64,000 nucleotides of DNA from Diplonema papillatum. Lineage: Eukaryota > Euglenozoa > Diplonemea > Diplonemida > Diplonemidae. The DNA is taken from positions 186,001 through 250,000 of the forward strand of contig JAPJBO010000198.1 in the NCBI GenBank assembly GCA_030068145.1, given 5' to 3'. Positions within the stretch are counted from its first letter, which is position 1; each line of letters begins with the position of its first letter. This document shows positions 1 through 64,000 of this stretch, piece after piece. The position numbers were made by a program, and so were the translations under genes. The notes under the pieces are model-generated. The model ran no database searches, was not told where the DNA came from, and saw only the letters and a program-made list of their open reading frames with translations.

Positions 1-170
1 GAATGCAGATGTCTGTAGCGATAGCCTGCTTTATTAGTCACAAGGTGACTACCTCTTCGATCGTACGTCGTGCTTCCGGCGTTTGCACTCTAATATGCTC
101 GCCTGTGATAGACTGCGGATAGACTGTGATAAACAGCAGCCAATTCGATGCGGTTCAGGGGGGTGGACTG
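1..170 (-). repeat. Degraded copy of inverted-repeat family C
   Basis: Read on the minus strand this stretch matches the family C block at about 43500-43670, including the order 'cagtctatc...', 'gaggtagtcacc-tgtgacta' and 'ctacagat-tctgcattc'. Family C elements elsewhere (22737-22917) end in GAGCCGGTCC-type inverted termini. No coding signal was seen. Confidence 0.6.
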
Positions 171-1170
171 GCCCAGCCAGTGCAGGTCCCGGCCCGGATA
201 CAGGGAAGCACATGAGTCTTGTGTACCAGGAAACCAGTTTCCGTGGGGTGGCGAAGTGCAGCACGGCGCTGGAGTTGCTGATCACGAAGAAAGGTTGGTA
301 CAAACTCGGTCAGACTGGAAAGGCAGCCCCGTCCCCCATTGCGTTAGTGCACAGCACTTCTCCTTCCGCTCTTCCCGCTCACCCACCCCTCCACCTCCCA
401 TACCTACACTCGTACACCACTACACAGTGAACCCCGGTCATTCCCTCCCCAGACCGGAAAATGTTTCCTTTTGGTTGTGTGAAACTGTCGAGGTGGCCGC
501 CCAGCTGCGAATGGCAACGGAGGAGAGGTGTTCAGTCAGTCCACACACGAAAACCACAAGTTGAATCTGGTTCGGGTGCGGTGTTCATGCGCCAAGCTTT
601 CCCCCTTGAAACGCCTGCGTTTGATGACTCTCGCTTACGAGAGGTCATCGCAAGACGACGAAGCAAGCTCGTCTTCGCCGTTCCACTCGACAACGCCGAT
701 CAGACAGAAGGGAGAGTGGGCGCAAAGCGTTCAACAAAAAAGGACGCACGTAGTTCCCCTCTTGCTTGGGCTGCCCCTCGAGTATTTTTGGAGCATTTTT
801 TGCTTTTTCTTTCTGACGAAACAAGGCCGTCGAAGACCCTGGTTGCCAACAACAAAATAGCTCGGAACTGTTTGAAAAGTAGAAGAGCCCTTGAGGGGGT
901 ACCGAATCGCTTGCACTGGGCACGAGTACGTCATGTTGCCGGCAGCAAGTGAGGGTGCCTGGTCGTGCCACAGATGCTGAGTCCTATTCGCCAGCCTGCC
1001 AGCTGCTAGACCCCCAAATTAAGCTTAAGCCTCTACGAACGGAAGGAGACGGGTGTGTCTACGGTGCAAAAACCCTCTGGGGAGACCTTGGGCTTAAGCT
1101 CAAAGAGTTTTATGACTCCATAATGGTACCCCCGAAAACCGAAGTAACGAAGTACAGACCTCCGCACAAA
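171..1170. other. No gene recognised; one family A fragment
   Basis: Open frames here show no recognisable domain and no splice-supported structure. About 715-805 matches the 3' half of interspersed family A ('gcgttcaacaaaaaa...ccctcgagtattttt'), which is complete at 34917-35145. Confidence 0.5.
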
Positions 1171-1310
1171 CTAGTGTGATGGACCTTTCTTCGGATGGGC
1201 TCACGCACTCAAAGATCGACTTATACGCGCCAACTGCGCAGAAACTCCGCAGGAACTAGGCAGGGGTGCGACGGACCTTTCTTCGGAGGGGCTCGCAAAC
1301 TGGGGTTCCG
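1171..1310 (-). repeat. Inverted copy of the leader repeat of the 31.8-kb gene
   Basis: Positions 1171-1229 are the reverse complement of the duplicated leader at 31529-31582 and 31651-31704: GTATAAGTCGATCTTTGAGT, then a CCTCCGAAGAAAGG block, then a CACACTAG end. A second, partial block ('ggacctttcttcggaggggctcgc') follows at about 1275-1300. The leader of a coding gene is therefore a dispersed repeat. Confidence 0.7.
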
Positions 1311-1774
1311 CATACTTAACCACTTCCGGACGAACTACCACTGTAGTGGTAGTTAACTCACGAAAGTTCGCGGGTGTCACGTTCGCGGGCGAGAGGCCAA
1401 ATAATGGTCGAAGGTGGTCGCTGTTTGCTGTATCGGAAAGATCCGACACAAAACTTTGAAATGCGTCCTTCACCCGGGCAGAAGTCCTGCTCCGAGCTCC
1501 AACGGATACCTGAGGTTCGCCATGGAGCCACCCCTTTTCCCAAATTAACCCTGCCCCCCTCCGTCCTTAAGTGGTTAAGAACCAGGAACTCCTCAGAACG
1601 GTTTTGTACCACATCTATTCACAGATTCACAGAGCGACCCCCTTCCGTGAAGAGTTAAAGGATTGAAACACGGTGCATCCCTTTTCAAGGACTCTCTCCC
1701 ATCATTGCACGAAAGGTTCCTCCTCCCCTCTCCTTGTTCTGTCAGTAGACTTTGCTAGCATCAAACATTAAGCC
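1311..1774. other. Unassigned, with a short perfect palindrome
   Basis: No gene recognised. A perfect 22-bp palindrome sits at 1333-1354 (AACTACCACT and its complement with a GT centre). Confidence 0.5.
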
Positions 1775-2180
1775 GGTCCATCCCTATCTTCTGGAACTGT
1801 CATCGAATTGCCTGCCGCTGTTCATTGTAGCGAATCGAGGTCCACCACAGTCTATCAGGTCCATCCCTATCCCCTAAGGGGGGGGGCTAAATACAATTGT
1901 CTTGGAATACAATTGTGTCCTTTGCATACAATTGTCTTTTTCATTGGCCGGTTTCAGAGTCCGTCCAGCTGAATAGAGTTGTGTTGGAACAGAGTTGGTT
2001 TTGGTGCAGTTGCCTTGGAATACAATTGTGTCCTTTGCATACAATTGTCTTGGAATACAATTGTGTCCTTTGCATACAATTGTCTTTTTCATTGGCCGGT
2101 TTCAGAGCCCGTCCAGCTGAACAGAGTTGTGTTGGAACACAGTTGGTTTTGGTGCAGTTGCCTTGGAATACAATTGTGCA
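1775..2180. repeat. Family C fragment and tandem CAATTG-rich repeats
   Basis: 1775-1880 is a family C copy ('gccggtccatccc...cctgccgctgttcatt'). From 1890 to 2180 a unit containing TACAATTGTGTCC, CATACAATTGTC and 'ggccggtttcagag-ccgtccagctga-tagagttgtgttggaac' is repeated, two long copies plus one short internal copy. The CAATTG cores are themselves palindromic. Confidence 0.7.
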
Positions 2181-3581
2181 CACGGTTTCTAATCGTGGAC
2201 CCTCCACAACAGGTCTGGACTCCGGTAGACTGGAGACCGGTGGTCACTTTTGTCAAGTTGTCAGTGACTGTTGTGAAACTTTGTGGGCTATTACGAGCCA
2301 CTGCGCAAGCGTACTAAGTAGCGTGATGACCCGGCAGGGACGTGGTTTGTCGTAAGTCGTTCGGCGGTGGCGAGGCCAGTGCTGTGGCGTCGCCGACTAT
2401 CTCTGCCGGCCGTAGAAGATTCTTCCGCAAAATCAGTGGAGAAGTAGAGTGATAGTAGTGTAGGTGGCGCACGTCGGAGCGTTTGTAGGTGGCGCGTTGG
2501 AGACGAAATCGGCTCGTGCAGCTTGGCTACGTGTTGTCCGCCCTCCGCCAGGCTCTGGGACCGGAGTCCCGGAGGGACGGACTGTCTCCGTCTTGGCCGC
2601 GTGACAAGGCGTGCTTATCTGTAGTTTAGCAAGCGAGTGTCAGCCACATTCGGACACTCCTAATTCCAGACCATTAAATGCTCGAGGAAATGAGAATCTC
2701 GTCGAAAGTTGAACATCCTGAATACAGCTATTATGTAAAATAACCGATCAGGCAGTGCGTTCAACGAAGACGACTCGATCTTCCCATCGAGCTCTTGTTT
2801 TTGACCGCAAGTTGACATGCCCGGTCTGGGGTTGACATAGTCGTACGAAAGGCTCACCGTGAAAGGCCAACTTTGGATTGGTCTGTGTGGATCACGGGCT
2901 CAATCCGAGAAGGAGGCCGCAGTTCGCACAAAACCGCAGTTCCTCATGTTTGTATTCCTTGCACATGCCCGCAAACCCGCCCACCCGGACGGACTTCTTT
3001 TTACGAGAACAACTGGAAACAGTGTTCCCAGACGCACTAACAAATCTGGTCCCTGCTGCGCTGAGAGCTCCTGAACCACTTCACAGTGTCGTTCAGAGCC
3101 CAGAAAGCCACCTGTCATCCGAGACTACGCAGACGAACAGGATGCTTAAAAAAAGAAAAAGAATTATTACAAGAAAATCGTCGTCGCCGAGCTTTCGAAT
3201 ACGAAGTCTCGAGTCGGCGTATTCCTTTTGCGTCCTCTGGTCCTCAAGTTTCACTTTTGCTCACGACGATTCCACTCGCCCGGGTTGCACCTACGTGGGG
3301 TTTGCTTCCTGTGACACAGTGGCGTATAGCCAAACACTGTACCTGGCGCTGACAGCAAATACGAAAACCTTCGTGAAAAAAGTGACGTGGACGAAACAGG
3401 CAGTGGCAACTGGATCCCAGGCCTCGACTATGAGATCCGAGAATTGTACGAGCTAGCTTTTTCCCGGTCAAAATTGCACAGGATGGCAGAGCGACCGGGC
3501 ATCGGCCTTCAGGCTCGGGTTCGAACCCTGCCGAACACACTTTCCCGGTCGTTATTTCTGGGGTCGAATGTCGCGGTTATT
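2181..3581. other. No gene recognised
   Basis: The longest frames give low-complexity or featureless translations. A tRNA-like pair of boxes lies at about 3488-3533 but its spacing is too short for a normal tRNA gene (see rejected items). Confidence 0.4.
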
Positions 3582-3790
3582 GAGTCACCCCGGGGGGGGG
3601 GGATTAGGGCCAGTTGGGGAAAACGGAGTCGGGGGGGACCCCCGAACTGCTTCACTCGAACTCAGCATCGCCCGATTTATTTTGCTTCACCAGAAATTAG
3701 CATCGCCCGAGCTTTGCTTCACCAGAACTTAGCTTCGCCCGAACGTTACTTGAATGCTGCCTCTAGTCTCGCTGGGCGCCGCGGTCTTTT
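3582..3790 (+). repeat. Short copy of an element holding a 16-bp CCGAACTT-type array
   Basis: The order 'gtcaccccgggg...aaacggagtcggg', then degenerate 16-bp units such as CCGAACTTAGCTTCGC, then 'gctgcctctagtctcgc' matches a longer copy at 40371-41025. Only about five units remain here. Confidence 0.65.
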
Positions 3791-4853
3791 CCGTGAGCAC
3801 ATTAATCTAGGACAGCCATCAATTCATCAAAGCGAGGCGACCCGCCGAGAAATCAGCCCCGTCCGCCGAACACGGCAAGGAAGTGGTGCTCCCGCCGACT
3901 GAGGACCGCTCGCGGCTGGTGCCGGGCACCGCCAAAACACGAAAGCATCAGGCATAGCAAAAACAGCCCCTGAACGACAGCAGTCCCTGAGGCTGTTTAT
4001 TCAAGAATGGGGAGGTTAACATGTTGTGCCGGACGATTGCCAGCCAAGGTAGTAACGTGGTAAACTGGGGTTCGGCACTCAAAAACAGTTGCCGTAAACG
4101 GAAATACGTTGGACCGGAAAAAATGGTCCAACTCACCTATTTTGGGCTCTGGCGGTCCATTTTTTGTCCGGTCCAACTTTTTTCGGGGATCGTGGGGACT
4201 TAGTGAAATTTCGCGGCTGGCCACTGAACAGCACTCGCTCCACTCCGTAGTTTGAAAGTCGCGCATGGGCCCGCCGCCAGGAGTTCCCGAACAATGCGCG
4301 GCACTGCGTAACCCTCTTTGTGCCCTCCAGCAACCCGCAACGAAGCACCCTGGCCATAGCCCTGTGGTAGGTAATCACAAGCACTTCCTTGCGTGGAAGG
4401 ATGTTTGATCGCGACCGGTTGCGGTTGGTCAGCCGAGGGTGAACCTAATGCGTCCACCGTCTGTCCCATGCTTTGGTCATACTTCGCTGTCTCAGACCGG
4501 TTTAGTTCGTACTTCTTTCCGAGTCAGAAAAAAGTCAGTCTCGGACCGAGTCGGAAAAAAGTACGAAAAAGTACGAAAAAAGTCAGACGAGCCGTCCGTT
4601 GATTTTTTAGAGTTCGCTTGAAATTCCGGGGGTTTAGGGGGTTTTCTGGGTAGACTTGAGGGATGAACGAAGAGGTGACCGGCGTAGTGCACATCCATTG
4701 CGCTGTTCTCATCCAGAGGGCGGAGCAAGGTTACCGACGCCTCAGCAACGTTCTTCGAGCTCGCGGTCGATTACGAGCTGTGCAGCGGTCTGACGTTGAC
4801 GCTCTCAAAACTCGGTGCCGTGAGAAGCAAAACCCGGGTGGAAGTGAGAAACG
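3791..4853. other. No gene; two short foldback sequences
   Basis: 4108-4182 is a hairpin: GTTGGACCGGAAAAAATGG pairs with its near-complement ending GTCCGGTCCAAC. 4506-4570 is another, with TTCGTACTTCTTTCCGAGTC facing GAGTCGGAAAAAAGTACGAA. The second resembles on a small scale the arms of the large foldback elements at 17.4 and 44.5 kb. Confidence 0.55.
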
Positions 4854-5155
4854 ATGGATGGCAAGGGACGAACTGCCCGAACCGCAGACGGCGGTTTACT
4901 TCGACGGCGGTTCGAGGAACAACGGAACGCAAGGGGCCATATCCGGAGCAGGAGCCGTGTACTACCTCGCGGGGAAAAACAGTGGAGATATGCGCCCCGA
5001 TCGAAGAGCGAGCCACCAACAACGTCGCAGAATACACGACTCCTCTCAAGGTCCTGCACGGACTACAGGATCAGCCGGGGCTAAGCGGAGAGTTGATTGT
5101 TAGGGGGGACAGCGGGCTGTTCGTTGATCAGATGTTAGGGAAGGCGCGCTGTTAG
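4854..5155 (+). pseudogene. Frameshifted RNase HI-type domain fragment
   Basis: RNase HI cuts the RNA strand of RNA-DNA hybrids using an Asp-Glu-Asp-Asp set. Seen here: AVYFDGGSRNNG (first Asp) in the frame that includes 4891, then after a one-base shift near 4975 TNNVAEY (the Glu) and VRGDSGLFVDQMLG (the second Asp). These are the hallmark blocks of the single-domain 'FDGGS...NNVAEY...GDS' RNase H group. The frame stops at 5153-5155 before the expected C-terminal helix and final Asp/His. The frameshift and early stop make it a pseudogene; it could come from a retroelement or from a cellular RNase H copy. Confidence 0.7.
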
Positions 5156-7428
5156 CTTGCCATCGCTAGGAGCATGTCTTGAGCGTCGGGCCAGGCTCCA
5201 GCGTTCGGTCGAGCTCCTTGCACGTCGATCGGATACACCGCAGTCGGTGGGTTTGGATTCCGCCCACGGATATGTGTCGACACGGAACTCTTTCCTTCGG
5301 CAGTCCTTGTTGTATTAGTGGTATGGTCCTTTGCCAGAGTGAGTCAATGCCTCTCATCTCATCTGTAAGACACGCATGCTCTTGACAGACGCTAGCGTCC
5401 AGCATTGTGCATGTGTGGTGGTTTTGACAAGGGGCTCACCGGACACTCGAGCGAGCTTCGTTACTTCATCGCTGTAGGTTCCCCCCTGCCCCGGGAGGCC
5501 TGCTTAGCTGTCCTCGGATTGGCGGTGCTGCTTTTGTTCTTGGACTTTTATTGGCATCGCTTGTGGGCTGCATCTTCAATTTCGCGCGATCCCAACGTCC
5601 TGTTCGTCTCTCCCGCTTCAGGGTGGCAGTTTTCCGGAGTCCCGTGTCGCCTGCGGCACGGCGCGCACCTTTTCGCCGGCCTTCCGTCTGCTCTCGTGCG
5701 GCGGCTTCGTACGCATGCAATACGGCCTCAAAGGCCTTGTCTGTCGGCCATTTCGGACCTTTTGATTTGGCGCCTCCGAGCGATGTCAGACGATCACTGT
5801 GCATTTCTTTCGCCGGGGGTGAAACGTCGTCTGCTCTGCGCCCTTCTGCGCAATTCTGCTACCTCTGCCTGCGCTCGCGTCTTTGGGATCAGCGCCCTTC
5901 CCTAACGATTACTAATACTGACCGAAAAGTGGTGTTACCCACTAGGAGCCTACCACTTCTATCAAACTTCTATATTCAGAGGGGGTGTGTCACTTTTTAT
6001 TTTGATATGGCAAAAATGACCACCCTATGGCAGCGCACACAGTCACCAAAGGTTTCACTAAATCGACCAATTTTCGATGCTATGAGCGCAGGTGTCCCCG
6101 GTCTCTCTGTTCCCGAGGGTTTAGAAAAAAAAGATGACCCCGCGTTCAACCCGATATAATTATATTTAGATCATACCGGGAGCGCGTGATACGTGTGATA
6201 TGTGCATGAAGTGCCTCCAGGAGTGTGGTGCCATGCACACGACTACGACTGCAGCAACAACTACGACGGCAAGGTGCAAAGTTCCAAAACGACTACTTGG
6301 ACAGGCGTCTTCAAGCTGTCCGAATTGGATGTTTGTTGTGAACGCTCCTATCTATGCACCCCCCAGAAGTATTCTGCTTCGGATGCTACACAGCGTGCCT
6401 TTCGGCGGAGCAGAACCCATCTGCCTCTTGATATCCTCTGGAAGGAGCAAATTCGGGCAAAGTGCCGACCACGGCTGCGGTGAGAACAATGCCACACGCA
6501 TTCTTTATCGAGGTTCCGACACTGCCGCATGGTTTTGCAACACAGCTCGTTGACATGGAATACAATGAGAAGGAGAACATGCAACGTTTTGCGATTGAAG
6601 AATTCGGATGCAGTTGCAGAGAATTCTTCAGGAGCCTGCTGACAGCCGCAAAACCTCGGCCGTACAAGGAATACAACGCATTATCGCATCTTGGTGGTGG
6701 GATGGTAGTGCGCCTGATACCAGCCGGCAGCAAAATAAACGGGTACTCTTCAAGACGGCACAGAAGGTGGGGCGTTCCACAGGGTTGTGCACAAGCTGGA
6801 CATCGTATTATCATGCAGGATTCGAAGGTGAGCGTATCTTACTCTCACTTCTGCAAGCGACGACCGTCCAAACAAAAAGAGCCGGCGCAGTTAGCGCGAT
6901 CGGAGACGGAAACTGTCCACAGAAACTCCCGGTACTCTTCCTCTTGCTTCTCTGGGAATGACTGATATACCACGTATTTTAGAACAAACACTTAGAAGAC
7001 TTACCGAGCAGCTAGCGGTGGTATTTGGGCACCTTTAGCTAAAATGCTGGTCGGGTGGCCGGGGGTAGGCAAAAGGCCCTACCAATCCAGAAGCTCAGGA
7101 CAGGCTCGACGCTCCTGTCCTGAGGGCCACCGTGTGTATGCCAGACGGAAAACTCTCAAATGCCTTTTGTGGTTTCTGGTTAAATGGATGAACCAGGGAA
7201 GGAACAAATCTGCACATAACAATGTCATGTACGTTCAGGATGATCGTGAACAAAGTTATGCTGAAACAAGGAAAGATGGCAGCAGAAGCCGCACCACTCC
7301 TCTCCCAGATAGCACTGGGCGCTGACGAGCAGTGCATGGCGGGATTGCCGCGGCTGTTTTGAAATACGGTGACCACGTCAGCAACGCCGGTGGCCCGTCG
7401 TTTTGGCGCGGCTGTGATGCAAAACGGA
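5156..7428. other. Unassigned region with open frames of unknown meaning
   Basis: Several frames are open (minus 5804-5466, a basic Arg/Lys/Ala-rich 112 residues; plus 6202-6483 and 6462-6965), but none shows a family I recognise. A possible splice donor (GCG|GTGAGA) lies at the end of the 6202 frame, so an unrecognised spliced gene cannot be excluded. The motif 'cttctatcaaa-ttctatattcag' occurs at about 5956 and again at 8311, marking a minor repeat. Confidence 0.35.
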
Positions 7429-8000
7429 GCCAGTCGCCCAGCCAGTCGCCCAGCCAGTCGCCCAGCCAGTCGCCCAGCCAGTCGCCCAGCCAGTCGCCCA
7501 GCCAGTCGCCCAGCCAGTCGCCCAGCCAGTCGCCCAGCCAGTCGCCCAGCCAGTCGCCCAGCCAGTCGCCCAGCCAGTCGCCCAGCCAGTCGCCCAGCCA
7601 GTCGCCCAGCCAGTCGCCCAGCCAGTCGCCCAGCCAGTCGCCCAGCCAGTCGCCCAGCCAGTCGCCCAGCCAGCCGCCCAGCCAGTCGCCCAGCCAGTCG
7701 CCCAGCCAGTCGCCCAGCCAGTCGCCCAGCCAGTCGCCCAGCCAGTCGCCCAGCCAGTCGCCCAGCCAGTCGCCCAGCCAGTCGCCCAGCCCAGCCCCTG
7801 CCCAGCCAGTCGCCCAGCCAGTCGCCCAGCCAGTCGCCCAGCCAGTCGCCCAGCCAGTCGCCCAGCCAGCTGCCCAGCCCAGCCAGCTGCCCAGCCAGTC
7901 GCCCAGCCAGTCGCCCAGCCAGTCGCCCAGCCAGTCGCCCAGCCAGTCGCCCAGCCAGTCGCCCAGCCAGTCGCCCAGCCAGCTGCCCAGCCAGCCGCCA
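7429..8000. repeat. 12-bp minisatellite, about 47 units
   Basis: Unit CAGTCGCCCAGC, nearly perfect over about 570 bp, with a few variants (CAGCCGCCCAGC near 7670; a break with CAGCCCCTGCC near 7790-7800; CAGCTGCCCAGC near 7867 and 7980). Because the period is a multiple of three and the unit has no stop on either strand, long spurious frames (Ser-Pro-Ser-Gln, Arg-Pro-Ala-Ser, Gly-Arg-Leu-Ala, Gly-Asp-Trp-Leu) run through it. I do not regard these as genes. Confidence 0.95.
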
Positions 8001-8455
8001 GGACAACACCCTTGTGAGCTGGTGGCAGGGAAAGGCCGAGGCGAGCCATCCAGTGCATCAGCACAAGAAACGCAAGGTCGCTTGCACATTGGCCCCTTGC
8101 CAAGATGAACATCACAGGTGGCCAGAAAGTACTGGTGGTGTTGGCAAGGCCAGTGTCTTTACCTCGCCCGAAATGGGTCCAAAGGGCCGCGTGCAGCGCG
8201 AACCACAACCGCAGTTGGGCTTGCGCGCAGAAAACGGGAGTTCGGCTCAAGAAAACGTCAGCGTTGTGCACCATCATTATAACAATAAAAATTGACACCC
8301 CCTACTCCATACAACTTCTATCAAATTTCTATATTCAGCATTGTGGGTAACACCAGAAAGGATCGAATGTTTCTTGCCGGCCCTTTCATTGTCACCTTCT
8401 CCGGGTATTCAGGTTCTTATATACCTCTTACCAAGAAAACAAAGCACCAACTATA

Positions 8456-9571
8456 ATGAGGACTAACTGCCTTGTGTTCGCGGCAACGTGCTTGTGTTTG
8501 CTTGAGTCTGCAAGCGGCCAGAGGGGAGTCATCATCATCGGTGACGATGCCCCTGGGGATGAAGCGCCTGTGGATTTTGAGTCGAGCTCACCCGAAACGG
8601 TCGCTCCTCGCACAATCACACCCGACACCGGCGGCAATGTGGTCTGCATAGTAGATGCAGACTGCCAATCGTTGGATACGAAGGCAACGTGTGCCAGCGA
8701 CGGGGGTTGCACGTGCTCGGCGGGCTTCGACTCGTTCTCCGTCGGAGGTATTGTCATCCGTGACTGTTTCCCGGCCAGCTTCAACCACACCAGCAAGCGC
8801 CCTGCTACGCAGACGGGCAGGTTTGCGAATGGAGACTTCGCGGCGTTCACCGACATCGTCCGCGCCGTGTTCATCCGGGAGTGGGAGAAGGCAACGGGAC
8901 TGAAGCTGGATACCGTGGTGTTTCGAGCGGGGTCCGTCGTGTACACGGCGACGTACGAAGCCAACACGTTGGAGTTGGCCGCGATGGGGGCTTCGATGCA
9001 GGCCTTCACGGATGGGCTTGATGCAGACCCGGTTGCGAGCAAGATCTTGAGCCCGAGGAGTTTGACTGGTATTAGCACTGGGTTCGCTGCTAATACCACG
9101 TGCACCCTCGAACACGCGAGCCAGACGATTTTGGTGGGGAGTCTGTGTAATGCTGTCGAGTGCGATGCTGGCTACGTGCTGTTCGTCGCCGGAACCGGGA
9201 ATCAAATCTGCATTGCCGGGAGAGTGGACGACTCGGACGACGACCTCTCAGACAGTGCTATCGCGGGCATCGTCATCGGCAGCGTGTTCGGGTGCCTGCT
9301 GCTCCTGGCTGTGCTTGTCTTCATCGGCCTCGCGGCGAAGAAGGCCAATTCGCCGCGCGAGGAATCCGAACAGGCACCGCACGCAGTCGGCACGTTCGAA
9401 GAGGCGGCGCCCCCCACGGCCCCTACCGAAGCCGCGGCGGGGACCCTGGCGCCGCCGATGGACCAATCCGGGGCAGCGCTGTCCGTCTACAACACACCCT
9501 ACGGCGGCGAAATGGAAGCCGACCCCGCGCAGTCGCAGCTCCTCGTGTCAAACGCCCACCTTGACGCGTGA
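8456..9571 (+). CDS. Type I membrane protein, Cys-rich ectodomain (surface family member 1)
   Basis: Single-exon frame of 371 residues. The N-terminus MRTNCLVFAATCLCLL is a signal peptide, shared almost exactly with the paralogue at 18916-19998. Next come an acidic stretch (about 29-60), a small Cys motif at 64-87 (CIVDADC, ATC, GGCTCSAGF), a 110-residue globular part (about 100-215), a second Cys block (about 216-252: TCTLEH, LCNAVECDAGY, ICIAG), an acidic stalk DDSDDDLSD, one transmembrane helix (about 268-294) ended by AAKK, and a 75-residue cytoplasmic tail with YNTPYGG and MEADPAQSQLLVS, both conserved in the paralogue. Function unknown; a surface receptor or adhesin-like role is only inferred. 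ATG is chosen because the signal peptide begins there; a TATA-like TTATATACC lies about 31 bp upstream. Asn-X-Thr sites (HTS after N110, NTT) suggest glycosylation. Confidence 0.88.
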   Translation: MRTNCLVFAATCLCLLESASGQRGVIIIGDDAPGDEAPVDFESSSPETVAPRTITPDTGGNVVCIVDADCQSLDTKATCASDGGCTCSAGFDSFSVGGIVIRDCFPASFNHTSKRPATQTGRFANGDFAAFTDIVRAVFIREWEKATGLKLDTVVFRAGSVVYTATYEANTLELAAMGASMQAFTDGLDADPVASKILSPRSLTGISTGFAANTTCTLEHASQTILVGSLCNAVECDAGYVLFVAGTGNQICIAGRVDDSDDDLSDSAIAGIVIGSVFGCLLLLAVLVFIGLAAKKANSPREESEQAPHAVGTFEEAAPPTAPTEAAAGTLAPPMDQSGAALSVYNTPYGGEMEADPAQSQLLVSNAHLDA

Positions 9572-9754
9572 ACCACCCGCGGGAAAGCTGGCTGAGCGGA
9601 AGGAAGCCGAATCAGAGAGGAATCGGCCTCCCCAGAGCTAGATCATCGAATGATCCGGCAACAGCGGGACGCTTCATGTCAAGGGCAAACGGGCCATGCT
9701 TTTGTCGCTTGCCACCTTTGTCTGTCATCCTCTGTTACGTAACGGTTTACAGCG

Positions 9755-9961
9755 GCCGTGGTAATACGAAAGAGTGGTAAGCGACCGGATACTCCCGGGA
9801 CCGCGACGGGAGAGATGGTCTGCAGTCTAACTCGTCTCTCTCTGGCGCTCTCGCGCTCTCCTCTCTCTCTCGGAATTGTCAGCGCGGTAGCGATGGCAGC
9901 AAGAACACATATAGGTGGGTGCGGAGAATCCTGGGATTGCTAAGGCGTGACAACCTCTCTC

Positions 9962-10031
<70 letters not shown>

Positions 10032-10043
10032 TCTCTCTTTCGC
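9755..10043. repeat. Family D fragment and (CT)n microsatellite
   Basis: 9760-9845 matches family D ('agcgaccggatactcc...gggagagatggtc-tgca-tctaactcgtctctctct'), complete at 23036-23170. A (CT)n tract of about 40 units with one TAT interruption covers 9957-10043. It lies about 390 bp beyond the stop codon of the preceding gene. Confidence 0.85.
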
Positions 10044-10164
10044 TTCCTTTCGTTTGTCTGTGTCCGGTGCCCGTTTCCGGGCACCTGACTTTGACTCCAG
10101 TTTTTTATGGAAACCACGTGCATCGTGCTGTTGGTCGCCAAAAAAAAAAAAAAAAACACGAAAC

Positions 10165-10290
10165 ATTTTCTTTTGGGAACCCCACCGATCACCACAAGCA
10201 CGCACTAAGCTGAACTTCACAAGCATTCAAAAGGTCGAAAGACACCAATCTGTACGTCCATTCGGATCGTTGGAAACACAAAAAAGAGAG
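10165..10290 (+). repeat. Family I interspersed repeat, copy 1
   Basis: The block 'ttcttttgggaaccccacc-gatcaccaca-gcacgca-taag' followed by GGTCGAAAGACACCAATCTG and 'cgtccattcgg-atcgt-ggaaacaca' recurs at 12745-12872; the 3' half alone recurs at 45134-45190. It is preceded by an A17 run at 10141. No ORF. Confidence 0.8.
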
Positions 10291-11385
10291 AGCAGAATGC
10301 CGGTGAGGATCGTATTCACAACGTGTTCGTACCAGACAAGCCCGAATCTCGTGGCGTTCGTGGCGCAGCATTCTTCGGATTGTTGAACTGTATGTGGACG
10401 ACAAACCAAGCTTTAGCTACGCTTTGCTTCCCGGCCACGATGCTTGCGTGTTCAACAGGGCACGATGCACTTCTCTTCTTTCTCCCCCCCCCCCCATAGA
10501 GAAAGAATGACTACTCTACGGCACCAGAAAGTCCAAAAAACCCATGGTAAAGAAAGTAGAAGTAGTCGACAACGAAAGAAAGAAAGGAACAGAAAATAAG
10601 ACTCTGCATTCCGCGAAGAAGACTTGATGCCAGCATCAAACACATGAGAGGCAAGTAGCGACTGAACACGAAACTAAGATTTTCCCCCCGAAGGATACAT
10701 CATGCAAATCCTGCAGGGGAATAGTTGACTAGACCTCGTTGCTCACGATGGCGGGAGTCGGAGAACCTAGCGTAACCTAAAGCAGGACCGACCCCTTTTC
10801 ATGAGAAAAAGCGAAGAATGATAGCTGTCCACCACCCTCCCCATCTACACATCTCTGTTTTCCCGTTTCGATCCCCCACCTGTACATAGCTACACAAGTA
10901 ATCCGAGTGGACTGTGTCCTGGATTCGGCGCTCTCTGTTTTTTACCGGACCAATCGCGCAGACGTAGCGAACACACTTGTGTGCCGGCCGTAGGGTGGAT
11001 GCACCTGTAGTCGACGCAGTGGACCCAGGGGCCCACTGCGAGATGCATCGCATTTTTCTTGTTACCCTTGAAATCAAGGACGACACTACAGATCAAGTCG
11101 TCGGATGGATCAGCAGTCTGTGATTGACTCCCAATTTGACTTTGGCCTGCCGAATCGATCCGTTAGAATGAGAAGGTGGCGGTGCATAGATTATGTACCC
11201 GTTTCGGCAGTTTTGTCTCAGGCTGTCGATCTAGTGTCCGAGACCACAACCTCCAGCACTTTGCAGTCCCCACTGTGTTGAGCTCGGCAATGTACACTAC
11301 AACTTCCTCCGATTACGCGTAACGCTCGGCTAACACACGACAGAATTTCCCACTCACACTCAAACACCCCCTCTTCCGAAGAAAC
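10291..11385. other. No gene; one family F repeat
   Basis: 10640-10800 holds family F: 'gcatcaaacacatgagaggcaagtagcg-ctgaacacgaaactaagattttccccccg', then 'catgcaaatcctgcaggg-atagttgactagacctc'. Parts recur at 36380-36480, 36555-36680, 40783-40808, 42985-43110 and 43868-43926. The remainder up to the next gene shows nothing I can name. Confidence 0.55.
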
Positions 11386-11970
11386 ATGTCGCAGAACAAG
11401 ACCGTGACCGAACAGGTTCAGGAGATTGCGCAGAACACTTGGGACGCCACGAAGAACACGGCGGCCAACGCGACGGAATCCGTTCAGAACATGTTCTCAG
11501 CTGGTCAGGAAAAGGCAGCAGACACAGCGGACAAGGCTGGACGTGCTGTGAAGCCTGAATCTGAGAAGACGGTGGGAGACAAGGCACAGGACACTTGGGA
11601 TGCCACGAAGAACACCGCTCAGAACGCGTCAGACAAGGCGAGTGAACAGATGGACAAGGCTGGACGTGCCGTGAAGCCTGAATCCGAGAAGACGATTGGA
11701 GACAAGGCACAGGACACGTGGGATGCGACGAAGGACGCCGCAGCGAACGTGACTGAATCTGTGCAGAACATTTTTTCAGCCGGTCAGGAGAAGGCAGAAG
11801 AGACAGCTGACAAGGCCGGACGTGCCGTGAAACCTGAGTCTCAGAAGACAATGGGCGACAAGGCAAAGGACACGTGGGATGCCACGAAGAACTCTGCTCA
11901 GAACGCGTCCGATGCCGTGCAAACGAAGGTGCAAGAGACACACAAGGCGGCTCAGTCGAAAACTAGCTGA
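11386..11970 (+). CDS. LEA-like / HSP9-HSP12-like repeat protein
   Basis: A 194-residue single-exon protein without hydrophobic core or Cys, rich in Ala, Lys, Glu, Thr and Asn, so probably disordered and alpha-helix-forming on drying or at membranes. A module DKAGRAVKPESxKTxGDKA followed by xDTWDATK occurs three times (about 49-75, 90-116, 142-168). A second module TESVQNxFSAGQEKA occurs at about 30-44 and 123-137, so the protein arose by internal duplication. The DKAGRAVKPES part resembles the conserved stretch of fungal HSP9/HSP12 proteins, and the 11-mer-like amphipathic repeats resemble group 3 LEA proteins. A role in stress or desiccation protection is inferred from these similarities. 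No targeting signal is visible, suggesting a cytosolic site. Confidence 0.85.
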   Translation: MSQNKTVTEQVQEIAQNTWDATKNTAANATESVQNMFSAGQEKAADTADKAGRAVKPESEKTVGDKAQDTWDATKNTAQNASDKASEQMDKAGRAVKPESEKTIGDKAQDTWDATKDAAANVTESVQNIFSAGQEKAEETADKAGRAVKPESQKTMGDKAKDTWDATKNSAQNASDAVQTKVQETHKAAQSKTS

Positions 11971-12290
11971 GACTGAGCATATCCTCTCTAATTCTACCTC
12001 TTTACTCTAACCTCTGTTGCAGCCAAAACGTGGACTGTCGAGCTTTCCTTGCGAAGGCAAGACGCCTGGGCTGCGACCAACACCCGTTCCAGCGTTTGGC
12101 ACGTTCTCGTGCCCGATGCTTTCCTCTCCTCTTTGCCCCGCGTACGATAATGAAAGTAACGTTCTGGTTCTCAGGGTCTTCTTTCCCCGCTGACAGTTTC
12201 AAGTCCGTTCCCTTGACTGCTGTTTCGCCAGATAGTAGGTAGCGACAGAAGGAATCTCATTGGTCCATTCATGCGCGTCTTTAATTAGAA

Positions 12291-12328
<38 letters not shown>

Positions 12329-12436
12329 CCCGCTGTTTACCCGCGCTTGACCTGATCTCCCGATTACTGACACCGACGGAAGGAGGTCCTGCATGGAGCT
12401 ACGAACCTCCTCCAAGCACTCACCCGTAGTGCCATC

Positions 12437-12620
12437 ATGCCGTTCAAAACCCGCAACGAGTGCGCCGTAGAAGGCTGCTACCACCGAGAAAGTGCAGATC
12501 ATGTCCTGACGGCTGGCGATGCACGACATATTCTATGCTACGGACCCGAAGCCAACCTCACGCGCATCTTTGGACAGAGTGAGGTACCCTACAGACAAAT
12601 ATTGGATGAATTTGCAGCCC
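12437..12620 (+). pseudogene. LINE 3'-end remnant (C-terminal Zn-binding segment)
   Basis: The translation CAVEGCYHRESADHVLTAGD then ARHILCYGPEANLTRIFGQ aligns with CDLGGCNEKATSHHVLTADD then AAHLSWFRPEADLTRVRGQ in the LINE at 54.0-56.4 kb (there at about 56070-56190). The Cys/His pattern fits the terminal zinc-binding segment of non-LTR retrotransposons. No reverse transcriptase is found upstream, so this is a 5'-truncated copy. Confidence 0.7.
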
Positions 12621-12744
12621 GCCACACAGCAGTCATACTGTCCGTTTGCGCCCGAGTCCGCTATCAGGAGTCCAGCGGGAAAGCAACAGAATGGGCCACT
12701 TGGCTAATGCACGAGCTCAAGTCTAGCTCGAAGATACGATGCAA

Positions 12745-12872
12745 CAAAACATTTCTTTTGGGAACCCCACCCCCGATCACCACAGGCACGCATTAAGATG
12801 TACTTCACAAGCACACAGAAGGTCGAAAGACACCAATCTGCACGTCCATTCGGGATCGTCGGAAACACATAA
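12745..12872 (+). repeat. Family I interspersed repeat, copy 2
   Basis: Matches 10165-10290 over its length with scattered substitutions ('ttttgggaaccccaccc...gcacgcattaag', GGTCGAAAGACACCAATCTG, 'gggatcgtcggaaacac'). Confidence 0.8.
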
Positions 12873-13961
12873 AATGATAATTTTCTGAACAGGCAGTTCT
12901 TTTTTTGGGTGTTGGCCAGAATCAGTCAGGGCACCATGCCAACGAAGAAGCGGGCGAGATTCGATCGATCACAGGGCACACTCGCTGGATTTTAGCTCCA
13001 AATGCAGAACCTGCGGGGCATGCTCGAGTGCGCCAGGAAGGGGAAGTGTCAGCAGCTCAAGTCGAAAGCGCAACATCAGCAAGTTCTGGTACCAGGACGT
13101 ACCTGTGCACGACTCTGCTCTGAGAGGACAAGGACGCCTCCTCCCTCGCGCTCCGTCTCTTCCGATGTTAGTTCCCACCGCATCGAGCCACAGGGGGGTC
13201 GTGTTCGAGTGTTCACGTTTGCCTTGGAGTGGGGGAAACCTGGATTGACGCGGTCTGCCTACGCGCGGGGCTCTCAAGCACTGGGGTGGCACTTTGCTCT
13301 GCTCTCCCAGCCCCATTTTGACGAGTTAGGTGAAAAAGAAGCCGGTTCTTCTGAATGTGTGCTTCACTTGCCACAGTTTCTTCTTGTTACAGTAACTCGC
13401 TCTCCGAGGATTCGCATACCAATTGACGCATGCAGGAGCTGCGGGCGGGAATTTTGCAATCACAGAGAAGTCCAGCAGTGTCCAACGTGGGACGAGAAGC
13501 GTCGGAAATTTCTGCCAAAAGGCAACATTCCAACAGCCCAAGTTTCACCCACTGCACTCCCAAATTTCCCGCCAAATCTCTCAGACCCATACAAGCCCCT
13601 GCTTATGGTTAAGTCCAAAAAACTATAGTTTAGCCAGCGGCCGGGTGTCGTGGGTGGGCAGCGGTAGTGGGTGGTCATTTGGTGGGATGTCGTGGAGGTG
13701 GGGTGGAAGATGCTACAGTACGGTTACTGCATCGTTCTAGCAACGTGCACCCTCAAGTTTGGAACCTGCAGCACTGGCCCATCAGCTTTAACCTTTAACT
13801 TGGCTAAATTTCCGCGCCTGCGGCGCTGGCATTTTTGGCTTGTGTAATACACATGTTCCATATCGTGTTGCCAAGAAGACCGCGCCCTGCTCAGTAGTGA
13901 CAACCACAAAGAGGAGCACCCTGTCGGGTACATAAGTGTGCACTTGACTCGCATCAAAAAG
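12873..13961. other. Unassigned; one open frame with a Cys/His cluster
   Basis: A frame at 13002-13628 (208 residues) contains CRSCGREFCNHREVQQC near its C-terminus, which could be a small zinc site, but the rest is not recognisable and a GTG/ATG choice is not supported by homology. It may be part of a decayed mobile element. Nothing else was identified to 13961. Confidence 0.3.
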
Positions 13962-14378
13962 TTGCCACAGTCTCTGTGGACTACTAAGCGGCTAGCAATT
14001 CTTGCAGTGTGGCGCTTTGTTCAGTGGGAGTTGAGATTCTCTGTCAAGATGCTAGCCGCCGCCATAGGGCGGGCTATTGCCAAAAGGAGGAGAGCCCGCG
14101 AAACAACGTGTCAACACACGCCTGCCAGGCGGTCTCGTCCGCCAGTCAGAACGCCCCCGGCTGCGCCACCATCGGTGCAACAATCATCTTTGACAGGGCC
14201 ACGGCTCGCTCCGCGCCCACGGCGCAACGACTTGCGCCCGCCGTAGTAGTACGGGATAGTAGTGGGGCGACCGGATACTCCTCGGAGAGATGGTCCCTGC
14301 ACTCTAACTCGTCTCTCTCTCAAAGTTGCCACAGTCTCTGTGGACTACAAAGCGGCTAGCAATTCTTGCAGTGTGGCG
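13962..14378. repeat. 55-bp direct repeats bracketing a family D copy
   Basis: 'agttgccacagtctctgtgg-actac-aagcggctagcaattcttgcagtgtggcgct' occurs at about 13964-14018 and 14324-14378. Between them at 14198-14320 is a family D copy ending in a TCTCTCTC tract. The duplication just precedes the retroelement RT fragment. Confidence 0.8.
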
Positions 14379-14599
14379 CTACCTTCCAAGAGCAAACCAC
14401 CTGCACGTGCCGCATTTCGTCCGAACACCCACGCCCTCAACACAGTGTCGGTCTGAGCTCCACACACACAAAGTGCCACGAGGACCCTGAAGAGTGCTCT
14501 GTACAACATTTGGTAGGATTATACGTGGGGCTCAGAGCTCAAGCTACTTCCCTGTTTCCAGCTAACCCAAACAATTTCCGCCGGTAGAGTAATCTTGCC

Positions 14600-15128
14600 T
14601 AAGAAATCAACTGCCTTCGGGTAGGCTAGTCTACCATACTGGGTATCCCGATGGGCGCTAACGCCTCTCCAGACATTGCCAATCTCTTCTGCTACGCAAA
14701 GGAGAAGAGGTACATGATGAGACTCCTGGCTGAAAGAGACATCCGACGGGCTACACTCCTCAGCATGACGCGCCGTTTTATCGATGATCTGCTTTGTTTC
14801 GGGACGAAACCTCCACCCGAGTCCGTCTACAGCATGAGGTACAAGCAGACGAACTCGTGCGTGGGGGATTCGACTTTCCTTGGCATACGGATACGGCACG
14901 AGGTCTCCGACGCGTCTGGAAGGAGGTACATGCGACTGTCGGTCTTGGACAAGGCGAAAGCCTACCCGTGCGTACACGTCAGTCCTCTCGACGGCCCCAT
15001 CAAACTTCGGTTCGAGCATCCTCATTGGGGCCCTCGTTCGCAACGGTAGGATCGCCAACAACATATATGATTTCAAGACCGAAATGAACAACGCGGTTCT
15101 GAAACTCATGCGGCGTGGTTACCGTTAA
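14600..15128 (+). pseudogene. Reverse transcriptase, palm/thumb part, frameshifted
   Basis: Synthesises cDNA in the parent element. Seen: GRLVYHT (frame of 14620) then, after an extra G at about 14641, LGIPMGANASPDIANLF (motif B), RFIDDLL (motif C, 14773-14799 region, the two catalytic Asp present), STFLGIRI (motif D/E region), LSVLDKAKAY, then after a second shift near 14990 GALVRNGRIANNI and MNNAVLKLMRRGYR, and after a third shift near 15125 KSGFRKWLLDTYPEAKFG joining the downstream frame. Motif A and the fingers are missing or unreadable upstream. At least three single-base shifts mean it is not a working enzyme. The match to the family runs through the thumb, so the junction with the next domain lies near 15200. 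Confidence 0.8.
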
Positions 15129-15196
15129 AGAGTGGATTCCGCAAATGGCTGCTGGATACCTACCCGGAGGCCAAATTTGGCGAACATTGCGGGAAG

Positions 15197-16789
15197 GTGC
15201 GTGCGCATTTCTTTTGGCTCATACACGAGGTGGAACGCACACTATCGTTGCCAGAGCCGGCTGCCACGGACCGTGCGATCGAGCGCCTACTGGCGGAAAA
15301 ACCCTTCGTGAAGTACAAGGGCCGCCCCCAACCTGCTCCAGAAGCTGAAGATGACTCCCCCCGATCACCGCCCACCGAAGCACCGACCCAACAGACTGAT
15401 TCGACCGTCCACCGTGAGTCCACACGGAAAGGCCACAAGCGAAAGGCTGAGGAGGACGAACAACAAGTTTCAAAGCGACGCTGCTCGAACACCCACAAGC
15501 CGATTCCGACAGTTCCCCCTCCATCCACGTGCTGCCGATCAATTGTCTGTACGCGCCCGCCTTCCGTGAGACATGACCCGACGCTGTTTGGCCCCACCGG
15601 CCTCCCGAATCTGGGTAACACGTGCTTCCTTGGTACGGTGCTGCAGCTCCTGCTACGGGTTGAACCGATCAGAGAGATGTACTGGAGCCTTGCGCAAGAC
15701 CTCTCCAACTGCCGTGGGTTTCTCGGGGACTTCCTAGCGTACTTTGCTATGCTGGCAAGCTCTCGCAACAGTGGTGACCAGCGCAGCCGGGATTGCCGGA
15801 GAATGGGTGTCGAAGCCATCCTGAGCATGTTCGCAAACTTCTGCGATGCACAACAACACGAATCACACGAAGCTTTGGTAGCGATCCTCAACGCGACCAG
15901 TACGACGCTGGGGCCGGACGAAACAGGGACCCCCTGCCCGGGCTACCAGCTCTTTCTAGCATGCCTGGAGAACCACTGGACCAACTCGGCACGATGTAAT
16001 GCATGTGGACGCGCTTCTACCAACAGTCAGGCGGTACAATGTCTGCAAATCCCTTGCGGGAGGAGGCTGGAAGATTCTCTCTACGTGCACGAGTTCATAA
16101 ATCCGGAGAGAGTATGCGACTGCAAAGCTGTAGGCACGGTGGTTGAGAATATGGACCTCCGTCTGACAGCTGACTGTGTTCTGATGCAATTTGGCATCTA
16201 CACGAGAAACGGTGCCAGGCGCCAGAATGACGTGGAATTGCCCCCTTTCTTCGGACCACCGGACCATCTGCTACGCCTCGCAGCCGTCGTGGTGCACATG
16301 GGGGAGGATACGGGTAGTGGACATTTCGTCACATACGTTGCACAAGATACGGGATGGATCCTCTTCGACGACCTGCGAGTTACTTTCGTCGACGACATTC
16401 CGTGGGGTGACGTTTACCTCGCGGCTTTTGTCCGGATCTCCCGGAGTGCCCACAACATGACAGTCCGTGCCCCGTCACCCTCCATGGTGCTTCCTACTCA
16501 AGATCGACTGCCCGACTCGTCTGCACCCCCAAATTCAGCTGGTAATTTGATGGGCCGACAGTCGGAAGGATCACCTGACTTACTCTACCCCCTTGGTAGT
16601 TCACCATCCTGCCCGCCCTTACCGAACTCCCAATGTCTGACACCGCATGGTCAGTTGTTTGAGCAGTTGGCGGAGTCCCCGGTGCTGCGATGTCAACACT
16701 GCTCCATCGAGTCTACGAAGGATGGCCAGAAGTTTCAAGGTCTGAGGGGACTCTGGGCGCATGAGAGACTCGCGGATGTGAGGTTCTGA
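15197..16789 (+). CDS. Ubiquitin-specific-protease-like domain plus zinc finger, continuous with the RT frame
   Basis: About 530 uninterrupted codons. After the RT tail (1-40) and a charged, Pro-rich linker with HKRKAEED and SKRR (about 41-125) comes a USP (C19) fold: Cys box GLPNLGNTCFLGTVLQLLL (Cys at 15623-15625; usual YMN after the Cys is FLG), a zinc-type pair CNACG and CDC in the fingers, and a His box VVHMGEDTGSGHFVTYV (His at 16322-16324) followed by WILFDD (Asp). All catalytic residues are present, so removal of ubiquitin or a ubiquitin-like protein is plausible. The C-terminal RCQHC...F-GLRGLWAH looks like a zinc finger as found at retroelement ends. There is no in-frame ATG before the Cys box, so it is read as part of a longer RT protein or from an unseen exon. 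15197 is simply the first GTG. Confidence 0.75.
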   Translation: MRAHFFWLIHEVERTLSLPEPAATDRAIERLLAEKPFVKYKGRPQPAPEAEDDSPRSPPTEAPTQQTDSTVHRESTRKGHKRKAEEDEQQVSKRRCSNTHKPIPTVPPPSTCCRSIVCTRPPSVRHDPTLFGPTGLPNLGNTCFLGTVLQLLLRVEPIREMYWSLAQDLSNCRGFLGDFLAYFAMLASSRNSGDQRSRDCRRMGVEAILSMFANFCDAQQHESHEALVAILNATSTTLGPDETGTPCPGYQLFLACLENHWTNSARCNACGRASTNSQAVQCLQIPCGRRLEDSLYVHEFINPERVCDCKAVGTVVENMDLRLTADCVLMQFGIYTRNGARRQNDVELPPFFGPPDHLLRLAAVVVHMGEDTGSGHFVTYVAQDTGWILFDDLRVTFVDDIPWGDVYLAAFVRISRSAHNMTVRAPSPSMVLPTQDRLPDSSAPPNSAGNLMGRQSEGSPDLLYPLGSSPSCPPLPNSQCLTPHGQLFEQLAESPVLRCQHCSIESTKDGQKFQGLRGLWAHERLADVRF

Positions 16790-17445
16790 TCCACGTCGTT
16801 TCAGCCTCATCGGATTCTTGATTGTTGGCTGGTCTGTTTTACGTTTACCCTGACGAACGGGAGACAACTCGAAGTGTCTGCACGGGTGAACGCACACTAA
16901 CATGAGAGGATGGAGGCACGCATATACCGCCTGGCCCTGTGCTAGGCGTAGTTTGAGGTTGTACTTATTTCCGAACAACCTACCACGAGTTTATCCACCC
17001 ACACACCCACCTTTTACCCCTTTCTTTTTGTTTTCTTTTTCCCGCCCGATGTCGCTGATGACTAACGGACCGTCGGACCCGTCCCAACGGGGTTACTTAT
17101 GGAAGTTACAATGAAGGCTTAGACCGGTACGGGCTACATGGCAACCCCTGCTCAACAAAGTGCTCGCCTGCCTTGATGGCACTTGCACCTTAAAGAACTC
17201 AATGCTCAACATGTAGAACGTGGGGGGCCCTTGATCACTTTCATTACGGGTGTGGTCGTGGTGTCGGTCGCAATAGTCGCTTTGCTAGCCGAAGAGAGAG
17301 ATACAGAGAAAAAGAGCGCCAGAGAGAAAAGAAAAGAAAACGTTATCTTCCGGAAAAGAAGGGTTACGCGAACCCCCGAAAAAATAATTACCCCAAAAAA
17401 ATAAAAAACAGAAAAAAATAAGTAAAAGGTAAATTTCCCTTATAT
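16790..17445. other. No gene; possible family K-like fragment
   Basis: 17118-17220 shares 'gaccggtacggg...ggcaaccc-tgctcaac' with 29705-29745 and 'cttaaagaactcaatgct-aaca' with 59105-59126. 17280-17430 is A-rich. No coding feature. Confidence 0.45.
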
Positions 17446-18727
17446 CCCGCCCCTAACAAATATGTGCCCTTATATCTCGAACCAATATAAGGGCATCAAA
17501 TTTGTTTTGGACCCAACATACTGGGGCCAAAAAAATCGAAAAAAAATCGAAAAAAGTTCGAAAAAAGTTCGAAAAAAGTTCGAAAAAAGTTCGAAAAAAG
17601 TTCGAAAAGTTCGAAAAAAGTGCGAAAAAAGTTCGAAAAAGTTCGAAAAAAGTTCGAAAAAAGTTCGAAAAAAGTTCGAAAAAAGTTCGAAAAAAGTTCG
17701 AAAAAAGTTCAAAAAAAGTTCAAAAAAAGTTCGAAAAAAGTTCGAATTTGGTCATTTTTTTGTCAGAATTTTGGTCCAGTTCAAAATTTGGGTCAAAATT
17801 TGGTCGAGTTTTTGGACAGTCTTGGGCGGCCCACACAGAAGTATGTTGAAAGCCAACACTGATGCAGCCGAACTTAAGCCGGGGTACCTGGCTTTAGAAA
17901 ACCCCCCAGGTGACAACAAACCTGCCCCCAGAGCAAACTGGAACTGGTCTTAGTTTGTACTTTCTAGCTTTCATTCGATACGTTTGCAGTAGTCCCGCAA
18001 ATACACCCAGCAGATCAAAGAAAGGAGGAAAGGTGGAAAATGCAGATCAAACGGGAGTAGAATGTGCGCACGCTTATCCGTCTCTTGACTTACTATGCCG
18101 TGTTCTGAAAGCTGTCGAGGGGCCCCTCCATAGGTTCTCGCATGATTCGCTCGCCTTTGTAGTAAGCTTCGCAATTGTGTTCTTGCAATATCTAACCGAA
18201 TGGTGGGTGGCGGATTTCCGCGCTCGTGCGCAAGACACAATTATGCTGCTTTTGCAGTGCAAGCTGAACCCGGTTCGCGACTTCGGTCGCGGTAAAGTGT
18301 TACAAAGTCTTCAGCTTTCAGATCCGGATACGCGTATGCAACAGATAGTTAGAGGTCACTTGAAGGATACCCGTGTGCAGCGTTCGAAAGAGTTTGCGTA
18401 TCTGGAGTCTTATTTTTTTGGGGGGAAGGCCCTTTTGACCCTGTATTTTTGAGAAGAATTTTGAAACATCCCGAAGTTGGGACTCAAATTTGGGACCCAA
18501 ATTTTGACCCAAAATTTAGACCCAAATTTTGGGTCCAAAATTTGGACCCAATACTTGGGCCCAATACTTGGACCCAACATTTGGACCCAAATTCTGGACC
18601 ACCCAAATTTTGGACCCAAATTTTGGACCCGCCCTAAAAACCCGGTTCAAAACAAATTTGGTGCCCTTATATCCCGAACCGGGATATAAGGGCACAAATT
18701 TGTTTTGACCGGGATATAAGGGCATTA
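17446..18727. mobile_element. Foldback element FB1 with cargo ORF
   Basis: Terminal inverted repeats of about 80 bp: the left end (17446-17517) and the reverse complement of the right end (18645-18727) share CCCTTATATCCCG, 'aacaaat-tgtgcccttatat' and ATAAGGGCA-CAAATTTGTTTT. Each end contains its own smaller palindrome built on CCCTTATAT/ATATAAGGG. Inside the left arm is a GTTCGAAAAAA array (17540-17745); inside the right arm is an ACCCAAATTTTGG array (18480-18640). A unique region with an open frame lies between them. No clear target duplication was found; TAAAT occurs near both ends. Confidence 0.75.
17910..18452 (+). CDS. Cargo ORF of foldback element FB1, unknown function
   Basis: 180 residues in the unique centre of FB1. 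The translation has normal complexity and helical character, with one hydrophobic stretch (FAIVFLQYLTEWW) and charged segments, and no family I recognise. It ends where the right arm begins. The first ATG (17910) may not be the real start, as the first 40 residues look less protein-like than the rest. Coding status rests on its position, length and composition only. Confidence 0.45.
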   Translation: MTTNLPPEQTGTGLSLYFLAFIRYVCSSPANTPSRSKKGGKVENADQTGVECAHAYPSLDLLCRVLKAVEGPLHRFSHDSLAFVVSFAIVFLQYLTEWWVADFRARAQDTIMLLLQCKLNPVRDFGRGKVLQSLQLSDPDTRMQQIVRGHLKDTRVQRSKEFAYLESYFFGGKALLTLYF

Positions 18728-18915
18728 CACCTAAATAAAAACACAAACCGACGGTGACCCCCAAAACCTTTTTCAACCTTTCCAATTCCCTTCAAGCTAA
18801 ACCATTATACAACGGCCCCCCCCCTTTAGTTGTCGTCGGGGGAAGAAAAAAAAAACGACTCCAGCTCGAAAAAAAAAGCAAAACACACCAAAGAATCGCG
18901 AAAGGAAGACTCGCA

Positions 18916-19998
18916 ATGAGGACGAACTGCCTGGTATTCGCGGCGACGTGTTTGTGCGTTCTGGTTGCCGTCAACGGGGTGACTCCGTTGGACGCGGATG
19001 AAGCTCCCGAAGACTTGGACACAGATGCTCCTGAGACCGAGGCTCCTGCGACCCCGGCTCCTCTGCCGGAAGAAGTGGCCATCTGCGAAATTGATGAAGA
19101 CTGCCGGACTGCGGATCCGACGGCAACGTGCGACGCCACCGGGGGTTGCGTTTGCTCCGCGGGCTTCGAGCCAGTCACCGTCGACGACGTCTTGATCCGG
19201 GACTGTTTCCCGAGCGACGCGGACCCGACGAACGTGCGCTCGGTGACGCAGAACGGCACCTTCCCGAACGGGGAGTTCGCGCAGCTCACCGCCGCCATCC
19301 GCGCGCGGTTCGTGGCGAAGTGGGAGCAGGTGATGGGCGTGAACGTCACGTCGGCTTTCTTCATCGAGGGCTCCGTCCTGTACGTCTTCGGGTTCAAGGC
19401 CACCAACAGTCAGTTGGCGGGTATTTCTAAGGCGAAGCCTTCCCTGATCGCTTCTATCGAGCAAGACCCTGCGATGGCTGCCGTCCTGAAGCCGAGCACT
19501 CTGCAAGTTAAGACTACGACCGCCGTGGGCACCTGCTTCGTTGAGCACGCGAGCCGGACGTCTGTTTTGAAGTCGGTCTGCGTGGCTGTTGAGTGCCAAC
19601 CTGGCTACGTCCTGTTCGTTGCCGGGTCCGGAACGCAGATTTGCATCGCCGCGCGTGTGGACGACTCAGACGACGACCTGTCCGACGGAGCAATCGCAGG
19701 GATTGTCATCGGGAGCGTGCTGGCGGTCCTGGTCGTCGTCGGCGTGCTGGTGTTTGTCTGCCTCGCGATGAAGAAGGCGAACGCCCCGGCCCAAGAAAAC
19801 ATGAACGTGTCTCCCGCCCACAAGTCCGAGGCGCCGGTTCCCCCCACGGCCCCCAACGAGGCGGGCAACCCGGCCATGGACCAGTCAGCAGCCGGGCTGT
19901 CGATCTACAACGCCCCGTACGGTGGTGGCGACATGGAAGCCGACCCCCGCACCCAGTCGCAGCTCCTCGTGTCGTCGACCGCCCAGATCGAATCGTAA
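18916..19998 (+). CDS. Type I membrane protein, Cys-rich ectodomain (surface family member 2)
   Basis: 360 residues from ATG 18916; the upstream in-frame extension is rejected because the signal peptide MRTNCLVFAATCLCVL starts here exactly as in the 8456 gene. Order: signal (1-20), acidic/Pro-rich segment (24-55), Cys motif (57-84: CEIDEDC, ATC, GGCVCSAGF), globular domain (about 105-205; GSVLYVFGF pattern might be a SEA-like fold, inference), second Cys block (207-243: CFVEHA, VCVAVECQPGY, ICIAA), stalk DDSDDDLSD, transmembrane helix (about 259-286) with KK stop-transfer, tail with YNAPYGGGDMEADP and SQLLVS. Conservation of both the signal and the tail with the 8456 copy suggests the tail binds a partner. 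It lies about 190 bp after FB1. Function unknown. Confidence 0.9.
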   Translation: MRTNCLVFAATCLCVLVAVNGVTPLDADEAPEDLDTDAPETEAPATPAPLPEEVAICEIDEDCRTADPTATCDATGGCVCSAGFEPVTVDDVLIRDCFPSDADPTNVRSVTQNGTFPNGEFAQLTAAIRARFVAKWEQVMGVNVTSAFFIEGSVLYVFGFKATNSQLAGISKAKPSLIASIEQDPAMAAVLKPSTLQVKTTTAVGTCFVEHASRTSVLKSVCVAVECQPGYVLFVAGSGTQICIAARVDDSDDDLSDGAIAGIVIGSVLAVLVVVGVLVFVCLAMKKANAPAQENMNVSPAHKSEAPVPPTAPNEAGNPAMDQSAAGLSIYNAPYGGGDMEADPRTQSQLLVSSTAQIES

Positions 19999-20076
19999 AC
20001 AGTCCCAGCGGGAACAAGCTACGTAACGGATGAACTCCAGCAACAGACGAGAGAGAGAAAACCCGGAGGGTAAAAG

Positions 20077-20078
<2 letters not shown>

Positions 20079-20152
<74 letters not shown>

Positions 20153-20160
20153 TGTGTGTG
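20079..20160. repeat. (GT)n microsatellite
   Basis: About 40 GT units with one TC interruption, 80 bp downstream of the stop codon of the preceding gene. Confidence 0.97.
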
Positions 20161-21016
20161 CGGAGAGGGAAAAACACTGTGGAAAGTATGTTTGTGCGCA
20201 TGTGCATAATCCTTGTAATATTTTTCAACAAAATACCATGCGTTCAAATGCGAACGCGAATCTGTAAAAAGAAGCGCGTTGTCGGGTTGTATCACCACAA
20301 GAGTATTTTTTCCCCTCCCACTTGTCGCACCCGGCGCGTGCACTGCTCTTCTTTGCCTGCGGTTAACTCTTTCTGAGGCCGGAGTTCTCCTGTTTGGGTT
20401 GCATATCCGCAGAGTATCAGTGCAAATTCGTGGGGGAGGGGCGCGTGTGAGAGAAAGCTGACTTTCACTCTAGAAAGTATTCATTCCGGTGAAACCTGTT
20501 CACCGGAGGCAAACCCTGCCCCCCCTCCCTTTTGTTGTGCTCTCGGTCACGGGTTTGCTGTTCGATCCCGGGTGAAAAACAATGCCGTTTTCGAGTTTGT
20601 CCCACTGGCAATTTGCTGCAGAGATCGTGAAGCATGTACCTGTGTGTACGTTTCTTCCGGCCTACCATCCTGTTGTTGCCTGCTGGTGCTCAAAATCCCC
20701 AAAATCAGGCGGGATTCTCGGGTGCCCCCGTCTGGCGCCCTGCTAATAGGATGGCGTCGACATCTCCGGGGTGTTTGAACATGGCCCCGCCCGCAGTAGG
20801 GAACGAACGCGCAAGCGGCGAAAGCAACGCCAGCGTTCACGCTCGCTCGAAGACGAAAAAAGAGGGCGGTCGGAGTGCTGCCGTCTGGGTGCCGCTGTCT
20901 CGGATTCGAGACGGGCTTGGCAAGCGGCGGCGGTCGGGTCGGTAGCGATTCGTGCCCCGAGGCCCGCTCTCTCCTCGCTGTCCTTCAACGGAAGAGGAGG
21001 AAAATTGGTTAAAAAG
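20161..21016. other. No gene recognised
   Basis: An Arg-rich open frame (20771-21136) overlaps the start of the palindromic element at 21017 and is not convincing. No repeat family was recognised in most of this stretch. Confidence 0.4.
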
Positions 21017-21316
21017 ACACGGTGGTCCAGCCTCAAAAGCTGGAGTCAAAGAGGGTGTGGTGCCCGAGTCACACCCGAAGAGCGGGTGTGTCACAACCAA
21101 AACGCGTGTAAATCTACACCCGAAAAGCGGGTGTGACACCCGCTTTTGAACTCCAGCTTTGACTCCAGCTTCTGAAGCTGGAGTTAAAAAGCGGGTTTCA
21201 CACCCGCTTTTCGGGTGTAGATTTACACGCGTTTTGGTTGTGGCACACCGGCTTTTCGGGTGTGACTCGGGCACACCCTCTTTAACTCCAGCTTCAGAGG
21301 CTGGACTTCACCGTGG
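21017..21316. repeat. Family J long-palindrome MITE (300 bp)
   Basis: Nearly the whole element folds on itself. Its ends are CACGGTGGTCCAGCC on the left and the complement of CCACGGTGAAGTCCAGCC on the right; inner blocks CACACCCGAAAAGCGGGTGT and AAAACGCGTGTAAATCTACA recur in both orientations. Partial copies: 21658-21815, 37806-37850, 38140-38275 and 53425-53470. No coding capacity. Confidence 0.9.
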
Positions 21317-21657
21317 AAGTAACGAGCCGGTCCACCCCGAACCCCCCCCCCCGGAGCTGCATAGAAATATCTGGTGCTGTCTATCACTGTGTACCTCTCG
21401 GGACACACGACGGTCTATCAGTAGGGGATGGCTCGGCTCAAGGAAGTAAAAAAAAAGTCTTCTCCGCGGGGGACGAGGGACCTCTTCGGGGTTCGATACA
21501 CTTCGTCGCTCCCTCCCTCCCGCGATGGTTTGGAGTACAAACGTCAATGAGGGGGGAGAATGAGAGTGCCGACAGACTGCAAAGAATGAAAGCAAGTCCA
21601 TTCCTCAGGCGATTTACGCCGCACCCCCTCCCTCCCCCCCGCACTCCCTCCCAGTAC

Positions 21658-21815
21658 TACCACGGTGGAGCCAAGCCTCAGAAAGCTGGAGTTGAAGCTG
21701 GAGTTTGAAAAGCGGGTGCCACACCCGCTTTTCGGGTGTGGATTTTCCGCGCGTGGCTTTTCGGGTGTGACTCGGGGCTTGCCCTCTTTGAACCCCAGCT
21801 GGGCCAGCTCACTGT
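21658..21815. repeat. Family J MITE, shortened copy
   Basis: Starts CCACGGTGGAGCCAAGCCTC, then 'aaaagcgggtgccacacccgcttttcgggtgtggatttt' and 'ttcgggtgtgactcgggg'; the right terminus is decayed. Confidence 0.8.
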
Positions 21816-22736
21816 GTACAAAAAAAGGTGGTGTGCACGTAGCTGAACAACTGTCCTACCACCCAACCACCTGGTCAAGCTCATTCAGTTTTTTGTTTCC
21901 CCCTCCCCATGTGTTTTCCCCAATAACCAGTTTGGATATCATCACCCTCCCCGCCTTCACCCTCAGGCCTCCCCCCATCGCGACAAACGCCCGCCTTTTC
22001 ATCCCGTTTCCACCAATATACCGTATTTATTAAAGAAATCAGGTGGACGGGGAAAAAATGGCCCGCCTCTGAGTGTTTTAGGCTGTTCCGTCCCACCTAT
22101 GTTCCGAAGCGACTCGTTGCAACACTCGAGGATCCTTTGTGCGCTGCTGTGTCAACACCGTACAGGGACGGTGGACTTACCAATCGATGGTTAGACACGT
22201 TTCCGTACCAAGCCGGCCAGTTGGGAAGACCCCTGCGAAACGCTGCGTTTTTTTTTTTTCGGGAAAAACACTGTCTCAGCCTTTGACGGGGCGGTCGGCA
22301 GTTTCGCAAGAGCAAGCGTGACCCAACCGTACCTGCACGGTGAGAAAAACGGCGCTTTGCTGCATCAAGGAACAACCCCCCACCGGGCGTTGCGGCCTGG
22401 ACGACGACAGCTTGTCGCTTTGATAAGTCGAAACGATACGCGTAATGCGCATTTTTAATGCCCTGTCTGCAGAGACTACATCCTCTGCCCCCTCTTTTGA
22501 ACCTGCTTTGTAGGAAATAGGCCGCTGGTAGCAAAAAACCCACATGGCCCTTGCGGAGGTATAATGTGCTGCTGAAGCCCGTGCGCAATCCAGGTATGCC
22601 TTGGTTTCGTGCCAGACGTACGTGTTCAACAATGAACACCCCCCCTCCCCTTTTGTAGTGTGTCCTCTGTTCAACAAAACTACGCAGTTCTTCTCCCTAC
22701 GGCTTCGGGCGGCTCCTCCGACTTTTCTCATTATTT
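21816..22736. other. No gene; degraded family A-like piece
   Basis: 22496-22625 shows a diverged family A order ('cctgctttgtaggaaat', 'gtaaa/ataatgtgctg...gcccgtgcg-aa-ccaggta'). Frames on both strands have no recognisable domains. Confidence 0.45.
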
Positions 22737-22917
22737 GAGCCGGTCCGTCCCTATCTCTTGAAACTGCATCGAAGTGCCTGCCGCTGTTAATCACAGTGAA
22801 TCACGGTCCACCACGGTCCATCAGGTCCATCCCTAGTCCCTAGAGCTGGCATCGAATTGCCCGGTGCTGTATTCTTCGGTCTATCACGGTCTATCAAGAG
22901 GGGATGGACCGGCTCAT
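22737..22917. repeat. Family C MITE with good terminal inverted repeats
   Basis: Begins GAGCCGGTCCGTCCC and ends with the complement GGGATGGACCGGCTC. The inside contains 'cctgccgctgttaatcacagtgaatcacggtccaccacggtc' and 'gcatcgaattgcccggtgctgt', showing an internal duplication of the element body. Other copies or parts: 1-170, 1775-1880, 21365-21440, 39095-39140, 39475-39535, 40000-40140, 41050-41105, 43465-43850. Confidence 0.85.
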
Positions 22918-23035
22918 CATTGGCAAAAAAAAAAGAAGCAAGAAAAAGTTAAAATGAAAGAGTTGAGATGATGAAAAAAAGCTACACATTTATCTTGTGT
23001 TCGCAGGACGCCGTGAGTTCTTACATCATTGTCTG

Positions 23036-23170
23036 GGCCACGGCTCGCTCCGCGCCCACGGCGCAACGACTTGCGCCCGCCGTAGTAGTACGGGCTAGTA
23101 GTGGGGCGACCGGATACTTCTCGGAGAGATGGTCGCTGCACTCTAACTCGTCTCTCTCTCTCTCTCATTG
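23036..23170 (+). repeat. Family D repeat with TC tail
   Basis: 'ggccacggctcgctccgcgcccacggcgcaacgacttgcgcccgccgtagtagtacggg', then 'gaccggatactt-tcggagagatggtc-ctgcactctaactcg' and a (TC)n end. Copies: 9760-9850, 14198-14320, 28455-28590, 34790-34915. The fixed 3' end in a short (TC)n tract is SINE-like, but no Pol III boxes were identified. Confidence 0.85.
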
Positions 23171-23409
23171 TCTGTTTGAGACAGTTACGGGGAAGGGCCT
23201 CTCGAAGGGATTCGGTCACGACAACGGGCACCCCACACTGGCGACGAACCAAGACGTGCGTTCCCGTCTGCCGTCAGACGCTTAGGTTCCATGGAGGTCC
23301 GCCTGGCAAGTGAGCGACACGCTGTTGAGCACAACACATGCAGGACACATCTGTTCAACAGCAGCAACCATCGATCCTTCTTTAACAAAATGGTCATTGA
23401 GTAAAAGCG

Positions 23410-23536
23410 AGCCAATTCACCCCATTGTCAAGCCGTGTAAAACGTACTCGAGTTTAGCAGTAATCGAGCAGAAGTCAAGCGTAATCGAACGCGATCGCCG
23501 CGTAATCGAGCTCAGGTCGCTGGTGAATTGGCTCTA
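23410..23536. repeat. Family G MITE (127 bp)
   Basis: Ends GAGCCAATTCACC and GGTGAATTGGCTC. TAAAAG stands one base before the left end and immediately after the right end, a likely target duplication. The body carries 'gtaatcgagc' motifs. A larger relative ending in the same GGTGAATTGGCTC is at about 37308-37520. Confidence 0.8.
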
Positions 23537-23984
23537 AAAGTATGACCCCCGCCTCACCCAACTGGATATCGGCACACCGACTTCTTAAAAACTTCTTCGA
23601 ACCTCACGATGTCGTCTAAGCTACAGCCCCATCCCCCCGTCCGTACAGCTGTTTTCACTCGAGGTGATTCGCCACCTCCCCACTCGGACGCCTCACGCCA
23701 GCTCTCGGTTCTCTCGCGTCGGCAGTCCTGTTGTTAAGACAAGCCGACGCCCTTGGTTAATCGGATGAGCGCCCTCAAACGCTTGCAGTCAGCTCTCGGT
23801 TCACGACCGCCCCGCGTCACGTTCTCCCCGTGACGGACTTTCCTGTGCTCCAGTAGCATGCTGTGACGAGTTGCGAACAGCCGCCTGACACAGCAGACCC
23901 ACACCGTCCCTGTCTGCAAGCACTCATCCCGCACAGAAGCACGTGTCAGCACGTTCCTTTGCAAAACCCCCCTCTCCTACTCCC

Positions 23985-24770
23985 TGTGACGGATTCGCCT
24001 GTGCTCCAGTAGCACGGGTGGTCCTGGCTGTGTCGAGCTACGAACAGCCGCCTGACAAACCAGACTCACACCGCTGTCCTGTCTGCAGACACTCAGGTTC
24101 CGCGCTGATGATGGTCCGCCTTATGTGTCCGTGGCTTAGAGGACGGAAACACGGCGCATACGGGACGTACCCACTCCAAGCACGTTCTTGCACCCCTCCT
24201 ACTACGCGTAGCTACGCTAGGCAAGGTTCGCTACAATATCCCGGAGAGAGCACATTGACCGACCAATTTCGGCCAGTGCCGAGTTTCCCGCCCTTCCAAA
24301 GGCATCGGATCTCCGTGAATGCCACGGAGATAACATTACCATTTTTTGCCGTGCCCGTGTGGGCATCCCTTGTTTTTTCCTCAATCCTTTCTTTCTTTTG
24401 AAGGTTTTCTGCTCTCTTCTTCTTCCTCCTGGTCCGTACCTGCGCGTTGATTCATTGTTTCCCCTTCCTTCGCTCTCTTCTGCTTTCTCTCGTTTCTTTC
24501 TTTCTAAAGTACAGTTGTGAATGGGACACTTCCAGAACAACGGTCACACGTGACATGTTAAAACGAAGCAAACCAAATACCAATACCGCCTGTCGAACCC
24601 CGCAGTCAGACTCACACCGCTGTCCTGTCTGCAGACACTCAGGTTCCGCGCTGATGATGGTCCGCCTTATGTGTCCGTGGCTTAAAGGACCGAAACACGG
24701 CGCAGACGGGACCAGTGCGGTGTTGAGCACATACCCATTCCAAGCACGTTCTTGCAATCTTCCCTGTCGA
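23985..24770 (+). repeat. Family E repeats, two copies
   Basis: The block 'cacaccgctgtcctgtctgcagacactcaggttccgcgctgatgatggtccgccttatgtgtccgtggctta-aggac-gaaacacggcgca' occurs at about 24065-24160 and 24610-24705, with upstream 'tgacggattcgcctgtgctccagtagcacggg' at 23988. Further copies: 38880-39095, 41570-41655, 41890-42105, 42880-42960, 50865-50930. 24771-25236 shows no feature. Confidence 0.8.
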
Positions 24771-25236
24771 ACCCCCTGCACACGCGACGCAAGAATATTT
24801 CGCCGTTATCGTTTTGCCATCACTTGAGCTGTCGATGCTGAGACCCAAATTTCCGGAAGTGTTCCTCCTTCTTTAGCTGTCAAGGGGGCTTCAGACTCAA
24901 CTATTCCCCATACGAACGGTTACGCCGAAGCACCCTCCACTCCCGCACCCCCCCCAAGGGCCGAACTTTCATTTGCAGTATTCCTGATGTGAAGGGAACA
25001 TTTTCCGGAACATCGGCTGGCACGTGAGAAAGTCAGATCGGAACAAACCAGAGTGCAAGGAAGCGGTTTGTTCCCTGGAAACGTGAAAATCATGACCACT
25101 CATCTTCACACCAGCATCGGCCAGTTGATTAATGTTGATTGCCGGCTGTTCCTCAAGTACTCCTTATCCTTGGCCCCTTCATTCGTTTGGTTGCCAAGAT
25201 CCGAAGGTCTTTGTCCCAGCTTCTTTTGTTTTTTGT

Positions 25237-25455
25237 ATTAGCACCTGCTTTGTAGGAAATGCTTGAGGAGACTGCCAGTTGCGATAGGTCAAAGGAGGTA
25301 AATGTGCTGTAGCCCACACGAAACACAGGTAAATCTTGGGTTAGTGGCGGGGCGTAAGCGTTCAACAAAAAAAGACCCACTTTGTAGTTGTATTGTTTTC
25401 TCCCCCTCTAGCCTCCTTCGAAATGAGCACAAGGCAGTCCCTCGAGTATTTCATG
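25237..25455 (+). repeat. Family A interspersed repeat
   Basis: About 220 bp: 'gcacctgctttgtaggaaatgcttgaggagactgccagttgcgatag-tcaaaggaggtaaatgtgctgtagcccacacgaaacacaggtaaat', 'gcgttcaacaaaaaaagacccactttgtagttgtattg' and '...agtccctcgagtattt'. Other copies: 30165-30330, 34577-34775, 34917-35145, 43265-43460, 47890-48100, 50598-50705, parts at 715-805 and 36950-36990. No inverted ends and no ORF; often preceded by a T-run on its left. Confidence 0.88.
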
Positions 25456-25487
25456 AGTGCACCCGTTTTTGGTAGGAGATACGTGGA

Positions 25488-27028
25488 GGAGGCCTGACTC
25501 GCATGGCGTCGATGCATACGAGATCGACACTATTACGGTGTTCGCTATAGTAAAGGGGGGGGTCAAATAATAACACTGTGTCATTATTCGATTTGTCGAA
25601 TAATAAGAAAAGTTCCGGGTAGCCGAACAGTAGCAGGATCAAATAGTGGTAGTGTTTTTAGACAACCAGACGTGTGTCAAATATTTGTTATTATTCGACC
25701 CCCCCCTTTACGTGTGGGCTCCATCTAAACCTCGACCAATGCTTCTGTCCAAAGGGGCGAGCACCCGATGCACTTCTGCCGTGTTTAGCACTGAGGGTAT
25801 GCGCCGCGCCGCGGCCACAAAGGCACCCGACGCCGCACCGCCGACGTACGCGCCTCATTGCGAGGGCGACGCAGCGTGCCAAGTGTTCGGTGCCCCTGGG
25901 GCCACCTGCTCGCCGTCGACACGCGGCTGCAGCCTTGTGAAGAAAACCGGCAAGGTCTTAAGCCAATTCCTAGGCAAATTCCTAATGGAAAAACACCAAA
26001 ACCCAAACTGCAGCCACAAAAAAACAGCCCGACTAGGAAACAACCGCACAGGGAACCCAAAAACATTCGGAAACCCCAGGAAAGTTTGATCCACACCGGT
26101 GTGGGTTCATAAAACACCTGCAAAATGTGTCGCCAAACCGCCGGGACCCTGAAAGGACCCTGAAAGGGTCCTTTCAGGGTCCCGGCGGCAAGGCTCAAAA
26201 AGCCGCGAAAGTCACGCTGACCTTGCAGTTGGCTCTATCGACACTAAGGCTCGCATGGCGTCGATACTTACAGGATAGATACCATACGGTGTTCGCTGTA
26301 CAGTGTGCAGGCTCGTACCCCCTCTACTGCTGCCCAAACAGGCAAGCAAAACACAAAGGCCGAAGGGGCGGCCACCCAATGCCCTGCGCGGCAGCCTTGC
26401 CGTGTTTCCCAGCACTGTGGGTAAGCGCCGCCGCCGCAGCGGCGGCCAGAAGAGCCCGCGGCGCCGACGTACGCCCCTTCAACAGTCGGCGCGACGGAAT
26501 GCGAGAGCGACGCTGCCAAGTGTTCGGGGCCGCAGGGGCCGCGTGCTCGCCGTCGACCCGCGGCTGCACCTGCGCGCAAGGCGCCGGCGCGTTCTGCGTC
26601 GCCGAAGGCCGGCGGGCGCAAGGCGCGGAAGTCATGCTGGCGCGGCTGTGGCTCTATCGACACCAAGGCTCGCATGGCGTCGATACATACAGGATCGACA
26701 CTATAGCGTGTTCGCTGTGTGCTCGTTTCCCCTCACTGTCCAAGCAGGCACAAAGAAAGAAGGGGCGGGTACCCAAGGCCCTGCGCGGCAACCCTGCTGT
26801 GTTTCCTAGCACTGTGGGTATGCGCCGCCGCGGCCATAGGAGCCCCCCGACACCGTGGCGCCGACGGTCGTCGTGACGGAATGCGAGAGCGACGCTGCGT
26901 GCCAAGTGTTCGGGGACGCAGGGGCCGCGTGCTCGCCGTCGTGCACCTGCGCGCAAGGCGCCGGCGCGTTCTGCGTCGCCGAAGGCCGGCGGGCGCAAGG
27001 CGCGGAAGTCATGCTGGCGCGGCTGTGG
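25488..27028 (+). pseudogene. Tandem truncated 5' cassettes of the surface protein gene
   Basis: Three copies of the region containing the presumed promoter and first 95 or so codons of the downstream gene (27166-28104). Markers: 'ctcgcatggcgtcgatacatacaggatcgacactat-gcgtgttcgct' (25496, 26250, 26670, 27048), the start region 'atgccctgcgcggcagcc' (26379 intact; 26790 with ATG changed to AGG), and the Cys segment 'tgccaagtgttcgg...ccgtcgac-cgcggctgcacc'. Copies 2 and 3 break off at the same point, after codons for AEVMLARLW, where the next copy begins with 'ctctatcgacac'. Offsets between the last units are 420 and 379 bp. Frames are shifted inside copies 2 and 3. A foreign segment (26080-26190) holding a perfect CCTGAAAGGACCC inverted repeat separates copy 1 from copy 2. 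Confidence 0.85.
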
Positions 27029-27165
27029 CTCTATCGACACTCAGGCTCGCATAGCGTCGATACATACAGGATCGACACTATAGCGTGTTCGCTGTATCTA
27101 TGGTGTGTAGGCTCGTTTCCCCTCACTGTCCAAACAGGCACAAAGAAAGAAGGGGCGGGCACTCA

Positions 27166-28104
27166 ATGCCCTGCGCGGCAGCCCCTCTGTGTTTCCTGGC
27201 ACTGTGGGTATGCGCCGCCGCCGCAGCCGCGGCCACAGGAGCCCCCGACACCGTGGCGCCGACGTACGCGCCTTCGACGGTCGTCGTGACGGAATGCGAG
27301 AGCGACGCTGCGTGCCAAGTGTTCGGGGACGCAGGGGCCGCGTGCTCGCCGTCAACCCGCGGCTGCACCTGCGCGCAAGGCGCCGGCGCGTTCTGCGTCG
27401 CCGAAGGCCGGCGGGCGCAAGGCGCGGAAGTCATGCTGGCGTGGCTGTGGCCCAACCGGACCTGCGCCGCGTTCGACGCCGAGCCCGTCGAAGCGGCCGT
27501 GCGCCGGTCGGCTCCCGGCATCGGCCGCGTGTTCGCCGCCTGCGGCACCCGGCCCGACGCAACCCCTCCGGCTGGCGAGCAGTCGACGACTGTGCTCGTC
27601 GTCTTTTTGAGGGCGAACGCCAGCGACGTGGACGACAAGGCAGCGCTTGTGCTTTCTGCAGTCAGCCGCGCCGCCGCTGATGAAAATGGGTTGGAAGGGG
27701 AGCTGGTCTACATCACGAAGTCGACGATACCCCCAGCTTGCTTCGTGGCCCATGCAGCCGATGCCGTGTTGGTGGCCAGCGGCGTGTGCTACCCGTTGGC
27801 GTGCGAGTACGGGTACGTCCAGTCGGGCGCCGCGTGCGAGCGCGGAATCACCGGGGGAAGCGGCCTCTCCGACGCAGCGGCGGCGTGGATTGCAGTCGCC
27901 GCCGCGCTGGCGCTGCTGGCGGCGGTCGGCGGCGCGTGGCGGGTGCTGTCCCGCCGGCAGCGCCGGGCGGCCGAGCGCGCCGCGGGCTGGGAGCGGAGGA
28001 TCGCGTGTCCGGCGCCGGCGAACGCCTTCAGCAAGGCGTACGGCGGCGAGGGACCGCAGCAAACCAACGACCCGTTCGATCATCCGGGCGCGCGAGGGGG
28101 CTGA
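27166..28104 (+). CDS. Type I membrane protein, divergent surface family member 3
   Basis: 312 residues from ATG 27166, the only start that gives a signal peptide (MPCAAAPLCFLALWVCAAAA). Then a Cys motif at 44-69 (CESDAAC, AACSPSTRGCTC, the same spacing idea as in the 8456 and 18916 genes), a globular part, a second Cys block (192-224: CFVAHA, VCYPLACEYGYV, ACERG) aligned with CFVEHA/VCVAVEC in the paralogue, a LSDAAAAWIAV transmembrane start (helix about 237-259), an RRRQ-type basic stop and a short tail with AYGG. It is much more GC-rich and more diverged than the other two. It stands at the end of an array of truncated 5' copies of itself; the repeated 5' unit presumably holds its promoter. 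Surface location is inferred from topology; ligand unknown. Confidence 0.82.
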   Translation: MPCAAAPLCFLALWVCAAAAAAATGAPDTVAPTYAPSTVVVTECESDAACQVFGDAGAACSPSTRGCTCAQGAGAFCVAEGRRAQGAEVMLAWLWPNRTCAAFDAEPVEAAVRRSAPGIGRVFAACGTRPDATPPAGEQSTTVLVVFLRANASDVDDKAALVLSAVSRAAADENGLEGELVYITKSTIPPACFVAHAADAVLVASGVCYPLACEYGYVQSGAACERGITGGSGLSDAAAAWIAVAAALALLAAVGGAWRVLSRRQRRAAERAAGWERRIACPAPANAFSKAYGGEGPQQTNDPFDHPGARGG

Positions 28105-28106
28105 GT

Positions 28107-28590
28107 CACGGCAACCAACAACCGTGTCAGTTTTCAACGACTCCAACGCGTTGTAAAAGCCAGCGACATCAGACGTGCTTGCCCAGTTTTTGCGGTGCGG
28201 CGAGGAGCAGGAGCAAACCGCCAACCGGGCGCGCAAGGGTCTGTCGTCGACGGGTAGGGGTAGTCGCTCACGGCAACCAACAACTGTGTCAGTTTCAACA
28301 ACTCCAACGTATTGTCGAAGCGAGCTACCATCACGTCGCGAGGAAGAAGAGGGCCCGCAGCGCTACAAGGCGGCGATCCCCCGCGAGACGAGCTCACCCG
28401 CCGGCCAGAGCGCCCGCTGCAGCACCAACTCCGGTGCTACCACTCACTGTAGCAGAGCCGCGACCTGCAGCGCGCCTCCGGAGCGACTTACGCCCGCCGT
28501 AGCAGTGCGAAGAGAAGTGAGGAGACCGGAAACTCCCCGGAGAGATGGTCCCTGCACTCTAACTCGTCTCTCTCTCTCTCTCACGTTCTT
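28107..28590. repeat. Direct repeats and family D copy
   Basis: 'cacggcaaccaacaac-gtgtcagttt-caac-actccaacg' occurs at 28107-28150 and 28268-28312. A diverged family D copy with a (TC)n end is at 28455-28590. Confidence 0.75.
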
Positions 28591-28651
28591 GCCCAGTTTC
28601 TTGCGGCGCGCGGCGTGCAAGGGTCGTCCACACTTGGACTCTAAACTTGGA

Positions 28652-28726
28652 CAGTCAGCCGCGCTGCCGATGAAGCCGGGTTGGAAGGTCTACATCACGA
28701 AGTCGACGATACCCCCGGTTTGCTGA
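28652..28726 (+). pseudogene. Fragment of surface family member 3
   Basis: 'gtcagccgcgctgccgatgaa--gccgggttggaa...gtctacatcacgaagtcgacgatacccccggtttgct' is a partial copy of 27661-27741 (codons for the AVSRAAADENGLE to VYITKSTIPPAC region). It ends exactly where an LSU rRNA fragment begins. Confidence 0.8.
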
Positions 28727-28993
28727 AACACGGACCAAGGAGTCTAACACGTGTGCGAGGCTTAGGGTGTCAAACCCACAAGCCACTGAAAGGGAGATGT
28801 GCCTATCCTTGAGGACGCAGCACCGCCCGATCCCGATTTACTGAAAGGGATTTGAGGTTAAGTACACTTGTTGGGACGCGAAAGATAGTGAACTATGCCT
28901 GGATAGGACGAAGCCGGGGGAAGCCCTGGTGGACGTCCGTTGCCGTGTTGACCTGCAAATCGCTCGTCAAAGCTGGGTTTATGGGCGAACGAC
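28723..28993 (+). pseudogene. LSU (25S/28S) rRNA fragment 1
   Basis: Begins TGAAACACGGACCAAGGAGT and continues with CTAACACGTGTGCGAG; later blocks are GATTTGAGGTTAAGTACAC, TGTTGGGACGCGAAAGAT and GTGAACTATGCCTGGATAGG, then 'ctggtgga', 'tgacctgcaaatcg-tcgtca' and 'gggcgaa'. These are consecutive, highly conserved blocks of eukaryotic large-subunit rRNA (domain II region). It is bounded on both sides by unrelated DNA and carries changes in invariant positions (GGGACGCG for GGGACCCG, AGATAGTG for AGATGGTG), so it is a dispersed pseudogene piece. Confidence 0.9.
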
Positions 28994-29263
28994 CCATCGA
29001 AGTGTCGGCGTCGTCGGTCCTAGCACCCCTTGGAAACCCTTTTCGTAGCAGACATTGATCCGTTGTGACGTGTCTTCGCACTGGATGCCCAGTGTCCGAA
29101 CCAGCTCGGGTTCTCGCAATTTCAACATGAATATATACCTATATCTTCCCCGTCCGTAAAGGGTTAAGGTATTAGGACATATGTGCTGGAGGGAACACGT
29201 TTCGGTCTGGCTGCCGCGCTGCCGAAAATGATTGGACACGAGATTTCCGAGTGATTCGATCTC

Positions 29264-29640
29264 GTGCAGAGTGAGCCGTCAATTGCGTTAGACCGTGTGC
29301 CAGTCCGCCTACATGTAGGTCACACGGCCGAATATGACTCGGAATGGTTTCAGCAGGGCTGCAAATCCGACCCGGAGGAGAGCCTTTCCGTCTTGGGTTC
29401 TTTGTTCGTCGCAGGTACACGAGAGCTTCAGGCGCAGCCGGAAATACTCTATCGATGTACCCACTGCGGAACAACGGTCACTAAATCTGGCCCACCGTTC
29501 GTCGGAGAAACAGGTCTCAGCATCCACATGAGACAATGCCCCCAAAACCCAAACCTGAAACGGTAACATATCCAGTTTCACTGGCGCCCCTTCCCGGGCG
29601 AGCTACGAGGGGACTCAGCAGAAAGGGTGCCACCACTACT
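29264..29640 (+). pseudogene. Zinc-finger C-terminus and 3' end of a repeated retroelement
   Basis: The frame ending at 29566 codes LYRCTHCGTTVTKSGPPF then VGETGLSIHMRQC, a C2HC/C2H2-type finger like those at the ends of retroelement proteins; the RT-USP protein at 16789 ends in a similar RCQHC...GLRGLWAH. The sequence from about 29545 ('aacccaaacctgaaacggtaacatatccagtttcactgg...gcgagctacgagg') recurs at 33883, beginning in the same region, so it is the 3' end of a dispersed element. Truncated 5' end. Confidence 0.6.
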
Positions 29641-29984
29641 CTTTCTACACAGTAGTTAATTCACAAAAACTCCTCTCTACTTAGAGCCATGGCGCGAACA
29701 ATGGACCGGTACGGTTTACAGGGCAACTCCTGCTCAACTTGTAAGACGTGGGGAGCCCAAGAGCACTCACCTATCCTGGCGAGAACTTGGTGTCGGTCAC
29801 AAATTGTTTCGAACCTGACTCGCCTAAGCGAGCAAGTAAAGTGTACACGAAAGAAGCCATGCATGCCCCCCCAAACCCACCCAGTACGTATTGGCTTTAA
29901 AAGAACCCATTCGACGAAGGTCACCCGGAGACTCTAAAATCCCGGATTCTCAAGCGATTTATAACTCTAAAACCCAACTGCATG

Positions 29985-30330
29985 TATAAGGTGTCACGGG
30001 AGAAGCCGGTAGCACTTAACAGCATGCTGAAAGTGCATGCCGATCCATGTGGTCCGTGTACATGTTCCCAGTGCTTACCTGTTTCATCTTTAAACCATAC
30101 TGCAACTCTCTTTAGCAGTTCAACAGTACTGCTATGATTCCCTCCATTCTTGACAGATATGTCTTTTTGTTGAAGCGCTGCTTCGTAGGAAATACTTGAA
30201 GAGACTGCCAGTTGCGAAATCTAATGTGCTGCACGAGCCCGCACGAAAGACAGGGAAAATCTGGGTTTACTGGCGGGCGTGTTTCTTCCCCTCTAGCCTC
30301 CGTCGAAATAGCACACCTTCGAGTATTTTC
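29985..30330. repeat. Family K copy and family A copy
   Basis: 29985-30075 is family K: GGTGTCACGGGAGAAGCCGG, 'gcatgc-gatccatgtggtccgtgtac', 'cccagtgctta'. Other copies: 34018-34115, 59035-59127, 59400-59460. 30165-30330 is a family A copy with internal losses. 29641-29984 holds no gene. Confidence 0.75.
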
Positions 30331-31516
30331 CTTCCCTCCTCCCCCATACAAAGCCTCTACCGGAGACTTTGACATACGACATACCGACCGTCTAAATCCG
30401 ACCGTCTAAACCAAAACGAATAGATACGATTCATAGTGCATCTTCCGAGGTACGGACCCAGAGGCAGGGTCGAACAGCTCTTTTTTGTTTCCCCGTTCTG
30501 TCTGGCATAGCACCGCGCGCGTGCAGATGGCAGATGAATTTGCCCACAAGAGATTGCGGCTCCTTCGAGCCCAGACGATAGACGAGCAGGATTGTGAAGC
30601 TAGGGGTTGGATCATTCACCAACTCTGTTAGAGGCGCCAACAACACAGCGTACGACATGCTGAACTGCGCACACTGCAGCACCATGACAAATAATCAATC
30701 ACAGGAACAAACATCAAATAAAATATTTAGCTTTACAGAAACACCACCACCATCCCCCCTTCTCAACCGCCGTTTCTCCTGTCGACAAGAGAGAGAGAGA
30801 GAGTCGGGGAAGCCCAGTTGCTACCGTGCCTTAGCTTCCCTTTTGCCTGCACCAAGCACAACTGCCAACACACACACGGGCTGCCTCTAAGTTGCCCAAT
30901 ACTCCTCCTCCCTTATCTTTCCAGAATCAGATTCAACATCCAAACGTTCCCTTCTCCGTCCACCCACCCACACACCGACACACACACACACACACACACA
31001 CACCCTCTTTGCGTCATCAACCGGATAGGTTTTTGGAGAGCAGTATACGATATACGCCGACCCCCTCCCCCCGCATTTTTTCACTTTCCAAACACTTCCT
31101 CAAGCCGGCAGCCGCTGCTTTAAGGATTGTCTACTCAAAAAATCCCAGTGCTTAAAGGGCTTCATCACGCGGGCGGCCCTGAGACGACTACCCCCCCCCC
31201 CCCCCCCCCACTTCAGGCGTGGTGTCGGTGACAGGAGTCTTTTTTTGGCTAGCCAAAGTGAGAAAAAGAGTGAAAGAGTACGTACGGTAGTGAGAAGAGA
31301 AGAGAACAAGTGTAAAAGAAGTTGGCGGTAGCACAAACTAGCGGAGACCACCGCAAATTTTTTTGACGTTTCCTCGTCCCTCGACCCCACCTCAGGCGAC
31401 ACCACTGCATCTTTAGCCATACTTCCACCTTCTTGGTAAACTCTGAGGTCGCTTCCTGTTTGATTGCGCGGGGCTTCGTTGCCCTGCTCGTTCGACCGGA
31501 CCGGGCGGCGGGGGCG
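30331..31516. other. No gene; simple-sequence tracts
   Basis: Contains (AC)n at about 30978-31002, a GAGA tract near 30790 and a poly-C run at 31190-31209. Frames show no domains. Confidence 0.5.
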
Positions 31517-31780
31517 GCGGCGTCGTGCGTATAAGTCGATCTTTGAGTGCGTGAGCCCCTCCGAAGAAAGGTCCATCACACTAGTTCCAGGCTACTCAGC
31601 CCGGGTCTCCTGGGTCGCGTCCTCCTCCTTCTCCCGCGGCGGCGTCGTGCGTATAAGTCGATCTTTAAGTGCGTGAGCCCCTCCGAAGAAAGGCCCATCA
31701 CACTAGTTCCAGGCTACTCAGCCCGGGTCTCTGGGTCGCGTCCCCCTCCTTCTCTCGCGGCGGCGTCGTGCGGCGGCACC
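31517..31780 (+). promoter_or_regulatory. Tandemly duplicated leader/promoter of the following gene
   Basis: A 122-bp unit starting GGCGGCGTCGTGCGTATAAG occurs twice (cores at 31529 and 31651), and its first bases occur a third time directly before the ATG (31759-31780, GCGGCGGCGTCGTGCGGCGG then CACC). The unit has a TATAAG motif that could serve as a TATA-like element, though no transcript start is known. A dispersed inverted copy is at 1171-1229. Confidence 0.6.
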
Positions 31781-32464
31781 ATGGACATGGTGCAGCAGAT
31801 ACGCGACGCCGGCGAGTTCGTGCACAACCCGGAGGACAGCATAAAGTGCGACGAGTGGATGTACGAAGTCGGCGGCGGCGGGCTTGAGAACGCCGAGCTG
31901 ACGCGGGCCGACCGCAGCGGCAGCGGCGGCCGGCGGCGGGGGAAGATCCGGCGGCTGAGCATGAACTCGGTGCTCCGCGTGTCGACGGCGACCGCCGGCA
32001 GCGGCGACGCGAAGAGCGTGTCGCGGTCGAGCAGCGCGTCTTCGACGACGCCGCGGCTGGCGGCGGTGGCCAGCCGGCACGACTGCTCGCGGCGGCCGCT
32101 GTCGATCCCGTCGACGCCGACCATCTCCGAAGTGTCGAACAAGACGAAAGCCGCGTCGTACTCCCCCTCGCACCACCACCACGACCCCCCGAAGCCGTTC
32201 CTGCCGCCGTGCGGGTCGATCGGACGGTTCAGCCTGCCCGAGGCCTTCGCCGCCGACGCGGCGCACTACACGCCGACCGGCGACGAGCCCTCCGAGCTCT
32301 ACGCCGTCGCATCCACGCCGCCACCGCCGGCGGCGGAGGAGACCGAGCGGTGCTGCGGGGTGCTGCTGTCGCGGAGGGCGTACTACTACTGCCTTGTCGT
32401 CTGCGGGTGCGTCGTCTGCCTCTCCGTCTGCTGCCTCGCCGCGATCATGGTCGTCGTCACGTAG
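31781..32464 (+). CDS. Cys-rich tail-anchored membrane protein, unknown function
   Basis: 227 residues from ATG 31781 in a CACCATGG context. A short acidic start is followed by a Gly-rich turn, a basic stretch with RRLS (a protein-kinase-A-type site), a Ser/Thr/Pro-rich, probably disordered middle, a HHHHD patch and a Pro cluster. The last 28 residues are hydrophobic and rich in Tyr, Cys and Val (YYYCLVVCGCVVCLSVCC), fitting a C-terminal membrane anchor with likely palmitoylated Cys. No signal peptide, so the bulk would face the cytosol. No family recognised. GC at third positions is very high, typical of genes here. Two shrunken copies of the gene follow it. Confidence 0.75.
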   Translation: MDMVQQIRDAGEFVHNPEDSIKCDEWMYEVGGGGLENAELTRADRSGSGGRRRGKIRRLSMNSVLRVSTATAGSGDAKSVSRSSSASSTTPRLAAVASRHDCSRRPLSIPSTPTISEVSNKTKAASYSPSHHHHDPPKPFLPPCGSIGRFSLPEAFAADAAHYTPTGDEPSELYAVASTPPPPAAEETERCCGVLLSRRAYYYCLVVCGCVVCLSVCCLAAIMVVVT

Positions 32465-33340
32465 GGCAGGCGGGGGCGTTCGTCGACTGCCTCTAATAGC
32501 TGCTTTCGTGGGGTGACGCGGGAAGAGACGGCAGCACCTGCCAGCGTAGTAGCCTCACGGACGACAGCTGCTTTTTTTGGTAGGAAAAGAAACTTGCAGC
32601 ACCACTTCATGAGGTCAGCAGCAAGATTAGCAGCTTTCTGGCTTCACCTTTTTACTCCAACCATACGGCGCGCGGCGAGCAGAGCAGGAGCGGTGGACGA
32701 GAGTGACACACACAAGCATAGGAGTGAGGATTTTATTATGAAAGTTCCATCTGTTATGTTGCAGTCCACCTGTCAACCTGGAGGCCGAGGACAGCATGAC
32801 TAAATTACCAAACGTGGGTGTAAGAAGTCGGCGGCGGCGGGTTGGAGAATGAGCTGTGTTGACCCAAACGGATCGCAGCGGGTGCCGGTGTCGCGTCTGC
32901 CTCTCCGTCAGCTGCCTCGCCGCGGCCATGATCGTCGTCACGTAGGGCAGGCGGGGGGGTTCGTCGTTCGTCGACTGCCTCTAATAGCTGCTTTCGTGGG
33001 GGTGCACGCGGGAAGAGACGGCAGCACCTGCCAGCGTAGTAGTCTCACGGACGACAGCTGCTTTTTTGTGGATGTTCCGTCTGTTATATTGCAGTCCACC
33101 TGTCAACCTGGAGGCCGAGGACAGCATAACCAAACGTGGGTGTAAGAAGTCGGCGGCGGCGGGTTGGAGAATGAGCTGTGTTGACCCTAACGGATCGCAG
33201 CGCAGCGGGGTGCCGGTGTCGCGGAGGGCGTACTACTACTGCCTTGTGAGTCTGCGGGTGCTTCGTCGTCGTCTGCCTTTCCGTCAGCTGCCTCGCCGCG
33301 GCCACGATCGTCGTCACGTAGGACAAGCGGAATGCTCACG
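32465..33340 (+). pseudogene. Two internally deleted tandem copies of the 31.8-kb gene
   Basis: Copy 1 (about 32780-32960) and copy 2 (about 33105-33325) each join a 5' piece ('ggaggccgaggacagcat...gtcggcggcggcgggttggagaa', compare 31832-31890) directly to the 3' piece for the membrane anchor ('gtctgcctctccgtcagctgcctcgccgcggcca-gatcgtcgtcacgtag', compare 32403-32464). The flanking 'ctaatagctgctttcgtgg...gagacggcagcacctgccagcgtagtag' follows the parent gene and copy 1; a decayed trace is at 33640. Frames are broken, so they are not expected to code. Confidence 0.85.
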
Positions 33341-33882
33341 GCCAGTGCCAGTAGTGCAAGTGGAGTCCGTCTGACGATGCCGCGGGTCACCTGGTCGATC
33401 CGAGCAAAACTGAGGCAGCCGGCAAGCCGTCTCGCAGCAGAAGCTTGGACGAGCCGAATAGGTCCCAGACGTCTCAACCATAAACCATAGCTGTCAGCCA
33501 CAAGGTTTGCCACAAACCTTGCCGGCCAACCCTTGTGGCTAATCATAAGCTAAAAAATTGGTATCGCTGAAAACCATCCGTCGATTGTCTCTCCGGCGCA
33601 GCTCAGCTGCGGTCGTGCTGACGGTGGGATAACGCGGGGAGAGACGGCAGCATCATAGTCTCGCGGACGACGCTTTTTGTGGGTCTTTCGTCTGTCTCTC
33701 CGGCAGCCGTTGGCATGACATTGTGTGCACAGGGGAAGAGAAGACATCACCTTTCAGTAGTGTCACAGCCGATGCTGTGTGGATTTTTCACCCGTTACAG
33801 CTGTCATCCTGGTCATGCAGCTGCTGTACAGCCGTGATGTCAATATCGCACACAGGGCGGGCTGCTACCATTTTCTCCTTGA
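33341..33882. other. No gene recognised
   Basis: Only a decayed trace of the tandem unit ('ggagagacggcagcatcatagtctcgcggacgacgc', 33639-33675) was identified. Confidence 0.5.
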
Positions 33883-34115
33883 AACCCCAAACCTGAAACG
33901 GTAACATATCCAGTTTCACTGGAGTGCCCGTCCCGGCGAGCTACGAGGGAACGAACCAGGAAGAGAGCCAACGCCTTACTTTTCTACAGTGTAGTCTATT
34001 CATGATTACCAACTACATGTAAAAGGTGTCACGGGGAGAAGCCGGCAGCCGCTGCTTAGCGGCATGTTGATCCATGTGGTCCGTGTACTTAAAAGTTCCC
34101 AGTGCTTAACGGCTT
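33883..34115 (+). repeat. 3' end of the zinc-finger retroelement, then family K
   Basis: 33885-33990 matches 29545-29640 ('accccaaacctgaaacggtaacatatccagtttcactgg', 'gcgagctacgaggg') without the coding part, a 5'-truncated copy. 34018-34115 is a family K copy. 34116-34576 has no gene. Confidence 0.8.
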
Positions 34116-34576
34116 TATCACGTGGGAGGCCCTGAGAATACCCCCCTCAGGTGACACCACTGTATCTTTAGCCATACTTCAACATGCTCTTCGTCTGCGA
34201 AAGCGGTCGACCTGGTCTTATACCTGCTCACAGTGGAGTGTGTCAATGCAGGTACGCGTGTGTGGAAACTCATGGCGATGGCCTGCATCGCTTCGGTGTG
34301 TGTGTTTGTGTGTGTTTGTGTCCGTGTGTGGTGGGTTTGCGTGTGCGCCTGCGTGCGTGGTTATCAAAGGGCGCGGATGAACACAGCTTCGTGTATACTC
34401 TCCGTTACAGCTTCCTGCACCTTCTTGGCGTGCCAAGCAGTGGTTGTATCGTCGCAACGTGTTGCGCCTTCGTTGGACTTTCCTAGTAGATCGTGGCCTA
34501 ACGGGCTGCATCGTGATGCAAGCAATTCGGTGCAGTTCCAGAAGAGAGGGACCGACTTGCACACTTTTTTTTTTTT

Positions 34577-35145
34577 TTGTATAAGCACCTGCTTTGTCGG
34601 AAGAGAGAAATACTTGAGGAGGCTGCCAGCTGCAAAAGATCAACGGAGGTAAATGTGCTGTAGCCCACACGAAACACAGGTAAATCTGGGTTTAGTGGCG
34701 GGCGTAAGCGTTCAAAAAAGGACCCACTTGGTAGTTGTATTGTTTCTCCCCCTCTAGCCTCCTTCAGTATTTTTGCCGACGCCGTCATTTGCCGGCCCGC
34801 ACCGCGCTTCCGACGGAACGACCTACGCCCGCCTTGGAAGTACGAGGTAGTAGTGAGGCGACCGGAAAGTCCTCGGAGAGATGGCCCCTGCACTCCAACT
34901 CGTCTCTCTCTCCCCCTATTTTTTTTGTATAAGCACCTGCTCTGTAGGAAATGCTTGAGGAGACTGCCAGTTGCGATAGATCAAAGGAGGTAAATGTGCT
35001 GCAGCCCACACGAAACACAGGTAAATATTGGGTTAGTGGCGGGGCGTAAGCGTTCAACAAAAAAAGACCCACTTTGTAGTTGTATTGTTTTCTCCCCCTC
35101 TAGCCTCCTTCGAAATGAGCACAAGGCAGTCCCTCGAGTATTTTT
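34577..35145 (+). repeat. Family A, family D and family A in series
   Basis: Family A at 34577-34775, family D at 34790-34915 inserted near the end of the first, and a second, full-length family A at 34917-35145. The arrangement suggests a D copy landed in one A element and a second A arrived next to it. Confidence 0.85.
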
Positions 35146-36009
35146 GTGTCTAACAAATGCAATTTGTCAAGAACAAAAACAGATGTCGATGGCAGCGTAC
35201 TATCCTTAGATAAACAAAACAGGTTTGAAGGAAGTGCGCACAAACAAACATCTGTACTGACGGGAACATTTCCGGAACAACGGTTGCACGTGAAAGAGAA
35301 AACGAAGCCAACGAAAAAGTGCTAATACAGGAAACCCCCCCAGAGAGGTTTATACCCTGTACACGCGAAGAACAAAAAGACAACCTGGTGCAGCGCCGCA
35401 AAGACGTGTTAGCGGTCACATTGTTCTGGCGATGTAGGACCTTCTCTTCTTCTGATTCGTCAGACTTCCTCAAATCCAGTCTGGTTTGCGTGACAAACAC
35501 CGTGGTCGATCCTGGCAGTACCGTACCCGACGACCCCGTTCAAAAACATTTAACCAAACGGGCGACGAGTCGAACGTTACGAAGGTTACTAGGCCACGCT
35601 GAACTCCCGTTGGCCTGCTGTCGCCGGCTAGCTGAGGCCCCGACACGATCCTACCCGAAACAGACGGGAATTCTTGCACTCAACAACCACCCTCTGTGAA
35701 ATGCAAAACTGTGACGTCCCGGTACTTTCCTACCAGGGTGAAGGGGGGCTTCGCATCGTCTCTTCTTCGTCCGCAATGGCGATCCTAGAACCCCTTGCAT
35801 CTAACAACCGCAGGCCCTCGAGAACCTCCGCTACAGTAGATTTTAGAGCAAGCGGATTCCACTATAAGGCAAACGGTGAGGCGGGGTGCTGGATCGTCTT
35901 TTTCGTGCGCCCGATGCCTCTGAAGCAACTGCTAACAGAAGTTGAACTTCTTTTGCTGCAGGCTATTATTTTGGGGCGTACGACTCAAACGGGGGGAAAT
36001 GGGCCCCCG
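35146..36009. other. No gene recognised
   Basis: Frames at 35319-35699 and 35674-36408 are open but their translations have no recognisable features and the second runs into a family B repeat. Confidence 0.4.
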
Positions 36010-36330
36010 TATACTTCGGATATTCTACTTTCAGGCGTACCCGGGAAGGTACCGGGGAAAGCCTGCTACACGGAAGCCAAGCCTTCACGTGTTGCGGTAC
36101 TGCAGAGCCGCGGGCCTACGAGTCAAGTGGCTACCGATTTCCCAAAAAGCATCAAGGCGTGTCGCACCTTGGGGTTTGGCGCTCGCGCTGAACACAAGCT
36201 CGTCGAGACGGTCAGCCACAGGGCAGAGCGGACGGGGTTGTGGCACTGTGTGCTGCCTCCGACTCAAGCTTTGCAAGCTGTGGTTGACCGTCACGTTCCT
36301 GGACCAGGACTCTCTGTTTCTTCTTCAGGC
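36010..36330 (-). repeat. Family B interspersed repeat
   Basis: Read on the minus strand the right end starts TCCTGGTCCAGGAACGTGAC and 'ggtcaaccacagcttgcaaagcttgagtcggaggcagcacagtgccac', and continues through 'gctgaccgtctcgacgagcttgtgttcagcgc', 'ggctctgcagtaccgcaacacgtgaaggcttggcttccgtgtagcaggctttcc'. Copies: 46461-46620, 48105-48300, 48330-48610. No coding function. Confidence 0.8.
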
Positions 36331-36379
36331 GTACCCTCTCTTGCGTACACTCTGTTCGGTTCCTTTTTACTTTCTCGAA

Positions 36380-36690
36380 AGTATGCAAATACTGCAAGGA
36401 AAATTTGACTAGACCCTCTTTTGATGATTTGTGCTGCTCACGGTTGCGGGAGTCGGAAGACCTACCGTAATGGGGTTAATGTTGAACCGGGTAAAACCTG
36501 GGAATGTCCTGGAGTGTCCCAGGTTTTACCCGGTTCGGCACTTTTTTTTTTTTTTTGAAAGTATGCCAATACTGCAGGGAATAGTTGACTAGACCTCTTG
36601 AGTTTGTGCTAACCAATTGGGGAGTCGGGAGAACCTACAAAGCCAAAAGCAGGACCGACCCCCCCGTTCGTGAGAAAAAGCGAAGAATAA
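36380..36690. repeat. Family F pieces around a perfect hairpin
   Basis: 'gtatgc-aatactgca-gga-aat-ttgactagacc' at 36380-36416 and 36559-36595 are family F pieces. Between them, 36488-36538 is a hairpin, GAACCGGGTAAAACCTGGGA facing its exact complement, with a 14-base loop. The same arm sequence bounds the foldback in eIF2B-alpha intron 2 (49309-49604). Confidence 0.8.
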
Positions 36691-37307
36691 AAATAGAATA
36701 GAATATCGCCGGTGCTTGCCCGCGCGTGGCCGCGGCCGCCGGCATAGGACAGGCTGCAGGACCGTCACTGGTGCAGTCACTCGGTGACTACAGTCATGCC
36801 ATTTACTAGTCATATGACTACCGTCAGTCGTAAGAATGGCTACTGCAGTAGTCTTTCTTACAAGTGAATGCGCCCACTTCAGCTTCCGTCGTGGCATCCA
36901 TCGTGTAAAGCAGGACCGACCCTCCCCCTTTCGTGATATAGCCTCTTTTTCGAACAAGCGCCTGCTTTGTAAGAAATACTCGAAGAGAACCCCCACGGGT
37001 GAAACGGGGGTTCGTGCCGGGCGGTTAGCCGTGCCGGGGGAGGATTAGCCTGATGTTAGTGAGTGAATATGATCGGTAGGCTACTGTTCTCCTAAACACG
37101 CTGCCAGCAGTTCTCTTTCGTGTTTTGCAACTAATCGTTATTACGAAGTAAAGAAAGAACCGATCGATAGCAGAACCACCCCAAACAAGAAATAACAAGA
37201 AATGTCGAAGACGCCCATGTCGAAAGACACCAGATTGTACGTCAACCTCGGTTGATTGCCGGCAACATACCTGTATTTGTGTATCATCCCGTCTACCCTC
37301 CAGTCCA
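36691..37307. other. No gene; family A end fragment
   Basis: 36950-36990 is the first 40 bp of family A. 36760-36800 shares 'cactggtgcagtcac-cggtgacta' in inverted form with 49390-49430. No gene seen. Confidence 0.45.
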
Positions 37308-37520
37308 ATTCACCTACCTGAGCTCGATTACGCGGCAAACCACCGCCACTGATTCTTTGCATTCTAACCCAAACGGATTACGCGGCGATTACACTCCGTT
37401 CTGCTCGATTTCCCGCTCGATTCCGCTCTAGTAACCGCGTCGGCGATGCAGATTGTTTGCATTCTAACCCAAACTACAAGGCTCGACAACGTTCGATCGG
37501 GCAGGGGGTGAATTGGCTCA
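37308..37520. repeat. Family G MITE, longer diverged copy
   Basis: Right end GGTGAATTGGCTC (37507-37519); left end decayed (CAATTCACC, 37308). Contains two 'tttgcattctaacccaaac' repeats and several 'gattacgcggc' and 'ctcgatt' motifs, as in 23410-23536. Confidence 0.65.
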
Positions 37521-37805
37521 CCTATCGAAAACCAGCACCGGGCAGTCGAGTATTTTCTGCATCTGTCGAGAGCTGCCACTCACTTCTTCCTTTGGGAGGG
37601 AGGCTGTGTGTCCCTCTTCTGCTTCGTCCTTTGCAGCGCGACGTCCGTTTTGTCCTTCTTTCACAGCATCCACAAACACGATTCAACTAGTGGAGCAGCG
37701 ATCCCTGGCCCCTGTTAACCTTGCAGGTGGGAAGACGTGTTTATTCAAGAATACACGCAAGGGAACATTTCCGGACACAACGAAGAAAACGCCAAAAGCG
37801 ACCGT

Positions 37806-38790
37806 GCCACGGTGGTCCAGCCTCAGAAGCTGGAATTCTGCTTACTGGTCTGTCTGCGCCTTTTGTGTTCGCTGACGTAAAGTCTGCGGGATACTTCTTG
37901 GTGACATGACTGCAAGAAAGAACGAAGAGGAATCAAACCATCCAGGGTAAACCTATCACTTACATTGCGTTGGGGGCAAGATGAAAATACCCGTCCAGGG
38001 GACTTACGGAAATAAGCTTGTCTGGGCAAGGTCACAGGGGGAAGGGAGGGTGGGTTTTCTTCCCGTCCAACGGCACCCCCCTCCCAACCACCTGGTTCTT
38101 GGGTGGGTTGACGACTGCGCAGCAGCATTCCCGCAGTGAGACTGTAAGAGTTAAAGAGGGAGTTCCCGAGCCACACGGGCTGTGCTGCAAACAAAACGTG
38201 TGTAAATCCACACCCGAAACGCAGGCGTGACACCCGCTTTTTAAACCCTAGCTGTGGACCCCACCGTGCGTAAAAAGAAGACACGTCGGTGCGTCCCGGC
38301 GAGTCGCTGTAACACGTAGGGCGCCCGCTAGTAGGGTCTACCCCTACACGACACAGACACAACACAACAGGGGAAAAAGTCCTGAGTGAAAAATAGCAAC
38401 ACACGGTGGTGCAAGCGAAGAACAAAAATATATCCAAGCCTCTACGGTCAACGGAGACTTTAAAATACCGACCTTCTACTCCACAAATAACGCTCAAAAT
38501 ACTCGACGTAGCTGCTTTGACTCCGAATGGAAGGGAGGAAATTTAGAGGTAGAGGGGAAAATACAATACAACCACAATCTGATTTGTTCTTCGCTTACAC
38601 CACGGTGTGTTGTTCTCTCACTCAGGACTTTTGACCTGTTGTGTTTGTGTGATTTGTCGTGTTGGGGTAGACCCGCATGACCTCAGTCCGTTCAACACGT
38701 GGCTCGGTAGTTACAGCTCTTGGGATCCCTTCGGTTCTTTGTCTGGCAGTTACTGTCGAGCATTTTCTTCCATGCTGGCGCTGATGTGAA
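37806..38790 (-). repeat. Family J fragments and family H copy
   Basis: 37806-37850 and 38140-38275 are pieces of palindrome family J. 38490-38710 is family H on the minus strand: 'cgaagggatccc-aa...gtaactaccgagccacgtg', 'gaggtcatgcgggt', 'gacaaatcacacaaacacaacaggtcaaaagtcctgagtgag', 'aagcgaagaacaaatcag', 'cattcggagtcaaagcagctacgtcgagtatttt'. Related copies: 50705-50845 and 56423-56945. Confidence 0.75.
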
Positions 38791-38879
38791 AAGTTTGCTG
38801 GCCTTCTCCACGAGAAATGGATCAGGGCGGGGGCCCTGAGTTTTTAACTGATTGCTCAGTGCTCTGGTGGTCCTGGCTG

Positions 38880-40140
38880 TGACGAGCGACGAACCGCCGT
38901 GACAAACCAGACTCTCACACCGCTGTCCTGTCTGGTTCCGCGCTGATGATGGTCCGCTACATGTGTTCGTGGCTTAAAAGGACCGAAACATATAGTGCGT
39001 TGCTCAGGGTAGTCGATGGCCTGACAATCTCACTAATGCAACAAATTTACGACCGAAACACGGCGCAGACGGGACCAGTGCGGTGTTGATATATTGAGCC
39101 GGTCCATCCACTCTTGATAGACCGCGATTGACCGGACTAGTTTGGGTTAGAATGCAAAGAATCTGTGGCGATACTCTGCCTCGCCGACGGCGCGGTTATC
39201 TCTTCGCACGTGAAGTGTCATGCTTTCGCCTCTTTAGCTTGTCTTGATCGTCGCGCTCAGGCGCGCGTTTGGTGCTTCGCTTCTTCTTCGATTGCTCGTC
39301 GAGGTTCATCGGTTGCGCGTCGATTTCTGCTTCTTCTCGGCGCCTGGGCGATGGTCGTGGCACGTCGACGCGTCCTTTGCGCCTTTTCGGTACCGGTTCC
39401 GCCGCGGAGTCCGATTGCCGCTTCTTCGCTGGCGTTGGCGCCGTCTTCCCGACCTTCGCTGCTGATGTCCGGAAAGACCGGACTAGAGATGGACCTGATA
39501 GACCGTGGTGGACCGTGATTCATCGTCGGTGGACTTGGGTATCGTTTGCCAGTGCAACGCAAGCCAACTCCGGACTTTCCCTCAGGTATCTAGGGTCCCA
39601 TGGTCACCCTCGAGGAGCCTCCAGCAAGTACATCTAGACTATTCATCAACCCTTGAGGGGGTGGGGGTACACAATGAGACGTGAACGGGTAGATACCCGT
39701 CGGACGGCGCAACCGTGAATAGGCAACAAATAGGGCATGAATGTTTCTGCCTCAAGGTAACTGGTCCGAGTGACCGAAACGGTTCCTTTCGGGGGTCCAA
39801 TTCTGCTGTAGTGGCTCAAGCGTCCAACATACCTAAAGTGGGGGAAAGTCTTAGTTTCGTGTTGAGACAGAACGCTGCCCAGTGGTGATTGCTGAGGGGT
39901 CTGACATCTCTTCACAGCGAACTTTGATCCTATTTTACGAGTCCGTACTGTGAAGGCCCAGTGTCTGAACACCCGCTCGGGATTTGGCTTTTTCGACATG
40001 AGCCCGTCCATCCCCTCTTGATAGACCGTGATAGACCGAATACGACAGCGCCGGGCAATTCGATGCAGCTCTAGGGACTAGTGATGGACCTGATAGACCG
40101 TGGTGGACCGTGATTCACTGTGATTCGAGACTGGAGGTCC
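38880..40140. repeat. Family E and family C copies; no gene
   Basis: Family E pieces at 38880-39095. Family C pieces at 39095-39140, 39475-39535 and 40000-40140 (the last with both 'cgtccatcccctcttgatagaccg' and 'agggactagtgatggacctgatagaccg'). Between 39165 and 39465 both strands are open but no family is evident. Confidence 0.65.
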
Positions 40141-40370
40141 TATGAACATGCAATGTGAATAGCCTCTATTCGAGCCAACCCGGCTTTTGTCTATGAAAAA
40201 GTGTATTGTTTTTTGACTAGATAATAGTCCGGCGCAAGCTTTTTTTTCCCCTGCCAAAATGCAAACGGGTGGCAGGTCGAAGATTGTTTTCGAGGTTTGT
40301 TGCGTTTCGGGGTCAAATGTGCCCGAAAATTGCGTTTTTGGCGGAGTTTCTCAGTATCTCGCGGTATTTG

Positions 40371-41025
40371 GGTCACCCCGGGAAACGGAGCCGGGCGGCA
40401 GCTTGCCATCACAGGCCAAACTTGCTACGAGAACCGAACTTTGCTTCACCAGAACTCAGCTTCGCGCGAACTTTGCTTCGTCCGAACTCAGCTGCGCCCG
40501 TACCAGAATTTAGCATCGCCCGAACTTTGCTTCGCCAGAACTTAGCTTCGCCCGAGCGTTGCTTCGCCCGAACTCAGCTGCGCCCGAACTGTGCTTCACC
40601 AGAACTTAGCTCCGCCCGAAACTTAGCATCACTCGAACTTATTATCGTCCGAACTGAGCTTCACCAGAACTTAGCTGCGCCCGAACTTTTGCTTCGCCGG
40701 GGGGCGGCGGGGGGGGCGCCCACCCGGTACCACCGCCAAACTTTTCCCGCACTCGGTGGGTCGGGGGGGGTCCGGGGGGGGAACACGAAACTAAGATTTT
40801 CCCCCCGGGCACGAGCACCGACCTTGGCTTCACCCGGACTTTACCACCCTGGCCGAACTTCGCTTCGTGCCCGAACTGTTTTTTAGTACCAGCGCAGCCT
40901 GAGCGCTTAGCAACGCCCGAACTTGGCATCACTCGAACGTAGCTTCACCAGCATTGCCCGAACTTAGCTTCGCCCGAACTTTACTGTTCCCCGAACTTTA
41001 ACTGCTGCCTCCAGTCTCGCCACGC
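40371..41025 (+). repeat. Long copy of the element holding a 16-bp CCGAACTT-type array
   Basis: Degenerate 16-bp units (CCGAACTTAGCTTCGC and variants with CAGAACTCAGCTTCAC) fill 40430-40700 and 40810-41000, with a GC-rich insert between. Flanks 'gtcacccc-ggaaacggagccggg' and 'gctgcctccagtctcgcca' match the short copy at 3582-3790. Confidence 0.8.
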
Positions 41026-41387
41026 GCCGGCCTTAGCCGAGCGCACGTACTTAACAGCGGCAGGCACTTCGATGCAGTTTCAAGAGACAGGGACGGACCG
41101 GCTCAATATATACACGTCCCCGTCCGTAAAGGGTTGAGACGATCTTGCTTAGTCCCACGCGCATGGGAGGTTCTGCGGCAAGGTGCGAACGCCGTCGGTC
41201 GAACCAGACTCACCCTGCAGCCCTGTCTAGGTTCCGCGCTGATATAGGAATGAGTTGAGGAGGTGACCCGCGGCATCGTCAGCGAAGGGTAAGTGTCGGC
41301 GTCTTCGGACAACGTCCTTGCTCCCGCTGGCCTGACGTGGTTAAACGCTCGCAGGCTCGCGCATGTCAGACACAGCGATCTTCTACT

Positions 41388-41567
41388 ACCCGTCTTGAAA
41401 CACGGACCAAGGAGTCTAACACGTGTGCGAGGCTTAGGGTATCAAACCCACAAGCCGCACTGAAAGGTTGAGGACGCAGCACAGCCCGATCCTGGAAAGG
41501 GATTTGAGGTGAAGTACACTTGTTGGGACCCGAAAGATGGTGAACTATGCCTGGATAGGACGAAGCC
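41388..41567 (+). pseudogene. LSU (25S/28S) rRNA fragment 2
   Basis: Starts CCCGTCTTGAAACACGGACC and follows fragment 1 (28723-28993) through CGAAAGATGGTGAACTATGC to 'ggataggacgaagcc', then breaks off. It keeps the invariant GGGACCCGAAAGATGG, so it is less decayed than fragment 1 but has an internal deletion relative to it. It begins a few bases further upstream in the rRNA and ends about 90 nt earlier than fragment 1. Confidence 0.9.
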
Positions 41568-42984
41568 TTAGACTTAAAGGACCGAAGCACGGTGCGCAGA
41601 CAGGACCGGTGCGGTGCTGAGCGCAGAACCATTCCAAGCACGTCTTGCAATCCCCCCATTCCAGTAGGGTACTTCGCGTAATGCGACTTGCCGCCCTCAG
41701 CACGCAGGATTACTTCCTCGCACTCTTTTTCCTTTTGGTACTTCTACCATTGGTGCTGCACACGGCAACCCCATGTCCACTGTGCTCTGCGGAGTTTACT
41801 TCGCAGATTGCCACCGTAAAAAGAAGACAAGTCAGTGCTGGCGAGCGCCCTGAGTTTTTTAACTGATTGCTCAGACACGGTTGTAGGGGCCTTCTCCCCG
41901 TGACGGATTCGCCTGTGCTCTAGTAGCACGGGCGGTCCTGACAAACCAGACTCACACCGCAGTCCTGTCTGCAGACACTCAGGTTCCGCGCGGCTGGTGG
42001 TCCGCCTTATGTGTCCGTGGCTTAAAGGACCGAAACACGGCGCAAACGGGACCAATGCGGTGTTGCGCGTATACCCATTCCAAGCACGTTCTTGCAATTC
42101 CCCCCCCCCCGTGAAAAAAAATGGTTGTCTTTTGGCCTGCAGAAGCGAGGCAACAGCACGGAATCTGTTCCTTAAGAAACAAAATGTCAGAATAACGAAA
42201 AGCAACTCAAAAGCGAACCCCCCCCAATAAACGCATTTTCTTGGCAATCAAGCAACGGTCGCAAGACACAAACTGCTCGTCCCAAGGGATGAGACGGGAA
42301 CACAAGCAATCAACGCACGTAGAGAAGCTTCAAATCCTCACATCCAGACGGCGACGCCGTCCTTGTGATACTAGTAGTCATACTCCCTGATCTTGAGAGG
42401 TCGCCAACTATTGATCCTGTGGGCCAGATTTGCGAAACGAGGGGGGGGACTAGTATTGTGCATGAACCTGCTAACCATCGAATTGAAAGCTGTTGGTTTG
42501 CAGTAAGCACACAAACGAAGCTGAAGTGAATGATGACTCCAGCTTCGGACACCCCCCCCCCCCTACATTCCCGTTGATACACGATGGTTATGAGTGGTTA
42601 TGTTTCACGATGTTGCACTGTGATCACTTTGGACACCGCCCACGTAGCATGTATATGCTCTGCATATCTGCATACGTTCCGCCATCTCCTGCCTGCACTA
42701 CCTTTGTGTATCACGGTATTTCTTTCTCAAGTATCCGCGGTTTAATTAGTTTGACCCACAGCAGAGTGATCACGCATTCCCTCGCAGCCTCGCACTGTGA
42801 TTTCACACGATATGTCACATCATTATATCAAGCGTGTGAAAACCCTACAACAAACGAGTCGTGTCGAACGGCCGCATGACAAACCAGGTTCCGTGCACAG
42901 GACCGAGACACGGTGCAGCTAAGACACGATGCGGTCTTGACCACGTACTGCGCCGAGCACTTTTTTTGCATCACTCTCTCAGTT
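41568..42984. repeat. Family E copies; otherwise nothing recognised
   Basis: Family E pieces at 41570-41655, 41890-42105 and 42880-42960, the second including 'ccgtgacggattcgcctgtgctctagtagcacgggcggtcctg'. 42106-42880 shows no recognisable gene or repeat. Confidence 0.6.
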
Positions 42985-43850
42985 TTGTTGGAAGTATGCT
43001 AATCCTGCAAGGAACAGTCGGCTAGACCTCTTGAGTATGTGCTGCTCACGGTTGCGGGATCGGGGGCCTAGTGTATATGTCGGCAGACCCTCCTTCCCTT
43101 TCGTGAGATGAAGCGAAGATTATAAAAAAAAAACCCCCACCTCTTTCTTCCCCTCTTCTGTCAAGAGCTGCGACTCACCTGTTTCCCCCCCCGTTCGGTG
43201 ATTTCGGGTTTGGGAATTCTGCTCACCCACCCCACAGGAACACGCTCCTTTTTTCTTGAAACATTGTATAAGCACCTGCTTTGCAGGAACTACTCGAAGA
43301 GGCCTGCCGGTTGCTGAAATCTGGGAGGAAACGCGCGTTGGCCCACGCGAAACGCAGGTGACACCTTCTTTGGGTTTTGCGTCGGGTCTTGGCGTTCAAC
43401 AAAAGACCCATTTGGAGTTGTAACGTTCCGCTTCCCAGCCAGCCTCCGTCAGAAAAAGCACTGGGCGTGAGTCCGTCCACCCCATTTTCCCTGGAAGCGC
43501 ATCGAATTGCCTGTTGCTGTTTGTTACAGTCTATCAGCAGGCTCGCACAGGCTATCGCAGGCCATCACTGTCAGGCCATCACTGCACGATACACGGTGCG
43601 ATCGAGGAGGTAGTCACCTAGTGACTAATGCAGGCCATCGCTACAGATATTCTGCATTCTAACCTCAATAGCCTATCGACAGTCTATCAGCAGGCTAGCA
43701 TAGCACACGACACGGTACGATCGAAGAGGTAGTCACTTAGTGACTAATGCAGGCCAACGCTACAGATATTCTGCATTCTAACCTCTATCATCACTGTCTA
43801 CCACAGTCCATCACCAGTCTACCAGCAGGGGGTTGGACCGACTCACTGGG
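42985..43850. repeat. Family F, A and C copies
   Basis: Family F at 42985-43110, family A at 43265-43460, and family C from 43465 to 43850 with two tandem versions of 'gcacga-acacggt-cgatcga-gaggtagtcac-tagtgactaatgcaggcca-cgctacagatattctgcattctaacct' (43585-43670 and 43705-43785). Confidence 0.75.
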
Positions 43851-44509
43851 CGGCCCAGCACCCCCCCCCATCAAACACATGAGAGGCAAGTAGCGCCTGA
43901 ACACGAAACTAAGATTTTCCCCCCGAGAATTTGTAGCCTTTTCGCAACTGTACTGTATGGGTAACCCGCAAAAGATTGTGGTTAACGGATGCAAACAACA
44001 AACTGCTTCCTCGACGTCTCATGTCAGCCTTCGCATTGTAGGGCAAACCCGCACTTTGCAAGCAACAAGCCGACCCGTGCTCAGGCCGTATAATGGTTAG
44101 CGGGCTGCCTTGCTACTGAACGGGGTTCGAACAATGACGACGCTCACACTTCTTCTTCTACGTTCGTTCTGGTCTGGTCCAAGCAAACCCTACCAATGCC
44201 CCTCACTCCCCTCTGAGAACCCTAAGAATGAACGAAGTCGAACAACTGGGAGAATATTCCGCAACGACAGCAGCCCTCCTCTCCCTTTGCTTGTTTTGTC
44301 ACTTGCGGCGTGCGAGAGTCCAGGGGTGTGTGTGGCGACCGTTACGGCCCGAGATCAGTCGGGTCACTGGCATCAGAATTTTGCAGGAGATTCGTTGACG
44401 CTGCGTATTCGTCGCAGATTCAAACCGACGGTCTAAATCTGCCGGGAGTCGGCCGGGGGCGGGGGAAGGAAAAAGAAGAAGAAACGAAAGGCCGCTCCGG
44501 GTCCAGGAA
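43851..44509. other. No gene; family F tail and left half of a family B remnant
   Basis: 43868-43926 is a family F piece. A tRNA-like sequence at about 44086-44140 has a normal-looking B box but wrong spacing (see rejected items). 44488-44509 is the part of a family B copy left of the FB2 insertion. Confidence 0.5.
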
Positions 44510-46460
44510 TCATAGATGGCCGTTATATAACGTTATATAACGTTATATAACGTTATTCCCGGAGTTATTTGTTACCCCCCCCCTAAATCCAGAAAAACCG
44601 TTATTGACCGTTATAAAACCGTTATTTGCCATTTTTGGTCGAAAAATAACGTTATTTGACCGTTATAACGTTATATAACGTTATAATAACGGTATAATAA
44701 CGGGTTTTTACCAGTCCATGGGAGGTCACACTGTCCTCCAGATTTTGGTCATTTTTGGCCATTTTTGCCACATTTTCCAGATTTTGGCCAATTTTGGTTA
44801 TTTTTGCCAATTTTTCCAGATTTTGGTCAATGTTGACCAGTTTTGCCGTGTTTTCCAGATTTTGGCCCATTTTGGCCGTTTTTACCGATTTGGCCAGGAT
44901 TGGCCATTTTTGCCATGTTTTTCAAAAATTTGGCTATTTTTGCCGATTTTTCCAGGTTTTGGTCATTTTTGGCCAGTTTTGCCATGTTTTCCAGACTTTG
45001 CCCATTTTGGCCGTTTTTGCCGATTTTTCCAGGGTTTTGGTCATTTATGCCCTGCCCCTCACCAGAGCTATTCTTGTCTGAGTTTCTTAAACCCGCACAA
45101 GCTCGAACAGGCAGTCCGTGCGCGGAAAAAAAAAAAGGTCGAAAGACACCAATCTGTACGCCCATTCGGGATCGTCGGAAACACAAAAACACGTGTACCG
45201 CCCCACCCGCTTCGATTTCAGCCACACTAGTCTTTCCAAAGGGAATATCGACTATGCCTGCGAAAAGCTCCCCGAAGGTCCAGCCGAAGCCGAAGGCTCA
45301 ACCTAAAGCTCAGCCGAAAGCTCAGCCGAAGACCCCAGGTACACAGCGCAAACGGCCTCGCGCCGAAAGTACGGATAGCAACAGCAGCAGCAGCGCCGCC
45401 TCGGTTGCAAAGGCGCGACGCGGAAGGAAGAAGGTGGCGGAAACGCTGCGCGTCGAGGCCTTGTCCCGCGACCTGGCATTGACTGGCCCCAGCGTTCTCC
45501 CTGTCACGAAACCACCAAGTAAGAGCCCGGAACAACGATTCATCGACCGGATCAAGAAAACCGACCCCGGGCTGGCTGGGTTCTACGGGAAGCGCCAGCT
45601 GTGACTGCTCGACTTTGCATGTCTCGTGCTCATCATGCACCCATATTTGGTACTGGGACCTTGTCTGACTGGCATAGTACGCAACGGTCTGCCGAGTGGA
45701 CAAGCTTGGACAAGTTGGACTCCAGTGGCCGGATCATGCTGGTGACATCTGCTGCCTCACGAAGGACACTGCAAACGACCGTTACGGGCCACCGACTGAG
45801 GGACACGCGCCGGAAACCCAAAACTGCAGACATCCACATCCCAAGAACAACATCGCACAGTGAAAGAGTCATGTGAATCCGGAAGGATCGCGTTTGTCGC
45901 GCTTGGGTGGAAGTCCGCAAGAAAATAAGTAAAAGAGAAAAAGCTCTGGGGAGGGGCTATACGGACCCCTGAGGACCGGTTACTACGAATTCTTTTCGGA
46001 CCAGGGTTTGTTTCCGAACAGTTTTTGTGACCGGGATCCAAAAATCGGCAAAAGTCTGGAAAAATTGGCAAAAATGGCCGAAATTGACCAAAATCTGGAA
46101 AATCGGGAAATCTGGAAAAATCGGAAAAAATGGCCGAAATTGACTGATCTGGATAAATCGGCCAGAGTGGCCAAAATCTCAAAATTGTCCAAAATCTTGA
46201 AAAATCGGCAAAAATGGCCGAAATCTGGAAAAAATCGGCAAAATGGCCAAAACCTGAAAAAATCGGCAAAATGAGGAAAAAATGACAAAAATCTGGAAAC
46301 ATGGCCAAAATCGGAAAAATTCTAAAAACCGTTATTTGCGTTATTTTTTCCGTTATTTTGCGTTTTCGACCGTTATATAACGTTATATAACGTTATGTAA
46401 CGTTATCACCGTTATAACGTTATATAACGTTATATAACGTTATCAACCGGCCATCTATGA
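44510..46460. mobile_element. Foldback element FB2 with cargo gene and 21-bp target duplication
   Basis: Exact 12-bp ends TCATAGATGGCC (44510-44521) and GGCCATCTATGA (46449-46460). Next to each end is a run of CGTTATATAACG palindromes (44520-44710; 46370-46445). Further in, the left arm (44740-45050) is an array of CATTTTTGGCC/TTTTCCAGATTTTGG motifs and the right arm (46030-46320) carries the complement (GGCCAAAAATG / CCAAAATCTGGAAAA types). The arms can pair into a hairpin of roughly 0.5 kb with a 0.9-kb loop holding one gene. The 21 bp at 44489-44509 are repeated exactly at 46461-46481. Two other copies of the surrounding family B repeat (48336-48356; minus strand near 36305) have this target only once, so this is a true insertion with a long target duplication. 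Confidence 0.85.
45254..45604 (+). CDS. Small basic protein, cargo of foldback element FB2
   Basis: 116 residues from ATG 45254. The N-terminus is a PKAQ-type repeat (PKVQPKPKAQPKAQPKAQ), then a nuclear-localisation-like QRKRPRAES, a Ser run, a second basic patch KARRGRKKVAETL, and a C-terminal part with PPSKSPEQRFIDRIKKTDPG and GFYGKRQL. The charge and patches suggest a nuclear, nucleic-acid-binding protein, but no family is recognised. Third-position GC is high like that of host genes, and unlike the AT-rich arms. It lies alone in the loop of FB2, preceded by half of a family I repeat. It could be a captured host gene or an element protein. Confidence 0.6.
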   Translation: MPAKSSPKVQPKPKAQPKAQPKAQPKTPGTQRKRPRAESTDSNSSSSAASVAKARRGRKKVAETLRVEALSRDLALTGPSVLPVTKPPSKSPEQRFIDRIKKTDPGLAGFYGKRQL

Positions 46461-46620
46461 AGGCCGCTCCGGGTCCAGGAACGCAACGGCCAACCACAGC
46501 TTGCAAAGCTTGAGTCGAAGGCAGCACAGTGCAACCAACCCTGTCTGCTCTGTGGCTGACCGCCTACGACGAGCTTGTGTTCAGCGCAAGCTGGCGTGCC
46601 CTAGCTGCACCCAATTCTAG
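46461..46620 (+). repeat. Family B copy, right part after FB2 insertion
   Basis: Begins with the duplicated 21-bp target and continues 'cgcaacggccaaccacagcttgcaaagcttgagtcgaaggcagcacagtg', then 'gctgaccgcctacgacgagcttgtgttcagcgcaagc'. Confidence 0.85.
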
Positions 46621-47299
46621 CAGGTCAGACCTGGAGACCAGGTTACTATATAAATATGCGGGTTAAGGATCTGTCCGTATGTCACAGTGAAAAATCCCAA
46701 GCAAAAGTTTCACCTTTGCTGAAAAAAAAATTCCAAAAAGCTCCTGAAAAAAAAAAAGTTCAAAAATCCATTTCCCTAGGCAATTTCCCTTTGGGAAGAG
46801 GGTGCCGTCTGGCGAACAGCAGGCGGACCCGTACACGTGGGGTACCTCGTTGCCTTGGCTCGGCGCAGCTTCCGCTTCCGCGGTCACGTGCCGCTCCCTT
46901 TGACTTGTCGGGATGTGCCATCATCAGATCAACCGCAGTTGAGCCGAGGGGGAACAGTTGTTTTGCCTTTCCGATTGCTCGGGATTTTTCGATTTCCTTC
47001 ATGGCTGCGCCAGTACCCTCCAAATAGCGATGCCCCGTTGCTTGCTGTGAAGGAAGGGTTGACCCTTGAAACGCTCCACGCGGGAACCTGGGACCTTCTC
47101 CGTGTTGTGGATGTGCACATTGTAGTAGGTAAGTGTCGAACTGCCGAGCAGCCGGAGCAGGTCACCTGCTTGGTCTTATTTTAGATGCTCTCTGTTTGAA
47201 TCCTCGGACGCTCTAAATTGCCGGTCCTTTAAGCCTCCAAAAAGCACTCTAAAACAGGGAAGCGGACGGGGGAGAAGGGGGAGTACTCCGTTGTCCGCC
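46621..47299. other. Upstream region of eIF2B-alpha
   Basis: A minus-strand frame (47023-46760) and a plus frame (46837-47184) are open without a recognised domain. An excellent donor-like AG|GTAAGT occurs at 47129-47136, which may belong to a 5' UTR intron or an unknown exon. No core promoter could be picked out. Confidence 0.35.
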
Positions 47300-50200
47300 A
47301 TGACCGCGCAAGGCAGCGAGCGTGCGGAAGACAAGCCACTCGACGCCGTAACTAAAATCATCACGGCCATCCGGGGGAGCCAGTCGCTGACGTATCAGGT
47401 GTGCGAACCGTTCGGGCAGAGGTCAGTCTGCAGTGCTGACGACTGGTACCCCCAATCCCTTTCTGTTTCTTCGGTACTCCTAGGAAGTCGACAGCACGCC
47501 TAGTCCCTCCGTTCCCCGTTGTTCCGCCGTATCTTTTTTCCTGCTGTATTCTGCAGGAAGAGCAAAAGGTGGGGAACAGATGATTGGGGAAGAACATACA
47601 GGTTAAAAAGAGGCCGTCAGAGACGGTACGGAGGGGTTTGAAGGGGGAGGGCAAAAAAGGGGGCAAACGGTGGGGCCTGCGTTTGTCAGTTTTTGCTTCA
47701 CCCCCCCGACCTTCCTTTTGGCGAGTGGATATGAGGAGTTCGCTCAGAAACGTAAATATTCCAGCTTGACGCGCCGAAGGCGCTCAAGCAAGCTTGCTAG
47801 GTGTAAAAGGAACACATGAAAACAAGAATAGGGGACGCACGAAGAAGAAAAGAAGAAGACCGCCTGGTGGAACGTGATGGTCAACCGCAGCTTGTATAAG
47901 CACCTGCTTTGTAGGAAATGCTTAAGGAGACTGCCAGTTGCGATAGATCAAAGGAGGTAAATGTGCTGTAGCCCAGGTAAATCTGGGTTTAGTGGCGGGC
48001 GTAAGGGTTCAACAAAAAGGACTCACTTTGTAGTTGTATTGTTTTCTCCCCCTCAAGCCTCCTTCGAAATGAGCACAAAGCAGTCCCTCGAGTATCTTGA
48101 GTCGGAGGTAGCACAGTGCTACAATCCGCTCTGCCCTGTGGCTGACCGTCTCGACGAGCTTGCATTCGGGCCAAGCCCATGTGCGCCACGCCTTGATGCT
48201 TTAGTTTGGGAAATCGGTAGCCACTGTACGTCAGCCCGTGGCTCTGCAGTACCGTGAAGAGCACGTGAAGCTTGGCTCCCGTGTAGTCGTGTAGTGGTAC
48301 CGAAGGGAGGCACGAAGAGAAAAAAGAAAAAAAAAAGGCCGCTCCTGGTCCAGGAACGTGACGGTCAACCACAGCTTGCAAAGCTTGAGTCGGAGGCAGC
48401 ACAGTGCCACAACCCCGTCCGCTCTGCCCTGCGGCTGACCGTCTCGACGAGGTTGTGTTCAGCGCAAGCGCCAAGCCCCAAGGTGCGCCAAGCCTTGATG
48501 CTTTAGTTTGGAAAATCGGTAGCCACTTGACCCGTAGGCCCGTGGCTCTGCAGTACCGCCGAACAACGTGAAGCTTGGCTCCCGTGTAGCAGGCTTTCCC
48601 TGGTACCATGGGTCTCACTCAGGGGGGCACGAAAATAAAATACCGCATACGCACAGGGGCTCGAGGATGACATCAAGCAAGTAGTGGAGCAGTACCACGA
48701 CGCCGAGGGAAGCCTCGAGAGTCTGAGCGTCGTCAGCGCATGCGACATCTTCAGGCAGTTCATCACCCGTCTCTCCCGACAGCAGCTCGAAATCGAAATC
48801 GGCGATCTCAAGAGCATGCTGGTGGAGCGAGGCGAGCAGTTTCTCGAAGTCGCAAAGAAGGCACGGGACGTTGTATGCCTCTTTTCCGTACACCACCCCT
48901 CCCCCAACTCTGGATTGGTCTGCGTTCACGAGCGAAACCCGAGGCGAAGAACGAGGTTCACACGAAGGTGTCCTGCTGCCCAAGGCTTGTAGTTCGGGTT
49001 AGAGTGCAGTGTAACCGCCGCGTTCGGTTAAAATGCATATGGTACGATGCCAAAAGGGGGGGGGGGGGGGGGGGGGGGGTTTGGGCAGATGTTTTATGGT
49101 ATAGTCAGATACTGGGCATGGGTATAGGACCCATACCCCCCCAGGAACCATGTTTTCGGGCCGATTTTGGGGTCCAATGCCCTCGGAGAACCTTTTTCTG
49201 AGCGCAAAACTCAGTTGTTGTGGACTTTGAGACTTTATTATATAGGGCGTTGACGACCGTCCAGGCTCGCTTCGAGAAAGTGATGGAGCGATATTCCGTA
49301 GTTGGAATAATGTTGAACTGGACTAAAGCTGGAACGGGCAAATGACAGACCGGGTAAAACCTGGGGGGGTGTCCCCAGGTAGTCACCTGCGTGACTGCAC
49401 CAGTGGTGGTCCTGCAGCTTCCCGTGACAACGGCATCTAGAGGTCGAGCTGAGTATTGAGCACCCCAAGGCACGAGGGTAAGCACCAGCGTCGCGGTACT
49501 CTGCAACGTACGCAAAGTCGCAAACGCAGGAAAAAAAATGCCGAACTGGGGACACCGAGCCCCATTAATGGGGGGTGTCCCAGGTTTTACCCGGTTCAAC
49601 ATTAATCCAATCACGGTATACAAAGAACACCTTCCCACGTTGTTCAACCAGGAGACTTCAAAACCCTCCCCAATTTTGGGGGTGTCCCAGGTTTTACTCG
49701 GTTCAACATTAATCCAATCACGGTATACGAAGAACACCTTCCCATGTTGTTCAACCAGGAGACTTCGAAACCCCAGAGCTTCAAGCGAACTTTCCCCAAT
49801 TTTGGGGGTGTCCCGGTTCAACATTAATCCGAGAACGGTATACGAAGAACACCTTCCCGTGTTGTTCAACCAGGAGACTTCGAAACCCCCGGAGCTTCAA
49901 GCGAACTTTCACTCCAAAATACTACAACACTTACAAGCATGGCTAGCCGTATTAAAGCATACCTACTACCCAGCCTCACAGCCTCAATGGTCAACCGGAG
50001 ACCCTAAAACACCGAACCTCTAAACCACAATAAACGCTAAAAAACACCCGCGCGCAGATCGCCGAGCAGCTGCTGCCGTTCCTGCGGGAGAACACGTCGA
50101 TCCTGGTGCACGGGTACTCGGACGCGGTCGTCGCAGCCGTCCTGCACGCTGCGAGCAAGCGGCGGCTCCGCCTGATCGTGACGGAGGGCCGCCCGGGTAA

Positions 50201-51286
50201 CGAGGGCTATCGGTTCTTGCAGAAACTGTCCGAGTCGGGCTGCAGCGCGGCCGTGCACCTGATCCCGGACACGGCGGTGGCGGCGACGCTGTCGGAGGTC
50301 GACATCGTGCTGCTGGGCGCCGGCGTCGTGACGGAGAACGGGGGCATCATCAGCACAGTCGGCTCGTACCAAATAGCCCTGGTCGCGAAGCAGCTCAACC
50401 GCCCCGTCTACGTCTGCACCGAGTCCTTGAAGCTGGCGAAGATTTACCCTCTCGACCAAACCGAGCTGCCGCCAGCCCGTGGCACGAAGTTCGTCCCCCT
50501 CGAGGAGCTGTCCGCGAAGCAGCTTTCGAACACCACCGTCGACTACACGCCCCCGCAGTACATCACCCAGGTACGGGCCCCCCTCCCTCCAAATTTTTTT
50601 GTAAGCACCTGCTTTGTAGGAAATACTTGAGGGGGCTGCCAGCTGCAAAGGTCAAAGGAGGTAAATCTGAGTTCAGTGGTGGGCCTATACGTTCAACAAA
50701 AAAGTGCCGAAGGGATCCCAAATGCTGTAACTACCGAACCACGTGCTGAACGGACGTGAGGTCATGCGGGTCAACCCCACACGACAAATCACACAAACAC
50801 AACAGGTCAAAGTCCTGAGTGAGAAAGAACAAATCAGATCGTGTTTGTATTGTATCGCCCCCGCTGTCCTGTCTGCAGACACTCAGGTTGCGCAGATGAT
50901 GGTCGGCGGCAAAGGACCGAAACACGGCTATATCCATCCCCGGTCCTTTCTTTCGGGGGGATTTCTTACAATGTTCAGGCAGAACACTGCCTCTCATGCA
51001 ATGATTGATGCTAGCAGCCAGTCTTCTTCGAAGAAGGCATTGTCTAGAGCAAAAGCAAATAATTTGAGGATAGCAAGAACTAATGGAATGGCATCGAGCA
51101 ACAAGACAACGTGCTTTGAAACACGCAGTTGAAGAACCGTATCAGTGAGATGAGGCCAGAATATGCCAGCTCCAATTCACACGAGTTCACAACACAACAC
51201 AAACTCCCCGCGCGCAGATTTACACGGACCTCGGCATCATGACCTCCGCCGCAATGTCTGACGAGCTGTTGAAGCTATACACGTGA
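47300..51286 (+). CDS. EIF2B1: Translation initiation factor eIF2B subunit alpha, four exons
   Basis: Regulatory subunit of the decameric exchange factor that recycles eIF2-GDP to eIF2-GTP in the cytosol and senses phosphorylated eIF2. Exons read from the sequence: 47300-47398, 48657-48872, 50058-50570 and 51218-51286, all phase 0, GT-AG, giving 298 residues (human protein about 305). Blocks: N-terminal helical part with AVTKIITAIRGS, ACDIFRQFITRLS and LVERGEQFLEVAKKARDV; then the Rossmann-like half with ILVHGYSDAVVAAVLHAA, RLIVTEGRPGNEGYRF, VDIVLLGAGVVTENGGII, VGSYQIALVAKQLNRPVYV, VDYTPPQYIT and the family's C-terminus IYTDLGIMTSAAMSDELLKLY. Start ATG 47300 sits in GCCATGA. Introns of 1258, 1185 and 647 bp are packed with repeats; introns 2 and 3 end in the same CCGCGCGCAG. 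Family and completeness are certain; exon edges are inferred from reading frame, homology and splice signals. Confidence 0.93.
47890..48610 (+). repeat. Family A and two family B copies in eIF2B-alpha intron 1
   Basis: Family A (47890-48100) runs into family B copy 1 (48105-48300); family B copy 2 is 48330-48610, ending 45 bp before exon 2. Copy 2 carries the uninterrupted 21-bp target seen duplicated around FB2. Confidence 0.85.
49048..49915. repeat. Poly-G, foldback and three tandem units in eIF2B-alpha intron 2
   Basis: A G-run of about 24 is at 49056-49079. 49309 (AATGTTGAACTGG) and 49592-49604 (CCGGTTCAACATT) bound a foldback of about 300 bp. Three units of roughly 105-125 bp follow (49569-49915): 'gggggtgtccc', 'cggttcaacattaatcc', 'acggtatacgaagaacaccttccc', 'ttgttcaaccaggagacttc'. 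Related hairpin at 36488-36538. Confidence 0.85.
50590..50935 (+). repeat. Family A, H and E pieces in eIF2B-alpha intron 3
   Basis: Family A starts only 20 bp inside the intron (50598-50705), joined to family H (50705-50845) and a family E fragment (50865-50935). Confidence 0.85.
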
Positions 51287-51474
51287 GGACTCGTGAGGAT
51301 CCTAGCAGCACCCTGCTGGCGAGTGGCTGAGCCGGCCGGGGGAGGAGGCAAGGCGCACGGCCGCTGTGCCTTGCCTTCGCGCCGCTTCGCTTTGGAAGCT
51401 CAGCTGTTTTGCGGGGGGTTCGGCACCCTTGCGCCGCGCCCTGCGCACGCGCGTGTCTGACTCCTTGGTCCGCG

Positions 51475-51975
51475 TTGGCAAAGACGAGTGGCAGAGGATC
51501 GCACAGGTAAAGCGAATGATTGGAGGCATGGGGGAAATCGCTTCCTCGACCTAATCTCAAACTTTAAATGGGCGTGAGCTCGGGGTTACTTCATTGAACC
51601 CTGACGTAGAATCCTGGTTCTAAGTGGGCCATTTCTGGTATGCAGGACTGGCGACGCGGGATGAACCGAGAGCTGACTTAAAGTGTCCGAGTGATCGCTC
51701 ATCAGATCCCACAACGGGTGTCGGTTCATCCTGGGCCCTCGTTGCATCTGGACCGACCCAGTAGCCTTGCCTGTGGTTTGGAGCGGCCGGGAACTCCGGT
51801 TGGCATACCGACTCAGCACATCTGGGCTTTCGTTTGCAAAGACGAGTGGCAATGTCGTACCTGAGCCCTTGTTGCATCCGGACCGACCCCGTAGCTTTGC
51901 CTGTGGTTTGGAGCAGTCGGGAACTGCCGTTGACATACGGACTCAGCATCTGGCATTCGTTCCTGCCCGGTGCTG
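51475..51975 (+). repeat. Tandem duplication downstream of eIF2B-alpha
   Basis: 'gttgcatc-ggaccgacccc-gtagc-ttgcctgtggtttggagc' then 'gggaactccgttg-catac-gactcagca' occurs at about 51743-51820 and 51869-51950 (offset about 126 bp). 'caaagacgagtggca' occurs at 51479 and 51837. Confidence 0.8.
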
Positions 51976-51983
51976 GGGATGAG

Positions 51984-52314
51984 GGTATAACAGGCCGCCG
52001 TTTCGATGAGTATAGGTTCATCGGAATCGGCCGAACCCCCGACAACTCGACGGCAGAAGGAGAAGCTATCGGACGCGCATCTGCCGTCATGCGCTGCAGG
52101 TGCGCTGGTGTTACGAAATTCATCGTCCGGCGTGTCGATGCGCCGTGTCTTGGGTAAGTTTAAACCGCCCTTTTGAATCATGTTGTCCCTCATCTTCGTT
52201 TCCAAGCGAATGCGCTGACAATCTAACCCCGAAATCAGTCAGAACGACTTGGAAACCATGGGAAGGCGAACGACTGCAGACAAGGAACCCGCTCCCTTCC
52301 CTTTTATTTGCTGA
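51984..52314 (+). CDS. Possible last two exons of an unknown gene
   Basis: Exon 51984-52153 joins 52239-52314 across an 85-bp intron with donor GTAAGT, a CTAAC branch-like motif at 52223 and acceptor ATCAG. The joined frame (phase 2) reads from GITGRRFDEYRFIGIGRTPD through MRCRCAGVTKFIVRRVDAPC to QNDLETMGRRTTADKE and a TGA at 52312. An upstream frame ending RVGKDEWQRIAQ at 51506 with donor CAG|GTAAAG is in compatible phase 0 and might be an earlier exon, but no ATG is visible in it. No family recognised. The call rests on splice signals and open frames only. Confidence 0.35.
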
Positions 52315-52552
52315 GCGGTGGCTTTGCGCGAAGGTGGGAAGTGCCGACCAGACCGGGCGAAGAAATAAGTGCGCGGTTTCCCTGCACTCCCGCGCCCGAT
52401 CCACAGACGCGGCGCGCCGCGCGGAAGAGCGGACAGCTATTGCTCGCAAACCAATTCCACCGAAGCGGAGGAGTCGTGAAGTTTTGGCAGGGGCTTGCCG
52501 GCAGGGGACAGGCTGGATTTTCTAGTACCCGAAGCCCCTATTTAGGGGAGCT

Positions 52553-53313
52553 TGCCTGCATCAAGTTGCCTGCATCAATTTGTCTGCATCAAGTTGCTTG
52601 CATCAAGTTGCCTGCATCAATTTGTCTGCATCAGGTTGCTTGCATCAAGTTGCTTGCATCAAGTTGCCTGCATCAAGTTGCCTGCATCAAGTTGCCTGCA
52701 TCAAGTTGCCTGCATCAAGTTGCCTGCATCAAGTTGCCTGCATCAAGTTGCCTGCATCAAGTTGCCTGCATCAAGTTGCCTGCATCAAGTTGCCTGCATC
52801 AAGTTGCCTGCATCAAGTTGCCTGCATCAAGTTGCCTGCATCAAGTTGCCTGCATCAAGTTGCCTGCATCAAGTTGCCTGCATCAAGTTGCCTGCATCAA
52901 GTTGCCTGCATCAAGTTGCCTGCATCAAGTTGCCTGCATCAAGTTGCCTGCATCAAGTTGCCTGCATCAAGTTGCCTGCATCAAGTTGCCTGCATCAAGT
53001 TGCCTGCATCAAGTTGCCTGCATCAAGTTGCCTGCATCAAGTTGCCTGCATCAAGTTGCCTGCATCAAGTTGCCTGCATCAAGTTGCCTGCATCAAGTTG
53101 CCTGCATCAAGTTGCCTGCATCAAGTTGCCTGCATCAAGTTGCCTGCATCAAGTTGCCTGCATCAAGTTGCCTGCATCAAGTTGCCTGCATCAAGTTGCC
53201 TGCATCAAGTTGCCTGCATCAAGTTGCCTGCATCAAGTTGCCTGCATCAAGTTGCCTGCATCAAGTTGCCTGCATCAAGTTGCCTGCACCAAGTTGCTTG
53301 CATCAAGTTGCCC
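52553..53313 (+). repeat. 14-bp minisatellite, about 54 units
   Basis: Unit CATCAAGTTGCCTG, almost perfect in the middle, with variants clustered at the left edge (TCAATTTGTCTG, GCTTG, AGGTTG) and a few at the right edge. Three plus-strand frames stay open because 14 bp repeats in 42 bp (14 codons, Cys-Leu-His-Gln-Val-Ala and so on); I do not regard this as a gene. 53314-53778 beyond it holds only a family J fragment (53425-53470). Confidence 0.95.
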
Positions 53314-53778
53314 GCCGCTGTCTAACCCAAAGCGTACAGACGAGCGTCGTCTACGTATATGTGGGTCAGCGGCCACGAGATACCGAACGTCTGTTTGGGG
53401 GAGGATGCAAGAACCGCAGCACAGGCGGCGGAGTCCAGCCTCAGAAGCTAGAGTAGAAGAGGGCGTGCTACAATGAAAACGCGTGCACATGCACACAGTC
53501 TCGTTTGTATACGCGATCCGGGTAACCGAAGCCATCGAACGCCACGGCCAGGGATGGATACGTTTACTCGCTGATCGATGCTACGGCAGTAAGGTAACCC
53601 CACAACACAGCCTTTCTAATGCGGCTTCAAACTGACACCCAACGGTTAACAACAAAAGAACGTCCTTAGGTGGGTTGAGAGGGTGGCTGGGAAAGGGGAG
53701 GAACAGAGCTTGTCGCTGTAGCGGCGGCTAGCCGAGAAGGGGGGGGGGAGGGGCGGGGCGCAGCCGGCTGTTGCGGCC

Positions 53779-53898
53779 ATGGAAGGCAAAGATGAAGAAA
53801 TGTATCCCGAACCGTACCCTGTGGGCGCACTCGTCATGGCCTGCGGGCTTAGCAACGAGCTTTTCAACGGCAAACTCGGGCGAATCAAGCGCTATCAG
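53779..53898 (+). CDS. Probable first exon of the SR-related RRM gene
   Basis: 40 codons from ATG 53779 (GGCCATGG context) to CAG|GTACGC. The residues ACGLSNELFNGKLGRIKRYQ match the start of a small beta domain common in protists and plants ('GL-x-LNGKxGRI-x-Y'), which normally continues into a segment ending 'xxLRPENL-P'. The exon at 57403 starts in the same phase with LENIQPAPAE, an apt end of that domain, so the two probably belong together, perhaps with one small exon between them that I could not find. The intron between is filled by a LINE and satellite repeats. Confidence 0.5.
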
Positions 53899-54019
53899 GT
53901 ACGCTCCCATTTCCCCCCTGGAGGGAGCTTAACCACCTTCAATCCTTGAAAGTAGTGCCCGTGGCGGTTGGTTACGAGGCCTCGATCCCATCCAAACAGG
54001 GCATTAGCTTAGTTCCCAT

Positions 54020-56400
54020 TCCAAATTCCGGCAGCTGACGGAATTGGAAATCCGGGCGGCTCAAAAAATAAAGTAAAAAACGCGGCGTGAACACCCAGAG
54101 CAGGTCCCCCAGCTGAACAAGGAAATCCGGGACCTAAGGAGGCGGATCGAAACGATTGTGCTCGGCGAAGGCAGCAATCACGTGCTACAGAAACGGCATC
54201 CGTATGAGCCCCCATTGATAGAAGATGTGCCCAGGGTCCAAGCCGGATACATGGCCCGCTACGAAGCGGTGGAACACGAAGTACCGGAAGAGAGATCAAG
54301 GCCAGTCCTTACCACCTCGGCACAACAGGGGAGAGAAGCGATAACGGTGATGAAGAAGCGAGCGAGGACGAGTCACCTCTCAGCTGCCTACCTGCTTACA
54401 CTACGGGAGAATGAGATAGACATTTTAGCAACCCAATTTTCACAGGGGTTAGCCGAAGGCATCCCAAGCGAACAGGCGCTTTCGTGGATCTTCCTATTAC
54501 CCAAACCAGGGGTAGCACTCACAAAGGAACAGCAGCGGCGTTCCGACCCATCGCCATAATGCCCCTGTTCTTGAAGCTGCTACATACACTCTTATCAAGG
54601 ACAGGTGCGCACAGACACTAAAAGAGAGAGAGACTTCAGTATGGCAGCCATCACCCACACGCCACACTGGAAATTGTAGCGAACGCCCAAGAATGGCTTG
54701 ACAAATCAGAAGACGGAGACCCACATGCCGTCATCATTGCAGATATCGAAGCCGCATTTGATACAACACCGCACAAACCCCTCGTAAAAGTCGTCGGGGA
54801 CGAATTCGGTGACAAGATCGCGGAAGCAGTAGGGACTCTGCTAGGTTCACAATGGTCCACGCTTACGACCCGCGAGGGCTTCACTTGCCCCTTGCTACCA
54901 CAAAGGGGGCTGCTGCAAGGCTCCCCTAGGCGTCACCCTATTCTCCTCTACACGTCAGACCCACCAAGGCCGGACCGGGTGCCGCATAGCAAATCGTACG
55001 TAGACGATACAACGTCCCACACCAAAATGAGTAGAGTGGCGCAACACGTTCAAGGGGTAATCGAGTGGATGCGAGACGAGAAGGGACTCAATGCAACAAA
55101 AGTTAGTAGTAGTTGCACCAGTCGAAAGCACCATCAACGTCCCCGGCGTCGGAATACTTAAGACCGCCTCCAGGGCGAAAGTGCTCGGCGGGTGTTTACA
55201 CGCACAGGATCCGACGGGCTGCCAAAACAATGCAAAGAAGATGGAAAGGTTCTCGAGGTTGTGCAAGCTGGTGAGGCAGTCATATCAGTGTTCGACCCGG
55301 GGTAAGGCGGAATTGTATCGAAGTTTCGTCCTGCCGGTGCTGGCGAGCCACTCCGTATCGCGTTGCTTTGACCCAAGACATCCAAAACTGAAGGCGGCGT
55401 ATAGCGACTTGACACCCAAACACAGACGAGGAATGGGGCTAAAGGACTTCACAGCCAGCATTTTAGGATTCGGCCTAACCCCAGTGAATGAGTGCGCCGA
55501 AATTCAACGATGGAGAGCCGCAACCGCCACGTTGCTCAATACAACGGAACTGGACCACACGCGACTTCCGACCACGGCCGACATCTGCTACCGAAAAGTA
55601 CGGAAGCTGCAACGCCAGCCATCGTCAGTCGTTAAGGCGCCTCGAAGCATCCAACCTGGCACTGCGCGATAGCCGGAGTTACAGGAAAGAAGAGTGCCAC
55701 AGACCCGCTGTCAAAAGTGTTCCCTACAGCGCCCGATAGAATGGGCAAGGGACACGCAGCCAACCGCTATATAAATGCAGCGGACGAGGCAGCAGGAAGA
55801 GCCCTGAACAGCCGAAGCGTCTTTGATGTGGAGTGGGTCTACCGAGACGCAGGCCTTCAGCCTAAGATGCCGCCGCTGGTATAGCGCAGATGGAGGAGAT
55901 CGGCAGATTTGTCCGAAAACCCCTCGATCACCAAGAGGAACAGCAGACTCCGAGAGCGGCTAAATGCGCCACGGAGCAGCATCAACGGCAAGACGCTGCA
56001 CCAGCTCCGGAAGGTCAATCTGCTGCAGGCGCTAGTGAGGCGCTCGGTACTACAAGACGGCACTACGGAGATATGCGACCTAGGAGGGTGCAATGAAAAG
56101 GCCACCTCCCATCATGTTCTGACGGCGGACGACGCAGCGCACCTCAGTTGGTTTCGGCCGGAGGCGGATCTAACCAGAGTTCGGGGGCAAAACACCCACT
56201 CACCAACCCTCCCGTGTATCGACCTGCAAACATCCCCCCAGCTCCGCCACTCGCAGTCCACCGAAGCAGATCAGCAGCAGATAAACCCCCCGTGTTCAAC
56301 CCATCTCCTCGCCAAGCAACCTTCTCTCAGCCCCATACGCTCCGACCCAATCACCATTCCCTCAACACCCTCATGAATCAGCACACCTCCCAACCCGCAA
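54020..56400 (+). mobile_element. Decayed non-LTR retrotransposon (LINE)
   Basis: Pieces in successive frames: 54158-54559 (SWIFLLPKPG), 54550-54625 (FRPIAIMPLFLKLL), 54630-55159 with motif A VIIADIEAAFDTTPH, motif B RGLLQGSPRRHPILLYTSD and motif C SYVDDTTSH, then 55091-55672 (AKVLGGCL, GKAELYRSFVLPVLASHS), a possible RNase H tail (GHAANRYINAADEAAGRAL, about 55748-55804), and a terminal zinc segment (CDLGGCNEKATSHHVLTADD, 56066-56130). At least four frameshifts make it inactive. The RNase H-like tail and terminal zinc motif point to the I-type group of LINEs, an inference. A shorter relative is at 12437-12620. No APE endonuclease is visible, so it is 5'-truncated. Confidence 0.85.
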
Positions 56401-56422
56401 CATCCTTCCGGGGGTCCGGTGG

Positions 56423-56945
56423 ACACGACAAGACACACAAACACAGTCATGCGGTTAACCCCTACACGACAAGACACACAAACACGTCATGCGGTTAACC
56501 CGTACACGACAAGACACACGAACACAGTCATGCGGTGAACCCCTACACGACAAGGCACACAAACACAGTCATGCGGTTAACCCGTACACGACAAGATACA
56601 CAAATACAGCCATGCGGTTAACCCCTACACGACAAGACACACAAACACAGTCATGCGGTTAACCCCTACACGACAAGACACACAAACACAGCCATGCGGT
56701 TAACCCCTACACGACAAGACACACAAACACAGTCATGCGGTTAACCCCTACACGACAAGACACACGAACACAGTCATGCGGTGAACCCCTACACGACAAG
56801 GCACACAAACACAGGTCAAAGTCCTGAGTGAGAAAACAACACACGGGGTGTAAGCGAAGAACACAAATCAGTTTGAGTTTCCCCCTCTACCTCTATATTT
56901 CCTCCCTTCCATTCGGAGTCGAAGCAGCTACGTCGAGTATTTTCT
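56423..56945 (+). repeat. 41-bp tandem array (about 9.6 units) within a family H copy
   Basis: The unit is ACACGACAAGACACACAAAC followed by ACAGTCATGCGGTTAACCCCT, repeated from 56423 to 56815 with small changes (GGTGAACC, AAGGCAC, CCATGCGG). Then the ordinary family H body follows ('ggtcaaagtcctgagtgagaaaacaac...cattcggagtcgaagcagctacgtcgagtatttt'). Family H at 50764-50812 has this 41-bp segment only once. Confidence 0.92.
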
Positions 56946-57402
56946 TTCGTGCCACATCGAATTGACACCCCATATGCACAGAAAGGACGCGTTGTCGTGA
57001 CGTTTCCCCCACCTGACAAAGATTGCGCTCTCAAGGTATGATTTTGAGTTTGCCAACAAGACGACACCAGCGTGAGCGCTCTCAAATAAGTCGAATAGTT
57101 GGCAGTAGCTGGCATTCAACATCCAGCCGGCCGCTGCGGCCGCCAGGGTGGCAGCTGAACCTCACGAGCACGAAACGTCGACACACAGACACCAATCTGC
57201 ACGCACAGGGGTAGCAGTCGTCAGATTGCAGAATGCTTGGCCACAACCCGCTTTGCGGGTTTACGGGTTTGCACGCAAAGCCCCGAACTTAAACACCCAT
57301 ACACACAGCTGGAAACATCCAGCCGGCCCGGCCTGGTCACCAGATTATAGAACCCCGGATCTCCAAGTGAACATACACTCTAAATCATCAACTCACACAC
57401 AG

Positions 57403-59390
57403 CTGGAAAACATCCAGCCGGCGCCGGCCGAGCGCTCCCGATCGGAGTCGAAGTCGCGGGCGCTGGAACGGCTGCCGACGAGCGACGACGAGATGGACAA
57501 GGAGCCGAGCACCGACCGGCGTGAGCGCGACAAGAGCGGGTCCCGCCGAGACAAGAAGGAGAAGCACGGGGGCCCGAGCCGGAGCGGCAAGAAGGAAGCC
57601 CGCGACCGTGACCGGTCGAAGCCGCGCGACAGGGAGCGGCGGAAGGACAAGGACAGGAGCGAGCGGAGGGACAAGAAGGACAAGGACCGCCACCGCGACC
57701 GAAGGGAGAAGGACAAAGACAAGGATAAGGACCGCCGAAAGCGGAGCCGGTCGAGGGACTCGAAGAAGAAGTCGAGGCACGACAAGAAGAAAGAGAAGAC
57801 CCGGGAGAGAGACCGAGACCGGAAGGAGTCCAAGAGGCACCGAACGCCGAGCAGCAGCCCGGAAGTCTCCGTGGCACCCTCCCGCTCCGAATCGCAATCC
57901 GTCCGGGCTGCGTCCGCGTCCTCAGCGTCCACCGAACGGGCGGCCATCGAAGACAAGAAGCAAGAGCCGCGCTGGGTCGTCGTCAAAAACCTGAACGACG
58001 TCCCGGTGTCGCCCGACGAACTGTTTTGGCTGTTCACGCAGTTCGGAGAAGTGTGGAAGATCATCGAAGCGACCGAGGAAGAACCGAGCCACCACCACCA
58101 CCATCACCACCACCACCACCACAACAGCAACCAAACCTCCAACAAGCCGACCCAGTGCTTTTACGTCCACATGGCGGAAAACTACCACGAGGCGGTCACT
58201 TACTTCCTGCTGAAGGACATCACGTTCAAGGCTGGAACCACCAGGTTCCGCTTGAACTGCACGTGGCCGACAGCCTTCAACAGCATCGAAGGGCAGCAGC
58301 GGGACTACACGTCGGTCAACGCAGTGCTCCGGGACATGTTGATGTCGGTCGACAGTGACGAAGCAGCCGACGGGCTCGAGGTGCTCTTCGAGTCGAATAA
58401 ATGGGTCCAACGGGACTTCATCTGGGGTCGCTGGGTTGCGGGTGACGGGTGGCTGGCGCCGAAGCAGGACGAATCGCACTTCAAGAGGATGATCCCCGTG
58501 GTCTCTTCGAGGGACGAGCTGGCGGTGCACATCGGCGGACTGTGGCGGGAGGTCACGCCGGAGGATGTGTGGCGGCTGGCGGGGACGTTCGGGAAGCTGA
58601 GGACCGTCAGCAGCATCCAAAAGATAGCGTGGTGCGTCGTCCGTTACGCCACCGAGGCCGACGCGACGAGGACGATGAAGTTGTTGAACGGCGTGCCGCT
58701 CACGCCGTACAAGAAGCTCCGCTGCGATGAGTTCCACCACCGCGACCAGAGACTCAACGTGGCCTGCCGGCACGAGACGCAGCCTGTGGTTCACTTGAAC
58801 CCACCCGCGTCGAGAGTGCTGCTCAACAACGTCGAGCACAACGAAAGCAGCATCGAGAACCTGTACAGGATCCTCGACGTCGGCGACGCGCAGGTCCACG
58901 ACCAGGGCGGCAAAGTCATGCTCCAGTTCCCGACCATCGGCCGCGCGGTCGTCTTCCTGGCGAAGTACAACTGCACCCGGTTCGAAGGAGAGCTGATCGA
59001 GGTTTTCTCTCTTTTCTCCTTTACTTTGATCACAGGTGTCACGGCAAGTTTTGGCAGCCGCTGCTTAACAACAGTGCATGCTAATCCATGTGGTTCATGT
59101 ACTTAAAAGAACTCAATGCTTAACAAGGCCGCAAGCGGAAGAAGACGAAGGCGACCACCCCCGACTCAGGGGTGCATCGAAGGAAGAAGAAGGTTCCGAG
59201 GGCAAGCAGCTCTCAGAAACGACCGGGGACCACGGGCACGCCAATGCCCTCGAAAGTGAAAAACGGGCACACGAGCCCGCCCTCGTATTCGCCGACTCAG
59301 TCTCTGGAATCACAAGAAAGCCAAACCCCGCTAGCTCCACAAATGCTCGACCTTGACGACGCAATGGCAGGTGACGACGTCATCCGATAA
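57403..59390 (+). CDS. SR-related RNA-binding protein with RRM domains
   Basis: Main exon 57403-59001 (533 codons; acceptor CACACAG|CTG, donor GAG|GTTTTC). Residues 11-165 are Arg/Lys/Asp/Glu/Ser-rich with RD, RE and SR dipeptides (SRSRDS), as in splicing-linked SR-like proteins. RRM 1 (about 190-287) has WVVVKNLN as its first strand and an insertion of 11 His in the loop before QCFYVHM. RRM 2 (about 373-446) has LAVHIGGL and WCVVRYATEADA; a third RRM-like unit (about 470-533) starts RVLLNN. A nuclear role in pre-mRNA processing is inferred. A last exon of basic then Ser/Pro-rich residues ending LDLDDAMAGDDVIR (stop 59388-59390) is likely, in the frame GRKRKKTKATTPDSG. Its 3' splice site cannot be fixed: the AAG at 59125-59127 does not give the needed phase, and a repeat fills the intron. 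Exon 1 may be 53779-53898. Confidence 0.75.
59035..59127 (+). repeat. Family K copy in the last intron of the RRM gene
   Basis: GGTGTCACGGCAAGTTTTGG, 'cagccgctgcttaaca', 'gcatgctaatccatgtggttcatgtacttaaaagaactcaatgcttaacaa'. A second partial copy lies after the gene at 59400-59460. A pyrimidine-rich stretch ending in CACAG (59009-59035) stands just before it and may be the ancestral 3' splice site. Confidence 0.8.
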
Positions 59391-59521
59391 CCTGACTTTC
59401 AAGGCAGTGCATGCTAATCCATGTGGTTCATGTACTTAAAAGAACTCAATGCTTAACAAAATTTGACGTGGGCGGCTTTGGATTTACATCTGAATGATAC
59501 CTCAGAAGCGACCGAAGCATG

Positions 59522-59699
<178 letters not shown>

Positions 59700-60115
59700 G
59701 TGGTTTACCGTGGGAATTGGAGCAAAGCGCATGGCAGGATGAGCACCCACCCAAACCAACACCAGAAGAGTTTTGGGAGGAGGCGGGGTTTCAAGTAGAC
59801 AGTCATGTGCGTGACGTCGTCCCAGCGGCGATCATAGCTTGCCTCATGGTCGGTGTTCTTCCCCTTCGTTTGTTCTTTATGTGAGTTCCATCCTGACTGG
59901 TTTTTCACCGTTCTCTTTCGATTGGAGTGGCCAGGGCGAAACGGGACGATCCCGTCAAGTGGGAGAGACCCACTACGAAACAGATCCGAGCAAGCGGAAA
60001 AAAGAGCCCAGGCCGAGAGAGAGAGTGTGTGTGCGGCCAGAGAAACGCCAGACAACGACTGCAGATCCCGCCTCAGAACGAGTGCGATGATGCCAGAAGA
60101 AGCCAGCAACAATTC
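59700..60115 (+). CDS. Possible two-exon membrane protein fragment between (TAC)n arrays
   Basis: After the microsatellite the frame reads LPWELEQSAWQDEHPP, EEFWEEAGFQVD and a hydrophobic helix VPAAIIACLMVGVLPLRLFF, then meets a donor AT|GTGAGT at 59881. A 54-bp intron (59881-59934, ending GGCCAG) joins it in phase to AKRDDPVKWERPTTKQIRA and KKSPGRERECVCGQRNARQR, basic residues as expected after a membrane helix. The start is unknown and the frame runs into the second (TAC)n array, so gene limits are not defined. No family recognised. Confidence 0.3.

Positions 60116-60165
<50 letters not shown>
60116..60165 (+). repeat. (CTA)n microsatellite, about 17 units
   Basis: Same repeat unit as 59522-59699, 0.4 kb downstream. 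Confidence 0.97.
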
Positions 60166-60166
<1 letters not shown>

Positions 60167-60823
60167 GGAGTTTTTTGGAATTTTCACGACCCGATTCCAG
60201 CCGGTACAAGCCTGCTTTGTGGCCCTGTACTGTCTAGTGCTGGTCGTAGGAAACGCTCTGCACACCCAACGCCCAGCTAGTGAAGGGGGATGGCTGGCTT
60301 CGTGTCCCTGATGCATGCACTCCACTTTGGGACGATCCCTTGGGTCTTTTCTCCCTCGCCGCATCGTCATCTGAGACAGCAGCATCGTCGCGTTGATCAT
60401 TTCTATCACCTTTGGCCAGTTGTTGCTGTTCGTCCGTTACTTGTCTTATCACTTCGGAAATGTTCTGTGGGCAAGCTCGTCGTGTTGTCACCTTTCCTTC
60501 GCAACGAAGACTGTCTTCGAGCACCTACAACGAGTCACCCCGGCCGGGAGGAGGAATAATTTGGAGGACCGGCTCTGCGTAGCTAACTTTCCCTCCTCCG
60601 ACCACCTTCCGCGGCACCCCGCAGGTAACCATCCGAACGTCACCAATTTCCCTCTGTGCGCCGGTCCCTCGCCTGAAAAAAGACACCCAAATACATACAC
60701 ACCTCACACGCCCCGCACGGCCGCGTGAGCTCACGCCGCAGTTCCATGCCAACCCTCCCCAGTTTAACCTCACCACCTCCCTTCATCGACGGCGCCGCAC
60801 GCAAAGCCCCAGCGCCGTACTTT
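60166..60823. other. No gene recognised
   Basis: No convincing coding frame or repeat family was found between the second microsatellite and the transposase stop codon. No left terminal inverted repeat for the hAT element could be identified here. Confidence 0.45.
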
Positions 60824-63064
60824 TTATGCGCTCACTAAGTGAGCGGAAGAGTCACTTCTGCTTGATACCGTAACGACACGACGGCGGTGACCTCCCAAGT
60901 GAAACTCCCGCTTTTCCTCTGTGGCCACCACTGCACTCATTTCGAGCAGATCTGCGCCTTTTTGGGGATGCACACCGGTTTGCCTCGGACGTGCTAGAAG
61001 TTTGTCTTGCCTTCCTCCTTCCCAACGAAGGCTGTCGACTGGCATGCCACCCCAGGCGCGCCGGGCTTCGGTGTACGATTGGCTTGAGGAATCACTGCCG
61101 TCATCGCCGCCCAAAACGTCGGTGGCTACATCATCAACTTCGATCGGTGACTGGGAACTTCCAGGACCCGGTGTCCGTCTTGCTTCCTCTGCCAGCTTCT
61201 CCTCATCCCACCAACAGTTTTCCGGAGGTGTGCGCGGGTGCAAGTTAGTGTGCACAACACACATTTGGTGCATTTTCTGAGCCAGGAGGCGGTTGCGGCG
61301 ACCGTGGGAAAGCCACTGCATACTAGAGAATGCGCGTACCACGTCCGCAGAACTCGCTGTGATGGCGGTCACCTCTGATGCAACTTTGGCAAGATTGGAC
61401 GTCCTTGTTCCCGCTACGACTTTCCACCATGCTTCGGGAGACCTCGTGCAGGCAAGGAGTTCCAGTTCTTCCTTGTCATCGGCGAAGACGCCAGTACCAC
61501 TCGAAAACTCCAGCAGCTCGGAAGCTGCAGCCACCCCAGCAACCGACTTGATGTAGGCCTTCGCGATCTTTCGCGTTTCAGGTTCGATGGCGTAGTCCGT
61601 GAGGATTCTGAGGGGTGACTTCTCATCTGGTGGCTGCGATGGCTTTCCAAGTGTCGACCCCATGCGCGGCGTGAGCACAGTTGCGGCACTGATCCAGCCC
61701 CCTTCGTGCTTCCGGTATTTTGCGATCCTGTCCTCGATTTTCGCCTTTACTGCCTGCATTTTCGTCCTCGTGAGTGCGGTAGGCATCGTTCCGGCACTTT
61801 CGTCACATGAGGCCTTCACAAACATGAGAGCAGGAATGATGTAGGCCGCTCGAGCGTTCGTTGACTGCAGCAAACTAACTGCCAGCCCGATAGCTTGCAT
61901 GAAGGGTTGAAGTGCGACGAATTGGGTCCACATGTTGCCTTCTAGCAGGGTAGCGATACCAGGGCAGAGAAGACACGCATGCTTGTCTTCTTTCATCAAG
62001 AGAAGCGTTACGCGCTCTTCGGCGACTTGCGCCCACGTTTCTGACATGGTAGTCCAGCGGGTTACCGCAGGAAGCACAAGCTTCTTGGACCGCGTCGACT
62101 TCTCTTCGTACAGTTTCGACAGATACTCCGTGTTTCGAATGCTTGCAACAACACTTGTTACCTGAGCAGCGACAGGATGGAATTCGTTCGGTGATTCCTT
62201 TCCCTTCGACTTGCGAGTGCCAACGCAGTCGTTGGTGCAGCGAGCGACGCTGTGCGGACCACAGACGAGCGTCTTCATCTTCGGAAAGTTTACTGCAAGT
62301 TTCTTTGCTGATGCCACTGCTGTCGAATCGCCGTCCGTCACAACGCAGATTGTCTTCTTCAGCAGGTCTTCGTCGCACTGGCGGAGGTGCGAACACAATT
62401 CATCCGAAGTGTGGCTCTTGCGGGTCAGTACACCTGCGTCAATTATCAGGCTCTGCATCTTGTTGGTTCCGGCAGTTGCCGCGAGAATGGCAAAGACCTT
62501 CTCCTTCCGTGCACTCTGCCAAGCGTCGCACTGAATGATGAGTTGTTCAGCACTGCTCAGCGAAGCGATGAGTGGGTCGGCAACCTCCTTGTAGACTTCG
62601 TTTAGGACACGAGTACCGAGTGTGTGCCGGCTTGGCAAGTCAGATTTCTTCAGATTCGGCCGTATACTTTGCAGGAGCTGAAGCAATAGCGGATCTTCAA
62701 CCGTGCTGAACGCGTGTCCGCTGGCGAAGACAAATCTTCCAATCGCTTTCTCGAGGTGTGTCTTTTCGCATGCTGTGACGCCGGGAAGGGCTTCTATCCT
62801 CCGCTGCTTTGGATCAACAACGCTAGCCCCTGCTGTCGATGCTGCAGCAGTCGGTAGCTTCCTCTTCTGGCCACACGTGGTGTCGCCTGCTTTGGTTCGC
62901 ACCTCCGGGGTTGCTTTCGTGCACTGTGCCAGATGGGCCCGCATCCGAGTTCCGGTCACACAGAAGATGTCCTCTCTGCAGTGATGGCACTTCGCAGCGT
63001 CTTTTCCACCCTCGGAAAACGACGTGAAGTGTGCGCGACTCCAGCATTGTTGACGGCCAGGCAT
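60824..63064 (-). CDS. hAT superfamily transposase with BED zinc finger
   Basis: 746 residues without interruption. N-terminal BED finger: CHHC (C26, C29) with H44 and C48 in MRAHLAQC, the DNA-binding part. Then a DUF659-like region (LPSRHTLGTRVLNEVY) and the RNase H-like core with the first Asp in IIQCDAW (about 180), the second in VVTDGDS (about 244) and the hAT CxxH motif in VCGPHSVARC. The C-terminus carries the hAT dimerisation pattern: WWKVV, then ASSADVVRAFSSM and RNRLLAQKMHQMCVVH. Cut-and-paste transposition with an 8-bp target duplication is usual for the family. Start ATG 63064 begins a sensible BED domain. Codon use is even and the frame is intact, so the copy is young or still used. 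Terminal inverted repeats were not found by eye. Confidence 0.92.
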   Translation of the reverse strand: MPGRQQCWSRAHFTSFSEGGKDAAKCHHCREDIFCVTGTRMRAHLAQCTKATPEVRTKAGDTTCGQKRKLPTAAASTAGASVVDPKQRRIEALPGVTACEKTHLEKAIGRFVFASGHAFSTVEDPLLLQLLQSIRPNLKKSDLPSRHTLGTRVLNEVYKEVADPLIASLSSAEQLIIQCDAWQSARKEKVFAILAATAGTNKMQSLIIDAGVLTRKSHTSDELCSHLRQCDEDLLKKTICVVTDGDSTAVASAKKLAVNFPKMKTLVCGPHSVARCTNDCVGTRKSKGKESPNEFHPVAAQVTSVVASIRNTEYLSKLYEEKSTRSKKLVLPAVTRWTTMSETWAQVAEERVTLLLMKEDKHACLLCPGIATLLEGNMWTQFVALQPFMQAIGLAVSLLQSTNARAAYIIPALMFVKASCDESAGTMPTALTRTKMQAVKAKIEDRIAKYRKHEGGWISAATVLTPRMGSTLGKPSQPPDEKSPLRILTDYAIEPETRKIAKAYIKSVAGVAAASELLEFSSGTGVFADDKEELELLACTRSPEAWWKVVAGTRTSNLAKVASEVTAITASSADVVRAFSSMQWLSHGRRNRLLAQKMHQMCVVHTNLHPRTPPENCWWDEEKLAEEARRTPGPGSSQSPIEVDDVATDVLGGDDGSDSSSQSYTEARRAWGGMPVDSLRWEGGRQDKLLARPRQTGVHPQKGADLLEMSAVVATEEKREFHLGGHRRRVVTVSSRSDSSAHLVSA

Positions 63065-63139
63065 GTTAAGTGAGTTTGTGATGTGTGACTTATAGTGTGT
63101 TCCTGGGTGGTGGGGGCAGCGTAGATGCAGGCACAGATC

Positions 63140-63826
63140 CTATACCTGGCCGTTGTAGTTGGTCACTGTGGCATGCTGATTTTTTTGAATTTTTTCACCT
63201 TCAAAAAAATCAAAAAAATCAAGGTCAAAAAAATCAAAAAAATCCAAGGCCTCACAACACTGGGGGGGGGTCGGCCTCTGGCCGCTGCGACCCCATGAGG
63301 ACGTCGCAGCCTGGGGGTTGGGGGTTGTTTTTTTTTTTTTTAAGGCGAGGGCGAGGCGGCGCTCCTTGTCCTCCTTCTTCAGGCGAGGGTCTTCGTGGCC
63401 GCCGCCTCCTCGAAGGCGACGTCCCAGGTGCAAGGATCTGCTCCCTTCCTCGAGGGTAATGCCCTCCCTCTCCTTCCCCTCGCGCGTTATCAGCGCCTTC
63501 TGGGCCTCGTACTTTTGGGACAGTACGAGGGCCCCCGCCGCGTGGGCCTCCAGCCCGGCCTCCATGTACCGGACGCAGGTCCCGTACAGGTTCCCTTGAG
63601 CCTGAGCCGCTACGACAGGCGCGCTGAACTGATACCTCTTCCCGCGACTGCGACCGAGGTCGTCTGCGCCGTCATTCCGCACAAGATGATCGACTTTTTT
63701 TTTACGTTTCTCAAGTGCAAATACTGCTGACGCGTCACGATGCCGCTGCTCTCCTCCTTCAATGAGCTGAGAAATGCGAGCGCATGCGCTGGCCAGCTGC
63801 CCCTCGGTCTGGCGGCAGCCCTCCAT
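63140..63826 (-). CDS. Unassigned minus-strand ORF, possible gene
   Basis: 228 codons. The first 165 residues look like real protein: helical, Ala/Glu/Arg-rich (EGQLASACARISQLI, FALEKRKKKVDHLV, SQKYEAQKALITREGKERE). The rest crosses low-complexity DNA (an A-run giving KKKK, and TTTTTTGA-type repeats giving FFDFFDLDFFDFF), so the true C-terminus is uncertain and may be spliced. It ends 75 bp upstream of the hAT transposase start on the same strand and could be linked to that element or be a neighbouring host gene. No family recognised. Confidence 0.35.
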   Translation of the reverse strand: MEGCRQTEGQLASACARISQLIEGGEQRHRDASAVFALEKRKKKVDHLVRNDGADDLGRSRGKRYQFSAPVVAAQAQGNLYGTCVRYMEAGLEAHAAGALVLSQKYEAQKALITREGKEREGITLEEGSRSLHLGRRLRGGGGHEDPRLKKEDKERRLALALKKKKTTPNPQAATSSWGRSGQRPTPPQCCEALDFFDFFDLDFFDFFEGEKIQKNQHATVTNYNGQV

Positions 63827-64000
63827 TTATTTTGAACTGCATGCGATAATCACATTGTACTCCCGCAGTTTGTGCCGTTGCCACTTCTCTGGTGGATTGT
63901 GGCAATTCCAAATGTGACCTTGGCCTCTACCCGCTTGCCGAATACGCCACTGTACCCTTGGCCTCTGCTGTTTTTGGGTGTAGAAGTAAGCTTATGGCCA
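63827..64000. other. Window edge, no feature seen
   Basis: No coding or repeat feature recognised in the last 170 bp. Confidence 0.5.

Follow-up and report, generated by a model that had tools for sequence, protein, structure and literature searches.

LINE retroelements of the Dualen/RandI type carry OTU cysteine proteases. Among Penelope-like elements, Naiad and Chlamys have CxC and DKG motifs before the reverse transcriptase (RT), have no hammerhead ribozyme, are subject to 5′ truncation and use simple-sequence targets; we know of no element of this type with a ubiquitin-specific protease (USP). Craig et al. 2021 are said to have described both as Penelope-like elements with an N-terminal GIY-YIG nuclease. 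Here we analyse a retroelement of the marine protist Diplonema papillatum, present as a damaged copy in a 64,000-nt window (the whole stretch of DNA that was analysed) within contig C198 and followed through 271 Mb of nuclear DNA of this species. The element shares with Naiad and Chlamys the N-terminal GIY-YIG domain (residue 86), a CPC motif (388), a DKG motif (near 420), 5′ truncation and the lack of a hammerhead ribozyme; in contrast to those elements as we know them, it also has a USP domain and a finger C-terminal to the RT thumb. The Dualen/RandI LINEs likewise have an accessory cysteine protease, but of the OTU rather than the USP family and in a different class of element.

Among other mobile elements, passages of one survey describe OTU and Ulp1 proteases in Ginger1, Mutator and Helitron proteins and a Trichomonas vaginalis protein combining Transposase_11 with peptidase C19 (PMC2836005). 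As presented there, Ginger1 likewise has a C-terminal ubiquitin/SUMO protease, but is a DDE DNA transposon using the OTU or Ulp1 families, and the T. vaginalis protein likewise joins C19 to a mobile-element enzyme, but to a DNA transposase. Passages of a review mention ubiquitination-related motifs in Burro and OTU in Helentrons, which thus also have an accessory cysteine protease but of the OTU family and in another element class (PMC6431247). The initial annotation of the window knew of no retroelement lineage with a USP domain, and in the open-licence literature, searched mostly by title and start of abstract, we likewise found no description of a retroelement with a USP (C19) domain. The Diplonema genome paper lists retroelement gene models, and passages of it name neither Penelope-like elements nor USP (PMC10161547). 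Our main reading, to which we give a probability of roughly 60%, is that a Penelope-like non-LTR retroelement with an N-terminal GIY-YIG gained a USP between thumb and finger, that selection kept it and that the element uses it for local deubiquitination.

Architecture of the element and of the window copy

The intact element is about 6.5 kb long and has one open reading frame (ORF) of about 1,500 residues, in which GIY-YIG, RT, thumb, basic linker, USP, linker and finger follow each other from the N to the C terminus; we hold this architecture to be practically certain. Single frames of 1,585 or 1,590 amino acids are present in copies L031, L032 and L034 (1,585 each in L031 and L034), and L031 and L034 are 99.9% identical across 6,495 bp with different flanks. 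Residues are numbered on the L031 protein from the first Met of its conserved part, an assumed start that gives about 1,498–1,499 amino acids. The only families to reach the Pfam cut-off in L031 are GIY-YIG and UCH, and the APE or RLE nuclease plus OTU of OTU-bearing LINEs was not found. For GIY-YIG (PF01541), the whole L031 protein scores 22.6 bits, equal to the cut-off, its N-terminal piece 25.2, P0011 23.6 and P0012 24.5, with L032 under the cut-off at 20.0; one element protein contains this domain together with UCH (1.3e-20). Because RT families matched only weakly and none reached its cut-off, in Pfam or otherwise (RVT_1, 0.058 for the window palm; a group II RT model, 5.9e-6 for P0003, far under the cut-off), the RT is identified by its motifs and its relatives; a PDB search with the RT matched no RT. 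GIY-YIG and RT motifs in a single ORF, as expected of Penelope-like elements, make it probable that the element belongs to them. Its layout differs from the canonical one, in which GIY-YIG is C-terminal and accompanied by a hammerhead ribozyme: GIY-YIG is N-terminal, and a search of L031–L033 against Rfam gave no match up to E 1, hammerhead ribozymes included.

The window copy is 5′-truncated, split by a nested insert and damaged (Table 1). Its palm and thumb share a frame, and the palm end between them (14970–15125) lies in another, the result of two short deletions that show in the alignment with an intact relative, L033; stops at 15047 and 15068 also separate palm and thumb. A programmed frameshift within the RT was considered and rejected, since intact copies have a single frame. 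The initial annotation had described an RT–USP–zinc finger fusion at 14600–16789, with the thumb running into a C19 domain without a stop. The latter holds: the ORF at 15071–16789 (+, 572 aa) opens shortly 5′ of the thumb (KSGFRKW, 15128) and carries thumb, USP and finger in one frame. The fusion itself is a single frame in many copies, except that the palm end is out of frame in the window copy, and of the proposed bounds 16789 is the end of the ORF, the element copy itself extending over 14636–18827. The catalytic Cys (codon 15623), His (codon 16322) and Asp in WILFDD (codons 16355–16372) are where they had been placed. The window copy has QHESHE in place of the QHDAHE found elsewhere and lacks the final ligand of its finger. 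DIPPA_17872 of D. papillatum covers 16% of the window USP ORF at 89% identity, with 95–100% for the RT palm.

Table 1 Parts of the window copy (window positions) and of the L031 protein (residues)
Feature	Location	Strand	Basis
5′-truncated, probably Penelope-like element copy, split by 17428–18732 insert	14636–18827	+	blastn with L031/L033: 14636–17157, 17203–17427, 18733–18827
RT palm (GIPMGANASP, FIDD)	14636–14968	+	tblastn P0001, 95% identity; frame map
RT palm end, out of frame in window copy	14970–15125	+	tblastn P0002, 94% identity, different frame
RT thumb / C-terminal extension	15128–15331	+	alignment to P0003, P0005, P0008, P0009 via L031/L032
Linker 1, low constraint, basic stretch GHKRKAE..KRR	15332–15595	+	inter-subfamily dN/dS 0.39–0.46
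USP (C19/UCH) domain; Cys 15623, His 16322, Asp 16367/16370	15596–16396	+	Pfam; motifs; USP46 alignment
Linker 2, low constraint	16397–16684	+	inter-subfamily dN/dS 0.45–0.56
C-terminal Cys-Cys-His(-Cys) finger, then stop codon	16685–16789	+	motifs; similar finger in P0003, P0005, P0008, P0009
Element 3′UTR	16790–17427	+	blastn
Nested insert, inverted-repeat ends, foreign to element	17428–18732	+	blastn gap; inverted repeat I1 17427–17479/18680–18732
Element 3′ end: ATTATACAACGG + C-tract	18733–18827	+	blastn; sequence reading
L031 GIY-YIG (PF01541)	86–129		
L031 CPC	388		
L031 DKG	near 420		
L031 RT GIPMGANAS	774		
L031 RT FIDD	817		
L031 thumb	942		
L031 basic linker	1044		
L031 USP	from 1100		
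L031 finger	1463–1492		

Of 30 distinct copies (33 loci, three copies being listed twice), 21 end in A(C/T)AACG(A/G) and a C-tract of 6–29 followed by differing flanks, the other nine being without that end within the stretch examined. Several copies are 5′-truncated, some directly behind a C-tract or another copy, and truncated copies stand in tandem in L032 and L073. No clear target duplication was seen among the few copies with both ends.

Other features of the window were noted alongside. The nested insert, of about 1.3 kb, has internal short tandem repeats and may be a DNA transposon of the non-autonomous kind. Copies of a short dispersed repeat, no longer than about 92 bp, lie at 10192–10283, 12780–12873 and 45133–45192, and one is nested in the element 3′UTR of L033 (near 7059–7150, reverse complement). 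Two ORFs, 8351–9571 and 18739–19998, resemble each other, and both contain MRTNCLVFAATCLC and what looks like a membrane span; read from stop to stop, the second overlaps with the 3′ end of the element. Pieces of 28S rRNA are found at 12264–12381 (−), 28744–29013 and 51464–51668; a passage of the genome paper puts such pieces at about 3,600 in the genome (PMC10161547).

Copies, subfamilies and constraint on the USP

Searching the genome with the window ORF gave 996 candidates, of which the best 76, including the window copy, were scored. There are thus at least 76 matches to thumb–USP–finger, some only partial, and chance is excluded by their number together with the freedom from stops of 75 of the 76 and the location of 25 of the 76 within open frames no shorter than 1,400 amino acids. 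By protein identity to the window ORF, we distinguish class A (about 99%, to which the window copy belongs), class B (about 86%) and class C (about 76%). Class D, found through its RT, comprises at least 25 matches that are 98–99% identical to P0010; the frame reaches 1,400 amino acids in 18 of these 25. The gene models P0010 and P0013 suggested a USP-less relative, an idea rejected because the genomic frames contain the domain: USP and finger were read in frame in L035/L065 and L066, and a UCH match adjoins all 25 places. In class D2 (L067 and L068) the frame ends differently and no intact finger was seen. The USP is present in all five subfamilies seen (A, B, C, D and D2), and neither an RT–USP junction nor a separate gene start between the two, the pattern that would have spoken against the fusion, was seen in other copies. 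At least 149 UCH matches were scored in the genome; assigned by score and place rather than row by row, they divide into about 112 from the element, one from a metallo-β-lactamase-like (MBL) gene and about 36 from other USP genes. Equal-score UCH matches in 334-aa frames at G000:C287, C1461 and C1783 perhaps represent another repeated USP gene.

From thumb to stop, 20 of 34 sequences are more than 99% identical to L031 (mean pairwise 99.8%; two copies counted twice), and such near-identity implies that the element has moved recently. The 1,459-aa frame of L073 (G000:C97) is composed of a truncated class C and a truncated class D copy and has two USP domains, so that a long open frame alone does not prove a whole element.

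A USP-less sister was sought with P0003, a USP-less protein, as query, the best 83 of 1946 candidates being scored. A USP match lies on the same contig in 75 of the 83, contigs with several matches having been compared by eye; one of these contigs, C207, has its USP match far away and carries a copy of class A that shares 99.7% identity with L033 and ends inside the linker. The remaining eight have the USP whole or nearly whole (five), partial (one, C1409) or mostly deleted (two). The two deletions (L074 and L079; G000:C4 and C1875) are in frame and have shared flanks, and look like one event. No USP-less lineage was seen among these best 83 of 1946. C1409 is the one copy with a broken USP, and stops occur in one of the 76 scored matches.

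The USP assignment of the initial annotation is confirmed by Pfam, with UCH (PF00443) matching residues 176–442 of the window ORF at 1.4e-18 and 67.9 bits (cut-off 23.9) over profile positions 1–240 of 254, and a profile built from the USPs of three subfamilies aligns with USP46 at 4.2e-11 (positions 21–293 of 312). All 33 loci read besides that of the window (30 distinct copies) retain an intact Cys box, QHDAHE, GH(F/Y)VTYV and WILFDD, a favourable sample in that these are the best-scoring loci. Between subfamilies A, B and C, Nei–Gojobori dN/dS is 0.06–0.07 for RT, 0.05–0.07 for thumb, 0.19–0.22 for USP (0.20–0.24 for the same pairs in a second alignment) and 0.17–0.30 for the finger; the linkers flanking the USP (0.39–0.46 and 0.45–0.56) provide an internal control, against which the USP is constrained, though below the level of the RT. 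When D, D2 and the MBL gene are added, USP dN/dS is 0.15–0.24 across the 15 pairs, dS being saturated in many. We consider the domain a likely active deubiquitinase. A single-sequence AlphaFold model, made with no alignment, had a pLDDT of 37.8, too low to be of use.

Origin of the USP and its probable capture by a host gene

Five ENA-labelled RT proteins on short contigs match P0001 (P0003, P0004, P0005, P0008 and P0009). Leaving aside P0004, whose C-terminal end is unlike the others, they share 50–54% identity with L031 where the RTs align and have the same element-type thumb and a similar Cys-Cys-His-Cys finger, but differ from the Diplonema element in having a Ser-rich linker and no UCH match when scanned. 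Since the finger that lies beyond the USP is kept in these USP-less relatives, the USP probably entered between thumb and finger; the other reading is that the ENA relatives lost it. A viral or phage origin was rejected, no relative being found in viral_contigs (searched with P0003 and the window ORF) or among phages (P0003) in searches that reach close relatives only.

For comparison, we took 18 of the 34 UCH matches above 86 bits, picked for near-full profile coverage. One, on contig C9 (L064/L069), is 50–58% identical to the element USP, far above the other 17, which are distant (best 21–37% identity; branch 2.61) and were rejected as a source. In a midpoint-rooted tree with long branches, the C9 USP is sister to the five element USPs with support of 94/92, just below the mark for firm support, inside a 100/100 group. 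It belongs to an MBL–USP gene (L069:602–2704; G000:C9:544801–546903) with a 702-aa frame matching PF00753 (3.2e-8) and UCH (6.5e-32), and the sole genome match of its lactamase part is itself (one match, two candidates). The finger is absent, and the DNA 3′ of the stop is 88% identical over 121 bp to the 3′UTR of element D. The best account of this shared 3′UTR is that an old copy of the element became joined to a host gene; the MBL–USP gene thus probably carries an exapted retroelement USP, and the reverse course, in which the gene donated its USP to the element, is less likely. We give even odds to the fuller history, that the RT protein has had a working deubiquitinase since before the five subfamilies split and that the host then took the domain.

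Possible roles of the USP

The initial annotation had suggested that a USP could take ubiquitin off the element's proteins or blunt silencing by the host. If the USP serves local deubiquitination, as we favour, the steps may be as follows. The GIY-YIG nuclease would nick at a C-tract and the RT would prime at the nick, by target-primed reverse transcription. Such a nick-and-prime model agrees with copies that are truncated on the 5′ side yet fixed at the 3′ end, and a passage on canonical Penelope describes a nuclease that nicks and an RT that primes there (PMC11167929). The finger and basic linker could tether the protein to nucleic acid or direct it to the nucleus. The USP would strip ubiquitin locally, with the protein of the element itself as the most likely substrate, which would spare the ribonucleoprotein from degradation; failing that, the substrates may be proteins of chromatin or of repair at the target. 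Self-protection as the main role of the USP is a tentative proposal, which we put a little short of an even chance.

A rather less likely possibility is that the USP is directed at the host: at the nicked target it would deubiquitinate histones or repair factors and thereby open up chromatin or guide repair towards completed integration. Its tethering to a nuclease and a finger within one protein would suit that role, as would the best relatives found in a solved-structure search with the USP profile, USP46 and USP12, which are grouped with USP1 as UAF1-regulated enzymes with repair and histone substrates. However, USP46/USP12 match only modestly above other USPs (62 sequences at or below 1e-3), and substrate choice cannot be read from this. 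The presence of the USP in every subfamily seen could also reflect counter-defence, in which ubiquitin-dependent silencing or restriction is reversed in trans to the benefit of all copies; this is improbable given that the element encodes one polyprotein with no obvious release of the USP, and the two USP-deleted copies do not support rescue in trans, because the flank is common to both.

That the USP is a dispensable passenger, host sequence captured in frame, would accord with its weaker constraint relative to the RT, but is very unlikely in view of a dN/dS near 0.2 between subfamilies, the much laxer linkers on either side and the catalytic motifs intact in all 33 other, best-scoring loci. 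An assembly or annotation artefact at the RT–USP junction, for which one might cite the omission of the USP from P0010 and P0013, is next to impossible: there are many copies with different flanks, and the class D genomic frames hold the USP that the models omit.

Passages of its genome paper describe D. papillatum as probably haploid and report gene replacement (PMC10161547), so that the benefit of ubiquitin removal to a selfish element is directly testable. Ubiquitin and SUMO proteases of the OTU and Ulp1 families recur across unrelated transposons; here a C19 protease occurs in a retroelement, joined to an RT and a nuclease. With many intact, near-identical copies in the genome, such elements appear to bring their own tool for the ubiquitin system of the host.
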